Assembly (NCBI RefSeq): GCF_003752415.1
Contig: NZ_RKHG01000001.1
Location: 3,100,001 to 3,164,000 of the forward strand
DNA length: 64,000 bases
Origin: Luteococcus japonicus
GTDB taxonomy: Bacteria > Actinomycetota > Actinomycetes > Propionibacteriales > Propionibacteriaceae
Direction: 5' to 3'
The notes beneath the pieces were generated by a model. That model saw only the letters and a program-made list of their open reading frames with translations. It had not been told where the DNA came from and ran no database searches. Below, piece after piece: positions 1 to 64,000 of the stretch; within the stretch, counting starts at the first letter, position 1, and the number at the start of each line of letters is the position of its first letter. The position numbers were made by a program, and so were the translations under genes.

Positions 1-152
1 CCGCCACGCTGAAGTAGGGCTGGGGGCCGGTCCGGGCCGAGCAGGACGTCCGCGATGTGGGACGCTGGTTGCCGAGTGCTGGACAGTGATTCAGTATGGC
101 GCAGTTCGCACCGCGACGTCGCGGTGCCCGTCCTACTCAGGAGAGACTCGCC
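1..152. other. Window edge, no gene assigned
   Basis: No gene can be assigned with confidence. The minus strand is open in one frame through this stretch, so the end of a leftward gene could enter from outside the window, but the peptide is too short to recognise. A purine-rich AGGAGA at about 139-144 is the ribosome binding site of the following transporter gene. Confidence 0.3.
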
Positions 153-3411
<3,259 letters not shown>

Positions 3412-3436
3412 CCCGCAGCATCACGTTCGGTCGCCG

Positions 3437-3470
3437 ACGGGCGGTGCACCCAGCCGGGTGCACCGCCCGT
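3437..3470. terminator. Hairpin terminator between convergent genes
   Basis: Perfect 15-bp inverted repeat (arms 3437-3451 and 3456-3470) with a 4-nt loop, placed between gdhA and the convergent small membrane gene. No long T tract follows on either side, as is usual in GC-rich actinobacteria. It probably serves both directions. Confidence 0.75.
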
Positions 3471-3478
3471 CGTCCTTC

Positions 3479-3664
3479 TCAGCGGTCGTACTCCACCCGG
3501 GTGCCCTTCCACCCGAGCAGCGCCACCAGTCCCAGCGTCGTGCAGAGGCCCGCCTGCAGGGCCCAGACCACCGGACCGTCGTACAGCAGGGGGGTGAACA
3601 TCAGGGCCAGGTTGGTCAGGTGCATTCCGGCGTGCACCTCGATGGCGCACCACAGGGAACGCAT
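3479..3664 (-). CDS. Small hypothetical membrane protein
   Basis: A 61-residue protein with two predicted transmembrane helices (about residues 13-28 and 30-50) and a charged C-terminal tail. I do not recognise a family. The frame stays open well upstream of the ATG at 3664 with plausible codon use, so the true start could be an unrecognised upstream codon, or the gene could be a 5'-truncated remnant. It is convergent with gdhA and divergent from a decayed sensor-kinase gene. Confidence 0.45.
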   Translation of the reverse strand: MRSLWCAIEVHAGMHLTNLALMFTPLLYDGPVVWALQAGLCTTLGLVALLGWKGTRVEYDR

Positions 3665-3800
3665 CCGCAGCGCCCGCGGCCGAGCGTTCGGCGGGGGCTC
3701 CAGCCAATCGCCAGCAGGGTGCGGGATCAGGTGCCCGGGGTCGCGACTTTCCGGAGCACAACCATGACCCCGGTCATGGGTGCTGCGCGGTGCCCAGTCC

Positions 3801-3806
3801 TAGGCT
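3801..3806 (+). promoter_or_regulatory. -10 hexamer TAGGCT, leaderless type
   Basis: TAGGCT followed by 7 nt and the ATG at 3814, with no Shine-Dalgarno between. This places the transcription start at or next to the start codon. The same arrangement recurs at other genes in this window. Confidence 0.45.
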
Positions 3807-3813
3807 TGGGGGC

Positions 3814-4350
3814 ATGCTTCCCGCCCGCGTCCTGCGCCTGCTCGACCTGATGATTGGTCTGCTGGCCCTGATGCTGTTGACCCAGGTCTGCCTTTCCGGC
3901 GCCGGGAATCCGGGCCCGTGCACTGGGCGGCCTCACCGTGGTCACCTTCGTCCTCGGCTGGTTGGTCTGGCGCCGCCGAGGCCAGCGGCGGGCCGCAGCG
4001 CCGCGATGGTGGTGGTCGACCTGGTGGGTGCGGCGATCATCCTGCTGCTGTGAGTGTTGTTGGGGCAGGCGCTGCGTGAACTGGGGGCGCAACGTCACCG
4101 CAATGTCGAGCTGCTGGAGGAGGTGCGCCGCGCGGCCGTCACCGAACAGGAACTGATGCTGGCGGACGAGCGCTCCCGCTCCGCCCGGGCTGGTCCTGGC
4201 CGACGACGGGGGAGCGGCGGCTGGCCTGGTGCCAGGCTTCGGGCTGCGTTCCCTGGCCGAGCGTGCCCGGGAGTTGGGCGGCAGCTTCGAGGCCCGCAAC
4301 GGCGAACGTGGCGTCGAGATCACCGGAATCATTCCCACCCAGGAGGAGAA
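3814..4350 (+). pseudogene. Decayed sensor histidine kinase (NarL-type partner)
   Basis: Remnants of a two-component sensor kinase spread over several frames. An N-terminal membrane segment starts at 3814. A second hydrophobic piece with a basic cytoplasmic flank continues in another frame near 3905-4010. A third membrane piece returns to the first frame and hits a TGA at 4051-4053. The segment after it ends at ADERSR, the point where the phospho-acceptor histidine helix should begin. The sequence then jumps to the extreme C-terminus of a HATPase domain (GLRSLAERARELGG, about 4247-4290). The histidine box and ATP-binding N, D and F boxes are therefore missing. Frameshifts, a stop and a deletion together argue for a true pseudogene rather than a sequencing error. 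Confidence 0.75.
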
Positions 4351-4972
4351 GTGGCCAGGATCCTGCTCGTCGACGACCAGCAGCTGCTGCGACGTGGGCT
4401 GCGCCTGTTGCTGGAGACCGAGGACGGTCTGGAGGTGGCCGCGGAGGCCGCCGACGGCCACGAGGCGCTGGCGGTGCTGCGGGGTACCGAGGTGGACGTG
4501 GTGCTCACCGACGCCAGGATGCCCGGGATGGACGGAGTGGAACTGGTCCGCCAGCTCGCGGTGCTGCACCCGGGGCTGCCCGCCGTCGTGCTGACCACCT
4601 TCGACGACGAGGACATCATCACCGGGGCCATGGCCGCCGGCGCCGCGGGCTTCCTGCTCAAGGACGTCTCCACCACACGCCTGGCGGAGGCCATCGGCGA
4701 GGTCGCCTCGGGCGGGCTCGTGATCGACCCACGGGTGGCCCGGCTGGCCCTGGGCCGAGGCGCCCAGCGCGACGATCCGCTGGCCGTACTCACCGGCACC
4801 GAGCGGCTGGTGGCCGAGCTGGTGGCCGAGAGATGACCAATGGGGAGATCGCCCACGCGATGCACCTGTCCGAGGGGACCGTGAGAACCACGTCTCCGCC
4901 CTGCTGCGCAAGCTGGAGCAACGCGACCGTACGGGTCTGGCGCTGACCCTGTACCGCTTGCTGCACGGCTGA
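4351..4972 (+). pseudogene. Frameshifted LuxR/NarL-family response regulator
   Basis: The receiver domain is intact from the GTG at 4351, after AGGAGG: acidic pair DD near residue 8, phospho-acceptor Asp in VVLTDARMPGMDG, and the lysine in FLLKD. The DNA-binding domain is broken. The receiver frame ends at TGA 4834-4836, the HTH sequence MTNGEIAHAMHLSEGTVR continues in a second frame, and the recognition-helix end (ENHVSALLRKLEQRD) lies in a third frame that stops at 4970-4972. Two indels are needed to restore a normal protein of about 205 aa. It lies directly after the decayed kinase, its former partner. A truncated receiver-only product of about 161 aa could still be made. Confidence 0.8.
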
Positions 4973-4998
4973 CCCCGCCCCCGAACACGTCGAGGGCC

Positions 4999-6102
4999 TC
5001 AGGCCAGCAGCACCCCCGCCGCCTCGGCGACGTGGTCCACCAGGTGCAGGCGGGTGCCCATCGCCCGGTCCCGTCCCAGCGCCTCCAGGAGGGGCCAGGC
5101 GGGCAGCCGGCCGGTCCAGTAGTCCTTGCCGACCAGCACCATCGGCGTGGTCGGGGCGCCCTCCGGGGAGTAGTAGTTGCCGGTGGCGGCCTGGAAGATC
5201 TCCTGCACCGTGCCGGCGGCACCCTGCAGGTAGACGATCCCGCCCCGGCACCGCTGCAACAGGGTGTCCTCGCGGATCGCATTGGAGAAGTACTTGGCGA
5301 TCACGGTCGCGAAGCCATTGGGCGGCTCGTGGCCATAGAACCAGGTGGGAATCCCGGCCGACTCTCCTGACGGCTCCCAACGTCTGCGGACCTCCAGCAT
5401 GGCCCGTGCCCAGGCGGTGAGGTCTGAGCGGAAGTCGGCCGCGGCCGCCAGGACCGCGATGGCGTCGTCGAGCGCCTCCGGCTGCCCCGCCAGATAGGCG
5501 CCCAGGTTGGCTGCCTCCATGGCGCCCGGGCCACCGCCGGTCATCACCAGTCGGCCGCCTCGGGTCAGCTCCCCGGCCAAGGTCGCGGCCTCGCGGAAGG
5601 TGCCGGTGCCACGGGCCGCGGCATGGCCCCCCATGATGCCGATCGTCATCGCGTCGGGCCGGGTGCGGGACCAGTCGTCGAGGGACTCGCTCATCGAGTG
5701 GTCGTGCAGGCTCATCGCCAGGGTGGCGCCGAGGCTGGGCTGGTTGCCCTGCGCGCGATGCCAGGCGTAGATCAGTGCGTCGTGGCTTGCGGTGTAGTCC
5801 TGACCGGTGATCACGGCATCGAACAGGTCGGGTGCCTCGTACAGCCGGGGACGGTAGGGATTGAAGGGCAGCTCCGGCAGCCGCGGGAAGACCAGAGCGC
5901 CGCGGCTGCGCAGGGACTCGTCGAGCCCGGGGCGCAGGATGCAGCCCAGGAAGATGGCGCCGTCCACCGAGGTGCGCTTGAGCAGCTCGGCGCGCTCTGT
6001 GAGGTCCACCGACTGCACCACGCACCGGTCCAGGTGCAGGCCTCGCGCTAGATGCGCGTCGAAGGCCTCCAGCGTGTCGATCTCGTGCTCCACGGGCGTC
6101 AT
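4999..6102 (-). CDS. LOG-family (lysine decarboxylase-like fold) protein
   Basis: 367 aa with a Rossmann-like core: MTIGIMGGHAAARGT, the glycine-rich LVMTGGGPGAMEAAN and a second loop region YLQGAAGTVQEIF. Family members (cytokinin riboside phosphoribohydrolase LOG, nucleotide hydrolases such as PpnN) cleave nucleoside monophosphates at the N-glycosidic bond and carry PGGxGTxxE. Here that motif reads QGAAGTVQE, keeping GT and E but losing the proline and one glycine. The N-terminal 150 residues are an extension beyond the compact family core. There is no Shine-Dalgarno; AGCCTA at 6109-6114 (TAGGCT on the coding strand) sits 6 nt before the ATG, suggesting a leaderless mRNA. Substrate unknown. 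Confidence 0.8.
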   Translation of the reverse strand: MTPVEHEIDTLEAFDAHLARGLHLDRCVVQSVDLTERAELLKRTSVDGAIFLGCILRPGLDESLRSRGALVFPRLPELPFNPYRPRLYEAPDLFDAVITGQDYTASHDALIYAWHRAQGNQPSLGATLAMSLHDHSMSESLDDWSRTRPDAMTIGIMGGHAAARGTGTFREAATLAGELTRGGRLVMTGGGPGAMEAANLGAYLAGQPEALDDAIAVLAAAADFRSDLTAWARAMLEVRRRWEPSGESAGIPTWFYGHEPPNGFATVIAKYFSNAIREDTLLQRCRGGIVYLQGAAGTVQEIFQAATGNYYSPEGAPTTPMVLVGKDYWTGRLPAWPLLEALGRDRAMGTRLHLVDHVAEAAGVLLA

Positions 6103-6108
6103 GCGGCA

Positions 6109-6114
6109 AGCCTA
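6109..6114 (-). promoter_or_regulatory. -10 hexamer TAGGCT of the LOG-family gene
   Basis: On the minus strand TAGGCT is followed by 6 nt and the ATG at 6102, consistent with a leaderless transcript. Confidence 0.45.
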
Positions 6115-6140
6115 GCCAGTGACGGCCAGAGCCCCAGGGT

Positions 6141-6205
6141 CGGACAAAAGGTATCGCAGAGAACGGACAAAAGGTATCGTAGGATGCAGACAAAAGGTAT
6201 CGTGG
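6141..6205 (+). repeat. Three 19-bp direct repeats, 23-bp period, before ATPase gene
   Basis: Three near-identical units (6141-6159, 6164-6182, 6187-6205), each with consensus CRGACAAAAGGTATCGYRG and separated by exactly 4 nt. The 13-bp core ACAAAAGGTATCG is invariant at 6144, 6167 and 6190. The array fills the space between the divergent LOG-family promoter and the ATG at 6210, ending 4 nt before that ATG, and leaves no room for a Shine-Dalgarno. The AT-rich core contrasts with the GC-rich surroundings. Likely a multi-site binding element for a regulator, possibly the downstream protein itself; this is inference. Confidence 0.85.
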
Positions 6206-6209
6206 AGTC

Positions 6210-7463
6210 ATGTTTTACCTGCCTCGAACCATTGACCTGGAGCTTGACGAGCTGATGCCCGGGGCGCCGGCAATCGCGCTGGATGGTCCCAAGGGCGTCG
6301 GGAAGACCGGCACGGCAGAGCGCCGGGCCTCGCAGGTGTGGACCCTGGACGATCCCGCGCAAAGCCAACGGCTCGAGGCGGACTTCGGCCTGACGGGAAT
6401 TGCTCCCCAAGGAACAGTTCTCCTTGACGAATGGCAGCGCTTGCCACAGGTCTGGGATTCCGTGCGGCGCAGTGTGGACGGAGGAGCTGCGCCGGGGAGA
6501 TTCCTGCTCACCGGTTCCGCGACTCCGGTGTCGGCTCGAGGGACACACAGTGGTGCCGCGAGGATCCTCTCGCTGAGAATGCGCCCGATGGCCCTGCACG
6601 AGCGTGGCGTCATGGAGCCGACCGTCTCGCTCGCCCGTCTGCTGGAGGGAACCGCTGGGTCGTTGGGTGGCCAGACGGAGTTGGCCCTGACTGACTATGC
6701 ATCGGCCATCATCGGCAGTGGCTTCCCGGGAGCGCTGGAGCTCGCTCCGCGCCTGCGCCGAGCATTCCTCGACGCCTACCTGGCTCGTGTGATTGACCGG
6801 GACCTCCCAGAACTTGGGCGCGATGTGCGCCGACCAGAGACACTGCGTCGTTGGTTGCGGGCCTACGCAGCAGCGTCGTCAACCACCACTGCCTACTCGA
6901 GGTTGCTGGACTCGACGACGGCCGGAGACGGAGACCAGCCGTCCAAGATGACAACCATGGCCTACCGGGAGCACCTCTCGCAGCTCTTCCTGCTGGAGCC
7001 GGTGCCCGGGTGGTTGCCCAGTCAGAGCGCCATGAGCCAGCTGCGGCAATCGCCCAAGCACCAGTTGGCCGACCCCGCACTGGCGGCGCGCCTGCTCGGC
7101 TTGGGGGAGACAAGCCTGATGGCCCCGCGCGGCGCGGCGATGTTGGGCCCCCTGTTCGAGTCCTTGGTGACCTTGGGCGTTCGGGTGATGGCCCAGGCCG
7201 CCGAGGCGACTGTCAGCCACCTGCGCACCAAGGCGGGTGAGCACGCAGTCGACCTCATCGTTGAGGCAGATGACGGAAGAGTGCTCGCCATCGAGGTGAA
7301 GCTCGCGGCGTCGGTGGAGGACTCCGATGTCCGGCACCTGCTGTGGCTCCGTGACCGGATGCCGGAGCAGGTGGTGGACCTGGTGGTCGTGACCACTGGA
7401 GCCCATGCGTACCGACGAAGCGATGGCGTTGCCGTGGTGCCACTGGCCCTGCTGGGGGCCTGA
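6210..7463 (+). CDS. AAA ATPase with DUF4143 domain
   Basis: 417 aa. The N-terminal AAA_14-type P-loop domain has Walker A GPKGVGKT (residues 26-33), a Walker B-like TVLLDEWQ and the sensor segment LLTGSA. The C-terminal half is a DUF4143 region that ends in a restriction-endonuclease-like patch (VDLIVEADDGRVLAIEVKLA, with the ExK arrangement). Such proteins are widespread, often horizontally mobile, and have no established biochemical role; links to toxin-antitoxin or defence functions have only been suggested. The gene has no visible Shine-Dalgarno and starts 4 nt after a triple 19-bp repeat. The alpha/beta hydrolase follows after 3 nt and is probably cotranscribed. Confidence 0.85.
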   Translation: MFYLPRTIDLELDELMPGAPAIALDGPKGVGKTGTAERRASQVWTLDDPAQSQRLEADFGLTGIAPQGTVLLDEWQRLPQVWDSVRRSVDGGAAPGRFLLTGSATPVSARGTHSGAARILSLRMRPMALHERGVMEPTVSLARLLEGTAGSLGGQTELALTDYASAIIGSGFPGALELAPRLRRAFLDAYLARVIDRDLPELGRDVRRPETLRRWLRAYAAASSTTTAYSRLLDSTTAGDGDQPSKMTTMAYREHLSQLFLLEPVPGWLPSQSAMSQLRQSPKHQLADPALAARLLGLGETSLMAPRGAAMLGPLFESLVTLGVRVMAQAAEATVSHLRTKAGEHAVDLIVEADDGRVLAIEVKLAASVEDSDVRHLLWLRDRMPEQVVDLVVVTTGAHAYRRSDGVAVVPLALLGA

Positions 7464-7466
7464 GAC

Positions 7467-8357
7467 ATGGGTGAGTTCTGGCACAGGACCGACGGCGGGA
7501 TCCGGCTGTGGTGTCGGACCGAGGGGCCGGAGGTGGCGCCATCGACGGTGGTCCTCACCCACGGCTATGCGCAGGCCAGCGGTTGCTGGCACGCCCAATT
7601 GGACTTCCTCGTGGCTCAGGGACTGCGCGTACTGGTCTGGGACCTGCGGGGGCATGGACGCTCCCAGCGGCCCGATGACGCGGCCAGTTGCACCATCGAC
7701 CGGATTGCCGACGACCTCGCCGAGCTGGTGAAGGCCCACTGCCCGGGGCCGGTGGTGCTGGTGGGGCACTCGATGGGCGGGATGGCGCTGATGGCCCTGG
7801 CAGAGCGGCACCCGGACCTGGTGCGGGAGCGTGTGGCGGGCGTCGGCTTCGTCGCAACCTCCGCGACGGGGGAGGGCCTTGGTTTCCTGGGTGTTCGTCG
7901 CGCCGCGCACCTGGTGCAGACGCTCGCCTTGCCCGTCTTCGGAGCCTTCGCCCGGCATCAGGAGACGATGCTGCGGCTGCGCCGGATCGGCCTGCCGCTG
8001 GAGGCACCGGTGATGTGGGCCAGTTGCTGCGGTCTGGGGACCAGCTGGGAGGACCTGCGGCTGACCGGTCAGATGGGTGCCGACGCGGGCTTCGCGACGA
8101 TGACAGCCTTCCTGCCGGCGCTGTCCAGCCACCGTCGGACACGGGCCCTGGCGGCCTATCGCGGGCTCCCGAGCCTGGTGCTCAGCGGCAGCTGGGACCT
8201 GATCGTCCCGCCCGAGGCATCGGATGCCATCGCCGAGGAGCTTCCCAGTTGCCGACGGGTGGTCGTGCCCCGGGCCGGCCACAACGTGATGATGGCCGGC
8301 CCGGAACAGGTGGGGGAGGAGTTGCGTCGGTTGGCTACTTCTGCGAACCGCGCATGA
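7467..8357 (+). CDS. Alpha/beta-fold hydrolase
   Basis: 296 aa. Oxyanion-hole region LTHGYAQAS, nucleophile elbow GHSMGG with Ser102, acidic residue in SGSWDLIVPPEAS, and catalytic His in RAGHNVMM near the C-terminus: the complete Ser-Asp-His triad of the family. This architecture covers esterases, lipases, haloperoxidases and C-C hydrolases; the substrate cannot be read. The ATG lies 3 nt after the ATPase stop, suggesting one transcript. The 3' end overlaps the convergent sugar permease gene by 23 bp. Confidence 0.88.
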   Translation: MGEFWHRTDGGIRLWCRTEGPEVAPSTVVLTHGYAQASGCWHAQLDFLVAQGLRVLVWDLRGHGRSQRPDDAASCTIDRIADDLAELVKAHCPGPVVLVGHSMGGMALMALAERHPDLVRERVAGVGFVATSATGEGLGFLGVRRAAHLVQTLALPVFGAFARHQETMLRLRRIGLPLEAPVMWASCCGLGTSWEDLRLTGQMGADAGFATMTAFLPALSSHRRTRALAAYRGLPSLVLSGSWDLIVPPEASDAIAEELPSCRRVVVPRAGHNVMMAGPEQVGEELRRLATSANRA

Positions 8358-9246
8358 TCCCGGAGATCACCCAGCGCTGGGCGATCATGTAGACCAGCAC
8401 CATCGGGGCGATCGCCATCAGGTAGGAGGCGAAGGCCACGGTGTAGTTGGTGTTGAACTGGCCCTGGAAGACGTACTGCGCCAGCGGCAATGTCTGCTTG
8501 TCAGGATCCGTCAGGATCACCAGGGGCAGCAGGAAGTCATTCCACGCCCACAGGCAGGTGAGGATGCCCACCGTCGCGTTCATCGGGGTGAGCAGCGGGA
8601 AGATGATCTTCCAGAAGATCCCCCAGCGCGAGGCGCCCTCCAGGGAGGCTGACTCCTCGAGCTCCATCGGCACGGACTTGATGTAGCTGGTGTAGAGCAG
8701 GATGTTGAAGGCCAGCCCATAGACCGCGTACAGCAGGATCAGGCCCACCTCGTTGTCCAGGTGCAGCAGCGCCGTCTCCCGCACCACCGGCAGCATGATG
8801 ATGGGGAAGGGCACGAACAGCGCGATCACGAAGTAGTAGTACAGGGCCTTGACCCATTTGCGGTCCAGGTTGCGGGCAATGGCATAGGCCACCATCGAGT
8901 TGGTCAGCAGGGTCAGGGTCACCGCGCCGATGGTGATGACCAGGGAGGTCCAGAAGCGCTTGGGGAATTCGGTCAGTTCCCAGGCCTGCTTGAAATTGTC
9001 CAGGCTCCACCTGCCGGGCAGTCCGAAGCCCGACTCCGCCAGTTCGGTGGGGGTCTTGAAGGCGGTGACCAGCGCGAACCACAGGGGCACGAGGATGGTC
9101 AGCGCCAGCAGGGCCAGGATGATGGTCGCGATCCAGTTGGTGCCCTGGCCGGACTTGCTGCGTCGTCGACGAATGGGCGGCTGCGCCTGCGGCTCCAGGC
9201 TTGCGACGTCTGTCTGGGAGACCTGGGAGATGGCTTGTTCGGACAT
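8335..9246 (-). CDS. Carbohydrate ABC transporter permease (MalG-type)
   Basis: 303 aa inner-membrane permease with six predicted helices after a basic, disordered N-terminus (residues 1-35). The coupling-helix region (EAA loop) is recognisable as EESASLEGASRWGIFWKIIFPLL. The C-terminus ends with a short tail (ISGIMRGSQK) typical of the CUT1 subfamily. It forms a heterodimer with the upstream permease to import a sugar delivered by the lipoprotein encoded first in the operon. No ATPase gene is in the operon; CUT1 systems often share an MsiK-type ATPase encoded elsewhere, which would explain this. Confidence 0.93.
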   Translation of the reverse strand: MSEQAISQVSQTDVASLEPQAQPPIRRRRSKSGQGTNWIATIILALLALTILVPLWFALVTAFKTPTELAESGFGLPGRWSLDNFKQAWELTEFPKRFWTSLVITIGAVTLTLLTNSMVAYAIARNLDRKWVKALYYYFVIALFVPFPIIMLPVVRETALLHLDNEVGLILLYAVYGLAFNILLYTSYIKSVPMELEESASLEGASRWGIFWKIIFPLLTPMNATVGILTCLWAWNDFLLPLVILTDPDKQTLPLAQYVFQGQFNTNYTVAFASYLMAIAPMVLVYMIAQRWVISGIMRGSQK

Positions 9247-9247
9247 G

Positions 9248-10156
9248 TCAGAGCCTTTCCTGGGACTGGAAGAAGCGCAGCTGGGCGAGTGACAGGAAGA
9301 CGACGATCAGGAAGTAGATGATGCCGTTGGCCGTCTGGTAGGCGTACTCGCCGCCCTGGAAGCCGTTCTTGAAGATGAGGTAGGAGATGGACTGGGTGCT
9401 GGTGCCCGGTCCGCCGCCGGTCAGGGCGACGACCTGGTCGAAGACACCGAGCGAGCCCTTGAAGCTGAGCACCATGTTGATGCCCATGAAGGGGATGATC
9501 AGTGGCAGCGTGATGTGCAGGAGGTTCTTCCAGCCGCTGGCACCGTCGATGGAGGAGGCCTCGTAGACGGAGCTGTCGATGGTCTGCAGGCCGGACAGGT
9601 AGATGATCGTGTTGTAGGCGACGGCCTGCCAGACGCCGACGAAGACGATCGCCACCCAGGCGTACTTCTCGTTGGCCAGCAGGGAGGTGGACAGCACCTC
9701 GATGCCGAGCTTCTCGCCGATCAACGGCAGGTTGTTGGTGAACAAGTAGCCGAAGATGTAGCTGACGATCAGCACGGGCAGGATGTTCGGCAGGAAGAAC
9801 AGGCCACGCCAGAAGGTCTGCCCCTTGATCTTCTCGTTGAGCAGCAGAGCCAACGCCAGGGCGATGATGTTGATCAGGATCGTCGCGGCGATGGCGTACT
9901 TGAAGGTGAACAGGTAGGACTCCCAGATGATGTTGTCCCTGAACAGGCTGATGTAGTTGCTCAGCCCGATCATGTGCCAGTCGCCGTAGCCCTTGAAATT
10001 GGTGAAGGTGTAGAACAGGCCGGTCAGGAAGGGCACCATGAGCAGGCCGGTGAAGAGCAGGAAGGCGGGGATCAGCATCGCCAGATAGGCGGGTTCGATC
10101 CGGCGACGGCCGCGCTCGGCGGTCATGTCCGGGGTGTCGGGTGCGATGGTGGACAT
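9248..10156 (-). CDS. Carbohydrate ABC transporter permease (MalF-type)
   Basis: 302 aa inner-membrane permease with six predicted helices; the EAA-type coupling loop reads YEASSIDGASGWKNLLHITLPL. It is the second gene of the three-gene operon (binding protein, permease, permease), separated by 10 nt from the binding-protein gene and 1 nt from the next permease. Family CUT1; the substrate is probably an oligosaccharide or glycoside but is not defined by sequence. Confidence 0.93.
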   Translation of the reverse strand: MSTIAPDTPDMTAERGRRRIEPAYLAMLIPAFLLFTGLLMVPFLTGLFYTFTNFKGYGDWHMIGLSNYISLFRDNIIWESYLFTFKYAIAATILINIIALALALLLNEKIKGQTFWRGLFFLPNILPVLIVSYIFGYLFTNNLPLIGEKLGIEVLSTSLLANEKYAWVAIVFVGVWQAVAYNTIIYLSGLQTIDSSVYEASSIDGASGWKNLLHITLPLIIPFMGINMVLSFKGSLGVFDQVVALTGGGPGTSTQSISYLIFKNGFQGGEYAYQTANGIIYFLIVVFLSLAQLRFFQSQERL

Positions 10157-10166
10157 CGACGTCTCC

Positions 10167-11420
10167 TTACTGGGTGCGCTGCAGGCGGGAGACGACCTTG
10201 TCCCACTGCTCGTCGAGGGTGGAGGCGAACTTCTTGGCGTCGCCGTCGATCAGGAACTGCTGCATATAGGCGTTCAGCGTGACCGCCTGTGGGAAGTTGT
10301 GGTCCGAGTAGGTGCTCACCTGGTTCCTGTCGAAGTAGGGGACCAGACCCTGCAGTGCCGGGTCGGTGGCCTTCATCCCCTTGAGCGTGGGGAAGGCGAC
10401 CTGCTCGTCGCAGTAGGCCTTGAGGTTCGCGGGCTTCATCAGGTGCTCGATGAAGGCGAGCTGCTCCGCCTCGTGACGGGGCTCGACGCCCATGGTGAGG
10501 GCGACATCGACGCCGGAGACCACCTTGGTGTCCTTGGCATCCTCGGCCGGGGTCGCGAAGGTGCCCAGGTTGATCTCCTTGTTGTAGGAGCGGATCGCGG
10601 GGATGGCGTAGGTGCCGTGCAGGTACATGGCCGCCTCGCCCTTGGCGAAGGCCTGGTTGGCGTCGTTGTAGCCCAGTGCGTACCTGTTCTTGTTGCCGTA
10701 GCCGGCGAGCTTCTTCATCTTCTCCATGACGGGCAGGAGGTCGGTGAAGCTGTGCTCGCCCTTGGCTCGGGCCGCGTACCAGGCGGCGACACCGTCGGTC
10801 AGGTGGCCTGCGCTGATGGAGCTGAACATGGGGGCGCCGGTCCAGTTGTCCTTGAAGCCCCAGACGAAGGGGTCGATCTTCTTGGCGGTGAGCTCGTCAC
10901 ACAGCTCGACGAACTCGGCCCAGGTGGTGGGCGGCTTCACGCCGGCCTTGTCGAAGACGTCGACGTTGTAGATCACGCCGGAGCCGTTGTTGGCGAAGGG
11001 CAGGCCGTTGACCTGGCCCTCGCCGCCGGTGCCCAAGGTGGGAAGGATCTCCCCGATGCCGGGCTGGACGGCCTCCATCAGGGAGGTCTTGGAGAAGTCG
11101 TAGAAGACATTGGTCTTCGCCAGCGAGCCGTAGCCGTAGTCACCGTTGATGGTGATCAGGTCAGGGAAGTTGTCCTTGACCAGGCGGACGCGCAGGGCCG
11201 TGATGTTGTCGGCCTGGAAGTTCTGGTTCACCTGGGTGCCGGGATTGGCCGCGTTGAACTGTTCGCAGATCTTGTCGAAGAGCTTGATGGCTTCGGACTT
11301 GAACTGGAAGAGTTCGAGTTGCATCGGTCCGCCGGAACCAGACGAGCAGCCGCCGAGCGCAAGGCCTCCCGCGGCGCCCAGCGAGCCGAGGACCAGACCC
11401 CGGCGTGTGATGGATGACAT
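10167..11420 (-). CDS. Sugar-binding lipoprotein of ABC importer
   Basis: 417 aa family 1 extracellular solute-binding protein. The N-terminus has a twin-arginine pair (RR, residues 6-7), a hydrophobic stretch and the lipobox LGGC with Cys25, so it is exported, perhaps by Tat, and lipid-anchored outside. The mature part shows usual family features such as DLITINGDYGYGSLAKT and the segment around MYLHGTYAIP. I chose the ATG at 11420 because AGGAGAA precedes it; the upstream extension of the frame is not conserved-looking and crosses the promoter region. It is the first gene of the sugar-import operon. Confidence 0.93.
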   Translation of the reverse strand: MSSITRRGLVLGSLGAAGGLALGGCSSGSGGPMQLELFQFKSEAIKLFDKICEQFNAANPGTQVNQNFQADNITALRVRLVKDNFPDLITINGDYGYGSLAKTNVFYDFSKTSLMEAVQPGIGEILPTLGTGGEGQVNGLPFANNGSGVIYNVDVFDKAGVKPPTTWAEFVELCDELTAKKIDPFVWGFKDNWTGAPMFSSISAGHLTDGVAAWYAARAKGEHSFTDLLPVMEKMKKLAGYGNKNRYALGYNDANQAFAKGEAAMYLHGTYAIPAIRSYNKEINLGTFATPAEDAKDTKVVSGVDVALTMGVEPRHEAEQLAFIEHLMKPANLKAYCDEQVAFPTLKGMKATDPALQGLVPYFDRNQVSTYSDHNFPQAVTLNAYMQQFLIDGDAKKFASTLDEQWDKVVSRLQRTQ

Positions 11421-11467
11421 GCCTTCTCCTTCGGAGGGATGGTGACGGGACGACATAGTCCAAATAC

Positions 11468-11480
11468 TTTCGTCACAAAA
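11468..11480 (-). promoter_or_regulatory. Dyad in the promoter of the sugar-importer operon
   Basis: On the minus strand TTTTGTGACGAAA forms a near-perfect inverted repeat around a central G (5 of 6 positions pair), about 48 nt before the binding-protein ATG. Dyads of this type are used by ROK- and LacI-family sugar repressors. No regulator gene is adjacent, so the assignment is weak. Confidence 0.35.
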
Positions 11481-11598
11481 CTTAAATCCATCCCTCACGT
11501 TACACGAGGGGGTCCTGGCCATGGCACACCCGGGTGGTGGGTCAGCGAGCAGCTGGCCACCCCGGAAAGTGTCAGCGGGCTGTGTCAGGATGAATGAC

Positions 11599-12825
11599 GT
11601 GGCAGAACATGAGACTCGCAATGTGGTGATCCTGGGCAGCACGGGATCGATCGGTACCCAGGCCCTGGAGGTCATCTCGACGCGTCGGGAGCGATTCCGG
11701 GTGGTGGGGCTGGCCGCGGGGGGCTCCGACGTGGCCCAGTTCGCCGCCCAGATCCTGGACTTCCAGCCGCGGGTGGTCGCGTTGGCGAAGGCCACGGCGG
11801 GTCAGGACCTGCAGTTGGCGCTCTACGCCGAGGCCAAGAAGCGTGGCTGGAGTGAGGGTGAGCTCACCCTGCCCAAGATCCTGCTGGGTCCCAATGCCGC
11901 CACCGAGCTGGCCGGCATGGAATGCGACGTCGTGCTCAACGGCATCACCGGCGCCGCGGGCCTGCAGCCGACGCTGGCGACGCTGTCCGCCGGGACGACC
12001 CTGGCGTTGGCCAACAAGGAGTCCCTGGTGATCGGCGGACGGCTGGTCACCGAGGCCGCCGCCCCCGGCCAGATGGTAGCCGTCGACTCCGAGCACTCGG
12101 CCTTCGCCCAGTGCCTGCGCGCCGGCACCGCCGACGAGGTCCGTCGACTCATCCTCACCTGTTCCGGCGGCCCCTTCCGTGGCCGCAGCCGAGAGGAACT
12201 CACCGACGTGACACCAGCCCAGGCCAGCGCCCACCCCAGCTGGGACATGGGACGGGTCATCACCATCAACTCCGCCACGCTGGTCAACAAGGGCCTCGAA
12301 CTGCTGGAGGCCGGCCTGCTCTACGGCGTGGGCCTGGACGACATCACCGTCGTCGTCCACCCGGGCTCGATCGTGCACTCCATGGTGGAATTCCACGATG
12401 GTGCCACCATCGCCCAGGCCAGCCCGCCGGACATGAAGCTGCCCATCGCCCTCGGCCTGGACTGGCCACACCGCATCGCGGACGCCTCCAGGCCCAATGA
12501 CTGGTCGAGCCCCGTGGACTGGCACTTCGAACCCGTCGACAACGACGCCTTCCCGGCCGTCGAGCTGGCCCGGCACTGCGGCAAGCTCGGCGGCTCCGCG
12601 CCGGCGGTCTACAACGCCGCCAACGAGGTGCTGGTCGACGCCTTCTGCGACGGACGGATCGGTTTCGTGGACATCGTCGACACCATCGCCGTCGTCGTGG
12701 AGGACCACATGAAGCTCACCGGCGAGCCCGGCGGACACCTCACCGATGAGGAGATGAGCGTCGAGGGTGTGCTGGCCGCGGACGCATGGGCCCGTCAACG
12801 TGCCGCGGAGGTAGTTGGGGCATGA
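11599..12825 (+). CDS. dxr: 1-deoxy-D-xylulose 5-phosphate reductoisomerase
   Basis: Second step of the MEP isoprenoid pathway: rearranges and reduces DXP to MEP with NADPH. Visible features are the NADPH-binding GSTGSIGTQALEVI at the N-terminus, the metal/substrate site VAVDSEHSAFAQCL, the flexible-loop region, and NSATLVNKGLELLEAGLL. The length of 408 aa is normal. The GTG at 11599 has AGGA about 8 nt upstream; the ATG at 11590 is in frame and possible but overlaps that site. The stop overlaps the rip start by 4 nt. This gene opens the conserved dxr-rip-ispG arrangement, here split by the B12 operon. Confidence 0.95.
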   Translation: MAEHETRNVVILGSTGSIGTQALEVISTRRERFRVVGLAAGGSDVAQFAAQILDFQPRVVALAKATAGQDLQLALYAEAKKRGWSEGELTLPKILLGPNAATELAGMECDVVLNGITGAAGLQPTLATLSAGTTLALANKESLVIGGRLVTEAAAPGQMVAVDSEHSAFAQCLRAGTADEVRRLILTCSGGPFRGRSREELTDVTPAQASAHPSWDMGRVITINSATLVNKGLELLEAGLLYGVGLDDITVVVHPGSIVHSMVEFHDGATIAQASPPDMKLPIALGLDWPHRIADASRPNDWSSPVDWHFEPVDNDAFPAVELARHCGKLGGSAPAVYNAANEVLVDAFCDGRIGFVDIVDTIAVVVEDHMKLTGEPGGHLTDEEMSVEGVLAADAWARQRAAEVVGA

Positions 12826-14111
12826 GCCTGCTGGTGACCGTGCTGGCCGCGATCGGCTTCTTCGCGCTGATCATGGCCTCCATCGCGCTGCACGAGATCG
12901 GGCACCTGCTGCCCGCCAAGCTCTTCGGCGTCAAGGTCACCCAGTACTTCGTCGGTTTCGGCAAGAACCTGTGGCGCACTCGCCGCGGGGAGACCGAGTA
13001 CGGCATCAAGCTGCTGCCTCTGGGTGGCTATGTCCGGCTGGTGGGGATGTACCCTCCACGGCGCGCCGGATCCACCGCGACCCCGGGGCTGCTGGCCCGG
13101 CTCGCCGATGAGGCGCGTGACGTGGAGTACGAGGACATCTCCCCGGCCGACGAGGGGCGGCTCTTCCATCAGAAGCCCGTCTGGCAGAAGGTCATCGTGA
13201 TGGCCGGTGGACCCCTGATGAACCTGCTCTTGGCCTTCGTCATCCTGGGCGGCATCAATGGCATCCACGGCCAGTACCGCACCCAGCTGGTGGCGGACCA
13301 GGTCAGCGAGTGCGTCGTGCCCGTCACCCGCAGTGACCGCACCTGCCGCGAGGGAGACCCGGCGGCACCCTCCCGCGTCGCCGGCATCCAACCGGGAGAC
13401 CGGATCCTTGCCTTCAACGGTGTCCAGACGCAGTCCTGGGACCAGCTCAGCGACATGATCCGGGCCAATGGAGCCGGGCCGGCGCAACTGGTCGTCGAGC
13501 GCGACGGCCAGCAGATCACGCTGCCCAGCACCCACACCATCGTCACCGGCATGAGGGGCCGGCTGGACCCGTCGAAGACCGTCGAGGCCGGCTTCCTGGG
13601 CGTCACGCCCCGCGCCGAACTCGAACGCGGCGGCCTGGTGGTCACCGCCCAGGACCTGTGGCTGCAGACCCGTCGTTCGGTGACCGCGTTGGCCACCTTC
13701 CCGGTGAAGGTCTGGAATGTGGCCACCGATCTGGCCACCGGCCAGCAGCGCGACGCGAACGGCCCGATCTCCATCATCGGTGCCAGCCGTGCCGCCGGTG
13801 AGATCGCCGGCACTCACCAGCTGACCACCGGGGACAAGATCGCCTCCTGGTTCGGAATGCTGGCCTCGGTGAACCTGTTCGTCTGCCTGCTCAACTGCAT
13901 CCCCCTGCCGCCCCTCGACGGCGGACACATCGCAGGAGCCCTCTACGAGGGTCTCAAGCGTGGGGGAGCGCGACTGCTGGGCCGCCCGGACCCCGGCCAC
14001 GTCGACACGGCCCGGATGCTGCCCGTGGCCTACGGCGTAGGCGGCTTCCTCGCGGTGGCCGGGGCGGTACTGATCCTCGCGGACCTGATCAGCCCCATCA
14101 AGCTCTTCTAG
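12822..14111 (+). CDS. Site-2 membrane metalloprotease (RseP/Rip1 family)
   Basis: 429 aa intramembrane zinc protease. The first helix carries the HEIGH zinc motif (His24-Glu25-x-x-His28). A PDZ domain follows in the middle (around GIQPGDRILAFNGVQ), and the last helices hold the third metal ligand in NCIPLPPLDGGH. Family members cleave anti-sigma factors and other single-pass membrane proteins (Rip1 in mycobacteria, RseP in E. coli). It overlaps dxr by 4 nt and is surely cotranscribed with it. In most actinobacteria ispG follows at once; here it lies about 9.6 kb downstream. Confidence 0.93.
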   Translation: MSLLVTVLAAIGFFALIMASIALHEIGHLLPAKLFGVKVTQYFVGFGKNLWRTRRGETEYGIKLLPLGGYVRLVGMYPPRRAGSTATPGLLARLADEARDVEYEDISPADEGRLFHQKPVWQKVIVMAGGPLMNLLLAFVILGGINGIHGQYRTQLVADQVSECVVPVTRSDRTCREGDPAAPSRVAGIQPGDRILAFNGVQTQSWDQLSDMIRANGAGPAQLVVERDGQQITLPSTHTIVTGMRGRLDPSKTVEAGFLGVTPRAELERGGLVVTAQDLWLQTRRSVTALATFPVKVWNVATDLATGQQRDANGPISIIGASRAAGEIAGTHQLTTGDKIASWFGMLASVNLFVCLLNCIPLPPLDGGHIAGALYEGLKRGGARLLGRPDPGHVDTARMLPVAYGVGGFLAVAGAVLILADLISPIKLF

Positions 14112-14114
14112 CGT

Positions 14115-14786
14115 TCAGCCGCGGATCCGGTCCAGCATCGCCTGGTTGGTGTGCTCGTCGGTGGAGGCGATCGCGTTCACCGCGCTCACCGCGATGGCCG
14201 AACCACCCCGCCGCCCCTTCAGGGTCAGGAATTCCAGCCCCAGGTCATTGTCCGCCAGGGCCTGTTTCGACTCCGCAGCCCCGACGAACCCGACAGGAAT
14301 GCCCACCACGGCAGCCGGGCGGATCCCGGTGTCCCGCACGACCTCCAGCAGCCGGAACAGGGAGGTGGGAGCATTGCCGATCGCCACCACAGCGCCGTTC
14401 AGCAGCCCCTGCTGCGCCCACAGCTCCACGGCGGTCATCGTCTTGGTGATGCCCTTGGCCTTCGCCAGCTCCGCCACCTCCGGGTGCTGCAGCAGGCAGA
14501 CCACCTGGTTGTCCTTCGGCAGGCGGGAGCGGATGATGCCGGTGGCCACCATCGTCGAGTCGCACAGGATCGGGGCGCCGTCCAGCAGCGCCTCACGGGC
14601 GGCGGAGACCACGCCGTCGCTCCAGGCCAGGTCATCGACGATGTCGGTCTGGGCGCTGGCGTGGATCATCCGCACCGCGACCGGGGCCAGGTCGTCGGGC
14701 AGCCGCACCAGATTGGCCTCCGCCCGGATGATCCGGAAGCTCTCGTCGTAGATCGCCGAGCCGTCGGTGATGTAGTCGTACTGCAC
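14115..14786 (-). CDS. cbiC: Cobalt-precorrin-8 methylmutase
   Basis: 223 aa, last gene of the corrin operon. It moves the C11 methyl group to C12 to give cobyrinate, the first orange corrin. CbiC/CobH family motifs include HASAQTDIVDDLAW with the catalytic histidine, CDSTMVATGI, GNAPTSLFRLLE and GIPVGFVGAAESK. Start is GTG at 14786, 1 nt after the upstream stop with GAGGAGG 6 nt before it; the alternative ATG at 14807 lies inside the preceding gene and has no such site. Named cbiC rather than cobH because the operon uses the CbiX (anaerobic) chelatase. Confidence 0.93.
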   Translation of the reverse strand: MQYDYITDGSAIYDESFRIIRAEANLVRLPDDLAPVAVRMIHASAQTDIVDDLAWSDGVVSAAREALLDGAPILCDSTMVATGIIRSRLPKDNQVVCLLQHPEVAELAKAKGITKTMTAVELWAQQGLLNGAVVAIGNAPTSLFRLLEVVRDTGIRPAAVVGIPVGFVGAAESKQALADNDLGLEFLTLKGRRGGSAIAVSAVNAIASTDEHTNQAMLDRIRG

Positions 14787-14787
14787 G

Positions 14788-16032
14788 TCAGTCCTCCTCG
14801 GAGGCATGCGCCTCGCTGTCCAACAGGGTCATCACACGGTGGCGCAGCGCGATCGAACCGCGCGGGTCCCGCCGGCCCACCACGCCCAGCGTGAAGGCCC
14901 CGTGGCGGGCCGTCGCCGGGGTCCAGGCCGTTCCTGCCCGGGCGTCGTCAGCGCGCACACAGAACACGCCCTGCTCCTCGCAGGCATCGCTGACCAGGGC
15001 GTTCGCAGCAGCATCGTCACAGGCCGCCAGCACATACCAGGCGCCGTGCACGTCCTCTGCGGCCACCGGGCGCTGCTCCCAGCGCACGCGCCCGTCCGCG
15101 GCGAGGTCGGTGACCCGTGGCGACGCGACGGGGGCGACGACGGTGACATCGGCACCGGCATCCAGGAACTTGTCGATCCGACGGCTGGCGACCCGCCCGG
15201 CGCCGGCCACCAGCACCCGGCGTCCCGACAGGTCCAGACCGGCCAGGTAGACCGGCGACCCCTCGGCCTCCTCGGTGCTGGCCCGCAGTTCGGCCTCGCC
15301 CTCCCGGAAGCGTTCGGCCACCACGCGTGCCAACCCCTCGCAGGGCCCGATCACCCCGGCCACGCGGACCTGCACCTCGGGGTTTGCGGACTGCCAGGCT
15401 GCGGACTGTTCGGCCAGCCACTTCTCCAGCCGGCCGGTGAACAGGAAGTTGGGGGCCACCACGATCTGCGTCGCCCCGTGCTGCCGTGCCCGGTCAAGGG
15501 CACTGGCAAGGTCTGGCTGCACCACCTGGATGAATCCCGGCACCACGTCCGGCGCGCCACGGCGCTCCTGCACCAGGCGTGCCAGGGCACAGTGGTCCGC
15601 ATTGGCCTGCGCCATCAGCGAACCGCGGCCCACCAGCACGACGGATGTCTCGGCCTGGCTCCAGGCCTCGTCGCCGTGGGCGAGGGCCTCCTCGATCCGG
15701 TCGTCGAGGACCGCAAGCAGGTGGCCGTGTGCGCCCAGGTGCGCGGTCTGCACCACGCGGCCGGGCCGTCCCTGTCCCGCGAGGATCTCGGCGGGGATGT
15801 CGTGCTGGACATGGGCTCCGGTGCCCACCATCAGCGGCACCACCACCACGGGGCCGGTGTCGGACAGTTCGGCGACGACCTCGTGGATGGAGGGCTCCAC
15901 CAGCTCCACGAAACCCGCCTCGACCCGGGTGCCGGGCAGTTGGGCGCGGACCTGCGCCACCAGATCGTGGCACTGGCCGACGCCGGCACCGACCCGGGTG
16001 CCGTGCGCGGCGATCACCAGTGAGGTGCTCAT
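14788..16032 (-). CDS. CbiX cobaltochelatase fused to precorrin-2 dehydrogenase
   Basis: 414 aa fusion. Residues about 1-250 are a long-type CbiX with two chelatase repeats: the first starts LVIAAHGTR, the second has VLVGRGSLMAQANAD. It inserts Co2+ into sirohydrochlorin. Residues about 275-414 are a SirC/CysG-N dehydrogenase (GRRVLVAGAGRVASRRIDKFL dinucleotide fold, then ARHGAFTLGVVGRRDPRGSIA) that oxidises precorrin-2 to sirohydrochlorin. The two consecutive steps are thus joined in one chain. The uroporphyrinogen methyltransferase domain of CysG is absent and must be encoded elsewhere. Start ATG 16032 overlaps the preceding stop by 4 nt. Confidence 0.92.
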   Translation of the reverse strand: MSTSLVIAAHGTRVGAGVGQCHDLVAQVRAQLPGTRVEAGFVELVEPSIHEVVAELSDTGPVVVVPLMVGTGAHVQHDIPAEILAGQGRPGRVVQTAHLGAHGHLLAVLDDRIEEALAHGDEAWSQAETSVVLVGRGSLMAQANADHCALARLVQERRGAPDVVPGFIQVVQPDLASALDRARQHGATQIVVAPNFLFTGRLEKWLAEQSAAWQSANPEVQVRVAGVIGPCEGLARVVAERFREGEAELRASTEEAEGSPVYLAGLDLSGRRVLVAGAGRVASRRIDKFLDAGADVTVVAPVASPRVTDLAADGRVRWEQRPVAAEDVHGAWYVLAACDDAAANALVSDACEEQGVFCVRADDARAGTAWTPATARHGAFTLGVVGRRDPRGSIALRHRVMTLLDSEAHASEED

Positions 16033-17825
16033 GCGGAGGCTTCCGGATCCTGTGCGGTGGCGGGGGCGACCAGCCAGCCCCGGGCATCGCGCTCCCGAGT
16101 GTCCTCGCCACCCATCCATTGGTAGTCGCGCGGGGTGACGATGCGCTGCTCACCGTCGCCGGTGCTCACGAAGCGGGTCCGGGAGGACCCGACGACCACC
16201 AGCGAGTTCATGTCCACCCAGTCCGGTTGGAAGTTCGCCAGCGTGGAGGTGATGACCTTCTGCCGCTGGCGGGTGGCCTGCTGCACGACGGCCACTGGTG
16301 TGGTGGGCGGGCGGTGCGCACCCAGGATCTCCAGCGCGCGGGGCAGGTGCATCCGTCGGGTCCGGGAGCGCGGGTTGTACAGGGTGACGACGAAGTCACC
16401 GATGGCCGCCCCCTCCAGCCGCTGCTCGATCACGCGCCAGTCCGTGTGCAGGTCGCTCAGCGAGATCGTCGCGTGGTCGTGCCCGAGCGGCGCGCCCAGG
16501 ATGGCTGAGACCGCCAGTTCCGCGGTGACGCCGGGAATGACCTCCAGGTCGATCCCGCCGGTGCCCTGCTCCAGCACGGGGGAGGCCATCGCGTAGATGG
16601 CCGGGTCCCCGCCGCAGACCAGCACGACACGCTTGCCGGCTCGGGCCTCGTCGATGGCCTGCGCGGTGCGCTGCGCCTCGGTGCCCATCTTCGACGACTG
16701 GACGGTGGCACCGGCCCGGGCCAGGTCACGGATCTGCTTCACATAGGGGCCGTAGCCGAGCACCAGGTTGGCCTGCTGGATGGCCTTGCGGGCCCGCGGG
16801 GCGAGCAGGTCCCGGGCACCGGGGCCGAGGCCGACGACCTGCAACAACCCGCGCACGGGAAGCCGGCCGATGGCGCAGGTGGCCTCCGGGGTCTTGTGCT
16901 TCTCGACCACCAGGCTGGCGCCGTGGGCCATCACCGACGCCTCGCTCACCGAGGGAGCGCCGACGGCGTCCAGGGCGTGCTGCGACGGGTTGGGTGCCTC
17001 GAAGCGGTTCAGTTCCTCACTGGTGTAGTCCACCAGCGGAACGCCCAGCTGGTGTGCCAGTTGCAACAGGCCCAGCTCGCCGGCCTTGGCCTCGTGTGTG
17101 GTGATGGCGACGACGCTCGCGGGGTGCAACCCGGCATCGGCCAGGGTGGCGTCGAAGAGCGCACGCAATGACTCGACGCTGGTGCCCTTGTTGCAGCCCA
17201 TCCCGACGACCAGGGACTTGGGGTGCAGGGTCACGGTGGGCAGGCTCCCCGCCTCCGGCTCGTTCCCGTCGGTCACCACGATGCGCGCGACCGGGCCGAC
17301 GGCATCCTCGCTGACGCTGGGCGCCAGCTGGGCGACGGGCCATCCGAGGCCGCGGTCCAGCAGCACCGGACGTCCGTCGAGCATGGCGCGGGTGACGGCG
17401 GCGACGTCGCCCTCGTGCGCCCAGTCCAGGGTGTCGAGGGCCTGCAGGCCGGTGGCGTCGGTGGCGGTGGTGAGCACCGCGGTGCCACCCAGCGCCTCGC
17501 TGATGGCGGCGGCCAGTTCGTTGGCGCCGCCGACGTGTCCGCCGACCAGGGGCACGGCGAAGCGGCCCGCCTCGTCGACGACCACGACACCGGGGTCGGT
17601 GTGCTTGTCCTCGAGCAGCGGGGCGATCAGCCGGGTGGTGGCGCCCAGGGCGAGGTGGGAGACGATCAGGTCCGCCTCCCGCCAGGCCTGCGGGAGCATC
17701 TCACCGGCGGGGCCGTCGAGGTGCGTGGAGCTGATGTCCAGCGCGGCGTCGATGGCCGCGGCATGGTCGCGGGCGGGCTGGGAATTGGTGACCTGGGCGA
17801 TCCGGGCGCTGCTCCAGTTCCTCAT
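16029..17825 (-). CDS. CbiG-CbiH fusion (precorrin-5A hydrolase / C17-methyltransferase)
   Basis: 598 aa. The N-terminal ~330 residues are CbiG: VVVVDEAGRFAVPLVGGHVGGANELA and the C-terminal CbiG piece VVGMGCNKGTS, responsible for opening the delta-lactone and losing acetaldehyde. The C-terminal ~260 residues are CbiH/CobJ: LLQVVGLGPGARDLLAPRA, VCGGDPAIYAMA and VVTLYNPRSRTRR, the SAM-dependent C17 methylation with ring contraction. Propionibacterium freudenreichii is known to have a CbiE-G-H fusion; here CbiE is separate but directly upstream with a 4-nt overlap. Start ATG 17825 was chosen for that overlap; the upstream open frame has no start with matching homology. Confidence 0.93.
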   Translation of the reverse strand: MRNWSSARIAQVTNSQPARDHAAAIDAALDISSTHLDGPAGEMLPQAWREADLIVSHLALGATTRLIAPLLEDKHTDPGVVVVDEAGRFAVPLVGGHVGGANELAAAISEALGGTAVLTTATDATGLQALDTLDWAHEGDVAAVTRAMLDGRPVLLDRGLGWPVAQLAPSVSEDAVGPVARIVVTDGNEPEAGSLPTVTLHPKSLVVGMGCNKGTSVESLRALFDATLADAGLHPASVVAITTHEAKAGELGLLQLAHQLGVPLVDYTSEELNRFEAPNPSQHALDAVGAPSVSEASVMAHGASLVVEKHKTPEATCAIGRLPVRGLLQVVGLGPGARDLLAPRARKAIQQANLVLGYGPYVKQIRDLARAGATVQSSKMGTEAQRTAQAIDEARAGKRVVLVCGGDPAIYAMASPVLEQGTGGIDLEVIPGVTAELAVSAILGAPLGHDHATISLSDLHTDWRVIEQRLEGAAIGDFVVTLYNPRSRTRRMHLPRALEILGAHRPPTTPVAVVQQATRQRQKVITSTLANFQPDWVDMNSLVVVGSSRTRFVSTGDGEQRIVTPRDYQWMGGEDTRERDARGWLVAPATAQDPEASA

Positions 17826-18667
17826 GACAGGACTCCTTCGTCGATCGTCCAGGTGGGGGTGCCGGGGGGTGTGGGGTTCTCGTCGAGGTCGACGACGGCG
17901 GCCCCGTTGTGCCGGGCCAGTTCGCCCACCTGGCGGCCGGTGCCGCCGCGCACCCACAGGGTGTCGCCGAGCCGGGGGAGGAGGCGGCAGAAGATCCGCG
18001 CCGCCTCGTCGTCGACCTGCGGAAGGGGTGCCTCGGGGCGCGGTGCACCCAGCCGCCACCCGACGGAGCCGGTCAGCGCTGGGTCGAGCACCAGCACCAC
18101 ATTGGGCTGCGCGATGTCGTCGAGTTCCAGTGCCTCGGCCCCGGTGAGGCGCCGGACCCGCTGGTCGGTCTCGCCGAGGCGTTCGCACAACCAGTAGGTG
18201 CGCCGCAGGTCCGCCAGGCCGGCCGCGAGTTCGCGGATGCCCTGGTCCGGGCCGGTCATCACGGCCACCTTGCCCCAGGCACGGCACACGGCCAGACCGG
18301 GCGCGAGGTCGCGGCCGTGGACACTGACCACCTCCGCGTCGTCCCACGGCAGGCCCGCGGCGGCGAAGGCCGCGGCCACCGAACTGGGTTCGGGCACGAC
18401 CTCAAGGTCCAGTCCGGCGGCACGCAGGCGTCGCACGATCCCGAACAGGCCGGGGTCTCCGGAGGCGATCACGACGATCCGGGCGTCGTCCCCGGCCTCG
18501 ACGATCTTCGGCACCGCCGTCGAGAGCGCGCCGAGCACGATGCGTCGCTCCTCGGGCACCTCCAGAGCGTCGAGGTGGCGCCGGCCGCCCACCACCAGGT
18601 TCGCAGTGGCGGCCTCGTCGCGCAGGGCCTGGCTGGATTGGCCCAGGTAGCCATGGACGCGGATCAT
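17822..18667 (-). CDS. cbiE: CbiE C5-methyltransferase with truncated CbiT-like tail
   Basis: 281 aa. Residues 1-about 205 are a complete CbiE (VHGYLGQS..., VVIASGDPGLFG, VVPEPSSVAAAFAAAGLPW, QPNVVLVLD), the cobalt-precorrin-7 C5-methyltransferase. The remaining ~70 residues resemble the beginning of CbiT: an Arg-rich entry then RLGDTLWVRGGTGRQVGELARH, which matches the SAM-motif-I region of C15-methyltransferase/decarboxylase. After about 25 more residues the frame ends; the rest of the CbiT domain (another ~120 residues) is absent. So the C15 methylation/decarboxylation activity is probably not provided by this protein. Start and stop both overlap neighbours by 4 nt. Confidence 0.88.
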   Translation of the reverse strand: MIRVHGYLGQSSQALRDEAATANLVVGGRRHLDALEVPEERRIVLGALSTAVPKIVEAGDDARIVVIASGDPGLFGIVRRLRAAGLDLEVVPEPSSVAAAFAAAGLPWDDAEVVSVHGRDLAPGLAVCRAWGKVAVMTGPDQGIRELAAGLADLRRTYWLCERLGETDQRVRRLTGAEALELDDIAQPNVVLVLDPALTGSVGWRLGAPRPEAPLPQVDDEAARIFCRLLPRLGDTLWVRGGTGRQVGELARHNGAAVVDLDENPTPPGTPTWTIDEGVLS

Positions 18668-19554
18668 CGGGTCTCCTCGTGCGTCGAGCATGTCGAGGGG
18701 TCGGCCAGCGCCCCACGTCGGCGCAGCTCGTCCTGCGCCTGGGGGTCGGCGGGGCGGTACTCGTGACGGAAGCCCGGGTGGTAGAGGTGTGAGCGCTTGA
18801 CCATCGGGCCCTCCGCCAGCGCCGGGCCCACCAGCACCACGGTGTGCTTCCACAGGTGGTGCTCCTTCATGGTGGCGTGCAGCTCCCCGAGGGTGCAGCG
18901 CAGCATCATCTCGTCGGGCCAGCTGACCTGGTGGCCGACGATGCACGGCGTCTGCGGCGGGTAGCCGCCGGCCAGCAGTTCCTCCTGGAGCACCTTGTTC
19001 CGGGCGGCGGAGAGGTAGAGGGCCATGGTGGCGCCGTGCTGGGCGAAGCCGCGCACCGTCTCCTTCGGCGGCATCGGCGTACGACCGCCCTCGAGCCGGG
19101 TCAGGATCAGCGACTGGCTGACCTCTGGCATGGTGATCTCGACGTCCATCCGGGCCGCCGCGGCGGAGAAGGCACTCACGCCGGGCACCGTCTCGTATGC
19201 GACGCCGAGCCGGTCGCACAACTGGCGCTGTTCGGCGGTGGCGCCGTAGATCGACGGGTCGCCGGTGTGCACGCGGGCGATGAGCTGACCGTCCAGGGCA
19301 CGCCGGTAGTGCGGCTCCAGGTCTTCCAGCGGGATGCTGGCGGAGTCGATGACCTCCGCGCCCGGCTTGTGGTCTGCGACGATGCCGGGGTGTACCAGGG
19401 ACGAGGCCCAGATGATCACGTCGGCCTGCGCGATGATGCGCGCGCCGCGCACGGTGATCAGGTCTGCGGCACCGGGGCCGGCACCGACGAAGACGACGCG
19501 TCCGGGGGCTTCCTGCACGTTCCCCGAGCTTGTCGAGGGGGCATTGGCGGTCAC
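18664..19554 (-). CDS. cbiF: Cobalt-precorrin-4 C11-methyltransferase
   Basis: 296 aa SAM-dependent tetrapyrrole methylase of the CbiF/CobM family: entry loop VVFVGAGPGAADLITVRG, HTGDPSIYGATAEQ, PGVSAFSAAAA and the C-terminal HTVVLVGPAL. It methylates C11 of the contracted ring. It is longer than E. coli-type CbiF by a C-terminal tail of about 45 polar residues (from SHLYHPGFRHEYR on). Start GTG 19554 overlaps the preceding stop (GTGA) and has GGAGGT in front. Confidence 0.94.
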   Translation of the reverse strand: MTANAPSTSSGNVQEAPGRVVFVGAGPGAADLITVRGARIIAQADVIIWASSLVHPGIVADHKPGAEVIDSASIPLEDLEPHYRRALDGQLIARVHTGDPSIYGATAEQRQLCDRLGVAYETVPGVSAFSAAAARMDVEITMPEVSQSLILTRLEGGRTPMPPKETVRGFAQHGATMALYLSAARNKVLQEELLAGGYPPQTPCIVGHQVSWPDEMMLRCTLGELHATMKEHHLWKHTVVLVGPALAEGPMVKRSHLYHPGFRHEYRPADPQAQDELRRRGALADPSTCSTHEETR

Positions 19555-20318
19555 AGGGCACCTCCGGTGCTGGTTCGCTCCGGCGTGGTGAGCACGGCGG
19601 AGAAGTAGGGGGCGGTGGCCTCGGCGTCGAGGTCCGCGAGGTCTGCCAGGGTCTGCTCCGGCAGCGAGACATTGGTCCCGACGACGGCGCTTCGTCCGTG
19701 CTCGTCGAGGATGGCGCGCAGGGCCGGCAACTGTCGCCCGCCCTTGTAGATGCAGACCGAGTCGGCGACTTCGAGGACCTCGCCCAGACCTGTCAAGTCA
19801 CGGGTGGCGGGGACCAGGGCGAGCACCTCGGTGCCCTCACACAGCGGAGTGCCGGAGTTCGCCGCGAGCGCCTGCATGGCGGTGATGCCGGGCGCCAACC
19901 GCACCTCGACGTCGGAGAGACGCTCCCTGACGGTGCCGGTCAGGTAGCTGAAGGTGGAGAAGACGCTGGGGTCGCCGACCGTCGCCATGGCCACCACGCC
20001 CGCGCCGGCCTCGAAGTGGGTGATGGCGGCATCGGCGGAGGCCTGCCAGGACTCGCGCCGCTTCTCGGTGACACCCTTGCGGTCTCCCATGGAGAAGGGG
20101 ATCCGCTCGATGCGCGCCTCTGGTGCGACGGCGGTCACGATCTGTTCGGCGCGTCCGGGGCCGTCCCCGGAGGCTTCGGTGGCGGGCACCAGCACGACGT
20201 CGGCCTCGGCCAGCAGCCGCGCTGCCTGCAGGGTGACGAGTTCCGGGTCTCCCGGTCCAACTCCCACGCCGACGAGCACACGGCGGGGGCCATTGTCGGC
20301 ATGCACGGTTCTGCTCAC
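19551..20318 (-). CDS. cbiL: Precorrin-2 C20-methyltransferase
   Basis: 255 aa, first gene of the operon. SAM-dependent methylase of the CbiL/CobI family: VLVGVGVGPGDPELVTLQA at the start, FSMGDRKG, ATVGDPSVFSTFSYL and PGITAMQALAA. It methylates C20 of cobalt-factor II, the first committed step after cobalt insertion. Start is GTG at 20318 with AGGAGG 5-6 nt before it. Expression is expected to be controlled by the cobalamin riboswitch immediately upstream. Confidence 0.94.
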   Translation of the reverse strand: MSRTVHADNGPRRVLVGVGVGPGDPELVTLQAARLLAEADVVLVPATEASGDGPGRAEQIVTAVAPEARIERIPFSMGDRKGVTEKRRESWQASADAAITHFEAGAGVVAMATVGDPSVFSTFSYLTGTVRERLSDVEVRLAPGITAMQALAANSGTPLCEGTEVLALVPATRDLTGLGEVLEVADSVCIYKGGRQLPALRAILDEHGRSAVVGTNVSLPEQTLADLADLDAEATAPYFSAVLTTPERTSTGGAL

Positions 20319-20344
20319 TGCTCCTCCTGGGGTCGCTCGCCCAC

Positions 20345-20520
20345 ATCACGGATTGCGAAGGACCGAGTGAGTTCCTGACTCCGCGCCCCTGGGGCGCTCA
20401 CAGTGGCGGGACCGTGCCGGATTCACACCGACTTCCTCGCTCTCGATCGTCGACATCCTTGCATGGCCCGCAGCCAGCGCATGCACCGGGTGCCTTCTTG
20501 CGCGGAGAGCGGGCGGTCAG
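20345..20520 (-). ncRNA. Cobalamin (AdoCbl-type) riboswitch
   Basis: On the minus strand, upstream of cbiL, lies the conserved core AAGTCGGTGTGAATCC (20420-20435 area) followed by GGCACGGTCCCGCCACTGT. This includes the B12 box GCCACTG (20401-20407) and is the diagnostic signature of cobalamin riboswitches. It is followed by the usual GAGTCAGGAACTC-type element. The riboswitch would repress the six-gene corrin operon when cobalamin is plentiful. The 5' limit near 20520 is approximate. No U-tract terminator was seen, so control may be at translation of cbiL. Confidence 0.9.
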
Positions 20521-20692
20521 CAAGAAGGCCGGGCCGTCGGTTCGCGATCCCCGGAGATGGCTTGGGTGACATGTTCGTGAACTGTTTCACGCAACCCTTT
20601 CAGGGGCTTCTCAGGAACAGCCTCCGCGGGCTAGCGTGCAAGCAGATTCGACCCCCATGCCCGTTTCCTCATGAACCCCACGGAGAATTCCC
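20521..20692 (+). promoter_or_regulatory. Promoter region of the extracellular nuclease gene
   Basis: Gene-free stretch between the divergent riboswitch and the nuclease. It holds a phased pair GTTCGTG-aact-GTTTCAC (20574-20591), whose 7+4 spacing resembles a PHO box, and a likely -10 TAGCGT near 20631-20636. GGAGAA at about 20681-20686 is the ribosome binding site. Phosphate control is inference. Confidence 0.35.
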
Positions 20693-23605
20693 ATGTCTCA
20701 GCGCACATCGCCGCTGCGCCGGCGCGGCCTGGTGGCCGCCCTCGGCCTCGGTCTGGCGGCCTCAGGGCTCGGCACCGTGCCGGCCCTGGCAGCCACCGAC
20801 CACGTCGTCGTCAACGAGGTCTACGGAGGGGGCGGCAATGCCGGAGCCACCCTGACGCATGACTTCGTCGAGCTCTTCAACCCCACCGCCTCGCCGGTCG
20901 ACCTGAGTGGTCACCAGCTCCTCTACTACTCGGCCGCCGGAAACCCCGGCAACACCTGCACCCTGTCCGGCGTCGTCCAGCCCGGCCAGCACTTCCTGGT
21001 GCAGCAGGCCAAGGGGACCGCCGGCACCGAGGCCCTCCCGACGCCCGATGCCACCTGCACTGCCGCGATGAGCGCCACCGCCGGCACCGTCGAGCTGAAG
21101 GCCCCGGACGGCAGCACCGTGGACCTGGTGGGCTTCGGCACCGCCACCAAGGTGGAGGGCACCGCCGCACCCGCACCCTCGGCCACCCGCTCCATCAGCC
21201 GAACCGACGCCGCGGACACCGACGTCAACTCCGCGGACTTCACGGCCGGAACCCCCAGCCCCAGCAGCCAGGGCAGCGCGTCGACCCCCGACCCGACGCC
21301 CACCCCCACGCCGACGCCGACGCCTACCCCCGAGCCGGCCACCGAGGTCTCCATCGCGGACATCCAGGGCACCGGCAACGGCACCACGATGGCGGGCCAG
21401 ACGGTCACCACCAAGGGTGTCGTCACCGCGAGCTACCCGACCGGCGGTTTCAACGGCTTCTACCTGCAGACCCCCGGCTCCGGCGGCACCACGAAGGCGG
21501 CCGGTCAGGCCTCCGACGGCATCTTCGTCCACACCGGGACCGCACCCACCGCGAAGGCGGGGGAGTGCTACAGCGTCACCGGTATCCCGGCCGAGTACAA
21601 CGGCCTCACCCAGCTGACCAAGCCCGTGCTCACCCCCGCCACCGACTGCGCCGAGGTGAAGCCCACTGAGCTCGCCTCCCTGCCGGCCACGGATGCGGAC
21701 AAGGAGCCCTACGAGGGCATGTTGGTGCTGCCCACCAACAAGTTCACCATCACCAACAACTACGCCTTGAACACCTACGGCCAGATGGGTCTGGCAGCCG
21801 GTGACGATCCGCTGTGGACGCCCACGGACCGGGTCGCGCCCGCGGGGGCGGCGGCCTACGAGGCGGAGCAGGTCAAGAAGTACATCACCCTTGACGACGG
21901 CTCCAGCTGGGACTACATGCGCAACACCACGGCGCAGAACAGCCCCCTGCCCTACCTGAGCCAGGACGAGCCGATGCGCACGGACTCGGCGGTCACCTTC
22001 GCCAAGCCGGTGATCCTGGACCACCGCTTCCAGTGGAACTTCCAGCCCGTCGGCCAGATCGTCGGCGCCACCGACTCCGATGACCCGGTGACCACCGAGA
22101 ACACTCGTCCGACCGCAGCTCCCGCCGTCGGTGGCGAGCTGAAGGTGGGCGCGATGAATGTGCTCAACTACTTCACCGACCTGGGTCAGGACCAGACCGG
22201 CTGCGGTTCCTACAAGGACAAGGACGGCACGCCCGTCACGGCCAACGGTTGCACCGTGCGCGGCGCCTACACGCCGGCCGCGCTGGCGGACCAGCAGGCC
22301 AAGATCGTTGCCGCGCTGGAGATGCTGGACGCCGACGTCGTCAGCCTGATGGAGGTCGAGAACTCGGCCGCCTTCGGCCATGACCGTGACGCGGCGGTGA
22401 AGACCCTCGTCGATGCCCTGAATGCGAAGGTCGGTGCCGGAACCTACGCCTACGTGCCCAGCCCGACGGTGGTCCCGGACAGCGAGGACGTGATCCGTCT
22501 GGCCCAGATCTACAAGCCGGCCAAGGTCAAGCCCGTCGACTCCTCGGTGATCCTGATGGACCCGGCCTTCGCCAATGCCCGCCAGCCGCTGGGGCAGAAG
22601 TACGAGTCCGTCGCCACCGGCAAGAGCTTCGTGATGGTGGCCAACCACTTCAAGAGCAAGGGCTCCGGTGCGGACGACGGCACCGGCCAGGGCCTGTCCA
22701 ATCCCTCGCGTGAGGCCCAGGCCAGGGCCCTGACCGCCTGGACCCAGCAGATGTGGCCCGGCCAGGCCGTCTTCCTGACCGGCGACTTCAACGCCTACAC
22801 CGAGGAGACCCCCGCGGGCATCATCGAGGCAGCCGGATTCACGAACCTGGTGCGCAAGTTCAACCCGGAATCCGCCAGCTACCAGTTCGGCGGACGCCTC
22901 GGTTCGCTGGACCATGCCTTCGGCAATGCCAAGGCCCTCGAGCTGGTGACCGGCGCCGATGACCTCAACATCAACGGCGACGAGTCGGTGGCCATGCAGT
23001 ACTCGCGTCGCAACTACAACGTGACCGACTTCCACGCCCCGACGCCCTATGCCTCCAGCGACCACGACCCGGTGCTGGTGGGTCTGTCCGACGCGGCACC
23101 TGCTGCCACGACGCCGGTGATCACGCCCAACCAGAAGTGCACCAGCTTCGGCTTCAAGGTGGCCGACGCGATGCCCGGCGACCAGCTGCGCATCGACGGC
23201 CACTGGAACGGCCAGGCCCAGTACACGACGGTGGGCATGACCGACGCCGGCTGGTGGAGCGGCAGCAAGCCGACCTGGAGCGATGCCACGGCCGTCGTCA
23301 TCCGCGACGGCAAGGCCATGGAGGACACCCGGGTGAAGATCGCCCAGGCCGCCGAGTGCCTCCCGGTGATCACGGGCCACGCCACCAAGAAGAGCTTCGG
23401 CTTCTCGGTGGCGCCAGTGCAGCCGGGCGACCAGCTGCTGATCACCGGCAACTGGAATGGCCGTGACCAGTCGATCACGGTGGATGCCGCCGGTTATGGC
23501 TACGGCTCCGGCCGGCTGACCAGGTGGAGCACCGCGACCGCGGTCGTCGTGCGTGAGGGCGTCCAGCTGCCCTCCACCAAGGTGACGGTGACCAACGGGC
23601 GCTGA
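20693..23605 (+). CDS. Secreted ExeM/NucH-type endonuclease with lamin-tail domain
   Basis: 970 aa. A Sec signal peptide (residues 1-33, ending PALAA) precedes a lamin-tail domain (about 37-200, starting VVVNEVYGGGGN), a Pro-Thr linker, an OB-like region (VSIADIQGTGNG...), then an endonuclease/exonuclease/phosphatase domain. Catalytic motifs of that domain are MNVLNYF, LMEVEN, VANHFKSKG, TGDFNAY, LDHAFGN and SSDHDPV. The C-terminus has two homologous ~70-residue repeats (each with FGF...PGDQL...WNG...W..AT.VV.R.G), about residues 815-890 and 900-968, of unknown function. No sortase motif or membrane anchor is visible, so it is probably released. The family degrades extracellular DNA, often for phosphate or nucleotide scavenging. 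It interrupts the conserved rip-ispG neighbourhood. Confidence 0.92.
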   Translation: MSQRTSPLRRRGLVAALGLGLAASGLGTVPALAATDHVVVNEVYGGGGNAGATLTHDFVELFNPTASPVDLSGHQLLYYSAAGNPGNTCTLSGVVQPGQHFLVQQAKGTAGTEALPTPDATCTAAMSATAGTVELKAPDGSTVDLVGFGTATKVEGTAAPAPSATRSISRTDAADTDVNSADFTAGTPSPSSQGSASTPDPTPTPTPTPTPTPEPATEVSIADIQGTGNGTTMAGQTVTTKGVVTASYPTGGFNGFYLQTPGSGGTTKAAGQASDGIFVHTGTAPTAKAGECYSVTGIPAEYNGLTQLTKPVLTPATDCAEVKPTELASLPATDADKEPYEGMLVLPTNKFTITNNYALNTYGQMGLAAGDDPLWTPTDRVAPAGAAAYEAEQVKKYITLDDGSSWDYMRNTTAQNSPLPYLSQDEPMRTDSAVTFAKPVILDHRFQWNFQPVGQIVGATDSDDPVTTENTRPTAAPAVGGELKVGAMNVLNYFTDLGQDQTGCGSYKDKDGTPVTANGCTVRGAYTPAALADQQAKIVAALEMLDADVVSLMEVENSAAFGHDRDAAVKTLVDALNAKVGAGTYAYVPSPTVVPDSEDVIRLAQIYKPAKVKPVDSSVILMDPAFANARQPLGQKYESVATGKSFVMVANHFKSKGSGADDGTGQGLSNPSREAQARALTAWTQQMWPGQAVFLTGDFNAYTEETPAGIIEAAGFTNLVRKFNPESASYQFGGRLGSLDHAFGNAKALELVTGADDLNINGDESVAMQYSRRNYNVTDFHAPTPYASSDHDPVLVGLSDAAPAATTPVITPNQKCTSFGFKVADAMPGDQLRIDGHWNGQAQYTTVGMTDAGWWSGSKPTWSDATAVVIRDGKAMEDTRVKIAQAAECLPVITGHATKKSFGFSVAPVQPGDQLLITGNWNGRDQSITVDAAGYGYGSGRLTRWSTATAVVVREGVQLPSTKVTVTNGR

Positions 23606-23619
23606 GTCCGTCCCCGCAC

Positions 23620-23661
23620 CCGGCAAGGGCCGGCCCGCCTCCGCGGGCCGGCCCTTGCCGG
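23620..23661 (+). terminator. Strong hairpin after nuclease gene
   Basis: Perfect 19-bp GC-rich stem (arms 23620-23638 and 23643-23661) with a CTCC loop, 14 nt after the nuclease stop. It ends just before the ispG -10 element, so it insulates ispG from the upstream gene. Confidence 0.8.
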
Positions 23662-23667
23662 TTCCAC

Positions 23668-23673
23668 TAGTCT
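23668..23673 (+). promoter_or_regulatory. -10 hexamer TAGTCT of ispG, leaderless type
   Basis: TAGTCT, 7 nt, then the ATG of ispG at 23681, with no Shine-Dalgarno. This indicates that ispG has its own promoter and a leaderless mRNA, now that the B12 and nuclease genes separate it from dxr-rip. Confidence 0.55.
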
Positions 23674-23680
23674 GGGATCC

Positions 23681-24823
23681 ATGACCGTCGCACTTGGCAT
23701 GCCGTCCGCTCCCGCACCCGTCCTGTCGCCCCGTCGCAAGACGCGGCAGATCCACGTCGGCAAGGTCGGCGTCGGCAGCGACCACCCCATCTCGGTGCAG
23801 TCGATGACCACCACCAAGACCACCGACATCAACGGCACGCTGCAGCAGATCGCCCAGCTGACCGCGGCCGGATGCGACATCGTGCGCGTCGCCTGCCCGA
23901 GCCAGGACGATGCCGAGGCGCTGCCCATCATCGCCAAGAAGAGCGCCATCCCGGTCATCGCGGACATCCATTTCCAGCCCAAGTACGTCTTCGCCGCCAT
24001 CGACGCCGGCTGCGCGGCGGTGCGCGTGAACCCGGGCAACATCAAGAAGTTCGACGACAAGATCGCCGAGATCGCCAAGGCCGCCACCGACGCCGGGGTG
24101 AGCCTGCGGATCGGCGTCAACGCCGGCTCACTGGACCCGCGGCTGATGAAGAAGTACGGCTCCGCGACACCCGAGGCGCTGGTGGAGTCGGCGCTGTGGG
24201 AGGCCAGCCTGTTCGAGGAGGTCGGCTTCCGCGACTACAAGATCTCGGTCAAGCACAACGACCCGATCACCATGGTGCAGACCTACCGCCTGCTGGCGCA
24301 GCAGACCGACGTGCCACTGCACCTGGGTGTGACCGAGGCCGGCCCTGCCTTCCAGGGCACCATCAAGTCCACCGCTGCCTTCTCCATCCTGATGGCGGAG
24401 GGCATCGGCGACACCATCCGCGTCTCGCTCTCCGCGGACCCCGTCGAGGAGGTCAAGGTGGGCACCAAGATGCTGGAGGTGCTCAACTTGCGTCCCCGCA
24501 AGCTCGACGTCGTCTCCTGCCCCGGCTGTGGCCGTGCCCAGGTGGACATCTGGAGCCTGGCCGAGAAGGTCAGCGTGGGCCTGGAGGGCATGGAGGCGCC
24601 GCTGCGGGTGGCCGTGATGGGCTGCGTCGTCAATGGCCCAGGAGAGGCCCGTGAGGCCGATCTGGGCGTTGCCGCCGGCAATGGCAAGGGTCAGATCTTC
24701 ATCCGTGGCGAGGTGGTCAAGACCGTGCCGGAGTCCGATATCGTCCAGACCCTGATCGAGGAGGCGAACCGTCTTGCTGCAGAGAGCACGGAGCTGGGTT
24801 CGCCCCAGGTCCAGGTCAGCTGA
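23681..24823 (+). CDS. ispG: 4-hydroxy-3-methylbut-2-en-1-yl diphosphate synthase
   Basis: 380 aa GcpE enzyme of the MEP pathway: reductive ring-opening of MEcPP to HMBPP using a [4Fe-4S] cluster. The N-terminal TIM-barrel region is recognisable ([48 protein letters not shown]). The cluster cysteines are in SCPGCGR (near residues 279 and 282) and GCVVNGPGE (near 314), with the conserved glutamate following. Length is normal. It is separated from dxr-rip by the corrin operon and the nuclease gene but followed, as usual in actinobacteria, by a GNAT gene and proS. Confidence 0.96.
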
Positions 24824-24824
24824 C

Positions 24825-25691
24825 GTGGCGCCGGATCCCGCCCCCGCGCGCGAGCAGCGGGGCTCGATCCGGATCCTCGGCAATGACGACCTCGACGAGG
24901 TCATGGGGCTGCTACTCGGTAGTCCCCTGGAGAACATCTTCGTCGCCTCTCGCGTCGAGGCCGCAGGTCTGGACCCCTTCATGCTCGGCTGCCAGGTCAT
25001 TGGCTACGAGCGCGACGAGCAGTTGGTCAGCCTGTGCCACGCCGGATCCAACCTGGTGCCCGTCAATGCCGATGACGAGGCGCTCGACGCCTACATCCGC
25101 TACTTGGGGCCTAGGCGTCGCGCCGCCTCCATCATGGGTGTGGCCAGGCCGACGATCCGGTTGTGGGAGGGGCTGAGCCAGGCCTACGGAGGCCAGTGGT
25201 CCGAGGTGCGTGACCTTCGCCCCGACCAGCCGCTGATGAGCATCAGTCAGACCTGCACGGTGTCGCCCGACGAGCGGGTCCAGCGGATCACGATGAAGGA
25301 CTTCGACTCCTACTTTCGGGCGGCGGTGAAGATGTACACCGAGGAGGTGGGCATCAGCCCGCTGGAGGCCACCGGGAGTTACCGCCGGCACGTGCAACGC
25401 ACCATCGAGCAGGGCCGGGCCTTCGGCATCGTCGAGGACGGCCGGGTGGTCTTCAAGTCCGACGTCGGCTGTCATCAGGGCATGTTCTGCCAGGTCCAGG
25501 GTGTCTGGATGGACCCCGCACTGCGCGGTCGGGGAAGGGCTGCCGCTGCCATGTCCGGAGTGGTGGAACTGTGCCGGGAGCGGTGGCCGGTGGTCAGCCT
25601 CTACGTCAACGACTACAACACCCCAGCCATCCGGCTCTACGAGCGGGTGGGCTTCCAGTCCGTCGGGAAGCTCGCCACGGTCCTGTACTGA
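24825..25691 (+). CDS. GNAT-family acetyltransferase (DUF4081 + GNAT)
   Basis: 288 aa. The N-terminal ~130 residues form the DUF4081 region seen in actinobacterial two-part acetyltransferases (IRILGNDDLDEVMGLLLGSPLENIFVASRVE). The C-terminal half is a GNAT fold with the acetyl-CoA loop VWMDPALRGRGRAAAAM and a C-terminal NDYNTPAIRLYERVGF. GTG at 24825 was chosen, 1 nt after the ispG stop, as an operon member; a longer frame from 24774 would run inside ispG. Function unknown; the location next to ispG and proS is conserved. Confidence 0.85.
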   Translation: MAPDPAPAREQRGSIRILGNDDLDEVMGLLLGSPLENIFVASRVEAAGLDPFMLGCQVIGYERDEQLVSLCHAGSNLVPVNADDEALDAYIRYLGPRRRAASIMGVARPTIRLWEGLSQAYGGQWSEVRDLRPDQPLMSISQTCTVSPDERVQRITMKDFDSYFRAAVKMYTEEVGISPLEATGSYRRHVQRTIEQGRAFGIVEDGRVVFKSDVGCHQGMFCQVQGVWMDPALRGRGRAAAAMSGVVELCRERWPVVSLYVNDYNTPAIRLYERVGFQSVGKLATVLY

Positions 25692-25712
25692 CAGGATTCC
25701 GGGCAAAGACGG

Positions 25713-25752
25713 GAGCACTTGCGAGGTCTCGGGGGTTACCTCGCAAGTGCTC
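25713..25752 (+). terminator. Hairpin after GNAT gene
   Basis: Perfect 15-bp stem (arms 25713-25727 and 25738-25752) with a 10-nt loop and a short T-rich run (TTGCTT) after it. It separates the ispG-GNAT unit from proS. Confidence 0.75.
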
Positions 25753-25890
25753 TTGCTTCCATGATGGCCCACCGGGCCCAAAGTATTCAACTCAGCAAGA
25801 CATTGCGATCGGCCGGTAGGCTTGGCGGGCATTCCCGACGCCAGGCTGAAGGGCAGCCGAGGGCGTTCGACGTGGGTGCAGGAAGAGACC

Positions 25891-27651
25891 ATGATCACTC
25901 GTCTGAGTTCGCTGTTCGTCCGCACGCTGCGTGACGATCCTGCCGATGCCGAGGTGCCGAGCCACCGTTGGCTCGTGCGTGCCGGCTACATTCGCCGCGT
26001 CGCCCCCGGCATCTACTCCTGGCTGCCGCTGGGTCTGAAGGTGCTGCACAAGGTGGAGTCCATCGTCCGCGAGGAGATGGAGGCCATCGGCGCACAGGAA
26101 GTGCACTTCCCGGCGCTGCTGCCGCGCGAGCCCTACGAGGCGACCAGCCGATGGACCGAGTACGGGGACAACCTCTTCCGCCTCAAGGACCGCAAGGGTG
26201 CCGACCTGCTCCTGGGTCCCACCCATGAGGAGATGTTCACCCTCATGGTCAAGGACCTCTACAGCTCCTACAAGGACCTGCCATTGGCGCTGTACCAGAT
26301 CCAGAACAAGTACCGCGACGAGGCACGGCCCCGCGCCGGGATCCTGCGCGGGCGCGAGTTCGTGATGAAGGACTCCTACTCCTTCGACATCGACGACGAG
26401 GCCCTGGAGGCCAGCTACCAGAAGCACCGCGAGGCCTACATCAGGATCTTCGACCGGTTGGGCTTCGACTACGTCATCGTGCAGGCCATGGCCGGCGCGA
26501 TGGGTGGTTCCAAGTCCGAGGAGTTCCTGGCCGTCGCCCCCAATGGCGAGGACACCTTCGTGCGCTCGCCGGGTGGCTATGCCGCCAATGTGGAGGCGAT
26601 TCGCATCCAGGCGCCCGAGTCGGTCGATTTCGCGGGAGCGCCCGAGGCCCACCGCGAGCAGACCCCCGATGCCGCGAGCATCGAGGACCTGGTGCGCGTC
26701 TCCAACGAGCTCTACCCTCGCGATGACCGCCCGTGGGAGGCCACCGACACGCTGAAGGCATTCATCTTCCGGGTGCGTCACCCCGACGGCACCGTCGAGC
26801 CCGTCGCCCTGGCCCTGCCGGGTGACCGCGAGGTGGACGCCAAGCGCCTGGAGGCCGCGATGGAGCCGGCCGAGGTGGTCGCCTTCGAGGAGGCTGACTT
26901 CGCGAAGTACCCGACGCTGGTCAAGGGCTACCTCGGACCGCAGGTGGTGGGTTCCGAGTCGGAGTCGAAGATCCGCAGTTACCTGGACCCACGCGTGGTC
27001 GAGGGCACCACCTGGATTGCCGGTGGCAATGAGTTCGGCACCCACTGGTACGGCCTGGTGGCCGGCCGCGACTTCACCGCGGACGGCGTCCTCGACGTCG
27101 CCGAGGTGCGCGAGGGCGACCCGGCCCCCGATGGATCCGGCCCGATGAGCCTGGCCCGCGGCATCGAGATGGGCCACATCTTCCAGCTGGGCCGCAAGTA
27201 TGCGGAGTCGCTGGGCCTGAAGGTGCTGGACCAGAACGGAAAGCTCGTCACCGTCACGATGGGCTCCTATGGCATTGGCGTCTCGCGTGCCGTGGCCGCA
27301 GTCGCCGAGGGCACTTGCGACGAGAAGGGCCTGTGCTGGCCCCGCGCCCTGGCTCCCTTCGATGTCGAGATCGTCGCCACCGGCAAGGGGGAGGAGATCT
27401 TCGCGGCCGCGGAGAAGCTCGCCACCCAGCTGGACGAGGCCGGCGCCCAGGTCCTCTACGACGACCGCAAGGCCAGCCCTGGGGTGAAGTTCGCAGACAC
27501 GGAGATCCTGGGCATGCCCACCGCCGTCGTGATCGGCCGTGACCTGGCCAACGGCCTGGTGGAGATCCGGGACCGCAGGAGCGGCGAGAAGTGCTCCGTG
27601 GCCGTCGAGGACGCCCTGGCCGAGGTGCTCAAGGAGATCCGCGGCCACTGA
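25891..27651 (+). CDS. proS: Prolyl-tRNA synthetase
   Basis: 586 aa bacterial-type ProRS. Class II motifs are visible: motif 1 region around [13 protein letters not shown], motif 2 [27 protein letters not shown], and motif 3 [13 protein letters not shown]. An inserted cis-editing domain of roughly 180 residues lies between motifs 2 and 3 and hydrolyses Ala-tRNA(Pro). The C-terminal anticodon-binding domain ends the protein. Start ATG 25891 has AGGAAG upstream; a longer frame from 25822 adds a non-conserved leader. Essential for translation. Confidence 0.96.
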
Positions 27652-27671
27652 ACCGGGCCACGATCCCCGGC

Positions 27672-27707
27672 CACTGCCCCCGATTCCTCGCGGCGTCGGG
27701 GGCAGTG
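27672..27707 (+). terminator. Hairpin after proS
   Basis: Perfect 12-bp stem (arms 27672-27683 and 27696-27707) with a 12-nt loop, about 20 nt after the proS stop. Confidence 0.65.
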
Positions 27708-27854
27708 CCATTCGAGACCTCGGAACCCTTGGCGCAGGTGCGTGACCGGCTGGTGGCTGCCGGACATCTGGCAAGGCTGGTCGAGGGTCCCGGGCGTGCC
27801 GTGCACGTCGCCGATCCCGACGGCCAGGAGATCCAGATCCACGAGCTGTCCTGA
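27703..27854 (+). pseudogene. C-terminal remnant of a VOC/glyoxalase-like protein
   Basis: About 50 codons read like the last strand-helix-strand unit of a vicinal oxygen chelate protein: a helix with LAQVRDRLVAAGH followed by VHVADPDGQEIQIHEL, the common C-terminus of this fold. There is no start codon or N-terminal part; the frame upstream runs into the proS terminator and proS itself. A remnant of a deleted gene is the simplest reading. Chance similarity cannot be excluded. Confidence 0.4.
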
Positions 27855-27890
27855 TGGCTGCGCGCTCTGGTGGAAGAACTGGTCTGGGAC

Positions 27891-27896
27891 TAGTCT
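27891..27896 (+). promoter_or_regulatory. -10 hexamer TAGTCT of the antitoxin gene
   Basis: TAGTCT followed by 6 nt and the ATG at 27903, with no Shine-Dalgarno: leaderless-type promoter, identical in hexamer to that of ispG. Confidence 0.5.
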
Positions 27897-27902
27897 GAAT
27901 CC

Positions 27903-28157
27903 ATGATGAGGACAGGCCGGTCCCAGATCGGCAGCTACGAGGCCAAGACCCACCTGCCCCGCCTCCTCGACGAGGTGGAGGCCGGTGCCAGTTACACCAT
28001 CACCAAGCACGGGCGTCCCGTGGCCCGACTGGTCCCCATCCGGGGTGGAAAGCGCGCTCCAGAAGAGGTGCTGAAGTCCTTCGAGGAACTGCGCGCGATC
28101 ATGCCCAGGGATCTCGGGGCCCCGATCAAGGAGTTGATCGAGGAGGGGCGCCGATGA
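27903..28157 (+). CDS. Type II antitoxin, Phd/YefM family
   Basis: 84 aa. The N-terminal half has the Phd/YefM signature: IGSYEAKTHLPRLLDEVEAG, ITKHGRPVARLVPI. This part dimerises and binds the operon promoter. The C-terminal half (from APEEVLKSFEELRA on) is a charged helix expected to wrap the toxin. It overlaps the downstream PIN toxin gene by 4 nt, the classical antitoxin-toxin order. Autoregulation is expected from the family but no palindrome was clearly identified. Confidence 0.9.
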   Translation: MMRTGRSQIGSYEAKTHLPRLLDEVEAGASYTITKHGRPVARLVPIRGGKRAPEEVLKSFEELRAIMPRDLGAPIKELIEEGRR

Positions 28158-28558
28158 GCATCGTGCTCGACGCTTCCATGGCCCTCGCCTGGTGCCTGGA
28201 CGGGTCGTGGGATGACGGAATCGCAGCCGTGCTCCGCGAAACGGCCGAGGATGGGGCTCTCGTCATGCCGCTGTGGCACCTTGAGGTGTGCAATGCCTTC
28301 CTCATGGCGGAACGGCGGGGGAGGATCACGCGCTCACAAGCCACCCAGGCGCTGGCAAAGCTGGATGGGTTGCCCCTTGAACAACTGGAGCTGGACCCCG
28401 ATCCCTCAGATCTGATGCAGTTGGCAAGGTCACACGGCCTCACCGCCTACGATGCCAGCTACGTCTGGGCAGCCAGTGTCACTGGCTGTCCGCTGGCGAC
28501 TCGTGACGAGAGGGTGCGCGCCGCCGCCGTCGCCGAGGGGATTGCCCTGCTCGGATGA
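28154..28558 (+). CDS. PIN-domain ribonuclease toxin (VapC-like)
   Basis: 134 aa PIN domain. The acidic metal-binding residues are in place: Asp6 in IVLDAS, Glu in HLEVCNAFL, Asp in LTAYDASYV and Asp in ATRDERV. VapC toxins cleave tRNA or rRNA; the target here is unknown. Start overlaps the antitoxin stop (ATGA), and the stop overlaps the start of the TauE/SafE-type transporter gene in the same way, so the three form one translationally coupled unit. Confidence 0.92.
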   Translation: MSIVLDASMALAWCLDGSWDDGIAAVLRETAEDGALVMPLWHLEVCNAFLMAERRGRITRSQATQALAKLDGLPLEQLELDPDPSDLMQLARSHGLTAYDASYVWAASVTGCPLATRDERVRAAAVAEGIALLG

Positions 28559-29340
28559 CCCTTGCCACCCACGTCATGTTCGGCCTGGTGCTCGCGGCCT
28601 TCGTCGCGGGCTGGATCGACGCCGTGGTGGGCGGGGGAGGGCTGATCCAGCTGCCCGCCCTGTTGATCGGTCTGCCCGACGACACCCCGGTGGCCACCAT
28701 CGCCGGCACCAACAAGCTGCCCGCGGCCTCCGGGACCCTGATGGCCACGCTGACCTACCTGCGCAGCGTTCGGGTGGACTGGCGCAGCGCCCTGCCGCTG
28801 ATGGCGACTGCCTGGCTGGGCTCCACCGTCGGCGCCAATCTGGCCCACCACGTTCCGCGCCGCTGGTTCACGCCGATCGTCCTGGTCGTCATCCTCGTCG
28901 TCGGCAGTTACACCGTGCGGCGTCCCCAACTTGGCCTGCAACAGGACCTGCGCCATCATGGGGCCGCGCACTGGGGCCGGCTGCTGGCCCTTGGCGGCGG
29001 CGTCGGGCTCTACGACGGGATCCTGGGTCCGGGCACCGGCACCTTCTTCGTGATCGGCCTGGTCGCGGTGCTGGGCTACGGCTTCCTTGAGGCCTCCGCC
29101 CTGACCAAGTTGGCCAACCTGACCACCAATGTGGCCGCCATCACGGTCTTCACGCTGTCCGGGCACATCCTGTGGCCCGTCGCCCTGAGCATGGCGGTGG
29201 CGAACCTGTCCGGCGGCCTGTTGGGCGCTCGCATGGCCGTGCGCCGTGGCAGTGCCTTCGTGCGCAAGGTCTTCCTCGTCGTTGTCGGGGCCCTCGCGGT
29301 CAAGCTCGCCTGGGACACCGTGCTGCTCTTCGTCGGCTGA
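28555..29340 (+). CDS. TauE/SafE-family (TSUP) membrane exporter
   Basis: 261 aa, about 7-8 transmembrane helices in two related halves. The first half has the family motif AGWIDAVVGGGGLIQLPALL and GTNKLPAASGT; the second half has YDGILGPGTGTFF and SALTKLANLTTN. TSUP proteins move sulfite, sulfonates or organic anions across the membrane; the substrate here is not determinable. The ATGA overlap with the PIN toxin gene is unusual for a transporter and suggests they share a transcript. Confidence 0.9.
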   Translation: MTLATHVMFGLVLAAFVAGWIDAVVGGGGLIQLPALLIGLPDDTPVATIAGTNKLPAASGTLMATLTYLRSVRVDWRSALPLMATAWLGSTVGANLAHHVPRRWFTPIVLVVILVVGSYTVRRPQLGLQQDLRHHGAAHWGRLLALGGGVGLYDGILGPGTGTFFVIGLVAVLGYGFLEASALTKLANLTTNVAAITVFTLSGHILWPVALSMAVANLSGGLLGARMAVRRGSAFVRKVFLVVVGALAVKLAWDTVLLFVG

Positions 29341-29343
29341 AGG

Positions 29344-30297
29344 TCACACCCAGCCGGGCCAGCGGGTCAGGGGAGCGCCCAGACCCAGCGCCGTCCGTGC
29401 CTGCGCCAGCATCGCGTCCAGTGCTCGGTTGCGGTCTGCCCCCGACGAGGCCGCGGCCACCCTTGCCCACGCGGCCGTCACGTCGTCCTCCAGGAGCGCC
29501 CATGTCGTGCGGGCCTGGGCGACGGACCCGAAGCCACCCGGCATCACATAGCCCAGCTCGGCCGGAGGAATCCCTTGGCCGGCCGCTCGCAGCTGGTCCT
29601 CGACGCGGTCCCGCGCAGCCCACACCTGGACGAGGTGCTTGCGCATCGGCTCGATGAGCTTGTCCGTGCTCGGTATCTGGCCCAGGCCGACCTCCAGCCC
29701 CTCCGCCAGGGCTCGCAGCCTGCTGAGCAGGACGAGCAGCGCGTCAGTGCGGGTACCCACCTCCACGGCGGCAGGGGAGGTCGTGTCATCGACCACCGGC
29801 CTTCCCGGCGACGTGTTGAGGGCGGTGAAGGTGGCCAGCGAGGCGAGGAGCAAGGCTTGCGAGGGGTCCGTGGCGGAGCCCGCTGCCGCGCGATGGGTCT
29901 GCCCGACGCGCGCCTCGAGGGCGCCGATCTTCTTGGACAGGGGCGCCCATGCGGACGCGTCGGCGGGTGGGGAGGGGGTGCCGATGGAGGGGATTCCACC
30001 CAGCCGGTCCAAGGTCTCGACATGTGCAGCGTGCGCGTCGCGGAGCTGCCTCAGCGCCGCGGCCTGGGCAGGGCTGCGCGGGGCCTTCGGCGCGGCCAGC
30101 GCCGCGTCCAGTGCCGCCACGAGCTCCGCCTCGCCCGCCCGTGCCCGCTCCAGGGCGGCGTCTGGGGTGCGGGAGGCGCCGGGGGCGGTACCTCCGCGGG
30201 GCCTGACGGTTGGGCCAGGGGTGCAGCCGGCCACGGCACCCGTCGTCGCGAGCGCCGCGAGGGCGAGGCCGCGTCGGGTCAGGTGGGGCTGGGGCAT
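29344..30297 (-). CDS. DUF4439 lipoprotein with twin-arginine signal
   Basis: 317 aa. The N-terminus has RR (residues 8-9), a hydrophobic stretch and a lipobox ending in Cys25 (VAGC), so it is probably exported and lipid-anchored. A helical middle section is followed by a C-terminal ferritin-like helical bundle of the DUF4439 type (ELGYVMPGGFGSVAQARTTWALLEDDVTAAW). Such genes typically lie between proS and rimP in actinobacteria, as here. There is no Shine-Dalgarno; ATCCTA at 30305-30310 (TAGGAT on the coding strand) is 7 nt before the ATG. The IS481 element begins only 2 bp beyond that hexamer. Function unknown. Confidence 0.8.
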   Translation of the reverse strand: MPQPHLTRRGLALAALATTGAVAGCTPGPTVRPRGGTAPGASRTPDAALERARAGEAELVAALDAALAAPKAPRSPAQAAALRQLRDAHAAHVETLDRLGGIPSIGTPSPPADASAWAPLSKKIGALEARVGQTHRAAAGSATDPSQALLLASLATFTALNTSPGRPVVDDTTSPAAVEVGTRTDALLVLLSRLRALAEGLEVGLGQIPSTDKLIEPMRKHLVQVWAARDRVEDQLRAAGQGIPPAELGYVMPGGFGSVAQARTTWALLEDDVTAAWARVAAASSGADRNRALDAMLAQARTALGLGAPLTRWPGWV

Positions 30298-30312
30298 GCG
30301 CCCGATCCTAGT

Positions 30313-31404
30313 TGTTGGTGGCAGGGACGTTCATGACAGTTTGCGGGTTGACGTGAAGGGAGGACCCCCGTTGGGTTGTGGCTTGTCGAAGGTCACAGAT
30401 GAACAACGGAGGTCCTCATGGCCCACTCTAAAGCCCGTCTGAACGTCAACGGTCGGCGTCTGCTGGTCCAGCGCGTCCGCGAGCAAGGCTGGAAGGTCGC
30501 CCACGCCGCCAAGGCGATGGGAATCTCACGCCAGTGCGCACACCACTGGCTCAAGCGCTACGACCAGCACGGCGAACCAGGTCTGCATGACCGCTCCAGC
30601 CGACCCCGAACCATGCCCCGGCGCACCAACCACCAGGTCGAGGTCCGGGTCCTGGCGCACCGCGCGCTGCACCGGCAGGGCCCAACCCACACCAGCGCCG
30701 CGACCGGTGTTCCCGCGCGCACCGTCTCGGCGATCTGGAAGCGTCATCACATGCCCCCGTTGGCCCACCTCGATCCGATCACCGGAGCAGTGATCCGCGG
30801 CAGCCAGGCCACCACCCGCCGCTACGAACGCGAACACCCCGGTGAGTTGATCCACCTCGATGTCAAGAAGATCGGCAAGATCCCCGACGGTGGAGGCTGG
30901 CGAAGCCGCGGACGGGCCGCGACCAGCGCCGAGAGGAACAAGCGGGCAAAGATCGGCTACGACTACGTCCACGCAGCGGTCGACGACCACACCCGGCTGG
31001 CCTACATCGAGATCCACGACGACGAGAAGGGACCCACCTGCGCTGGTTTCCTCACCCGCGCCGCGGCCTTCTTCGCAGACCACGGCATCACCCGTATCGA
31101 GCGGGTGATCACCGACAATGCCTTCGCCTACCGCAACAGCAGCGACTTCATCGCCGCGGTCGAAGCCCTCGACGCGAAACAGAAGTTCATCAAGCCCCAC
31201 TGCCCCTGGCAAAACGGCAAGGTCGAGCGCCTCAACCGGACCCTGGCAACCGAATGGGCCTACCGACAGCCCTTCACCAGCAACCAAGCACGCCGCGACG
31301 CCCTTGCCGACTGGCTCACGTTCTACAACACTGAACGAGGCCACAGCGCCCTCGGCGGGAAAGCTCCCATCACCCGAGTGTCATGAACCTGTCTGCCACC
31401 AACA
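30313..31404 (+). mobile_element. IS481-family insertion sequence
   Basis: Complete element of about 1.09 kb, bounded by imperfect 26-bp terminal inverted repeats (30313-30338 and 31379-31404; 21-22 of 26 positions match, outer part TGTTGGTGGCAG identical, inner TTCATGACA identical). It carries one transposase gene. The stop codon of the transposase falls inside the right repeat. No convincing target-site duplication was seen. The element looks intact and potentially active. Confidence 0.85.
30418..31386 (+). CDS. IS481-family transposase
   Basis: 322 aa. N-terminal helix-turn-helix (residues about 15-60, AHAAKAMGISRQCAHHWLKRYDQHG) is followed by a DDE integrase core: Asp near 148 in LIHLDVKKIG, Asp near 234 in ITDNAFAY and Glu near 271 in KVERLNRTL. 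The HCPWQNGKVERLNRTL block is characteristic of IS481/IS3-like transposases. Single uninterrupted frame, as is usual for IS481. Confidence 0.95.
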   Translation: MAHSKARLNVNGRRLLVQRVREQGWKVAHAAKAMGISRQCAHHWLKRYDQHGEPGLHDRSSRPRTMPRRTNHQVEVRVLAHRALHRQGPTHTSAATGVPARTVSAIWKRHHMPPLAHLDPITGAVIRGSQATTRRYEREHPGELIHLDVKKIGKIPDGGGWRSRGRAATSAERNKRAKIGYDYVHAAVDDHTRLAYIEIHDDEKGPTCAGFLTRAAAFFADHGITRIERVITDNAFAYRNSSDFIAAVEALDAKQKFIKPHCPWQNGKVERLNRTLATEWAYRQPFTSNQARRDALADWLTFYNTERGHSALGGKAPITRVS

Positions 31405-31720
31405 CCTGATATGGGTGTGGGTTTTGTCAAGAGGGCAGGACGAGGCGCCGCCGGGCTGGATGCCTGGCGGCGCCTCTCCTGTGTTGACCTGAAGTGGATG
31501 TGGTCAGGGGTTTCGCGTGTCTATACGACGGCGATGTCAGTCTGATATTCGCGGGTTGGTTACCGCAGGACGGTGCTTTCGGCTCGGAACGTCACGCGTG
31601 TCTAGGATCGAGCGTCGCCGCCGGTCAGGGCGGCTGCTCATAGGTGTTTCGCGGGTCGTTCCGGTCGCTGCGTCACCCCATGACCGGCCGGTCTTCAGGT
31701 CAAGTTTGTGGGCCTCGACG
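31405..31720. other. Gap between the two IS elements
   Basis: 316 bp with no supported gene. It contains a GC-rich inverted repeat (arms about 31442-31452 and 31466-31476) that could terminate transcription coming from the IS481 side. The end of the IS110 element must lie somewhere within it, but I cannot place that boundary. Confidence 0.4.
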
Positions 31721-32803
31721 TCAGTCGTCGAGGACGGCGAGGGACCAGCACCACCCGGCGAGTTCGCGGGCGATCGCGGCGTTGGCGATGTTGTTGGCCT
31801 TCTTGCGGGCTTTGAACTGGTTCCAGCGATGGTTCAACCGCCGGTTGCCCAGGTCACCGCGGGCCCGGGCAGCCGGGGACGCAAGATCCCAACGGTCACG
31901 GATCGTCTTGCCGGGAACGTAGCGGTGCTGGTGGTGCCAAGCGGCCTCGACCAGCAGCCGCCGGGCATGACCGTTGCCGGTCTTCGTGATCGGACCGAGT
32001 GAGCGTGACTGGCCGGATGAGTTCTCGGACGGGACGAGGCCGACGAAAGATCCGATGGAGTTCCCGGTGAACCGGGTCCAGTCGCCGATCTCGACCGCCA
32101 GACCGAACCCTGTCAGCGTCGAGATCCCCCGCAGACAGCCGAGCCGGTGGATGGTGTTGGTCCAAGGACTGTCGGCAGCCATGGCGGTGATGCGCTCGTC
32201 GAGACGATCACGGCGCGCCGTGATCGTGACAACACTGTCGTAGGCCTCATCGAAGGCGGCCTGGACCAAGGGCGAGTCGAAGTGCTGGCGTTTGAGCCAG
32301 GCGTCATGCGCGTTGCTCCAGGTCTGCCCGCCCGAATAGACGATCCCGTGACGCAGCAGCAGCTTCGACAACCGATGCCTGGCACGCATCAAGTCACTAC
32401 GGCAGTCCTCGCGGGTCCTCACCAGGTCACGAGCAGCCTCGGTCAGCTCATCAGGAACCGCGACCGCAGTGAACGCGTCCAGCCGGAGCAGCATCGAGAG
32501 GTGTTCAGCGTCGATCGCATCAGTCTTCACCCTCGATCCGGCTGGCCTCTGGAGCTTGGACGGCGCGGCGACCACCGTTCGGATGTCATTGCCCAGCAGG
32601 GTCCGGGCCAGACCGTAACCGGTCGGGCCAGCCTCATAGATCGCCGCGGCCGGGCCGGGCAGGGCCTTGATCCAGGCCGTCACTTCCACAGGGTCGGGGC
32701 AGAGTCGGGCTTTGAAGATCTCGCCGGTCTGGACGTCCATCGCATGCGCCACCACGGAGCGGGCATGCACATCCAGACCAACACTCGTACGCTCGGTAAA
32801 CAA
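31721..32803 (-). CDS. IS110-family transposase (DEDD recombinase)
   Basis: 360 aa from the TTG at 32803 (LFTERTSVGLDVHARSVV, the usual N-terminus of this group). The RuvC-like DEDD domain is N-terminal: Asp in VGLDVHARS, Glu in IYEAGPTGYGLA, and Asp pair in VKTDAIDAEHL. The C-terminal Tnp/transposase_20 domain has RLGCLRGISTLTGFGLAVEIGDWTRF, NSSGQSRSLGPITKTGNGHARRLLVEAAWHH with the catalytic serine. A longer frame from ATG 32857 would translate 18 extra residues through a hairpin-rich region that I regard as non-coding. Members recombine DNA guided by an element-encoded bridge RNA (shown for IS621). Confidence 0.92.
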   Translation of the reverse strand: MFTERTSVGLDVHARSVVAHAMDVQTGEIFKARLCPDPVEVTAWIKALPGPAAAIYEAGPTGYGLARTLLGNDIRTVVAAPSKLQRPAGSRVKTDAIDAEHLSMLLRLDAFTAVAVPDELTEAARDLVRTREDCRSDLMRARHRLSKLLLRHGIVYSGGQTWSNAHDAWLKRQHFDSPLVQAAFDEAYDSVVTITARRDRLDERITAMAADSPWTNTIHRLGCLRGISTLTGFGLAVEIGDWTRFTGNSIGSFVGLVPSENSSGQSRSLGPITKTGNGHARRLLVEAAWHHQHRYVPGKTIRDRWDLASPAARARGDLGNRRLNHRWNQFKARKKANNIANAAIARELAGWCWSLAVLDD

Positions 32804-32950
32804 CCGGGGCCTCCCACGTATGTCGGAAAGGCCAGACAGGCCCACCCTGTCCGGCAACCCACGAATCGTTGCGCGGCGAGGCCCCGGCCTGCCAGAGCTC
32901 TCACCCCTGAATCGGGGTCACCCATACCGTCTAGTGGCAGCGCCGGTCCG
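32804..32950 (-). ncRNA. Candidate IS110 bridge-RNA region upstream of transposase
   Basis: Non-coding end of the IS110 element, upstream of the transposase. It contains several consecutive hairpins: arms 32834-32839/32846-32851, 32854-32858/32868-32872 and 32903-32907/32914-32918. In IS110-group elements this position encodes the bridge RNA whose two loops specify donor and target. The assignment is from position and local structure only; the element boundary and loop guides were not resolved. Confidence 0.5.
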
Positions 32951-32961
32951 CCATGATTCGC

Positions 32962-32967
32962 TAGGAT
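32962..32967 (+). promoter_or_regulatory. Probable -10 of the rimP-nusA-infB operon
   Basis: TAGGAT hexamer about 82 nt before the rimP start, giving a leader of roughly 75 nt. It lies just outside the IS110 end, so the operon appears to keep its own promoter despite the insertions. Confidence 0.4.
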
Positions 32968-33048
32968 TGTCCGGATCCCGGTGTCGCACAGGCTCCGGGT
33001 GGACAACCGATCACACAACTGGATCCACAACTGAAAGGTGGCTCGAAC

Positions 33049-33627
33049 GTGAACGAACGCGTCGTGACGCCCCTCATCATGCCGGTCCTCGAGGCATACG
33101 GCCTCGAACTCGACCAGCTCGACATCATCCCGGCCGGCAAACGCAAGGTCTTGCGCATCGCGGTCGACGGCGACGGCCCCAAGGGCCGAGGACCGCTGCT
33201 CGACGACATTGCCCGCGCCACCCGTGACATCTCCGACGCTCTCGACGAGTCTCCCGAGATCGGCGACGCCCCCTTCACCCTCGAGGTGAGTTCGCGTGGC
33301 GTCGGCAAGCCACTGACCGAACCCAAGCACTACCGCCGCAATGTCGGCCGACTCGTGCTGGCCATCCTCGTCGACGGAAGTCAGCTGCGTGGCCGCCTCA
33401 CCGAGGCCACCGACGATTCGATCACCATCACCGTCGAGGCAGAGCCGGGCAAGAAGCTGCCCAAGGGCACCGATCCGGTGCACGTGCTCGCCCACGACGA
33501 GATCAGCAAGGCCACCATCCAGGTGGAGATGAACCGCAAGCATGACCCGGAACTCGACGAGATCGGTGACGACTCCGACGAGCAGGCTGAGGACGACGAC
33601 GAGTCGGCCCTCGAGGAGGAGAACTGA
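33049..33627 (+). CDS. rimP: Ribosome maturation factor RimP
   Basis: 192 aa. N-terminal alpha/beta domain (LEAYGLELDQLDIIPAGKRKVLRIAVDGDG) and the conserved LEVSSRGVGKPLTEPKHYRRNVGR are followed by the Sm-like C-terminal domain. An acidic tail (EEDDDESALEEEN-like, residues ~170-192) is typical of actinobacterial RimP. It assists 30S assembly. GTG start at 33049, AAGGTGG about 8 nt upstream. TGATG overlap with nusA. Confidence 0.95.
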   Translation: MNERVVTPLIMPVLEAYGLELDQLDIIPAGKRKVLRIAVDGDGPKGRGPLLDDIARATRDISDALDESPEIGDAPFTLEVSSRGVGKPLTEPKHYRRNVGRLVLAILVDGSQLRGRLTEATDDSITITVEAEPGKKLPKGTDPVHVLAHDEISKATIQVEMNRKHDPELDEIGDDSDEQAEDDDESALEEEN

Positions 33628-34604
33628 TGGACATCGACATGGCTGCCCTGCGGGCGATCGAGCGTGAGAAGGAGATTCCACTGGACTACCTGATCGAGTC
33701 GCTCGAAGTGGCGATGCTGAATGCCTATGACAAGACCGAGAACCCCGTGCGCGGGGCCAAGGTGGAGCTGGATCGCAAGTCCGGCAAGTTCGCCGTCATG
33801 GTGCCGGAGCGCGACGAGGAGTCCCGCGAGATCGTCGGCTGGTACGACGGCACGCCGGCCGACTTCGGCCGCGTCGCCGCATCCACCGCTCGCCAGGTCA
33901 TCTTCCAGCGCCTGCGCGAGGCCGAGGACGAGCAGAAGTTCGGCCACTTCGCCGCCAGCGAGGGTGACATCATCCTCGGCACCGTGCAGCAGGACCGTGA
34001 CTCCCGCACCATCCGCCTCGACATCGGCAACAAGATGGAGGCGATCATGCCGCTGGCCGAGCAGGCCCCCGGCGAGCAGTACACCCACGGGAAGCGCCTG
34101 CGCGTCTTCGTGGTCAGCGTCCGCAAGGAGTCCAAGGGGCCCCAGGTCGTCGTCTCCCGCACCCACCCCGGGCTGGTGAAGAAGATGTTCGCCCTCGAGG
34201 TGCCGGAGATCGAGCAGGGCGTCGTCGAGATCAAGGAGATCGCCCGCGAGGCCGGTCACCGCACCAAGATCGCCATCGTGAGCCACAATCCCGACGTGTC
34301 CGCCAAGGGTGCCTGCATCGGCCCGATGGGGCAGCGGGTCCGTTCCGTGATGCGTGAGCTCAACGAGGAGAAGATCGACATCATCGACTGGTCCGAGGAC
34401 CCGGCCGAGTTCGTCGCCCAGGCACTGAGCCCCGCGAAGGTCAGCAAGGTGACCGTCGTCGACGCCGCCGCGCGTGCCGCCCGCGTCGTGGTGCCCGACT
34501 ACCAGCTCAGCCTCGCCATCGGGCGCGAGGGGCAGAACGCCCGGCTGGCCGCCCGTCTGACGGGCTGGCGGATCGACATCCGCTCGGATGCCGCACCGGA
34601 GTGA
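33627..34604 (+). CDS. nusA: Transcription termination/antitermination factor NusA
   Basis: 325 aa, the short actinobacterial form without the C-terminal acidic repeats of E. coli NusA. N-terminal RNA-polymerase-binding domain (MAALRAIEREKEIPLDYLIESLEVAML), S1 domain (GDIILGTVQQDRDSRTIRLDIG), then two KH domains (VSHNPDVSAKGACIGPMGQRVRS; PDYQLSLAIGREGQNARLAARLTGW). It modulates pausing, termination and antitermination. Starts with a 1-nt overlap after rimP and overlaps ylxR by 4 nt. Confidence 0.97.
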   Translation: MDIDMAALRAIEREKEIPLDYLIESLEVAMLNAYDKTENPVRGAKVELDRKSGKFAVMVPERDEESREIVGWYDGTPADFGRVAASTARQVIFQRLREAEDEQKFGHFAASEGDIILGTVQQDRDSRTIRLDIGNKMEAIMPLAEQAPGEQYTHGKRLRVFVVSVRKESKGPQVVVSRTHPGLVKKMFALEVPEIEQGVVEIKEIAREAGHRTKIAIVSHNPDVSAKGACIGPMGQRVRSVMRELNEEKIDIIDWSEDPAEFVAQALSPAKVSKVTVVDAAARAARVVVPDYQLSLAIGREGQNARLAARLTGWRIDIRSDAAPE

Positions 34605-34855
34605 GTCCACAGCGCACGTGCATCGGCTGCCGCTTGGTCTGTGACCAAGCGGCGCTGGTGCGCTACGTCCTGGTGGACGGCGTCGTCACGCGCGATGCGC
34701 GACGACGACTGCCCGGCCGTGGGGTGTGGCTGCACGATGACCAGAAGTGCCGCGAACCGGCGCTCCGCAAGGGGGGCTTCGCGCGCGGCTTTCGTCGCCG
34801 GGTGAGTGTCCCCGAGGACCTCTTCGGGCCGGAACCGGTTCGACCTGAGGCGTGA
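34601..34855 (+). CDS. ylxR: YlxR (DUF448) RNA-binding protein
   Basis: 84 aa. The DUF448 signature PQRTCIGCR, then ALVRYVLVDG and LPGRGVWLHDDQKC, characteristic of YlxR, a small nucleoid- or RNA-associated protein always found between nusA and infB. GTG start at 34601 overlaps the nusA stop by 4 nt. Basic C-terminal half (FARGFRRRV). Confidence 0.92.
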   Translation: MSPQRTCIGCRLVCDQAALVRYVLVDGVVTRDARRRLPGRGVWLHDDQKCREPALRKGGFARGFRRRVSVPEDLFGPEPVRPEA

Positions 34856-35049
34856 ACTCGCGGTAGGGTTGAGCCTGCGCGTTCGTCCGGAATCCCCGTG
34901 ACGGATCTACCAAGGGCCCTCCAATTCATGGAGGGCGAACCAGAAAGTGGGCTAGCGCTCATGACCACTCGATGAGTAATCACCAATGAGCATCAACACC
35001 AACTAACTGGTCCGGTAGCCGCGAATAGGCCCGGACCTGAAGGAGAGTA
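34856..35049 (+). promoter_or_regulatory. Leader of infB
   Basis: 194 bp without a gene between ylxR and infB. It holds a short hairpin around GGGCCCTCC...GGAGGGC (about 34913-34930) and AGGAGA just before the infB GTG. It may contain an internal promoter; no confident -10 was picked. Confidence 0.3.
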
Positions 35050-38000
35050 GTGGCAAAGGTCCGTGTCTACGAGCTCGCGAAAGAGCTCGGACTCGAAAGC
35101 AAAGATGTCCTCAAGACGCTGAAGGACATGGGCGAATTCGTCCGGTCCGCGTCTTCCACCATTGAGGCGCCCGTCGTGCGTCGCCTGCGTGACAACCTCA
35201 GCAATGAGGCCGGCGCCGGCAAGCCCGCCGCGAGCGGACAGGCTGCTCCCGCGCAGTCTGCCGCCCCGCGTCCCGGCGCCCCCAAGCCGGGCCAGATGGC
35301 CCGCCCTGCAGCCAAGCCGGCCACCCCGGCTGCACCCGCCACGGCGGAGACCCCGGCCGCGCCGCAGGCTCCCGCGGAGACCCCGCAGCCCGCAGTCGTG
35401 AGGCCGGCCAGCCAGAAGCCGGCCGCGGCCGACAAGCCCGCTCCGGCTCCGGCGCCGGCCCCCGGTGCCCGTCCCGGTGCCCCGCGGCCCGGTCAGCAGT
35501 CGCGTCCCACGACGCCGCCGCCCACCTCGGGTCCCATCACCAGCAACACGCCGCCGGCTCCGGGCCCGCGTTCGTCGGCTCCCCGTCCGGGAGAACAGCG
35601 TCCTTCCGGCCAGACCCCGCGTCCGGCCGCCGCACGCCCCGGCCAGCAGGCACCTCGTCCCGGCGCACCCCGTCCGGGTGCCTCGGGTGGCCTGCCGTCG
35701 GGGGCTCCCGGCGGTGCCACTCCCGGCCAGCGTCGCCCCGGTGGCTCGCGCCCCGGCAACAACCCCTTCGCCTCCTCGCAGGGCATGGGCGCCCGTCGCC
35801 CCCGCCCCGAGGGACAGGGTGGCGGTGCGCCGCGTCCCGGTGCTCCCGCGGGTGCACGTCCCGGTGGTCCTCGCCCCGGTGCCCCGGCAGGTGGCGACAG
35901 CCGCATGCCTCGCCCCGGTGGTAGCGGTGGCTTGCCCGGCATGCCCCGTCCCAACCCGGCGATGATGCCCAAGCAGCAGAATGCAGCCGTCGGTGCGCCC
36001 GCTCGTGGCGGTCGCCCCGGTGGTGGCCCCGGCCGTGGTCGCCCCGGTGGCGGCGGCGGTGGCCGTCCCGGAATGGGTGGTGGCCCCGGTGGTCCGCCCA
36101 CCGGTGGTGGCCGCGGTGGCCGCGGTGGCCGTGGCGGCTCCGGTACCCAGGGCGCCTTCGGACGCGGTGGCCAGGCCGGCCGCGGACGTCGCAAGAGCAA
36201 GAAGCAGCGCAGGCAAGAGTTCAACGAGATGGAGGCACCGTCGATTGGCGGTGTGCGCATCAGGCAGGGTGACGGCCAGATCGTGCGCCTGCGCCGTGGT
36301 GCATCCCTCACGGACCTGGCCGAGAAGATCAAGGTCGAGCCGGCACAGCTGGTGCAGGTGCTGTTCAACCTCGGTGAGATGGTCACGGCCACCCAGTCGG
36401 TGGCCGACGACACCCTCGAGGTGCTGGGCGCCGAGCTCAACTACAAGATCGAGGTCGTCTCCCCGGAGGACGAGGATCGTGAGCTGCTGGCCGGCTTCGA
36501 CCTCGAGTTCGGCGAGGACGACGGCGACGACGAGGACCTCGCGCCCCGTCCGCCGGCCGTCACGGTCATGGGTCACGTCGACCACGGCAAGACCAAGCTG
36601 CTCGACGCGCTGCGAAGCGCGAATGTGCAGGGCGGCGAGGCCGGAGGCATCACCCAGGCCATCGGTGCCTACCAGGTCGAGACCACCGTCGACGAGGAGG
36701 ATCGCAAGATCACCTTCATCGACACCCCCGGTCACGAGGCCTTCACGGCCATGCGTGCCCGTGGCGCCAAGGCCACGGACATCGCCGTGCTCGTGGTGGC
36801 CGCCGATGACGGCGTCATGCCGCAGACCATCGAGGCCCTCAACCACGCCAAGGCGGCCGAGCTGCCCGTCGTGGTGGCGGTCAACAAGGTCGACAAGGAA
36901 GGCGCGGACCCGTCCAAGGTCCGTGGCCAGCTGACCGAGTACGGCCTGGTGCCGGAGGAGTACGGCGGCGACACCATGTTCGTCGACGTCTCCGCCACCG
37001 CGAGGACCGGTCTGGACGAGCTGCTCGAGGCCATCGTGCTGACGGCCGACGCCGAACTGGACCTGCGCGCCAACCCGGACATGCCCGCCCAGGGCGTGGC
37101 CATTGAGGCGCACCTGGACCAGGGCCGCGGCCCCGTCGCGACAGTCCTCATCCAGCGCGGCACGCTGCGCAAGGGTGACTCGATCGTTGCCGGATCGGCC
37201 CATGGCCGTGTCCGCGCCATGATCAACGACAAGGGCGAGAACGTCACCGAGGCTCCGCCCTCGATGCCCGTCCAGGTGCTCGGTCTCACCTCCGTGCCCG
37301 GTGCCGGCGACAACTTCCTGGTCGTCGACGACGACCGGATGGCTCGCCAGATCGCCGACAAGCGCGAGGCCCGCATGCGTGCCGCAGCGCAGGCCAAGGG
37401 TTCGCGTCGCAAGACCCTCGACCAGCTCTTCGAGCAGCTGGAGAAGGGCGAGACGCAGGAGCTGCTGCTCATCCTCAAGGGCGACGGCGCTGGTTCCGTC
37501 GAGGCCCTGGAGGACGCCCTGTCGAAGATCGACGTCGGCGACGAGGTGGACCTGCGCGTCATCGACCGCGGTGTCGGTGCGATCACCGAGACCAATGTCT
37601 CGCTGGCCGCCGCCTCGAAGGCCGTCATCATCGGTTTCAACGTGCGGCCCACGCCGCACGCGACCAAGATGGCGGACAACGAGAACGTGGACGTGCGCTA
37701 CTACTCGGTCATCTACGACGCGATCGACGAGATCGAGGCTGCCCTCAAGGGCATGCTCAAGCCGATCTACGAGGAGAAGGCGATGGGTACCGCGGAGATC
37801 CGCGAGATCTTCCGCAGCTCCAAGTTCGGCAACATCGCCGGCTGCATGGTGCTCGATGGCCACCTCAAGCGAAATGCCAAGGCTCGCCTGGTGCGCGACG
37901 GTGTCGTGGTCCGCGAGACCACCATCGCCTCGCTGCGTCGTGAGAAGGATGACGCCACCGAGGTCCGCGAGGGCTTCGAGTGTGGTCTGACGCTCTCGAA

Positions 38001-38067
38001 CTTCAACGACATCCAGGTCGGTGACCACATCGAGACCTTCGAGATGGTCGAGAAGCCCAGGGACTGA
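35050..38067 (+). CDS. infB: Translation initiation factor IF-2
   Basis: 1005 aa GTPase that delivers fMet-tRNA to the 30S subunit. Order: IF2_N motif ([24 protein letters not shown]), a very long disordered Pro/Ala/Gly/Arg-rich region (about residues 60-385) typical of actinobacteria, a second IF2_N motif ([25 protein letters not shown]), and the G domain with G1 GHVDHGKT (near 508), G3 DTPGHEAF and G4 NKVD. The beta-barrel domains and C2 tRNA-binding domain complete it. GTG start with AGGAGA. The low-complexity region explains long open frames on the opposite strand. Confidence 0.98.
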
Positions 38068-38084
38068 TCCCTGACAACGCAGTA

Positions 38085-38117
38085 CCGTGGGCGGTGACCT
38101 CAGGTCGCCGCCCACGG
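38085..38117 (+). terminator. Hairpin between infB and rbfA
   Basis: Inverted repeat of about 14-15 bp with one G-T pair and a small loop, arms about 38085-38099 and 38103-38117. It lies between infB and rbfA and may partly terminate or stabilise the infB message. Confidence 0.55.
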
Positions 38118-38148
38118 CGCTGTCCGAGAACAACCGAAGGGAGCCACC

Positions 38149-38580
38149 ATGACCAATCCTCGTGTGGCAAAGCTTGCCGACCAGATCAAGATGATCACGG
38201 CAGAGATGCTGGAGCGTCGGATCAAGGACCCGCGCCTGGGTTTCGTCACCGTCACCGACGTGCGGTTGACCGGTGACTCACGGGAGGCGACGGTCTTCTA
38301 CACCGTCTTCACGGAGGAGGAGCCCGGTGGCACCGCCGCGGCGCTGGAATCCGCCAAGGGGCTGATCCGCTCGACGATCGGCAAGAAGCTCGGGCTGCGC
38401 TTCGCGCCCAGCATCGCCTTCATCCCGGATTCGACGCCGGAGGCGGCCGCCGCCATCGAGGACCTGCTGGCGCGTGTCCAGGCCGGCGATGCCGAGCTGG
38501 CCAAGCAGCGTGAGGGCAAGACCTTCGCGGGCGACGCCGACCCGTACAAGCACGACGACGAGGACTCCGAAGAGGACTGA
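38149..38580 (+). CDS. rbfA: 30S ribosome-binding factor A
   Basis: 143 aa. KH-like fold: KLADQIKMITAEMLERRIKDPRLGFVTVTDVRLTGDSREATVFYTVF, then LRFAPSIAFIPDSTPE. It is needed for 16S rRNA maturation and cold adaptation. AAGGGAG precedes the ATG. Acidic C-terminal tail. Position after infB is the usual one. Confidence 0.95.
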   Translation: MTNPRVAKLADQIKMITAEMLERRIKDPRLGFVTVTDVRLTGDSREATVFYTVFTEEEPGGTAAALESAKGLIRSTIGKKLGLRFAPSIAFIPDSTPEAAAAIEDLLARVQAGDAELAKQREGKTFAGDADPYKHDDEDSEED

Positions 38581-38591
38581 GGGCCCAGACC

Positions 38592-39950
38592 TCAGCCCCA
38601 GATCCCTCCCGGGGCGAAGGTCTGCTCGACGAGCTCGTCGAACCAGCCGGCCTCGCGGGCGACGTCGAGCACCGTGTAGCGCGAGCGGTAGTACATGGCC
38701 TTGGGGAAGGTCTCGCGCAGTTGCTGCACGCTCAGGCCGATGTCCTGCGGGCGGCTGGGGGCACCTGCTGCGCGCAGCTGCGCCTGGAAGTCCGCGGCAG
38801 GCACCAGTTGGGCGGCCAGACGTTCGCGAGTGCGGGGCCAGGCGGCCTTGAGCGTCTCCAGCCGGGCCCGCAGCCCATCGGGGTCGACGTACTTGACCTT
38901 GGTCTCCTTCACGGCGTGGTCCGCCAGGGGGCCGGTGAAGGTGGCACGGATGTCGGCCTCCACCGCCTGCCAGCTGGGCCAGGCGTCGACGGCGGCGTCG
39001 ACGTCCAGGTCCGCGAGGCCACGGGCCATGAAGGGTTCGTAGAAGGCCAGCATGGCCAGGGTGCCGATGGCCACCTTGAAGCCGTGGGACAGCGGCGGGT
39101 CGTCGTCGGCGCCCAGGTGGTCCAGCTCCCAGATGTGGCTGAAGTAGTGCTCCGCACCGGAGGCCGGCCGGGTGCCGCCGTGCACCTGCATGGCCAGCCC
39201 GGACAGCACCAGCCCGTTGACCAGGCCCTCGAAGGCCTCGGGGGCGCCCGCGGCCAGCTCCGTCGGATGGGCCAGGGCGTCGCGGACCCCGGACTGCACC
39301 AGGCTCCAGACATGCTCGTCGATGGGCTCGACGCCGGCGGCGTCGGCGAGGATCCAGTCAGCGCCGCCGGGGATCTTGGCGGCCAGGTCACCGTAACCGG
39401 ATGCCACCATCCACTGCGGGGCGCGGGCCGTCACCTCGAGGTCGAAGACCACCACCTGCGGCGCCGTGCAGTTCACCGTGATCTTGACGCCATTGCTGCT
39501 CATCGGGGCGCCGGCCCCGGTGTAGCCGTCCATGCTGGCGGCCGTGCCCACCACGACATAGCGACGTTCCAGCTCGTGGGCGGCCATCTTGACCAGGTCG
39601 TTGAGGGTTCCGGCGCCGACTGCGACGGGTGTGACGCGCGTCCCGGTGGCTTGGTCGGCGGCGACGATGGCCTCCCGGATGCGTGCCGCATTGTCCAGCG
39701 ACGCGTACAGGGTGGGGCTTCCGGGGAAGACCAGCGGCTCGGCCAGCGGGACGCCGGCCTCACGCAGCGACGCCTCGGTGCGGTCCCCGGCCGCGGCCCA
39801 GGTCTTCTCGTCGGCCACCAGGAGCGCGGCGGAGCCAGGCATCCACGTGGCCATCAGGGCACCCGTCTGGGCCAGGGCTCCACGGGCCACTGCCACCTCG
39901 TCGGTCTGGTCAGCGTCGGCCACGGCGCGCCGTACGGTCTCGTCCATCAT
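38592..39950 (-). CDS. sn-glycerol-1-phosphate dehydrogenase-like (AraM/EgsA family)
   Basis: 452 aa Fe/Zn-type alcohol dehydrogenase fold. The dinucleotide-binding region reads VAVGAGTLNDLVKMAAHE and VGTAASMDGYTGAGAPMS. Metal ligands are plausible in ADWILAD, the His of SGAEHYFSH and the His of PPLSHGFKV. The family includes archaeal EgsA and Bacillus AraM, which reduce dihydroxyacetone phosphate to sn-glycerol-1-phosphate. The C-terminal ~130 residues are an extension. ATG 39950 was chosen for AGAGGA upstream. The gene is on the opposite strand to, and inserted between, rbfA and truB. The bacterial role is unclear; a pentitol- or sugar-phosphate substrate is possible. Confidence 0.8.
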   Translation of the reverse strand: MMDETVRRAVADADQTDEVAVARGALAQTGALMATWMPGSAALLVADEKTWAAAGDRTEASLREAGVPLAEPLVFPGSPTLYASLDNAARIREAIVAADQATGTRVTPVAVGAGTLNDLVKMAAHELERRYVVVGTAASMDGYTGAGAPMSSNGVKITVNCTAPQVVVFDLEVTARAPQWMVASGYGDLAAKIPGGADWILADAAGVEPIDEHVWSLVQSGVRDALAHPTELAAGAPEAFEGLVNGLVLSGLAMQVHGGTRPASGAEHYFSHIWELDHLGADDDPPLSHGFKVAIGTLAMLAFYEPFMARGLADLDVDAAVDAWPSWQAVEADIRATFTGPLADHAVKETKVKYVDPDGLRARLETLKAAWPRTRERLAAQLVPAADFQAQLRAAGAPSRPQDIGLSVQQLRETFPKAMYYRSRYTVLDVAREAGWFDELVEQTFAPGGIWG

Positions 39951-40029
39951 CGATCCTCTCGAAGGCTGTTCCCTCACCCTAGGCTTGCGGTCGTTCGGAA
40001 GGCAGCCCCGCAGCCGTCACAATGGGTCC

Positions 40030-40929
40030 ATGACTTTGCACTCCGGCCTGCTGATCTGCGACAAGCCTCAGGGCTGGACCTCCCACCAGGTAGTGGGCCG
40101 GGTCCGGCGGCTGATGGGAACCCGCAAGGTGGGGCATGCCGGCACCCTGGACCCGATGGCCACCGGAGTGCTGATCGTCGGGGTGAATCGGGCGACGCGG
40201 CTGCTGGGACACCTGGCCCTGCACGACAAGCGGTACGAGGCGACCATCCGGCTGGGCATGGCCACCACCACCGACGATGCCGAGGGCGAGCCGAGCGGGG
40301 GAGCCGACGCCGCACACCTGGACCGGGCGGCGGTGGAGGCGGAGCTGCCCGCCTTCCGCGGGGAGATCCAGCAGGTGCCGAGCTCGGTGAGTGCGATCAA
40401 GGTCAACGGGCAGCGTGCCTACAAGCTGGTGCGCGACGGGGAACAGGTGGAGCTCAAGAGCCGGGCCGTGACGGTCAGCCACTACGAGGTGCTGGACCTG
40501 CGCCACGTGACCGAGGGTGAGCGCACCTACTGTGACGTGGACGTGGAGGTGGAATGCAGCTCGGGCACCTACATCCGTGCCCTGGCCCGGGACCTGGGTG
40601 CGGCTCTGCGGGTGGGCGGACACCTGACGGCGCTGCGTCGCACCCGGATCGGTGGCTACAACCTGACCGACCTGCCCGTGGTGGAGCTGGACTCCGATGA
40701 CCAGCCCGAGCTGTTGGGGATGGCGCGGGCCGCCGCACTGAGCTTCCCCGTAGTCACCCTCGACGAGGAACAGGTCCGCGACGTGGGCTTCGGCCGGAGC
40801 CTCAAGGGACTGGCCGTCCCGGGCAACCCGACGGGGGTGCTGTCCCCGGATGGTGAGCTGCTGGCGCTCTACCGTCCCGACGAGGAGGACCCGGCCATCG
40901 CACGGCCGGTGGCAGTGCTGGCTCAGTGA
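40030..40929 (+). CDS. truB: tRNA pseudouridine(55) synthase
   Basis: 299 aa. Makes pseudouridine 55 in the T-loop of tRNAs. N-terminal GLLICDKPQGWTSHQVVGRVRRLMG and the catalytic Asp in KVGHAGTLDPMATGVL are diagnostic; also KRYEATIRLG and CSSGTYIRALARDLG. C-terminal PUA-like domain. The ATG at 40030 begins the conserved protein; the longer open frame upstream overlaps the opposite-strand dehydrogenase promoter. Ends with a 7-nt convergent overlap with the HPr gene. Confidence 0.95.
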   Translation: MTLHSGLLICDKPQGWTSHQVVGRVRRLMGTRKVGHAGTLDPMATGVLIVGVNRATRLLGHLALHDKRYEATIRLGMATTTDDAEGEPSGGADAAHLDRAAVEAELPAFRGEIQQVPSSVSAIKVNGQRAYKLVRDGEQVELKSRAVTVSHYEVLDLRHVTEGERTYCDVDVEVECSSGTYIRALARDLGAALRVGGHLTALRRTRIGGYNLTDLPVVELDSDDQPELLGMARAAALSFPVVTLDEEQVRDVGFGRSLKGLAVPGNPTGVLSPDGELLALYRPDEEDPAIARPVAVLAQ

Positions 40930-41171
40930 CCCAGTAGGGCGACGACGGCGGCGAGGGCCTGCTCCTCGTCGCGCCCATCGGCAATCACCGTCACCTGCTC
41001 CCCGTGGGCGACCCCCAGGCCGAGCACCTCCCAGGAGCGGGCGAGGCTGGTCATCCGCCCGGCCATCAGGAAGACCGAGCTGGTGTGGGCAGCCACCACC
41101 GCCGCAAGTTCCGCGGCAATGCGGGCATGGATGCCGCCGGGGATGGTCACGGTCACCGTCTGCTGTCGCAT
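40923..41171 (-). CDS. HPr-family phosphocarrier protein
   Basis: 82 aa. The phospho-acceptor histidine is at the canonical position: His15 in TIPGGIHARIAAEL. Residue 46 is Ser (ARSWEVLGLGV), the regulatory site used by HPr kinase in low-GC Gram-positives. In the PTS it would take phosphate from enzyme I and pass it to an EIIA. It is divergent from the glucitol PTS regulator gene, 178 bp away, and AGGAGAG precedes its ATG. No enzyme I gene is present here. It may be the general HPr or one dedicated to glucitol. Confidence 0.9.
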   Translation of the reverse strand: MRQQTVTVTIPGGIHARIAAELAAVVAAHTSSVFLMAGRMTSLARSWEVLGLGVAHGEQVTVIADGRDEEQALAAVVALLGH

Positions 41172-41349
41172 GGTCTGTGCCTCTCCTGCGCTGGGTCCGC
41201 CCATCCTTCCACGGTCGGCCCGTCGCGCGACGCAGGGCGGGTGGTGTCGGAGACTTGCGCAGGTGCTCGCAAGGACCCGGCTCATTCCCGCGGGACTTTC
41301 ACCACTCATCTCGCATAGCGTTCCAACGACCACCAACGAAGGGGGAGCG
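41172..41349. promoter_or_regulatory. Divergent promoter region of HPr and glucitol operon
   Basis: 178 bp between two divergent genes, expected to hold both promoters and the operator of the PRD regulator. I see no clear palindrome or RAT-like antiterminator hairpin. AAGGGGGAG at about 41339-41347 is the ribosome binding site of the regulator. Confidence 0.35.
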
Positions 41350-43254
41350 ATGCAGCGGCCAGCCTTGATCCTGCACCAGCTGGAGACCAGCCTGTCGGTA
41401 GCGCCCGACGCACTGGCCCGGCTGCTGGGCGTGGGCATGCGCACCGTCGCCACGGAGGTCGCCAACCTCAACTCGATGCTCGCGGGCTCGGGCCAGGTGC
41501 GGCTGATCAATGGCCGCTACCGCCTGCGCGTGGTCGACAATGCGGCCTTCGAGGAGGCCCGACGCCAGGTCACCGGGGTGAAGGACTCCTTCAACGATCC
41601 GCAGCACCGCGTCAGCCACATCCTCGCCCAACTGGTGCTCAGCACCGGCCCGGTCCGCATCGAGACCCTGGCCCGCGGCATGAATGTGGGCCGCACCACC
41701 GTCACCGCAGACCTGGTGACGCTGCGCAGACTGCTGGCCGAGATGGACGTGCGGGTCCAGGGGCGGCCCCACGTCGGGCTGCAGCTGGAGGGCGATGAGC
41801 TGGCAATCCGGCTTGCCGTGCTGCGCCACGCCTACCGGCGGGCCTACGGCAGCTACCCGTTGGGTACCGCGCTGCTCGACATCCTCGACGAGGCATGCGC
41901 CGAGTTCAGCTTCGACGAGGGCGTGGCCATGGAGGTGGTGCGGTGGATGACCGTCGCGCTGGACCGCCGGCTGTCCGGCCACGGCCTGGACGAGCTGCCC
42001 CAGAGCCACGAGCAGCTGACCGGCACCGACGCCCACGCCTTCGCCATCCGCGTGGCACAGGGCATCGAGCGGGTCACGGGGGAGAGCCTGCCGTCGGCCG
42101 AGGTGCTCTACCTGGCCATTCCCGCCGCCGGACGCAGGACCCCGATGGGCACCGGCGTCGCCACCCGGGAGTCCGTCGAGGCCGAGACCCGGATGCTGGT
42201 CGACCAGGTCTTTGCCCGGATCGCGGACGTGCTGGAGATCGACGTGCAGCCCCGGGAGCTGCTGACGGAATTCACCCAGCACGTCGGCTTCATGGTGAAC
42301 CGGATGCGCTACGGCCTCTCGGTGGAGGCGGACCTGGACGTGCCGGAACTGCGCGTCCGCTTCCCGCTGGCGGTCCGGATGGCTGAGCTCGCGAGTGACG
42401 TGGTGCGGGAGCAGGTGGGGTTGACGATGGACGAGACGGAGCTCGCCCTGGCCGCCACGTATTTCCAGGTCTTCCTCGATGACAGTGAACAGCAGGGCCG
42501 TCGGCCCTTCCGGATCGGGATCCACACCCGACGCGGGCCGGCCGCCGCCTCGCTGCTCAAGGGCCAGCTCGGCCGTGCCCTGTCCGTTCCCACCGAATAC
42601 CTGCTGGTCAGCTCGGCGCAGGAGGTCACCGACAAGGGCGTGGACCTGTTGGTCACCGCCCCCGGCACCTCCCTGGATGTGGCCGTGCCCACCATCGAGC
42701 TCTCGGAGCTCTTCGACCGTGGTGAGTTGATCAACAAGCTGTCCAGGATGCACTTCCCGCACTTCGGCCCGCTGCTGAACGACCGCGCCGACGGGTCGAT
42801 GCTGGTGCTGCTGCTGGGGCCGGACCGCATCGTCCAGCTGCCCGCCGGCTGCGGGCACGACGAGGCGGCAACCCGCCTGGCCCACCACCTGGCCGACCTC
42901 GGGCTGGTGGACGAGTTCTTCCTGGACGCGCTGGCCGAGCGGCTCGTCGAGACCGAACCGGTACTGGTGGGGGACCGCCTCGCCTTCCCCCACGCCAGCT
43001 CGCCCGGGCTGGCCAGCGTCAGCTGTGCACTCGGGCTGGTGGCTGCCACCGATGAGGAGCCGGCCCGGCTGGTCTTCCTGATGGCGGTCCCGGAGAAGGA
43101 GAACTACGACGACCAGGTGCTGATCCGCACCTACGAGGAATTGATCCGCGTCGGCACCAACCCGCGCCTGATGGACCGCCTGTGTGCCATCAGCACCTAC
43201 CCAGACCTCCTCGGCCTGTTCGAGGACCTTCGAGACCACAACCAGGGGAACTGA
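41350..43254 (+). CDS. PRD-domain transcriptional regulator of glucitol PTS (MtlR/GutR-like)
   Basis: 634 aa. N-terminal helix-turn-helix pair (VAPDALARLLGVGMRTVATEVANLN and a second around GMNVGRTTVTADLVTLRRLL). Two PTS regulation domains follow (about 175-290 and 295-400; His-containing blocks such as FTQHVGFMVNRMRYGL). Then comes a IIB-like segment and a C-terminal IIA-like domain (LVGDRLAFPHASSPGLASVSCALGLVA with a phosphorylatable His). This multi-domain layout belongs to DNA-binding activators of the MtlR/LicR/ManR type rather than short RNA antiterminators. It would activate the operon when glucitol is transported. First gene of a seven-gene run ending at 46644. Confidence 0.9.
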   Translation: MQRPALILHQLETSLSVAPDALARLLGVGMRTVATEVANLNSMLAGSGQVRLINGRYRLRVVDNAAFEEARRQVTGVKDSFNDPQHRVSHILAQLVLSTGPVRIETLARGMNVGRTTVTADLVTLRRLLAEMDVRVQGRPHVGLQLEGDELAIRLAVLRHAYRRAYGSYPLGTALLDILDEACAEFSFDEGVAMEVVRWMTVALDRRLSGHGLDELPQSHEQLTGTDAHAFAIRVAQGIERVTGESLPSAEVLYLAIPAAGRRTPMGTGVATRESVEAETRMLVDQVFARIADVLEIDVQPRELLTEFTQHVGFMVNRMRYGLSVEADLDVPELRVRFPLAVRMAELASDVVREQVGLTMDETELALAATYFQVFLDDSEQQGRRPFRIGIHTRRGPAAASLLKGQLGRALSVPTEYLLVSSAQEVTDKGVDLLVTAPGTSLDVAVPTIELSELFDRGELINKLSRMHFPHFGPLLNDRADGSMLVLLLGPDRIVQLPAGCGHDEAATRLAHHLADLGLVDEFFLDALAERLVETEPVLVGDRLAFPHASSPGLASVSCALGLVAATDEEPARLVFLMAVPEKENYDDQVLIRTYEELIRVGTNPRLMDRLCAISTYPDLLGLFEDLRDHNQGN

Positions 43255-43255
43255 C

Positions 43256-43702
43256 ATGTTCTGGCCCGTGATGATCGGCTTTGCCGTCTTCTACCTGTTG
43301 CAGACCGTCCTGGCCATGCGACAGGCCACCAACTACACCAAGCACTACGGCACGATGCGCCGCCAGGGACGCGTGGCCATCGGCAAGCAGAAGAACCTGG
43401 TGGCCAATGGCGCCATCGTGATGTTCCGGCTGGACGACCAGGACGTGGTCGTCGAGGGTGTGCGGCTCAGCGGGGTGACCGTCTTCTCCCGCTTCAAGCC
43501 CTTCACCACCTTCGACGGGCAGCGCCTGGCCGACGTCGACGCCAGCACCCACCGCGAACTCAACAAGAGCCTGCGGGCGGCCGTCGCGAATGCCCGCGAC
43601 AACTTCCTGCTCGTCTCGGAGGGACGCATTCCCCCCGAGCCCCCGGGTCCGGTCACCAAGCTGTTCAGCCGCTTCGGCGGCAAGCAGCAGGCCATGGCCT
43701 GA
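43256..43702 (+). CDS. Glucitol operon activator GutM-like protein
   Basis: 148 aa with one N-terminal transmembrane helix (MFWPVMIGFAVFYLLQTVLAM) followed by a basic cytoplasmic domain (YTKHYGTMRRQGRVAIGKQKN). This matches GutM/SrlM, the auxiliary activator of the E. coli glucitol operon. It begins 1 nt after the regulator stop. The mechanism is not well established; a membrane-located sensor or accessory role is likely. Confidence 0.85.
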   Translation: MFWPVMIGFAVFYLLQTVLAMRQATNYTKHYGTMRRQGRVAIGKQKNLVANGAIVMFRLDDQDVVVEGVRLSGVTVFSRFKPFTTFDGQRLADVDASTHRELNKSLRAAVANARDNFLLVSEGRIPPEPPGPVTKLFSRFGGKQQAMA

Positions 43703-43733
43703 CGGATCCCTTCCACCTCTGAAAGGAATGACC

Positions 43734-44285
43734 ATGAATTACTTTGCCGATGCAGCCACCTGGTTCATCGGGCTCTTCCGGGCTGGAGGCGAGACCTTCA
43801 TCAGCTGGATGACGGGCATCGTCCCGCTGGTCCTGATGCTGCTCATCGCCATGAACTCGCTGATCCAGATGATTGGCGAGGACAAGATCAACAACCTGGC
43901 CCGCAAGGCCTCCGGAAACCCGGTCAGCCGCTACCTGGTCCTGCCCTTCCTGGGCTTCTTCATGCTGGCCAACCCGATGGGCTTCACCCTGGGCCGTTTC
44001 CTCCCGGAGAAGTACAAGCCCAGCTACTACGCCAGTGGCGCGCAGTTCTGCCACACCTCGAGCGGTATCTTCCCGCACATCAACGCCGGTGAGCTGTTCA
44101 TCTGGCTGGGCATCGCCAAGGGCATCGAGCAGCTGGGCCTCAACTCCGCCGAGCTGGCCGTGCGCTACCTGATCCTGGGCGTTGTGCTCAACTTCATCGG
44201 TGGCTGGACCACCGACTTCATCACCCCCTGGGTCGCCAAGCAGCAGGGCGTCACCCTCAGCTCCGAAGTGAAGGTGTCGGCATGA
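43734..44285 (+). CDS. srlA: PTS glucitol/sorbitol EIIC component
   Basis: 183 aa membrane protein, 3-4 helices, family EIIC-Gut (E. coli SrlA is of similar length). Recognisable blocks are the [29 protein letters not shown] segment in short, the [19 protein letters not shown] block and the C-terminal helix with [14 protein letters not shown]. It forms the sugar-translocating unit with the EIIBC partner. The ATG at 43734 is preceded by AAAGG at 7 nt; the ATG at 43728 is too close to that site. Confidence 0.92.
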
Positions 44286-45295
44286 GCGAGTACAGGTCCG
44301 TCGTCGTCGAGAAGGGGCAGGGTGGCTGGGGCGGCCCGCTGACCATCACCCCGACGCCCGAGAAGAACAAGATCGTCTACATCGTCGGTGGCGGCAGCAA
44401 GCCCGCCGTCGTCGACACCCTGGTGGAGCTGACCGGCTGCGAGGCCGTCAACGGTTTCCAGACCTCGGTTCCGGATGACCAGATCGCCATGGTGGTCATC
44501 GACTGCGGTGGCACCCTGCGTTGCGGCATCTACCCCAAGAAGAACATCCCAACGATCAACATCATCAACACCGGCAAGACCGGCCCCCTGGCCCAGTTCA
44601 TCCACGAGGGCATCTACGTCTCCGCTGTCTCCTCGGACCAGGTCCGCCTGGCCGATGGTGCCGAGACCCAGGCCAAGGCCGCCGCCGTGGGCGCCGCCGA
44701 CGAGGCCGCCAAGGTGAAGTTCACCGCGGACAAGAAGGTCTCCGAGACCCTGGCGGAGCAGAAGAAGCAGGGCCTGATGATGAAGATCGGCCTGGGGGCC
44801 GGCAAGGTCGTCGCCATCTTCTACCAGGCTGGCCGCGACGCGATCCAGACCATGATCAACACCATCCTGCCGTTCATGGCCTTCATCTCGATGCTGATCG
44901 GCATCATCAATGCCTCGGGCTTCGGCGAGTGGTTCACCCACTTCCTGACGCCGCTGGCCGGTTCCGGCTGGGGCCTGATGGTGCTGGGCTTCATCTGCTC
45001 GATCCCCTTCCTGTCGCCGCTGCTCGGCCCGGGAGCTGTGATCGGCCAGATCATCGGTACCCTCATCGGTGTCGAGATCGGCAAGGGCAATGTTGCTCCG
45101 CACCTGGCCCTGCCGGCCCTGTTCGCCATCAACACCCAGAACGCGTGCGACTTCATCCCCGTCGGCCTGGGCCTTGCCGAGGCCGAGCCGGAGACCGTCG
45201 AGGTCGGCGTGCCCGCAGTGCTCTACTCCCGCTTCCTGAACGGCGTCCCCCGCGTGGCGATCGCCTGGCTGGCAAGCATTGGCCTCTATTCCTGA
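44282..45295 (+). CDS. srlE: PTS glucitol/sorbitol EIIB(C2) component
   Basis: 337 aa. The N-terminal ~180 residues are the cytoplasmic IIB domain, beginning [19 protein letters not shown], with the phosphorylatable Cys in TGCEAVNGF. The C-terminal half is the second membrane part ([28 protein letters not shown]). Sorbitol is phosphorylated to sorbitol-6-phosphate during uptake. Overlaps srlA by 4 nt. Confidence 0.93.
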
Positions 45296-45322
45296 CCGTA
45301 CGCACCAGAAACTGGAGCTGAC

Positions 45323-45688
45323 ATGACCGAGATCTTCCGTACCACCGTCCGCGACGCCGGCAGCATGGCCGCCGCCTTCATCTCCGACGGGCTGTTCGTC
45401 ACCTTCGGTGAGAACGCCCCCGACGCCCTGAAGGACTATTGCTTCATCATCGACATGGGCCAGACCACCGCGGACCTGCAGGTGGGACAGGTCTTCACCG
45501 TCGATGGCAAGCCCTTCCCCATCACCGCCGTCGGGGAGGCGGCCCAGAAGAATCTCAACGGTCTGGGTCACATCACCGTCAACGTCGACGGCGGCCAGAA
45601 GGCCAGCCTGTCGGGTGCCATCCACATCCTGTGCGAGGACGGCACGCCCGAGGTCGCGGTGGGCAGCGTGCTCACCATCGAGGCATGA
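45323..45688 (+). CDS. srlB: PTS glucitol/sorbitol EIIA component
   Basis: 121 aa soluble phosphotransfer protein of the IIA-Gut family; E. coli SrlB has 123 aa. The conserved blocks LFVTFGENAPDALKDYCFIIDM and LGHITVNVDG are present. It takes phosphate from an HPr and passes it to the EIIB domain. ATGA overlap with the following dehydrogenase gene. Confidence 0.92.
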   Translation: MTEIFRTTVRDAGSMAAAFISDGLFVTFGENAPDALKDYCFIIDMGQTTADLQVGQVFTVDGKPFPITAVGEAAQKNLNGLGHITVNVDGGQKASLSGAIHILCEDGTPEVAVGSVLTIEA

Positions 45689-46644
45689 GCGATTCATCAG
45701 TGGCCAGCTGGCTCCCGCACCTGCGGGGCCGGCTGGCCGACGAGCGGGGCCTGCCCCGTCTCCGGGTGCTGCCCGGGGACGGGGCAGTCCTGCGCCTGGA
45801 CGTGGAATGGCCCGCTTCCGGTGCCGTCCTGGGCCGGGTGGCGCTGGTCACCGGTGCGGCGCAGGGCTTCGGCCGTGAGATCGCCGAGCAGCTGGCGGAC
45901 CTGGGCTGCTGGGTGGCCGTCGCCGACCTGAACCTGGCGGGAGCCCGAGAGGTTGCCCGCGGGATCAACGAACGGCACGGCACGGGCCGAAGCCTCGCCG
46001 TGGAGGTCGACGTGGCCGACGAGGCCAGTTTCGCGGCGGCCGTCGAGGACGTCGTGGCCTTCTTCGGCGGGATCGACCTGTTCGTCTCCAATGCCGGGAT
46101 CGTGCGGGCCGGGTCCGTGGGGGAAATCACCCCCGAGGACTTCGACCTCGTGACCCGGGTGAACTACCGCGGCTATTTCGTCGGGGTGCGGGCCGTCGCA
46201 CCCGTGTTGGCCGCCCAGCATGCCGCGGCGCCGGAGCACTGGTTCGACATCGTCGAGGTGAACTCCAAGTCCGGGCTGTCCGGTTCCCGGAAGAACTTCG
46301 CCTATGCGGGCAGCAAGTTCGGCGGGATCGGGCTCACCCAGTCCTTCGCGTTGGAACTCGTCGAGCAGGGGATCAAGGTGAACGCCGTCTGCCCCGGCAA
46401 CTACCTGGACGGGCCGCTGTGGACGGATCCGGAGCTTGGGCTGCTGGTGCAGTACCTGGCCGCTGGCAAGGTCCCGGGCGCCACCACCGTCGACGACGTG
46501 CGTCGTCACTACGAGGCACAGGTGCCGATGGGCCGGGGCTGCCGGCCCGCAGACGTGGTGCGGGCCATCCGCTACTGCGTGGAGCAGGCCTACGAGACGG
46601 GTCAGGCAATTCCCGTCACCGGCGGCCAGACCATGCTCCACTGA
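45685..46644 (+). CDS. SDR dehydrogenase, probable sorbitol-6-phosphate dehydrogenase
   Basis: 319 aa short-chain dehydrogenase. Nucleotide-binding motif TGAAQGFG at residues 56-63, NAG in SNAGIV, catalytic Ser in VNSKSG and the YxxxK pair in YAGSKFG. Other features (CPGNYLDGPLW, QAIPVTGGQ) match bacterial sorbitol-6-phosphate 2-dehydrogenases, which form fructose-6-phosphate. An N-terminal extension of about 50 residues precedes the Rossmann fold. Its place as last gene of the glucitol PTS operon supports the assignment. Confidence 0.88.
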   Translation: MSDSSVASWLPHLRGRLADERGLPRLRVLPGDGAVLRLDVEWPASGAVLGRVALVTGAAQGFGREIAEQLADLGCWVAVADLNLAGAREVARGINERHGTGRSLAVEVDVADEASFAAAVEDVVAFFGGIDLFVSNAGIVRAGSVGEITPEDFDLVTRVNYRGYFVGVRAVAPVLAAQHAAAPEHWFDIVEVNSKSGLSGSRKNFAYAGSKFGGIGLTQSFALELVEQGIKVNAVCPGNYLDGPLWTDPELGLLVQYLAAGKVPGATTVDDVRRHYEAQVPMGRGCRPADVVRAIRYCVEQAYETGQAIPVTGGQTMLH

Positions 46645-46654
46645 CTTCGGCGGG

Positions 46655-46960
46655 TCAACTGACCAACCGGGCAAGTGCCGCCGCGGCCGCCCCCAGCAGC
46701 ACCACCACGAGGTAGGGGGCGCGCCGCCACAGCGCCACCCCGGCCACCACGAGGGCCACCAGCCGGGCATCCAGCACGAGCCGCTGCCCGTCGCCGACGG
46801 CATTGAGCATCACCAGGGAACCCAACAGGCCGATGGTCATAGCCGAGGTGACCTGCATCACCCGCGGCTTCTCCACCCAGTGTGTGGGCAGCAGGTAGCC
46901 GGCCAACTTGGTGCAGTAGCCCACCAGACAGGCGGTGAGAACCCATCCCCACAGGCTCAT
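46655..46960 (-). CDS. azlD: AzlD-family branched-chain amino acid exporter subunit
   Basis: 101 aa, three to four hydrophobic helices. It is the small partner of AzlC; together they export branched-chain amino acids (BrnFE in Corynebacterium, also linked to methionine). Typical segments: GYCTKLAGYLLPTHW and LNAVGDGQRLVLDARLVALVVAG. Start ATG 46960 overlaps the azlC stop by 4 nt. Confidence 0.88.
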   Translation of the reverse strand: MSLWGWVLTACLVGYCTKLAGYLLPTHWVEKPRVMQVTSAMTIGLLGSLVMLNAVGDGQRLVLDARLVALVVAGVALWRRAPYLVVVLLGAAAAALARLVS

Positions 46961-47619
46961 CGCGTCGCCCTCCGCCCCAGCCACAGGCTCATCCCTGCTG
47001 CGACGGCTGCAGCGGCCAGCAGCGGCAGGCCGGGGGCCAACACTGGGACCAGCAACAACGTGACGAAGGCCGAGGCCACCGCGATGGCCACCGTGTCCCG
47101 GTTGTGCAACCGCGGCCACAGCAGGCCCAGGAAGGCGGCCACCGCGGCACCGTCGAGACCCCAGGTCTTCGGGTCGCCCAGCGCATTGCCCAGCACGGCC
47201 CCCAGGAGGGTGAACAGGTTCCACAAGATGAACACGCCCAGCCCCGCGCTCCAGAAGCCGCGTCGCTGCTCGTCGGCAATGTCCTGAGCCACGGAGGTGG
47301 CCACCGACTCGTCGATGGTGACGTGTGCCTGCAGCAGGCGGGTGAGGCCGCGGGGTGCGAAGGCGGCATTCATCTGCGCGCCGTAGATCAGGTTGCGGAT
47401 GCCCAGCAGGCTTGCTGAGACCAGGGCCGGGGCGCCGCCGCCGGCAATGGCCCCGACGAAGGCGAACTGGGAGCCGCCGGTGAACATCAGCGCACTGAGG
47501 GCCTGTGTCTGCAACACGGACAGGCCTGCGGCGATGCCCAGCGCGCCGAAGGAGATGCCGTACAGGCCCGTGGCCACGGAGACGGACAGGCCCATCCGCA
47601 CTGCTGGTGTGATCTGCAT
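46957..47619 (-). CDS. azlC: AzlC-family branched-chain amino acid permease
   Basis: 220 aa from ATG 47619 (248 aa if GTG 47703 is used). About seven membrane helices; family motifs SFGALGIAAGLS, MFTGGSQFAFVGAIAGGG, LGIRNLIYGAQMN and DESVATSV. I prefer ATG 47619 because the conserved protein begins there and TAGCAT (47630-47635, minus strand) lies 10 nt before it, consistent with a nearly leaderless mRNA. The upstream extension is Pro/Ser-rich and overlaps the divergent ribF promoter. Confidence 0.85.
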   Translation of the reverse strand: MQITPAVRMGLSVSVATGLYGISFGALGIAAGLSVLQTQALSALMFTGGSQFAFVGAIAGGGAPALVSASLLGIRNLIYGAQMNAAFAPRGLTRLLQAHVTIDESVATSVAQDIADEQRRGFWSAGLGVFILWNLFTLLGAVLGNALGDPKTWGLDGAAVAAFLGLLWPRLHNRDTVAIAVASAFVTLLLVPVLAPGLPLLAAAAVAAGMSLWLGRRATR

Positions 47620-47732
47620 GGTGACGGCGATGCTAGGCGCTGGCGGCGGCTCGGCATGACCGGGTCCGGTGGGCGAACTAGACTGCGGTGTCGTCGTCGC
47701 CACCGGTGCGACGCAGGGAACAGGGGCGGAAC

Positions 47733-48635
47733 GTGACCAGGTCTGTAGTGGTGATCGGAAATTTCGACGGTGTGCACACCGGCCACGTCGAGGTGTTGCG
47801 GCACGCCCAGTCCCTGGCGCCGGACCAGCCCGTCGTCGTGGTGACCTTCTGGCCCCACCCCATGCACGTGCTGCGCCCCGAACAGGCCCCGCGACTGCTC
47901 ACCGGGCTTGCCGACCGGATCAGCCTGCTCAAGCGCGCCGGAGCACAGCAGGTGCGTGTCGTGCAGTTCACCCGGGACGTGTCCACCTGGAGCCCGGAGG
48001 AGTTCGTCTCCCGGGTCATCACCCCGCTGGACCCCTCGCACGTCGTGGTGGGGGAGAACTTCCGCTTCGGCTACCGCGCCGCCGGCACCGTGGAGACGCT
48101 GCGCGAGCTGGGCAAGGAGCGCTTCGCGGTGGAGGCGATTGCCCTGGTCCGCGTCGACGGTGAGTCCACCTGCTCCACCCTGGTGCGCACCGCGCTGGAC
48201 GCGGGCGACGTGGAGTTGGCCGCCAAGCACCTCGGACGCCTCTTCCGGGTGCAGGGCGTGGTGGTGATGGGTGACCAGCGCGGCCGCGAGTTGGGCTTCC
48301 CCACCGCCAACCTGCCCGTCCCCGCCGGGATGGCCGTCCCCGCCGACGGTGTCTACGCCGGCTGGTTGACCCGGCTGGACGATCCGGCGGCCGAGCCGCT
48401 GCCTGCCGCCATCTCGGTCGGTTCCAATCCCACCTTCCAGGGCCTGGAGCGGCGGGTGGAGACCTATGTACTGGACCGCACCGATCTGGAGCTCTACGGG
48501 GTGGAGATCGCCGTCGACTTCGTCGCCCGGTTGCGCGGACAGATCACCTTCACGGGCATTGAAGGCCTGATCACCCAGATGGACGCGGACGTGGCCCGCA
48601 CCAGGGAAGTGCTGGCACGGGCCACGAAGGGCTGA
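47733..48635 (+). CDS. ribF: Bifunctional riboflavin kinase/FAD synthetase
   Basis: 300 aa. N-terminal FAD synthetase domain with IGNFDGVHTGH nucleotide motif and TFWPHPMHVL; C-terminal riboflavin kinase domain with RGRELGFPTANLPVP and SVGSNPTFQG. Makes FMN, then FAD. GTG at 47733 follows a GGGGCGGA purine run; the GTG at 47688 is too close to the likely -10 TAGACT (47679-47684). Normally sits between truB and rpsO; here it is flanked by accessory blocks on both sides. Confidence 0.95.
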   Translation: MTRSVVVIGNFDGVHTGHVEVLRHAQSLAPDQPVVVVTFWPHPMHVLRPEQAPRLLTGLADRISLLKRAGAQQVRVVQFTRDVSTWSPEEFVSRVITPLDPSHVVVGENFRFGYRAAGTVETLRELGKERFAVEAIALVRVDGESTCSTLVRTALDAGDVELAAKHLGRLFRVQGVVVMGDQRGRELGFPTANLPVPAGMAVPADGVYAGWLTRLDDPAAEPLPAAISVGSNPTFQGLERRVETYVLDRTDLELYGVEIAVDFVARLRGQITFTGIEGLITQMDADVARTREVLARATKG

Positions 48636-48636
48636 C

Positions 48637-49767
48637 TCAGGCGGCGCCCATCAGGGCCAGCAGCACACCACCGGCGACGGTGGAGGCCACCTGGCCGGCC
48701 GCATTGGCGCCCATGGCGTGCATCAGGATGAAGTTCTCGAAGTCCTCCCGCGCGGCCTCCTTCTGGACCACGCGGGCAGCCATCGGGAAGGCGGAGATGC
48801 CGGCGGCGCCGATCAACGGGTTGAACTTGCCGCCGGACAGGACATTCATCAATTTGCCGAAGAGCACGCCGGCGGCCGTGTCCAGGCAGAAGGCGACCAG
48901 GCCCAGCACCAGGATCATCAGCGTCGACCACTTCAGGAAGGACGTGCCGACCATCGTCGAACCGATGGCCAGGCCCAGGAAGAGGGTGACGGTGTTGGCG
49001 ATCTCGTTGGAGGAGGCGCCGGTGAGGCGCTCGACGACGCCGGACTCCCGCATCAGGTTGCCGAACATCAGCATGCCAACCAGCGGTGTGGCGAAGGGCA
49101 CCAGGATGCCCACCAGCAGCGTCACGACGATGGGGAACAAGATCCGGGTCCGCTTGCTGATCACTCGCGAGGAGTAGGGCATCCGGATCTGGCGTTCCTT
49201 CTGCGTGGTGAGTGCGCGCATGATCGGCGGCATGATGATCGGCACCAGCGACATGTAGGAGTAGGCCGCCACCGTGATCGGGGCCAGCAGCTGCGGTGCC
49301 AGCTGGCGTGAGACGTAGATCGACGTCGGCCCGTCGATGGCGCCGATGATGCCGATGCTGGCGGCCTCGTTGTGGCTGAAGCCCAGCAGCACGGCCAGCA
49401 CCAGGGTGAGGAAGATGCCGAACTGGCCGGCGGCACCGAGCAGCACCATCTTGGGCATCTCCAGGAGTGGGCCGAAGTCGGTCATGCAGCCGATGCCGAT
49501 GAAGATCAACAGCGGGAAGAGCTCATTGTCGACGCCGGCATGGCGCAGTACCGTCAGCATGCCGTCCTCGCCCACCAGCGGGGACAGCGGCAGGTTGGTC
49601 AGCAGGCAGCCGGCGCCGATCGGCAGCAGGAGCAGCGGCTCGTACTCCTTGGCGATGGCCAGCCAGATGAGCAGGCAGCCCACCGCGAGCATCACCACCG
49701 ACTGCCACGTGACATTGGTGACGCCGCGCAGCAGGAGGTCGATGGTGGACTCCATCGCGGCATTCAT
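48637..49767 (-). CDS. mmdB: Na+-translocating decarboxylase beta subunit
   Basis: 376 aa polytopic membrane protein of the OadB/MmdB/GcdB family. Signature segments: FIGIGCMTDFGPLLEMP, the Na+-site region GIIGAIDGPTSIYVS with the conserved Asp, PIIMPPIMRALTT, LMFGNLMRESGVVERL and GISAFPMAARVVQ. It decarboxylates the carboxybiotin on the carrier subunit and exports Na+. Last gene of the four-gene decarboxylase operon; its start overlaps the biotin carrier stop by 4 nt. Confidence 0.93.
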   Translation of the reverse strand: MNAAMESTIDLLLRGVTNVTWQSVVMLAVGCLLIWLAIAKEYEPLLLLPIGAGCLLTNLPLSPLVGEDGMLTVLRHAGVDNELFPLLIFIGIGCMTDFGPLLEMPKMVLLGAAGQFGIFLTLVLAVLLGFSHNEAASIGIIGAIDGPTSIYVSRQLAPQLLAPITVAAYSYMSLVPIIMPPIMRALTTQKERQIRMPYSSRVISKRTRILFPIVVTLLVGILVPFATPLVGMLMFGNLMRESGVVERLTGASSNEIANTVTLFLGLAIGSTMVGTSFLKWSTLMILVLGLVAFCLDTAAGVLFGKLMNVLSGGKFNPLIGAAGISAFPMAARVVQKEAAREDFENFILMHAMGANAAGQVASTVAGGVLLALMGAA

Positions 49768-50276
49768 TCGAACACCACCAGCTCATCACCGAACTTCACC
49801 TGGGCTCCCACCTCGGCGGGGATCGACGCAATGATGCCGTCGCGGGTGGCCCTGAGCTCGTTCTTCATCTTCATGGCCTCGAGCACCAGCAGGGCATCGC
49901 CCCGCTTGACGCTCTGGCCGGGCTGGGCACTGATGCTCAGCACGACACCGGGCATCGGGGCGGTCAGGGTGTTCACGCCGCTGGCCGCGCCGCCACCGGC
50001 GGGGGCAGCGGGGTGTGGCGAGGCGCCGGGCCCAGGAGTGCCGATGGCGGGCTGGGGAGCTGCCTGGTGGGGGAGCGCGGAGGGGGCGGCCGTGGCCACG
50101 ACGCCGCGGCCCACCTCCACCTCCGGCGTGATCATGGCCTGGGCGAGGTCCTGGTGGTCACGCAGCCGGACGTCGACGCTCTTGCCAGCGATGTGCACCC
50201 GGAAGGTGTTGGCGGTGACTTCCTCGACGTCGACCTCGTGGTCGGACCCGTCGATCGAGATCGTGTAGCGGCGCAT
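49764..50276 (-). CDS. Biotin carrier subunit of the decarboxylase
   Basis: 170 aa. N-terminal beta-rich domain (YTISIDGSDHEVDVEEVTANTFRVHI in part), an Ala/Pro-rich hinge (about residues 75-105), and a C-terminal biotinyl domain with the lysine in LEAMKMKNE. It carries CO2 from the carboxyltransferase to the beta subunit. It is longer than the 1.3S subunit of propionibacterial transcarboxylase because of the extra N-terminal domain. GGAGATG lies upstream of ATG 50276. Confidence 0.92.
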   Translation of the reverse strand: MRRYTISIDGSDHEVDVEEVTANTFRVHIAGKSVDVRLRDHQDLAQAMITPEVEVGRGVVATAAPSALPHQAAPQPAIGTPGPGASPHPAAPAGGGAASGVNTLTAPMPGVVLSISAQPGQSVKRGDALLVLEAMKMKNELRATRDGIIASIPAEVGAQVKFGDELVVFE

Positions 50277-50280
50277 CAGG

Positions 50281-50676
50281 TCATCTCCTGTTCCAGGACT
50301 GGTTCTGCGCACCGCGGCCCACCGAAACCCACCGGCTCGTGTGGATCTGGCTTCCCGGTGCGTGGGTTCGCATCGCCGGGGCGGCCTGCTGGCGGCGCAC
50401 CTCGGCGTGGGTGATCACGGCCAGCGCCACGGCTGTGGTCTGCTGGACCGTGAGCCCGGCGGTGAGGATCTCCACCGCCGGTTCGGTTGCTGGGACTGGC
50501 GTCGTGGCCAGCGGTGCGGGGGTCGCCTGGGGCGGTTCGGGCTCGTCGGCGGCGGGCTTGTCGGGGGAATCGAGGCGTGCTGTCAGGATCAGCACGCCCA
50601 TCAGCAACAGCAGCAGGGCGAAGACGACGCCCATCCCCACCACGGTCATCTCCAGGCCCCATGCAAGGTCACTCAT
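50281..50676 (-). CDS. OadG/MmdD-like small membrane subunit
   Basis: 131 aa. One N-terminal transmembrane helix (about residues 10-32, VVGMGVVFALLLLLMGVLIL), a Pro/Ala-rich linker and a C-terminal segment (AVALAVITHAEVRRQQ) typical of OadG-type subunits that hold the soluble carboxyltransferase to the membrane. The ATG at 50676 has AGGAGG 7 nt upstream; the ATG at 50682 is only 1 nt from it. Lies between the carboxyltransferase and the biotin carrier genes. Confidence 0.85.
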   Translation of the reverse strand: MSDLAWGLEMTVVGMGVVFALLLLLMGVLILTARLDSPDKPAADEPEPPQATPAPLATTPVPATEPAVEILTAGLTVQQTTAVALAVITHAEVRRQQAAPAMRTHAPGSQIHTSRWVSVGRGAQNQSWNRR

Positions 50677-50687
50677 TGCCATGCCTC

Positions 50688-52232
50688 CTAGACGGGGAAC
50701 AGTCCGTGCTTCTTGGGGATGTTGGTCTGCACCTTGGTGCGCAACACCTCCAGGGCACGGATCAGGCGGGGCCTGGTCTCGCAGGGTTCGATGACCTCGT
50801 CGATCTGTCCGACGTCGGCGGCGCGGTAGGGGTTGAAGAACTTCTCCCGGTACTCGTCGATGAACTTCTGCTCCACCGTCTTCGGATCCTCTGCGGCGGC
50901 GATCTCGCGTCGGTTGAGCAGCCGGGCGGCGCCCTCGGCGCCCATCACGGCGATCTGTGCGGTGGGCCAGGCAAAGGCGACGTCATTGCCCATCTGCTTG
51001 CTGGACAGTGCGACATAGGAGCCACCGATGGCCTTGCGGGTGACCACGCACAGCTTCGGCACGGTGGCCTGACAATAGGAGTAGATGACCTTGGCGCCGT
51101 GCCGGATGACTCCCGCGTACTCCTGCTGCACGCCGGGCAGGTAACCGGGGCAGTCGACGAAGGTGACGATCGGGATGTTGAACATGTCGCAGATGCGGAT
51201 GTGGCGGCTGATCTTGTCCGACGAGTCGATGTCGAGGCAGCCGCTCATCACGGTGGGCTGGTTGGCGATGATGCCCGCCGCGTGCCCGTCGAGCCGTGCG
51301 AAGGCGCAGATCGCGTTGCCCGCCCACTGCTCGTGGACCTGCATCACCGAGCCGGCATCGAAGATCGCGTCCAGCACGTCGCGCATGTCGTAGGCGGCCG
51401 TGTCGTCCTCCGGGATGATCGAGTTCAGTGCCTCGTCCATCCGGTCCGGGGAGTCGTGCGGAACCACCTGTGGCGGGTCCTCGGTGTTGTTCTGCGGCAG
51501 GTAGCTGAGCAGCAGCTTGCACTTCTCGATGGCTGCCTGCTCGTTGGCGGCGTTGAACTGGGCCACGCCGGAGCGGGCATTGTGCACGAAGGCACCGCCG
51601 AGGTCCTCGGAGCTGACCTCCTCGCCGGTGACGGCCTTGATGATCTCCGGCCCGGTCAGGAACATGTTGGAGGTGGTCTCCACCATGACGGTGAAGTCGG
51701 TCAGGGCGGGGGAGTAGACCGCGCCACCGGCACAGGGGCCGAGGATCAGGCTGATCTGCGGGATGACGCCCGAGGCGGCGACATTGCGGTAGAAGACCTC
51801 GCCATAGGCGGCCAGGGAGCGCACGCCCTCCTGGACGCGGGCACCGCCGGAGTCGTTGAGACCGATCAGGGGGATGCCGGACTCGAGTGCCAGGTCCTGG
51901 ATGCGACTGATCTTCTGGGCCTGCACCTCGCTGAAGGAGCCGCCCAGCACCGTGAAGTCCTGGGCGAAGACGGCCACGCGTCGGCCGTTGATCTTGCCGA
52001 AGCCGGTGATGACGCCATCGCCCGGGAAGCGCTGGTCGGCCATGCCGAAGTCGGTGTTGTGATGGGTGGCCAGGGCGCCCAGTTCCTGGAAGCTGGCCTC
52101 GTCCAGCAGGAAGGAGAGCCGCTCGCGGGCGGTCATCTTCCCCTTGGCGTGCTGGGCGTCGATCCTCTTGGGGCCACCGCCGGCCAGTGCCTGTTCGCGC
52201 ATCTGGCGGAGGGTGTCGAGTCGTTGCGTCAT
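50688..52232 (-). CDS. mmdA: Acyl-CoA carboxyltransferase, methylmalonyl-CoA decarboxylase alpha subunit
   Basis: 514 aa crotonase-fold carboxyltransferase (PccB/12S/MmdA family). N-terminal half: KMTARERLSFLLDE, FPGDGVITGFG, GLNDSGGARVQEGV and LGPCAGGAVYSPALTDF. C-terminal half: ICAFARLDGHAAGIIANQP, FVDCPGYLPGVQQEYAGVIRHGAK, KAIGGSYVALSSKQMGNDVAFAWPTAQ in part. It transfers the carboxyl group of (S)-methylmalonyl-CoA to biotin. The three following genes supply the membrane pump. The protein is also close to the 12S subunit of transcarboxylase, and a double role cannot be excluded. GGAGACGAGG precedes the ATG. Confidence 0.93.
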   Translation of the reverse strand: MTQRLDTLRQMREQALAGGGPKRIDAQHAKGKMTARERLSFLLDEASFQELGALATHHNTDFGMADQRFPGDGVITGFGKINGRRVAVFAQDFTVLGGSFSEVQAQKISRIQDLALESGIPLIGLNDSGGARVQEGVRSLAAYGEVFYRNVAASGVIPQISLILGPCAGGAVYSPALTDFTVMVETTSNMFLTGPEIIKAVTGEEVSSEDLGGAFVHNARSGVAQFNAANEQAAIEKCKLLLSYLPQNNTEDPPQVVPHDSPDRMDEALNSIIPEDDTAAYDMRDVLDAIFDAGSVMQVHEQWAGNAICAFARLDGHAAGIIANQPTVMSGCLDIDSSDKISRHIRICDMFNIPIVTFVDCPGYLPGVQQEYAGVIRHGAKVIYSYCQATVPKLCVVTRKAIGGSYVALSSKQMGNDVAFAWPTAQIAVMGAEGAARLLNRREIAAAEDPKTVEQKFIDEYREKFFNPYRAADVGQIDEVIEPCETRPRLIRALEVLRTKVQTNIPKKHGLFPV

Positions 52233-52370
52233 TGCCTCGTCTCCGGTCGGGACATCGTTGTCGCCCTCAACCTATTTGAACGCGGGACTGCTTCCAATGG
52301 GAGATGTCGCCTGCTGGCTGTGAACAATCCGACACGATCAAATCGGCGAAAGGGCTTGTCAAAAAGAAAA

Positions 52371-52398
52371 TCGCCCCACTCCATCAGGAGTGGGGCGA
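52371..52398 (-). terminator. Intrinsic terminator of the GNAT gene
   Basis: 12-bp perfect stem (arms 52371-52382 and 52387-52398) with an ATCA loop. On the minus strand it is followed at once by TTTTCTTTTT, so it is a classical rho-independent terminator for the leftward GNAT gene. It also insulates the decarboxylase operon that starts 139 bp further on. Confidence 0.92.
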
Positions 52399-52416
52399 GA
52401 AGGCGAAGGAAGCGGC

Positions 52417-52899
52417 TCAGTAGGCGCGCAGGCTCTTGCGGTAGATCGCGTAGTGCATGCTCACCTGGTCCGGGTCCGCGACGACATGGGTGGAGGGGTT
52501 GTCGATGATCAGGTGGTCGCCGGTGGGGGCGTAGCCAAGCTGCAGGAACAGGGAGATGGCCTTGGCATTGTCCGGGGCCACCGAGAGGAAGACCTCGTCA
52601 TAGCCCTTGTCCCTGGCCTGGACCTCCAACCAGGTCCACAGCGCCTGCCCGGCGCCGAGGCCCCGGTGCTCGGGGTAGATCCACAGGTTCTTGACCTCGG
52701 GCTGCAGGGCCTCGTCGACGAAGTCGAGGAAGCCGCTCCCGACGATCTGGCCCTCGTGCTCGGCCACGGCGAGGATGCCGGTCTCCTTCGCCATCTCCTC
52801 GAAACGCTGTCCGACCAGGTCGATCTCCGGGCGGGGCTGGTGGGCACGCAGGTCGTCCAGATCGCGCTCCTCTGCGCGGCGTGCGGTGACTTCGCTCAT
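52417..52899 (-). CDS. GNAT-family N-acetyltransferase
   Basis: 160 aa single GNAT domain. Acetyl-CoA-binding motif A reads [22 protein letters not shown], with the usual R/QxxGxG/A pattern, followed by [21 protein letters not shown]. Substrate unknown. ATG 52899 is preceded by AAGGAG; the upstream ATG at 52944 has no such site. Divergent from rpsO. Confidence 0.88.
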
Positions 52900-53232
52900 C
52901 GTGTGCTCCTTACGAACGGGGTGAAGGGGTGCGGGGTGACGCACCGATCACGGCCCACAGTAGTCGGCGCCCGGTCCGCCGGGGATCAGTCCACGGTCTG
53001 GTCTCGGGTGCTTCGGGTGCTTCGGGTGCCCCGGTTGCCCCGGTTGCCCCGGGTGCCCCGGGTGCCCCGGGTGCCCCGGGTGCCCCGGGTGGGCGGGGCC
53101 TCGATTGGTTGCCCGCAGGCTCGAGCTGCTATCGTTGACCGTTGCCGTTTGATCGGCCGCGGCCCACAAAGAGCCCCCACTGCACCGGCACGGGGGCGCC
53201 GCGCAACGGGAAACCGAGAGGAGAGCATCGTC
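52900..53232. promoter_or_regulatory. Divergent region between GNAT gene and rpsO, with minisatellite
   Basis: 333 bp without a gene. It contains a 9-bp tandem repeat array (listed separately) and, downstream of it, the rpsO leader with GAGAGGA before the ATG. A TATCGT hexamer near 53131-53136 is a possible rpsO -10. Confidence 0.4.
53005..53094. repeat. 9-bp tandem repeat array (minisatellite)
   Basis: Ten head-to-tail 9-bp units. Two read CGGGTGCTT, one CGGGTGCCC, two CGGTTGCCC, four CGGGTGCCC and a degenerate last one. Identical neighbouring units indicate slippage or unequal exchange. It lies between the divergent GNAT gene and rpsO. Confidence 0.9.
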
Positions 53233-53496
53233 ATGGACGCTGCCGAGAAGAAGAAGACCATTGAAGAGTACGCAGTCGCTCCCGGCGACACCGGCTCTCC
53301 CGACGTGCAGATCGCGCTGCTCAGCAAGCGCATCTCCCACCTGACCGAGCACCTCAAGGAGCACAAGGGCGACCACCACAGCCGCCGTGGCCTGATGCTG
53401 ATGGTCGGCCAGCGTCGCCGCCTGCTCAACTACGTGATGAAGCAGGACATCGAGCACTACCGTGAGCTCATCAAGCGCCTGGGTCTGCGTCGCTGA
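53233..53496 (+). CDS. rpsO: 30S ribosomal protein S15
   Basis: 87 aa, normal for S15. Helical protein that binds the central domain of 16S r[50 protein letters not shown] and [11 protein letters not shown] are the classical motifs. ATG 53233 was chosen; the longer open frame upstream passes through the minisatellite. Followed by a terminator and then pnp, the usual order. Confidence 0.97.
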
Positions 53497-53511
53497 TCGC
53501 AGACACCGTGT

Positions 53512-53544
53512 GAGGGGGAGTGGCCTTCGTGGCCACTCCCCCTC
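53512..53544 (+). terminator. Hairpin after rpsO
   Basis: Perfect 14-bp stem (arms 53512-53525 and 53531-53544) with a 5-nt TTCGT loop, 15 nt after the rpsO stop. Confidence 0.8.
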
Positions 53545-53837
53545 GTCGCATCCGGCCCGGTACGGGTTCGTCGCGACAGGCTCGGGGAGCGATTCGCCGG
53601 TTCTGTCGGCGGTCTTCGCTAGGCTGGGTCATACAACTGAACAGTTCGAGAAAGTATCCGCAGGACACCCAGACCGTCGGTCATCGTCGCCTGGTCCTCG
53701 GTAGTGGTTCTCGGGTCAGCGCGTCCACGTCGACGCCGACGCCCCGCGAGCCTCGATCGAAGACCGGCACATGTCGGCCGGCAGCACGAGGCTGCCACCT
53801 GGTGTGGGTGTTGCCTGCACAAGAGAAAGGAGTCCCC
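53545..53837 (+). promoter_or_regulatory. Long leader and promoter of pnp
   Basis: 293 bp without a supported gene. A TAGGCT hexamer at 53620-53625 is the likely -10, giving a 5' leader of about 205 nt that can fold into several stems. In other bacteria PNPase represses itself through its own leader, so a long leader is consistent with autoregulation. AAAGGAG precedes the ATG. Confidence 0.4.
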
Positions 53838-56045
53838 ATGGAGGGACCCGACGTGAAGTTCGCAGAAGCCATCATCGACAACGGCAAGCACGGCAAGCAC
53901 ACCGTCCGCTTCGAGGCGGGCCTGCTCGCCCAGCAGGCCGACGGCGCCGCCGCCGTCTACCTCAACGGCGACACCATGCTGCTGAGTGCCACCACCGCGC
54001 AGAAGACCCCGCGCGACTCCATCGACTTCTTCCCCCTGACGGTGGACGTCGAGGAGCGGATGTACGCCGCCGGCCGCATCCCCGGAAGCTTCTTCCGCCG
54101 CGAGGGTCGCCCCAGCGAGGGCGCCATCCTCGCCTGTCGCCTGATCGACCGCCCGCTGCGCCCCTCCTTCGTGAAGGGTCTGCGCAACGAGGTCCAGGTC
54201 GTCGTGACCGTCATGGCCCTCAACCCCGAGGTCTACTACGACGTCATCGCCATCAATGCGGCCTCGATGTCCACCCAGATCGCCGGGCTGCCCTTCAGCG
54301 GCCCGATCGGTGGCGTGCGCGTCGCCCTGATCGACGACCAGTGGGTCTGCTTCCCGACCGTGGAGCAGATGAAGGACGCCACCTTCGGCATGGCCGTGGC
54401 CGGCCGCGTGCTGCCCGACGGTGACGTCGCCATCATGATGGTGGAGGCCGGCGGCACCGAGGCCACCTGGGAGCTCGTGCGCTCCGGCAAGACCGCTCCC
54501 ACCGAGGAGGTCGTCGCCCAGGGCCTGGACGCCGCCAAGCCCTTCATCAAGGCGCTGTGCGATGCCCAGTCCGAGCTGGCCGCCCAGCTGCCCAAGGAGA
54601 CCTACGACTTCCCGGTCTTCGCCGAGTACTCCGACGAGGCCTTCGCCGCCGTCCAGTCCGTCAAGGACGAGCTGGCCAAGGCGATGACCATCGCCAGCAA
54701 GCAGGAGCGCGACGATGCCACCCACGCCCTGCGCCAGCAGGTCATCGAAGCCCATCAGGAGCTCGAGCCCACTGACGTCTCGGCCGCCTTCAAGGCTCTG
54801 ACCAAGAAGATCGTGCGTCACCGCACCCTCACCGAGCAGGTCCGCATCGACGGCCGTGGCGTGCGCGACATTCGCACCCTGTCCGCCGAGGTCGGCGTGA
54901 TCCCGCGTGTGCACGGTTCGGCACTCTTCCAGCGTGGCGAGACCCAGATCCTGGGCGTCTCCACCCTGAACATGCTGGACATGGAGCAGAAGCTGGACAC
55001 TCTGAACCCGGAGACCACCAAGCGCTACATGCACAACTACAACTTCCCGCCCTACTCGACTGGTGAGACCGGCCGTGTGGGTTCCCCCAAGCGTCGCGAG
55101 ATCGGCCACGGAGCGCTCGCCGAGCGCGCCCTGGTGCCGGTCATCCCGCCGCGCGAGGAGTTCCCCTACGCCATCCGTCAGGTCTCCGAGGCGCTGGGCT
55201 CCAACGGCTCCACGTCGATGGGTTCCGTCTGCGCCTCCACCATGTCCCTGCTGAACGCCGGTGTGCCGCTGAAGGCCCCCGTCGCCGGCATCGCCATGGG
55301 CCTGATGAGCGAGGAGATCGACGGCCAGACCAAGTACGTCGCGCTGACCGACATCCTGGGCGCCGAGGACGCGCTGGGTGACATGGACTTCAAGGTCACC
55401 GGCACCAGCGAGTTCGTCACCGCCCTGCAGCTGGACACCAAGCTCAACGGCATCCCCGCCGATGTGCTGGCCGGTGCGCTGCTGCAGGCCCGTGAGGCCC
55501 GCCACACCCTCCTGGAGGTCATGGGCGAGGCCATCGAGGGTCCCGACGAGATGAACCCCTACGCTCCGCGCATCATCACGGTGAAGATCCCCGTCGACAA
55601 GATCGGCGAGGTCATCGGCCCGAAGGGCAAGATGATCAACCAGATGCAGGACGAGACCGGCGCCAACATCTCCATCGAGGACGACGGCACCATCTACATC
55701 GGTGCCGACAACGGCGAGGCGGCCGAGGCTGCGCGCAGCATGATCAACTCGATCGCCAACCCGACCATGCCGGAGAAGGGCGAGCGCTACCTGGGTACCG
55801 TCGTCAAGCTGACGGCCTTCGGCGCCTTCATCTCCCTGCTCCCCGGCAAGGACGGCCTGCTGCACATCTCCAAGCTGAAGCCGCTGAACAACAACCAGCG
55901 CGTCGAGTCCGTCGAGGACGTGCTGAGCGTCGGCCAGAAGCTGCAGGTGGAGATCAACGAGGTCGACGAGCGCGGCAAGCTCTCGCTGATCCCCGTTGTC
56001 GAGGAGAAGGCCGAGGAGTCCACCGAGGCTCCCGCCGCCGAGTGA
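53838..56045 (+). CDS. pnp: Polyribonucleotide nucleotidyltransferase (PNPase)
   Basis: 735 aa phosphorolytic 3'-5' exoribonuclease. Two RNase PH domains (first with [31 protein letters not shown] in part; second with [21 protein letters not shown] and [14 protein letters not shown]), a KH domain ([22 protein letters not shown] in part, about residues 585-640) and a C-terminal S1 domain ([25 protein letters not shown] in part). ATG 53838 with AAAGGAG upstream. Also known in actinobacteria as guanosine pentaphosphate synthetase. Confidence 0.97.
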
Positions 56046-56065
56046 TCCCACTCGCCTGAGACAAC

Positions 56066-56103
56066 CCCACGGCCACGCCACCCACCGGTGGCGTGGCCGT
56101 GGG
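56066..56103 (+). terminator. Hairpin after pnp
   Basis: Perfect 17-bp stem (arms 56066-56082 and 56087-56103) with a 4-nt loop, 20 nt after the pnp stop. No T tract. Confidence 0.8.
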
Positions 56104-56153
56104 CATTCCCGAACCTCACGATCCCCGGGCCTGTCGAGGGGACGAAGGAATCC

Positions 56154-57437
56154 ATGAACCCGATCCGTCGAAGCACCTTGCCCCATGGCCTGCGCGTGGT
56201 CACCGAACACGTGCCGGGGGCCCGCGCCTTCAACATCGGCGTCTTCGTCGGTGTCGGCTCCCGCGACGAGGGCCCCGGAGAACACGGTGCCAGTCACTTC
56301 CTGGAGCACGTCCTGTTCAAGGGCACCCCGACGCGCACCGCGGAGGAGATCTCCGCCGCCGTCGAACGGTTCGGCGGAGACCTCAATGCCTACACCACCC
56401 GCGAGTACACCTGCTTCCACGCCCGGGTGCTCGACGACCAGGCCGTAACCGCCCTGGACGTGCTGACCGACATGCTCTCCCGCTCACTGGTCACCGCCAC
56501 AGACCTGGGGACGGAGCGGGAGGTGATCCTCGACGAGATCGCCATGCACGACGACGACCCCTCCGAGGTGGCGATCGAGGGCGTCATCGCGGCCCTCTTC
56601 GACGGCACCATGCTGGCTCCCACGGTGATCGGATCATCCACGTCGATCCGTCGGATGAGCACCCAACGCGTGCGTGACTACTGGCGGCGCACCTACACCA
56701 GCGGGAGGATCGTGGTCTGCGCCGTCGGTGACGTCGACCACGACTCGCTGTGCGCCGCCCTGGCCGATTTCGACGAAGCCCTCACCGGCCCCCGCGAAGC
56801 GCACCGCACGCCCGCACGCCCGTCGGCCCGCCGGCCGGTCCGGGTGCGCAGCAATGACCTGTCCCAGACCTCCGTGGTGCTGGGTTTCGAGACCTTCGGC
56901 AACCGAGACCCCCGCCGGGAGGCGCTGGCCCTGCTGGCCGTCGCCCTGGGAGGAGGGATGAGCTCCCGCCTCTTCCTGGAGGTGCGGGAACGTCGCGCCC
57001 TGGCCTACACCATCGACTGCTCGGAGTCCGCCTGGAGTGATGCCGGGCTGATGACCATCGACTGGCAGGCACTGCCAGGACGCACCGCCGAGATCATGGA
57101 CGTGGTGCGCACCATCGTCGTCGACGTGCGTGAGAACGGCATCACCGCCGACGAACTGGACGCTGCCAAGGGCCAACTGGTGGGGCAGAGTATCCTGCAC
57201 TACGAGAATCCGGGTTCCCGGATGAGCCGTCTGGGTGCCGCGGAACTGGCCGGTGAACAGCGCACCCTTGACGAGATGCTCGAAGCCTTCCATGCCGTCA
57301 CCCTCGACGAGGTCAACGCGCTGGCCCGCGACGTGCTGGCCCCGGCTCCCGTGATCAGCATGGCCGGTGCCGCGGCCCCGCGCGGTGCCGCCCACCGGCT
57401 GCGCGAAGGCTGGGCCCGGGGCGATATCGCCCACTGA
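56154..57437 (+). CDS. M16-family zinc peptidase
   Basis: 427 aa. The inverted zinc motif HxxEH is HFLEH at residues 48-52, with the distal glutamate region around TREYTCFHARVL. The C-terminal half is the inactive M16_C domain with RRALAYTIDC and GGGMSSRLF. Related to the processing-peptidase-like proteins found after pnp in most actinobacteria; the substrate is unknown. ATG 56154 has GAAGGA before it. Confidence 0.93.
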   Translation: MNPIRRSTLPHGLRVVTEHVPGARAFNIGVFVGVGSRDEGPGEHGASHFLEHVLFKGTPTRTAEEISAAVERFGGDLNAYTTREYTCFHARVLDDQAVTALDVLTDMLSRSLVTATDLGTEREVILDEIAMHDDDPSEVAIEGVIAALFDGTMLAPTVIGSSTSIRRMSTQRVRDYWRRTYTSGRIVVCAVGDVDHDSLCAALADFDEALTGPREAHRTPARPSARRPVRVRSNDLSQTSVVLGFETFGNRDPRREALALLAVALGGGMSSRLFLEVRERRALAYTIDCSESAWSDAGLMTIDWQALPGRTAEIMDVVRTIVVDVRENGITADELDAAKGQLVGQSILHYENPGSRMSRLGAAELAGEQRTLDEMLEAFHAVTLDEVNALARDVLAPAPVISMAGAAAPRGAAHRLREGWARGDIAH

Positions 57438-57467
57438 CACACCGCGGTGGAGGTTGGTTTCGGCCCC

Positions 57468-57473
57468 TAGTCT
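57468..57473 (+). promoter_or_regulatory. -10 hexamer TAGTCT of the ABC remnant
   Basis: TAGTCT followed by 6 nt and the GTG at 57480, without a Shine-Dalgarno: leaderless type. The promoter seems intact although the gene behind it is broken. Confidence 0.45.
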
Positions 57474-57479
57474 CGCCGT

Positions 57480-58503
57480 GTGAACAGCAATCCCGCCCGT
57501 CCACGGGCCCTCCTCCGGTGGTTCACCGGGCTCGCGCTGGCGCTGGCCGCCCTGCTCGCGGTGCCGGCCGTCGCCCAGACCGCCCGCGCCGAGTCCGACC
57601 CGCGCCCCGCCGAGCTTCCCAAGACCCTGAAGGTGGGAACTGAGGGGGTATACCCGCCCTTCAGCTTCCACGAGGGAAGCAAACTCACCGGCTATGACAT
57701 CGAGTACTTCAACGAGGTGGCGCGCCGCCTCGGTGTCGAGGTGAGCTATGTCGAGACGCCGTGGGACTCGATCTTCGCCGCACTGGACTCTGGCCGGATC
57801 GACATCATCGCCAACCAGGTCACCAAGAATCCGGAACGCACGGCCCGCTATGACCTCTCCCGTCCACCTGCCCGACGAGGGCATCGTGCGGATCCAGGAC
57901 ACGACGGTCGACTTCGCCACGCTCAGGCGCGGGCGGCATGGTCACGCCGTGGGGGAGTCTGCCCGGGAGGTGGTCGTGCTGCGCGCCCACAGCGGCATGG
58001 TCTTCCAGCAGCACAACCTGTTCGGGCACCGCACCGTGCTTGAGAATGTCACCGAGGGCCCCGTTCTGGTGCAGGGCCACCCGCGCACGGAGGCGGAGCA
58101 GGAGGGGCGTGAACTGCTGGCCAAGGTGGGCCTGGCCGACCAGGCGGACAAGTATCCGCACCAGCTGTCCGGCGGGCAGCAGCAGCGCGTGGGCATCGCC
58201 CGGGCCCTGGCCCAGCGCCCAGACCTGCTCCTGTTCGACGAACCCACCAGTGCCCTTGACCCGGAACTGGTGGGCGAGGTCTTGGGCGTGATGCGGCAGT
58301 TGGCTGACGAGGGACGCACCATGCTGGTGGTCACCCATGAGATGCGCTTTGCCCGTGATGTGGCGGACCAGGTGCTCTTCATGGACGCCGGTGTGGTGGT
58401 GGAACAGGGCGCACCGGCCGACGTGATCGACCACCCGCAGCATCCCCGCACCCAGGCCTTCCTGCGACGGGTGCTGGACCCGTTGCATGGCCAGCACGGG
58501 TAG
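57480..58503 (+). pseudogene. Collapsed amino-acid ABC transporter (binding protein / ATPase remnants)
   Basis: Two gene fragments joined by a deletion. The first (57480 to about 57860) is the start of an extracellular amino-acid-binding protein: signal peptide (residues 1-38), then LKVGTEGVYPPFSFHEG and [20 protein letters not shown], after which homology stops. The second, in another frame (about 57864-58503), is the rest of a GlnQ-type ATPase: [16 protein letters not shown] (Q loop), [16 protein letters not shown] (signature), [14 protein letters not shown] (Walker B) and VTHEM (switch). The Walker A loop, the permease gene and the C-terminal two thirds of the binding protein are missing. 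A non-functional fusion. Confidence 0.85.
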
Positions 58504-58565
58504 CTGCACACCGGGCATCATCCCGGTCGTTGGCATGTCGTCGAGCATTGTTCACCTGAGGTGGG

Positions 58566-58571
58566 CATACT
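58566..58571 (+). promoter_or_regulatory. Possible -10 of the NRPS gene
   Basis: CATACT hexamer followed by 7 nt and the GTG at 58579, with no Shine-Dalgarno: same spacing as the other leaderless-type promoters, with a weaker first base. Confidence 0.35.
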
Positions 58572-58578
58572 GCGCGGG

Positions 58579-61500
58579 GTGAGTGCTGCAGAACCTCCCC
58601 AACCCACCGTCGTCGACCCACTGCTGCGGGGCCGCCGTGCCCCGGCCCCCCGCACGCTGGTGGAGTGCTTCGACGACGTCTGCGAACGCTTCGGTGACCA
58701 GCCCGCCCTGGATGCCGGTGGCCAGGTGCTGACCTACGACGAGTTCAGTGAGGCCGCCGGTGAGGTGGCCGCAGAACTGGCAGGTCTGGGGATCGGCCGT
58801 GGGGACAAGGTGGGGGTGCGGGTGCCGTCGGGCTCCGCAGACCTCTATGTCGCCATCATGGGCATCCTGCTGGCGGGAGCCGCCTACGTGCCGGTCGACG
58901 CCGATGACCCCGACGAACGTGCCCGCACCGTCTTCGAGGAGTCCGCGGCGGCCGCCGTGATCACCAAGGACCTGGTGGTCACGAGCCGTCTGACCGCAGT
59001 TCGTGAGCCCCACGAGGACACCGAACCTGGTCTGGCCGACGACTGCTGGGTGATCTTCACCTCCGGATCCACCGGAAAACCCAAGGGCGTGGCCGTCAGC
59101 CACCGCAGTGCCGCTGCCTTCGTCGACGCGGAGGCGCGCCTCTTCCTGCAGGGCAAGCCGCTGGGCCCCGGGGACCGGGTGATGGCCGGCCTCAGCGTGG
59201 CCTTCGACGCCAGCTGTGAGGAGATGTGGCTGGCCTGGGCCTACGGCGGCTGCCTGGTTCCCGCGCCCCGCAGCCTGGTGAAGTCGGGCGTGGACCTGGG
59301 GCCGTGGTTGATCGCCAACCGGATCACCGTCGTGTCCACCGTGCCCACGCTGGTCAGTCTGTGGCCCACCGAGGCAATGGACCGGGTCCGGCTGCTGATC
59401 GTCGGCGGCGAGGCCTGTCCGCCGGAACTGGGCGCCCGCTTCGCCACCGCGTCCCGCGAGGTGTGGAACACCTACGGCCCCACCGAGGCGACCGTCGTCG
59501 CCTGCGCCGCGCAGCTCGACGGCACACCGCCCGTACGGATCGGGCTTCCGCTCGACGGCTGGGACCTGGCCGTCGTCGACGCCGAGGGCAACCCGGTCCC
59601 AGAGGGCGGGGAGGGGGAGCTGATCATCGGCGGCGTCGGGCTGGCCCGCTACCTGGACCCCGAGAAGGACGCCGAGAAGTACGCCCCGATGCCCAGCCTG
59701 GGCTGGGAACGCGCCTACCGCTCCGGTGACGTGGTGGTCAACGACCCGGCCGGGCTGCTCTTCCGCGGCCGCGCCGATGACCAGGTGAAGGTGGGTGGCC
59801 GCCGGATCGAGCTGGGCGAGATCGACTCCGCCCTGCTCCAGCTGCCCGGCGTGCAGGGTGCCGCCGCCGCCGTGCGCAAGACCGCCAGCGGCAATGCACT
59901 GATCGTCGGCTACCTCACCGTCGACGAGACCTTCGACAAGGCTGCCAGCCTTGCCAAGCTTCGGGCCGACATGCCTGCTGCCCTGGTGCCGCGGCTCGCC
60001 GTCGTCGAGGACCTGCCCACCCGCACCAGCGGAAAGATCGATCGCGACGCACTGCCCTGGCCACTGCCCGACGCCGAAGGCGGAGACTCGGACCTCACAG
60101 AGACGGGCCGCTGGGTGGCCGGCATCTGGCGCGACGTGCTGGGCAGTCGCCCCGCCATGCCCGACGAGGACTTCTTCACCCTGGGCGGCGGCTCGCTGAC
60201 CGCCGCGCAGATCGTGGCCCGGGTCCGCGAGCGCAACCCCAGCGTCACCGTCGCCGACGTCTACGAACACCCGGCCATCGGCTCCTTCGCCGACTGGTTC
60301 GACGCCCAGACCTCCCCGTCCGGGCGTCTGAACGAGCCCGTCCACCCGGTACCGCGCAAGACCCAGGCCGGCCAGCTGGCCGCCCTGCTGGGTCTGCGCA
60401 CCATCAGTGGGCTGCGCTGGCTCTTCTGGCTGGCCCTGGGCTGTCGGCTGGCCGGGGAACTGGGCTGGGCTTTCCCGGTCACCGCGCTCCCGGTGGCACC
60501 GTGGTGGGCGCTGACGCTGGGCTGGGCGATGCTGGTCTTCCCGCCCGGCCGCCTCGCGCTGAGTGCACTGGCCGCTCGCACCATCCTGCGCGGCATCACA
60601 CCCGGCAGCTATCCACGCGGCGGCAAGGTGCACCTCCGCGTCTGGCTGGCCGAACGCGTGGCCGACGAACTGGGAGCCGGCCTGATCTCCGGTGCCGGTC
60701 TGGTGCGTTGGTACGCCCGACTGCTGGGGTGCGACGTGGGCCGCGGCATCGACCTGCACGCCATGCCGCCCATCACCGGCCACCTGACGCTGGAGGACGG
60801 CTGCTCCATCGAGTCCGAGGTGGACCTGTCCGGGCACTGGATCGATGGCGCCACCCTTCACCTGGGGCACGTCCAGGTGGGGCGCGAGGCGCGGATCGGC
60901 GCCCGTTCCACCCTGGTGGGTGGGGCCCGGGTGGGTGCCGGTGCCGAGATCTCACCCGGCTCGGCGGTCTTCGGGAAGGTTCCGCCCGGTGAGCACTGGT
61001 CGGGTTCCCCGGCGGTGCGGATCGGGGAGGCCCGCGGTCCGTGGGAGGCCCGTCCGCCGGCCCGCCAGGCGTGGACCTGGCTCTACGGCCTGACCGGGAT
61101 CGGCATCTCGCTGCTGCCGGTGCTCGCGATCGGCGTCGGGGCGGCCGTGGCCTGGCCCGCGATGTCCGCGACGACCAGCCTGACCGGCGCCCTGCGCGCC
61201 GCGCTGCTCTGGCTGCCGCTGGCGGGCCTGGCCGGATATGCGTCCCTGGTGGCGATGGTCTGGCTGTGGATCCGCGCCCTCGGCGTCGGCCTGCGTCCCG
61301 GTCACCACCCCGTCCAGGGCCGTCAGGCGCTGCAGGCGTGGGCGACGATGCGCCTGATGGACGAGGCCCGCACCTGGCTCTTCCCGCTCTACGCCGGGGC
61401 GGCCACCACCTGGTGGCTGCGCGCGCTGGGCGCAGACATGGGCAAGGACGCCGAGGCCTCCACCGTGCTGATGATCCCGTCGCTGACCAGCGTCGGTGCA

Positions 61501-62457
61501 GGGGCCTTCCTGGCCGACGACACCCTGATCGGCGGCTATGAGCTGGGCGGTGGCTGGCTGCGGATCGAGAAGGTGAAGATCGGCAAGGGCGCCTTCGTCG
61601 GGAACTCCGGCATGGCAGCCCCCGGACGCAAGGTGCCCAAGCGTTCCCTGGTGGCGGTGCTGTCCGCCGCGCCGCGTCGCAAGAAGGCCAAGGCGGGTGC
61701 CTCCTGGGTGGGTTCCCCGCCGGCGAAGCTACGACGGGTGGAGAACGACGTCGACGCTGAGCGCACGTACGCCCCGCCGCGCCGGCTGCGGGTGGCCCGC
61801 GGCCTCGTCGAGACCTGCCGGGTGCTGGCCCTGCTCACCCACCTGGGCATCCACCTGGCCGTTGCCGCCGCGCTGTTCTGGCTGGCGCACCGGATCGGCT
61901 GGTGGGCGCCGGCCCTGGCCAGTGGCGTCGTGCTGCTCGCCTGTGGTGCCGTGGCGGTCGGCTTCGCGGTGGCCGCCAAGTGGCTGCTGGTGGGCCGTTG
62001 GAAGCCCTCGGAACACCCGCTGTGGTCCGGCTTCGTGTGGCGCGGCGAACTGGCCGACACCTTCGTCGAGTCCGTCGCCGTGCCGTGGCTGCTGCGCTGG
62101 ATCCCCGGTACCCCGCTGCTCAATGTCTACTTCCGCAGCATGGGTGCGAAGATTGGCCGTGGCGTGTGGTGCGAGACCTACTGGCTGCCCGAACACGACC
62201 TGATCCACCTCGCACAAGGGGCGACGGTCAACAAGGGGTGCGTGGTGCAGACCCACCTCTTCCACGACCGGGTGCTGTCCATGGACACCGTCACGCTGGG
62301 ACGCGGCGCCACCCTGGGCCCCAACTCGGTGATCCTGCCGGCCTCGACGCTGGGCAAGCACGCCACGGTCGGACCGGTCTCGCTGGTGATGCGCGGCGAG
62401 TCCGTGCCGGACAAGACGCGCTGGATCGGCAATCCGATTGGACCGTGGGAGGACTGA
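58579..62457 (+). CDS. Pls/PosA-family non-ribosomal peptide synthetase
   Basis: 1292 aa. Residues about 20-500 are an adenylation domain: WVIFTSGSTGKPKG near 158, NTYGPTEATV, YRSGDVV, GRADDQVKVGGRRIELGEID, and the terminal lysine in RTSGKIDRD. Residues about 515-590 are a carrier domain with the phosphopantetheine serine in FFTLGGGSLTAAQ (near 538). The C-terminal ~690 residues hold several transmembrane helices alternating with left-handed beta-helix (hexapeptide) segments (TLEDGCSIESEVDLSG, VQVGREARIGARSTLVGGARVGAGA in part, AQGATVNKGCVVQTH). This A-T-membrane layout is that of poly-lysine-synthetase-like (Pls/PosA) enzymes; no normal condensation or thioesterase domain is visible. Amino acid and product are unknown. 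Starts at GTG 58579; 18 upstream bases are open. Confidence 0.88.
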   Translation: MSAAEPPQPTVVDPLLRGRRAPAPRTLVECFDDVCERFGDQPALDAGGQVLTYDEFSEAAGEVAAELAGLGIGRGDKVGVRVPSGSADLYVAIMGILLAGAAYVPVDADDPDERARTVFEESAAAAVITKDLVVTSRLTAVREPHEDTEPGLADDCWVIFTSGSTGKPKGVAVSHRSAAAFVDAEARLFLQGKPLGPGDRVMAGLSVAFDASCEEMWLAWAYGGCLVPAPRSLVKSGVDLGPWLIANRITVVSTVPTLVSLWPTEAMDRVRLLIVGGEACPPELGARFATASREVWNTYGPTEATVVACAAQLDGTPPVRIGLPLDGWDLAVVDAEGNPVPEGGEGELIIGGVGLARYLDPEKDAEKYAPMPSLGWERAYRSGDVVVNDPAGLLFRGRADDQVKVGGRRIELGEIDSALLQLPGVQGAAAAVRKTASGNALIVGYLTVDETFDKAASLAKLRADMPAALVPRLAVVEDLPTRTSGKIDRDALPWPLPDAEGGDSDLTETGRWVAGIWRDVLGSRPAMPDEDFFTLGGGSLTAAQIVARVRERNPSVTVADVYEHPAIGSFADWFDAQTSPSGRLNEPVHPVPRKTQAGQLAALLGLRTISGLRWLFWLALGCRLAGELGWAFPVTALPVAPWWALTLGWAMLVFPPGRLALSALAARTILRGITPGSYPRGGKVHLRVWLAERVADELGAGLISGAGLVRWYARLLGCDVGRGIDLHAMPPITGHLTLEDGCSIESEVDLSGHWIDGATLHLGHVQVGREARIGARSTLVGGARVGAGAEISPGSAVFGKVPPGEHWSGSPAVRIGEARGPWEARPPARQAWTWLYGLTGIGISLLPVLAIGVGAAVAWPAMSATTSLTGALRAALLWLPLAGLAGYASLVAMVWLWIRALGVGLRPGHHPVQGRQALQAWATMRLMDEARTWLFPLYAGAATTWWLRALGADMGKDAEASTVLMIPSLTSVGAGAFLADDTLIGGYELGGGWLRIEKVKIGKGAFVGNSGMAAPGRKVPKRSLVAVLSAAPRRKKAKAGASWVGSPPAKLRRVENDVDAERTYAPPRRLRVARGLVETCRVLALLTHLGIHLAVAAALFWLAHRIGWWAPALASGVVLLACGAVAVGFAVAAKWLLVGRWKPSEHPLWSGFVWRGELADTFVESVAVPWLLRWIPGTPLLNVYFRSMGAKIGRGVWCETYWLPEHDLIHLAQGATVNKGCVVQTHLFHDRVLSMDTVTLGRGATLGPNSVILPASTLGKHATVGPVSLVMRGESVPDKTRWIGNPIGPWED

Positions 62458-62463
62458 GGGGCC

Positions 62464-62469
62464 TAGGCT
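62464..62469 (+). promoter_or_regulatory. -10 hexamer TAGGCT of the aminopeptidase gene
   Basis: TAGGCT immediately after the NRPS stop, 70 nt before the aminopeptidase ATG. It gives a leader of about 60 nt that consists mostly of the 13-bp triple repeat. Confidence 0.45.
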
Positions 62470-62477
62470 GTATCCCT

Positions 62478-62516
62478 GTCCGCACGAAGAGTCCGCACGA
62501 AGAGTCCGCACGAAGA
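62478..62516 (+). repeat. Three perfect 13-bp tandem repeats in aminopeptidase leader
   Basis: GTCCGCACGAAGA occurs three times head to tail (62478-62490, 62491-62503, 62504-62516) without any mismatch. The array lies between the probable -10 (62464-62469) and the ribosome binding site (GAGGAGA, about 62526-62532), so it is transcribed. Confidence 0.95.
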
Positions 62517-62538
62517 CGACGAGCACGAGGAGACCCAG

Positions 62539-63864
62539 ATGGCCGCGCCGGATCCGTACCTTTCCGGACACGGCGACGACCGCTACCGCGTGCGTCACTA
62601 CGACCTGCGGCTGGACTACAAGGTCACCACGAATCGGCTCGACGAGGTCGCGGTGCTGGACGTGGAGATGGTGGCCGACGCCAAGCAGCTGGAGCTGGAC
62701 CTGTCCGGCCTGCAGGTCTCCAAGGTGCTCGTCGACGGCACCAAGGCCCGCCACCGTACCCGCAATCGCAAGCTCCTGGTGGAGCTGGGCGCCGCCGAAG
62801 CGGGGGACCGCTTCCGGGTGACGGTGAACTGTGCCGGCAAGCCGCGCCCCGTGCCCGGCGTGCACGGCGCCGCCGGCTGGGAGGAACTGACCGACGGGGT
62901 CCTGGTCGGTTCCCAGCCGCAGGGCGCGCCCGGTTGGTTCCCGTGCAATGACGACGCCGCGGACAAGGCCACCTACCGGATCCAGCTCGACGTGGCCCAG
63001 AGCTACCACGTCGTCGCCAACGGCACCCTGGTGGACCAGGAGAACCGTGGCGGCAGCACGCGCTGGGTCTACGAGATGGACGCCCCGATGGCGCCCTACC
63101 TGGCCACCGTGCAGATCGGCCACTACGTCACCACCGATCTCTCGGGTGCTCCGGTGCCGGTGCAGATCGTCCACCCGCCGCACGTCGCCGTCGGTGCCGG
63201 CACCGCCTTCGAGCACCAGGCGGAGATGGTGCGCCACTTCGTCGACCTGTTCGGCCCCTACCCCTTCCGGCAGTACCGCGCCGTGGTGGCCAATGACGTG
63301 CTGGAGATCCCGCTGGAGGCCCAGGGGCTGAGCTCCTTCGGGCGCAACTTCGCCCGGCCCACCTGGGAGAACGAACGCCTGGTGGCCCATGAGCTGTCCC
63401 ACCAGTGGTTCGGCAACAGCGTCACCGCAAGCCAGCTGGCAGACATCTGGCTGCACGAGGGATTCGCCTGCTATTCGGAATGGCTGTGGGCGGACCACCG
63501 CGCCGCCACGGATCCGCGGGTGCTGGACGTGCAGGCCCAGGCCGAACGCCACCACCGGGACCTGGCGCAGGAGAAGCAGGGGCTGGTGCTCACCGAACCC
63601 GGCATGCCCAACATGTTCGACGACTGGGTCTACAAGCGCGGCGCGCTGACCCTGCACGCGGTACGTGCCTGCCTCGGCGATGACGCCTTCTTCCGGATGC
63701 TGCAGTCCTGGACCGCCACCCACGCCGGCGGCATCGTGACCACCAAGATGTTCGTGGACCACTGCATCGAATTCGCCTCCGACGACGGTTTCGAGCTGGC
63801 AGCCACCCTCGACGCGTGGCTCAACCAGCCACGACTTCCAGGGCTACCGGTCCTTCGCCGCTGA
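62539..63864 (+). CDS. M1-family metallo-aminopeptidase
   Basis: 441 aa. Zinc site HELSH at residues 284-288 (within VAHELSHQWFGNSVT) with the third ligand Glu307 in LHEGFACYSEWLW, 18 residues on, as in M1 peptidases. The N-terminal beta-sandwich (about 1-200) is present; the exopeptidase signature is only loosely visible in the region before the zinc site. It lacks the long C-terminal helical domain of PepN and ends soon after the catalytic domain. Such short M1 enzymes often sit next to Pls/PosA-type NRPS genes; a role in processing its product is inference. Overlaps the convergent PPTase gene by 44 bp. Confidence 0.92.
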   Translation: MAAPDPYLSGHGDDRYRVRHYDLRLDYKVTTNRLDEVAVLDVEMVADAKQLELDLSGLQVSKVLVDGTKARHRTRNRKLLVELGAAEAGDRFRVTVNCAGKPRPVPGVHGAAGWEELTDGVLVGSQPQGAPGWFPCNDDAADKATYRIQLDVAQSYHVVANGTLVDQENRGGSTRWVYEMDAPMAPYLATVQIGHYVTTDLSGAPVPVQIVHPPHVAVGAGTAFEHQAEMVRHFVDLFGPYPFRQYRAVVANDVLEIPLEAQGLSSFGRNFARPTWENERLVAHELSHQWFGNSVTASQLADIWLHEGFACYSEWLWADHRAATDPRVLDVQAQAERHHRDLAQEKQGLVLTEPGMPNMFDDWVYKRGALTLHAVRACLGDDAFFRMLQSWTATHAGGIVTTKMFVDHCIEFASDDGFELAATLDAWLNQPRLPGLPVLRR

Positions 63865-64000
63865 CGGCCTCGTCCCCCAGCGCGACTGCGCAGGCCCAGC
63901 CCGGCCCCAGGTCCACGTCGACGAGCCAGGCCAGCTCCTGCTGCACGGCAAGACTGCGCGGATCCACGGTGAGACCGGTGCCGCGGGCCTTCAGTGCCGC
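63821..64000 (-). CDS. Phosphopantetheinyl transferase, C-terminal part
   Basis: Only the last 59 codons are inside the window; the gene continues past position 64000. The visible part begins AALKARGTGLTVDPRSL, matching the conserved (K-E)-A-x-L-K-A-x-G-x-G-L helix of Sfp-type 4'-phosphopantetheinyl transferases, and ends in a short beta-strand tail with ACAVALGD. It would load the carrier domain of the neighbouring NRPS. The short visible length keeps confidence moderate. Confidence 0.7.
   Translation of the reverse strand, partial: AALKARGTGLTVDPRSLAVQQELAWLVDVDLGPGWACAVALGDEAVSGEGPVALEVVAG

Follow-up and report, generated by a model that had tools for sequence, protein, structure and literature searches.

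The question raised by the locus at the end of the window (the whole stretch of DNA analysed, 64,000 nucleotides) is what product a single-module synthetase makes when it carries no standard condensation domain, and what part the two genes beside it play. Open reading frames and profile searches identified three genes at the locus, encoding a 1,298-aa Pls/PosA-type nonribosomal peptide synthetase (NRPS), an M1 metallopeptidase of 441 aa and, in convergent orientation, a 4'-phosphopantetheinyl transferase (PPTase), with the following features.

58561..62457, + strand: pls, Pls/PosA-type synthetase, 1298 aa (open reading frame, NCBIfam and Pfam profiles, match to 7wew)
58561..60075, + strand: adenylation domain, aa 1-505 (623 bits to 7wew)
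60109..60297, + strand: carrier (thiolation) domain, aa 517-579, with the pantetheine Ser545 (PP-binding, 46.3 bits)
60355..60585, + strand: first long-helix pair (aa 599-633 and 648-675), taken as TM1-TM2 (model helices)
60724..61029, + strand: C1 left-handed beta-helix, aa about 722-823 (Hexapep at aa 770-803, model strands)
61069..61284, + strand: TM3-TM4, aa 837-869 and 874-908 (model helices; hydropathy 839-870 and 880-904)
61420..61731, + strand: C2 left-handed beta-helix, aa about 954-1057, with near-invariant D986 and N1015 (model, family alignment)
61819..61992, + strand: TM5-TM6, aa 1087-1111 and 1115-1144 (model helices; hydropathy 1086-1109 and 1114-1145)
62140..62445, + strand: C3 left-handed beta-helix, aa about 1194-1295 (structure model)
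62248..62268, + strand: proposed catalytic motif QTHLFHD, aa 1230-1236, with Q1230, H1232 and D1236 (family alignment)
62539..63864, + strand: two-domain M1 metallopeptidase, 441 aa, PldII-like by position (profiles, alignment, structure model)
63388..63459, + strand: zinc site HELSH-x18-E, with H284, E285, H288 and E307 (alignment)
63821..64000, - strand: 3' part, within the window, of the PPTase gene, 178 aa; the full gene is complement 63821-64357 (PF01648)

Both GTG 58561 and the in-frame GTG 58579, chosen in the earlier note, are possible starts of pls. The PPTase gene overlaps the 3' end of the M1 gene by 44 nt, and 357 nt of it lie past the window end; its PF01648 score was 33.5 bits against a cut-off of 25 (34.5 in the genome search), which bears out the convergent PPTase of that note, and the search of NCBIfam gave no match for it.

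The assignment of the synthetase to the Pls/PosA type, also made in the earlier note, was supported by the family profile TIGR02353, which scored 688.5 bits (cut-off 423.1), and AA-adenyl-dom likewise exceeded its cut-off (328.5 against 317.4 bits). At E <= 0.001 the Pfam search returned solely AMP-binding, PP-binding and Hexapep, and the protein thus comprises a single A-T module with no condensation domain, as had been claimed, and no thioesterase domain, together with a C-terminal membrane/left-handed-beta-helix region of 700 aa. The structure model of this region (pLDDT 90.9, pTM 0.91) contains three helix pairs and three beta-helices. Helix pairs 2 and 3 were above the hydropathy threshold and the first pair was below it; from the likeness to the published family we infer that the first pair is also inserted in the membrane. 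The hydropathy scan also marked aa 92-114, within the A-domain. Sequence matches were to serine acetyltransferase for C1 and to gamma-carbonic-anhydrase/hexapeptide proteins for C3, and Foldseek matched part of the model to hexapeptide acyltransferases, serine acetyltransferases among them (TMq 0.07-0.16 among the 50 matches listed). The VIA-align list for the same model was filled by matches to the carrier domain, which resembles 5ja2_A (Z 11.9, rmsd 1.5 over 73 aa), and is uninformative on the beta-helices.

The ten pocket residues of the A-domain (D216, A217, E220, S259, I280, G282, T304, V312, V313 and K492) read DAESIGTVVK, which is the same as in 7wew, the solved A-domain of an epsilon-poly-L-lysine synthase, and the same code was found in 80 of 80 relatives (81 of 81 sequences when the window protein is counted). 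S. albulus Pls, to which 7wew belongs, also has the same order of A domain, T domain and terminal region. The lysine code in Pls provides an Asp and a Glu for the two amines and an Ala at the chain-length position, and D216, the Asp for the alpha-amino group that the earlier note had asked for, is present here. As a positive control, an A. baumannii synthetase was read at the same positions and gave DMEHNGTVSK, which equals the published code of the poly-ornithine enzyme PosA (PMC10522769). On the strength of this shared pocket code, the product is predicted to be epsilon-poly-L-lysine, with a probability of about 0.85. The earlier note had left the product open; its expectation of a membrane-associated polymeric amino-acid product is judged right, while nothing found points to the diketopiperazine or small product it had also named, since the synthetase showed neither a condensation nor a thioesterase domain and its terminal region is of the homopolymer type.

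To what extent the peptidase and the PPTase belong with this synthetase was judged from their conservation. A same-strand M1 gene lies downstream of pls in 80 of 80 relatives, which agrees with the conserved neighbourhood that the earlier note had proposed to look for; the two open frames overlap or are at most 49 nt apart in 75 of these relatives and are 271-2071 nt apart in 5. In 57 nearer genomes, which are partly shared with the class sample, the other lysine-code genes likewise have an M1 gene downstream (17 of 17). The class sample consisted of 394 genomes with 94 lysine-code synthetases, 8 other-code synthetases and 16 without an A-domain in frame, and the M1 gene was downstream in 89, 4 and 0 of these, respectively, the first count being 76 with the gap-limited neighbour filter and 89 once long open frames overlapping pls were admitted. 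For five of the 94 lysine-code genes M1 was not found in the fetched stretch, and in the four other-code cases it sits 775-810 nt further on. The M1 partner therefore accompanies nearly all lysine-code synthetases of the class sample, and to treat it as exclusive to the lysine code would be too strong, given the other-code genes that have it too. The PPTase gene is convergent with the M1 gene in 17 of 80 relatives and at 23 of 118 loci, and is found elsewhere in the stretch at three more of the 118 (L179, L223 and L225); the idea of the PPTase as a fixed operon part was dropped on these counts. The minority adjacency, together with two other PF01648 places in the genome, would fit a reading in which shared descent, and no joint function, explains why the three genes lie together, with Pls making the polymer and the M1 peptidase and PPTase being housekeeping proteins. 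We regard this reading as unlikely, since no M1 gene lies downstream of any of the 16 same-family genes without an A-domain in frame, in contrast to its frequency beside the lysine-code genes, and since two of five further distant records, from plasmids of Sphingomonas and Rhizobium, also have a PPTase gene directly downstream of Pls/PosA.

The window peptidase scored 91.4 bits to Peptidase_M1 and 33.8 bits to Peptidase_M1_N, both above the Pfam cut-off, while it scored 100 of 591 bits to the full-length pepN model, far under the cut-off, which is in line with a two-domain M1 protein. It consists of the N-terminal beta domain and the catalytic domain only, with an HEXXH-x18-E site whose residues H284, E285, H288 and E307 do not vary across the alignment (84 of 84 sequences, the window protein filling two of these rows). 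The model (pLDDT 94.8) matched the D. radiodurans two-domain M1 (6a8z, 6iff; 30% identity) with Z 48.5 and rmsd 2.1-2.2 over 417-419 aa. GxMEN is the motif of M1 exopeptidases; at this position the Pls-linked M1 group reads P-[LIVM]-E-A/S, with N once. A Streptomyces plasmid record annotated pls (L108), on which the Streptomyces comparison is based in place of the S. albulus locus itself, also has M1 directly downstream, at 39% identity; the incomplete gene table of L108 lists no PPTase gene next to it, whereas one adjoins in the window. A leader-like N-terminus was read by eye in the L108 M1 protein, unlike in the window protein, for which hydropathy and sequence gave no hydrophobic leader. 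The absent leader argues against a location outside the membrane here.

Streptomyces PldII, which is encoded next to pls, is reported to degrade epsilon-poly-L-lysine (PMC8117764). It was modelled with two zinc ions, on residues that misfit the HEXXH-E motif for a single zinc found in the window protein, and was reported outside the membrane (PMC9223678); both points count against equating the window M1 protein with PldII, to which it may be likened by gene position. The window M1 protein is probably a product-degrading partner rather than a biosynthetic step. Of the earlier claim that the M1 peptidase belongs to the pathway, its presence stands, and degradation of the product is a likelier role than a biosynthetic one.

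Earlier publications describe both the synthetase family and its pairing with a peptidase (PMC8117764, PMC10522769), and the locus is a further, well-conserved example of a known system. In the part of PMC8117764 covered, the Pls of C. variabile, which is of the coryneform type and is likened to the window Pls by description, has the same architecture and a peptidase partner, with no PPTase named there, and made epsilon-poly-L-lysine when expressed in S. coelicolor, while C. variabile itself yielded none under the conditions used; the window genes may therefore be silent in this host as well. A decayed or silent cluster that gives no product here would also agree with the truncated amino-acid ABC transporter immediately upstream of the operon and with a patchy occurrence, TIGR02353 being over its cut-off in 5 of 33 genomes of the same family (self included), one of the five with a different code. 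We consider this improbable, as none of the three frames is interrupted and the checked pocket, zinc-site and C3 motif residues are all present.

Very improbable is the use of another diamino acid (ornithine, diaminobutyrate, diaminopropionate or beta-lysine) to give a different cationic polymer, for even though such amino acids are used across the Pls/PosA family as a whole, the class sample includes the codes DFEYLGTVTK, DFECLSVVTK and DFECLSAVTK, and the pocket can be permissive (PosA M218A acquired lysine use), the window code matches the lysine enzyme in each of its ten residues, including the Ala that sits at the chain-length position, and no dat or ask gene is among the identified neighbours, unlike in the DFECLSAVTK example L110.

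For epsilon-poly-L-lysine as the product, the A-domain would activate L-lysine as the AMP ester, as the identical pocket code suggests, and the lysyl group would be loaded onto the pantetheine arm at Ser545, which the adjoining PPTase could install, both domains being present. The C-terminal region, with its three left-handed beta-helices and six predicted membrane helices, would pass the lysyl group on to an epsilon-amine, either on free lysine or on the growing chain. This transfer would resemble that of the CoA-dependent hexapeptide acyltransferases with the carrier arm replacing CoA, a likeness which the fold supports and which for the chemistry is presumed. Judging from conservation, one site may do the transfer, formed by Q1230, H1232, D1236 and E1211 of C3 with D986 and N1015 of C2, and the polymer may exit through or beside the membrane part. 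The M1 peptidase would hydrolyse isopeptide chains for self-protection or recycling, as its position and the reported Streptomyces PldII suggest, and its substrate would probably be cytoplasmic chains because no leader was seen on the protein.

H1232 occurs throughout the alignment of actinobacterial and proteobacterial family members (126 of 126), and Q1230 and D1236 each in 125 of them. Such a Q-x-H-x3-D motif, placed in the third beta-helix, would suggest that acyl transfer takes place at a single site. A. baumannii PosA (PMC10522769) shares the terminal region including the QTH-x3-D motif, at 27% identity to the window Pls in the C-terminal region, and differs in its ornithine code and in its locus (L233), where no gene is annotated as M1 or PPTase. 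A catalytic His in C1 was rejected, as H691 and H733, although conserved among the lysine-code genes (97-98%), are kept in 0-25% of the other groups. R693, W695 and R720, in or near C1, and Q605 are also kept in at least 90% of all three groups, and their conservation counts against one C2/C3 site.

We tentatively propose, at somewhat less than even odds, that Pls/PosA is a single-chain pseudo-trimer of a hexapeptide acyltransferase, in which one of the three interfaces (Q-x-H-x3-D of C3 with D986 and N1015 of C2) is catalytic, the pantetheine arm replaces CoA, and the other two interfaces are freed for chain binding and export. The trimeric hexapeptide acyltransferases, such as serine acetyltransferase, have the beta-helix fold in common with the Pls C-terminal region; Pls differs in having three copies in one chain with fused membrane helices, and in probably receiving its substrate from a carrier protein where the acyltransferases use CoA. 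As the earlier note remarked, how the bond is formed is unclear, and this is still so in the literature covered, which took in little of the subscription literature: the Q-x-H-x3-D motif was unnamed in the titles and abstract starts on Pls structure and catalysis, no literature joining Pls, aminopeptidase and PPTase was found, and "phosphopantetheinyl" had no occurrence in PMC8506220 or PMC9205021. If true, the proposal would add a further amide-bond route from carrier-bound amino acids, beside condensation domains and standalone ligases, and the comparative data make isopeptide-bond formation without a condensation domain addressable with few point mutants. Epsilon-poly-L-lysine is a natural antimicrobial already in use for preserving food, and the locus is one more, compact, candidate source of this commercially used polymer.

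The operon is flanked by an M16 peptidase gene and dapB. The latter was dropped as evidence for lysine, as 0 of 80 relatives share the placement (flanks of up to 10 kb). Since dapB directly follows the M16 gene in four of the five family relatives that possess an M16 orthologue and is found in none of those 80 loci, the simplest reading is that the operon is an insertion between the two genes in this lineage.

The genome is a single contig of 3.45 Mb, of which the window covers bases 3,100,001-3,164,000, and the anatomy proposed in the earlier note, a synthetase followed by an M1 aminopeptidase and a convergent phosphopantetheinyl transferase (PPTase), was found to be right. The three genes, with the complete PPTase frame taken from the sequence beyond the window end, are as follows:

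58561 or 58579 to 62457: pls synthetase, 1,298 aa counted from 58561
62539-63864: M1 peptidase gene, next after pls
complement 63821-64357: PPTase gene, convergent, overlapping the M1 gene by 44 nt and extending past the window end

The synthetase scored 688.5 bits against NCBIfam TIGR02353 (Pls/PosA family; cut-off 423.1) and carried the Pfam domains AMP-binding, PP-binding and Hexapep, and its nearest named relative among the matches listed was that of Kocuria subflava (74% identity). The whole genome held eight AMP-binding and three PF01648 places, the window genes and the window PPTase being counted in.

The product of the window synthetase is predicted with good confidence to be epsilon-poly-L-lysine, and the system is a further example of an already known kind. 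The best solved relative of its A-domain by sequence was 7wew (623 bits, aa 8-505), the A-domain of epsilon-poly-L-lysine synthase, and the ten pocket positions, whose places we take to be those of the GrsA convention, read DAESIGTVVK in both proteins; the pocket Asp, whose loss would have counted against the earlier note's reading, is present. The same code was read in all 81 aligned sequences (the window protein and 80 relatives), the relatives being the best 80 of at least 592 confirmed places in a pattern search and not an unbiased sample, since they were best-ranked picks and one of the six search patterns overlapped the pocket. As a positive control, the identical positions of an A. baumannii synthetase gave DMEHNGTVSK, which equals the PosA code as printed in PMC10522769.

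The neighbourhood, which the earlier note had also expected to be conserved, proved to be so: an M1 gene lay downstream on the same strand in 80 of 80 relatives (358-592 bits), with the two open frames overlapping or at most 49 nt apart in 75 and 271-2071 nt apart in five (loci L036, L041, L046, L048 and L071). For a fairer sample, 394 class genomes were searched with TIGR02353, 105 of which matched at E <= 1e-60, self included; leaving out the window's own gene gave 118 matched genes, of which 94 had the lysine code, 8 had other codes and 16 showed no in-frame A-domain alignment. The results showed a same-strand downstream M1 gene for 89/94, 4/8 and 0/16 of these, respectively, and for 76/94 lysine-code and 4/8 other-code genes under a narrower neighbour filter. 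The five lysine-code exceptions (loci L149, L164, L185, L215 and L225) had a C-terminal region identity of 23-50%, and two of them had less than 4 kb of room in the fetched stretch. Among the best 20 matches in 57 nearer genomes, M1 was found beside 17 of 17 other lysine-code genes and, within a flank of only about 1.5 kb, beside neither of two other-code genes. An M1 family metallopeptidase also adjoins a Streptomyces plasmid gene that carries the annotation epsilon-poly-L-lysine synthase Pls, as well as a Pls-annotated Kitasatospora gene. A synthetase with the code DFECLSAVTK was instead accompanied by genes for diaminobutyrate transaminase and aspartate kinase. At four loci with DFEY[IL]GTVTK codes (L221, L222, L224 and L226), a related M1 peptidase (243-259 bits) was observed 775-810 nt downstream, so the peptidase pairing extends past the lysine branch.

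The M1 alignment had 84 rows: 80 from the relatives, two from named Streptomycetaceae and two of the window protein. H284, E285, H288, E307, Y365 and E260 were invariant in all of them, and the exopeptidase-motif region read P-[LIVM]-E-[AS], with N once. Compared with the M1 model (pLDDT 94.8), the Deinococcus radiodurans two-domain M1 peptidase gave Z 48.5 and rmsd 2.1-2.2 over 417-419 residues, and tricorn factor F3 (Z 43.0) and LTA4 hydrolase (Z 42.2) ranked lower. Since neither a leader nor a strongly hydrophobic stretch was seen in the window protein (highest 19-residue mean 0.92), it is probably cytoplasmic. PldII, the Streptomyces epsilon-poly-L-lysine-degrading peptidase beside pls, is described in PMC9223678 as an aminopeptidase of the endo type that lies outside the membrane and whose translation is coupled to that of pls. 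Inactivation of Pld and PldII left production and chain length unchanged (PMC8506220), and the double mutant at neutral pH still gave no polymer (PMC9205021), so a role in self-protection or in setting chain length is not established.

For the bond-forming chemistry, called unclear in the earlier note, candidate residues can now be named. The C-terminal 794 aa were modelled with pLDDT 90.9 and pTM 0.91, and the model contained a carrier domain, three pairs of helices and three short-strand stretches; all three stretches we read as left-handed beta-helices (C1 to C3, in order). A PDB sequence search with this region matched only remote hexapeptide proteins. A similar PosA model, with approximate three-fold symmetry and sugar-nucleotide acyltransferase-like packing, is already published in PMC10522769, according to which no structure exists; our addition to it is residue conservation across 126 genes (118 sampled and eight named). 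H1232, D986 and E1163 were conserved in all 126, and N1015, E1211, Q1230, D1236 and R1192 in 125 each. H691 and H733 in C1 and H1235 in C3 were present in 97-98% of lysine-code genes and 0-25% of the two other groups. R693, W695 and R720, in or near C1, were kept in at least 90% of all groups, which favours no single interface. We take the overall conservation pattern as pointing to one putative catalytic site on C3, with C2 helping. The 16 genes without an in-frame A-domain (loci L111, L112, L128, L130-L133, L135, L137, L148, L183, L211, L214, L216, L217 and L228), possibly a two-gene form of the Pls/PosA family, retained Q1230, H1232 and D1236 and had no M1 neighbour; for 14 of them a separate frame with an A-domain match was seen in the fetched stretch.

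Upstream of the window pls lie an M16 peptidase gene and pnp, the latter named from its sequence alone. On the other side, the PPTase is followed by a pullulanase gene and then by dapB (lysine biosynthesis). The M16 protein, searched against 12 genomes of the same family, had matches in 11 and a clear orthologue in five (379-427 bits), which adjoined pnp in all five and was immediately followed by dapB in four. Given this pnp-M16-dapB order in four of five, the stretch between about 57438 and the dapB start is most simply explained as inserted in this lineage. In 5 of 33 genomes of the family, self included, TIGR02353 scored above its cut-off, and one of these (L107) has another code. The pullulanase-type alpha-1,6-glucosidase gene, just outside the window between PPTase and dapB (8366-11149 of the fetched stretch L004), apparently belongs to the same inserted segment. 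Also observed was the following remnant:

57480-58503, +: polar amino-acid ABC transporter remnant

It comprises a half-length solute-binding protein (SBP_bac_3 positions 1-81 of 132) and, after it, an overlapping ATPase frame matched by ABC_tran only from position 37 on, and no permease was seen between the two frames.

A PPTase convergent with the M1 gene was found in 17 of 80 relatives and 23 of 118 class-sample genes. None was annotated beside Pls/PosA in the opened Azospirillum, R. erythropolis and Acinetobacter records, and on Sphingomonas and Rhizobium plasmids a PPTase gene directly followed the Pls/PosA gene. The codes at the Sphingomonas locus (L229) and on the Rhizobium plasmid (L231) were DMEHNGTVTK and DLEDIGTVVK, respectively.
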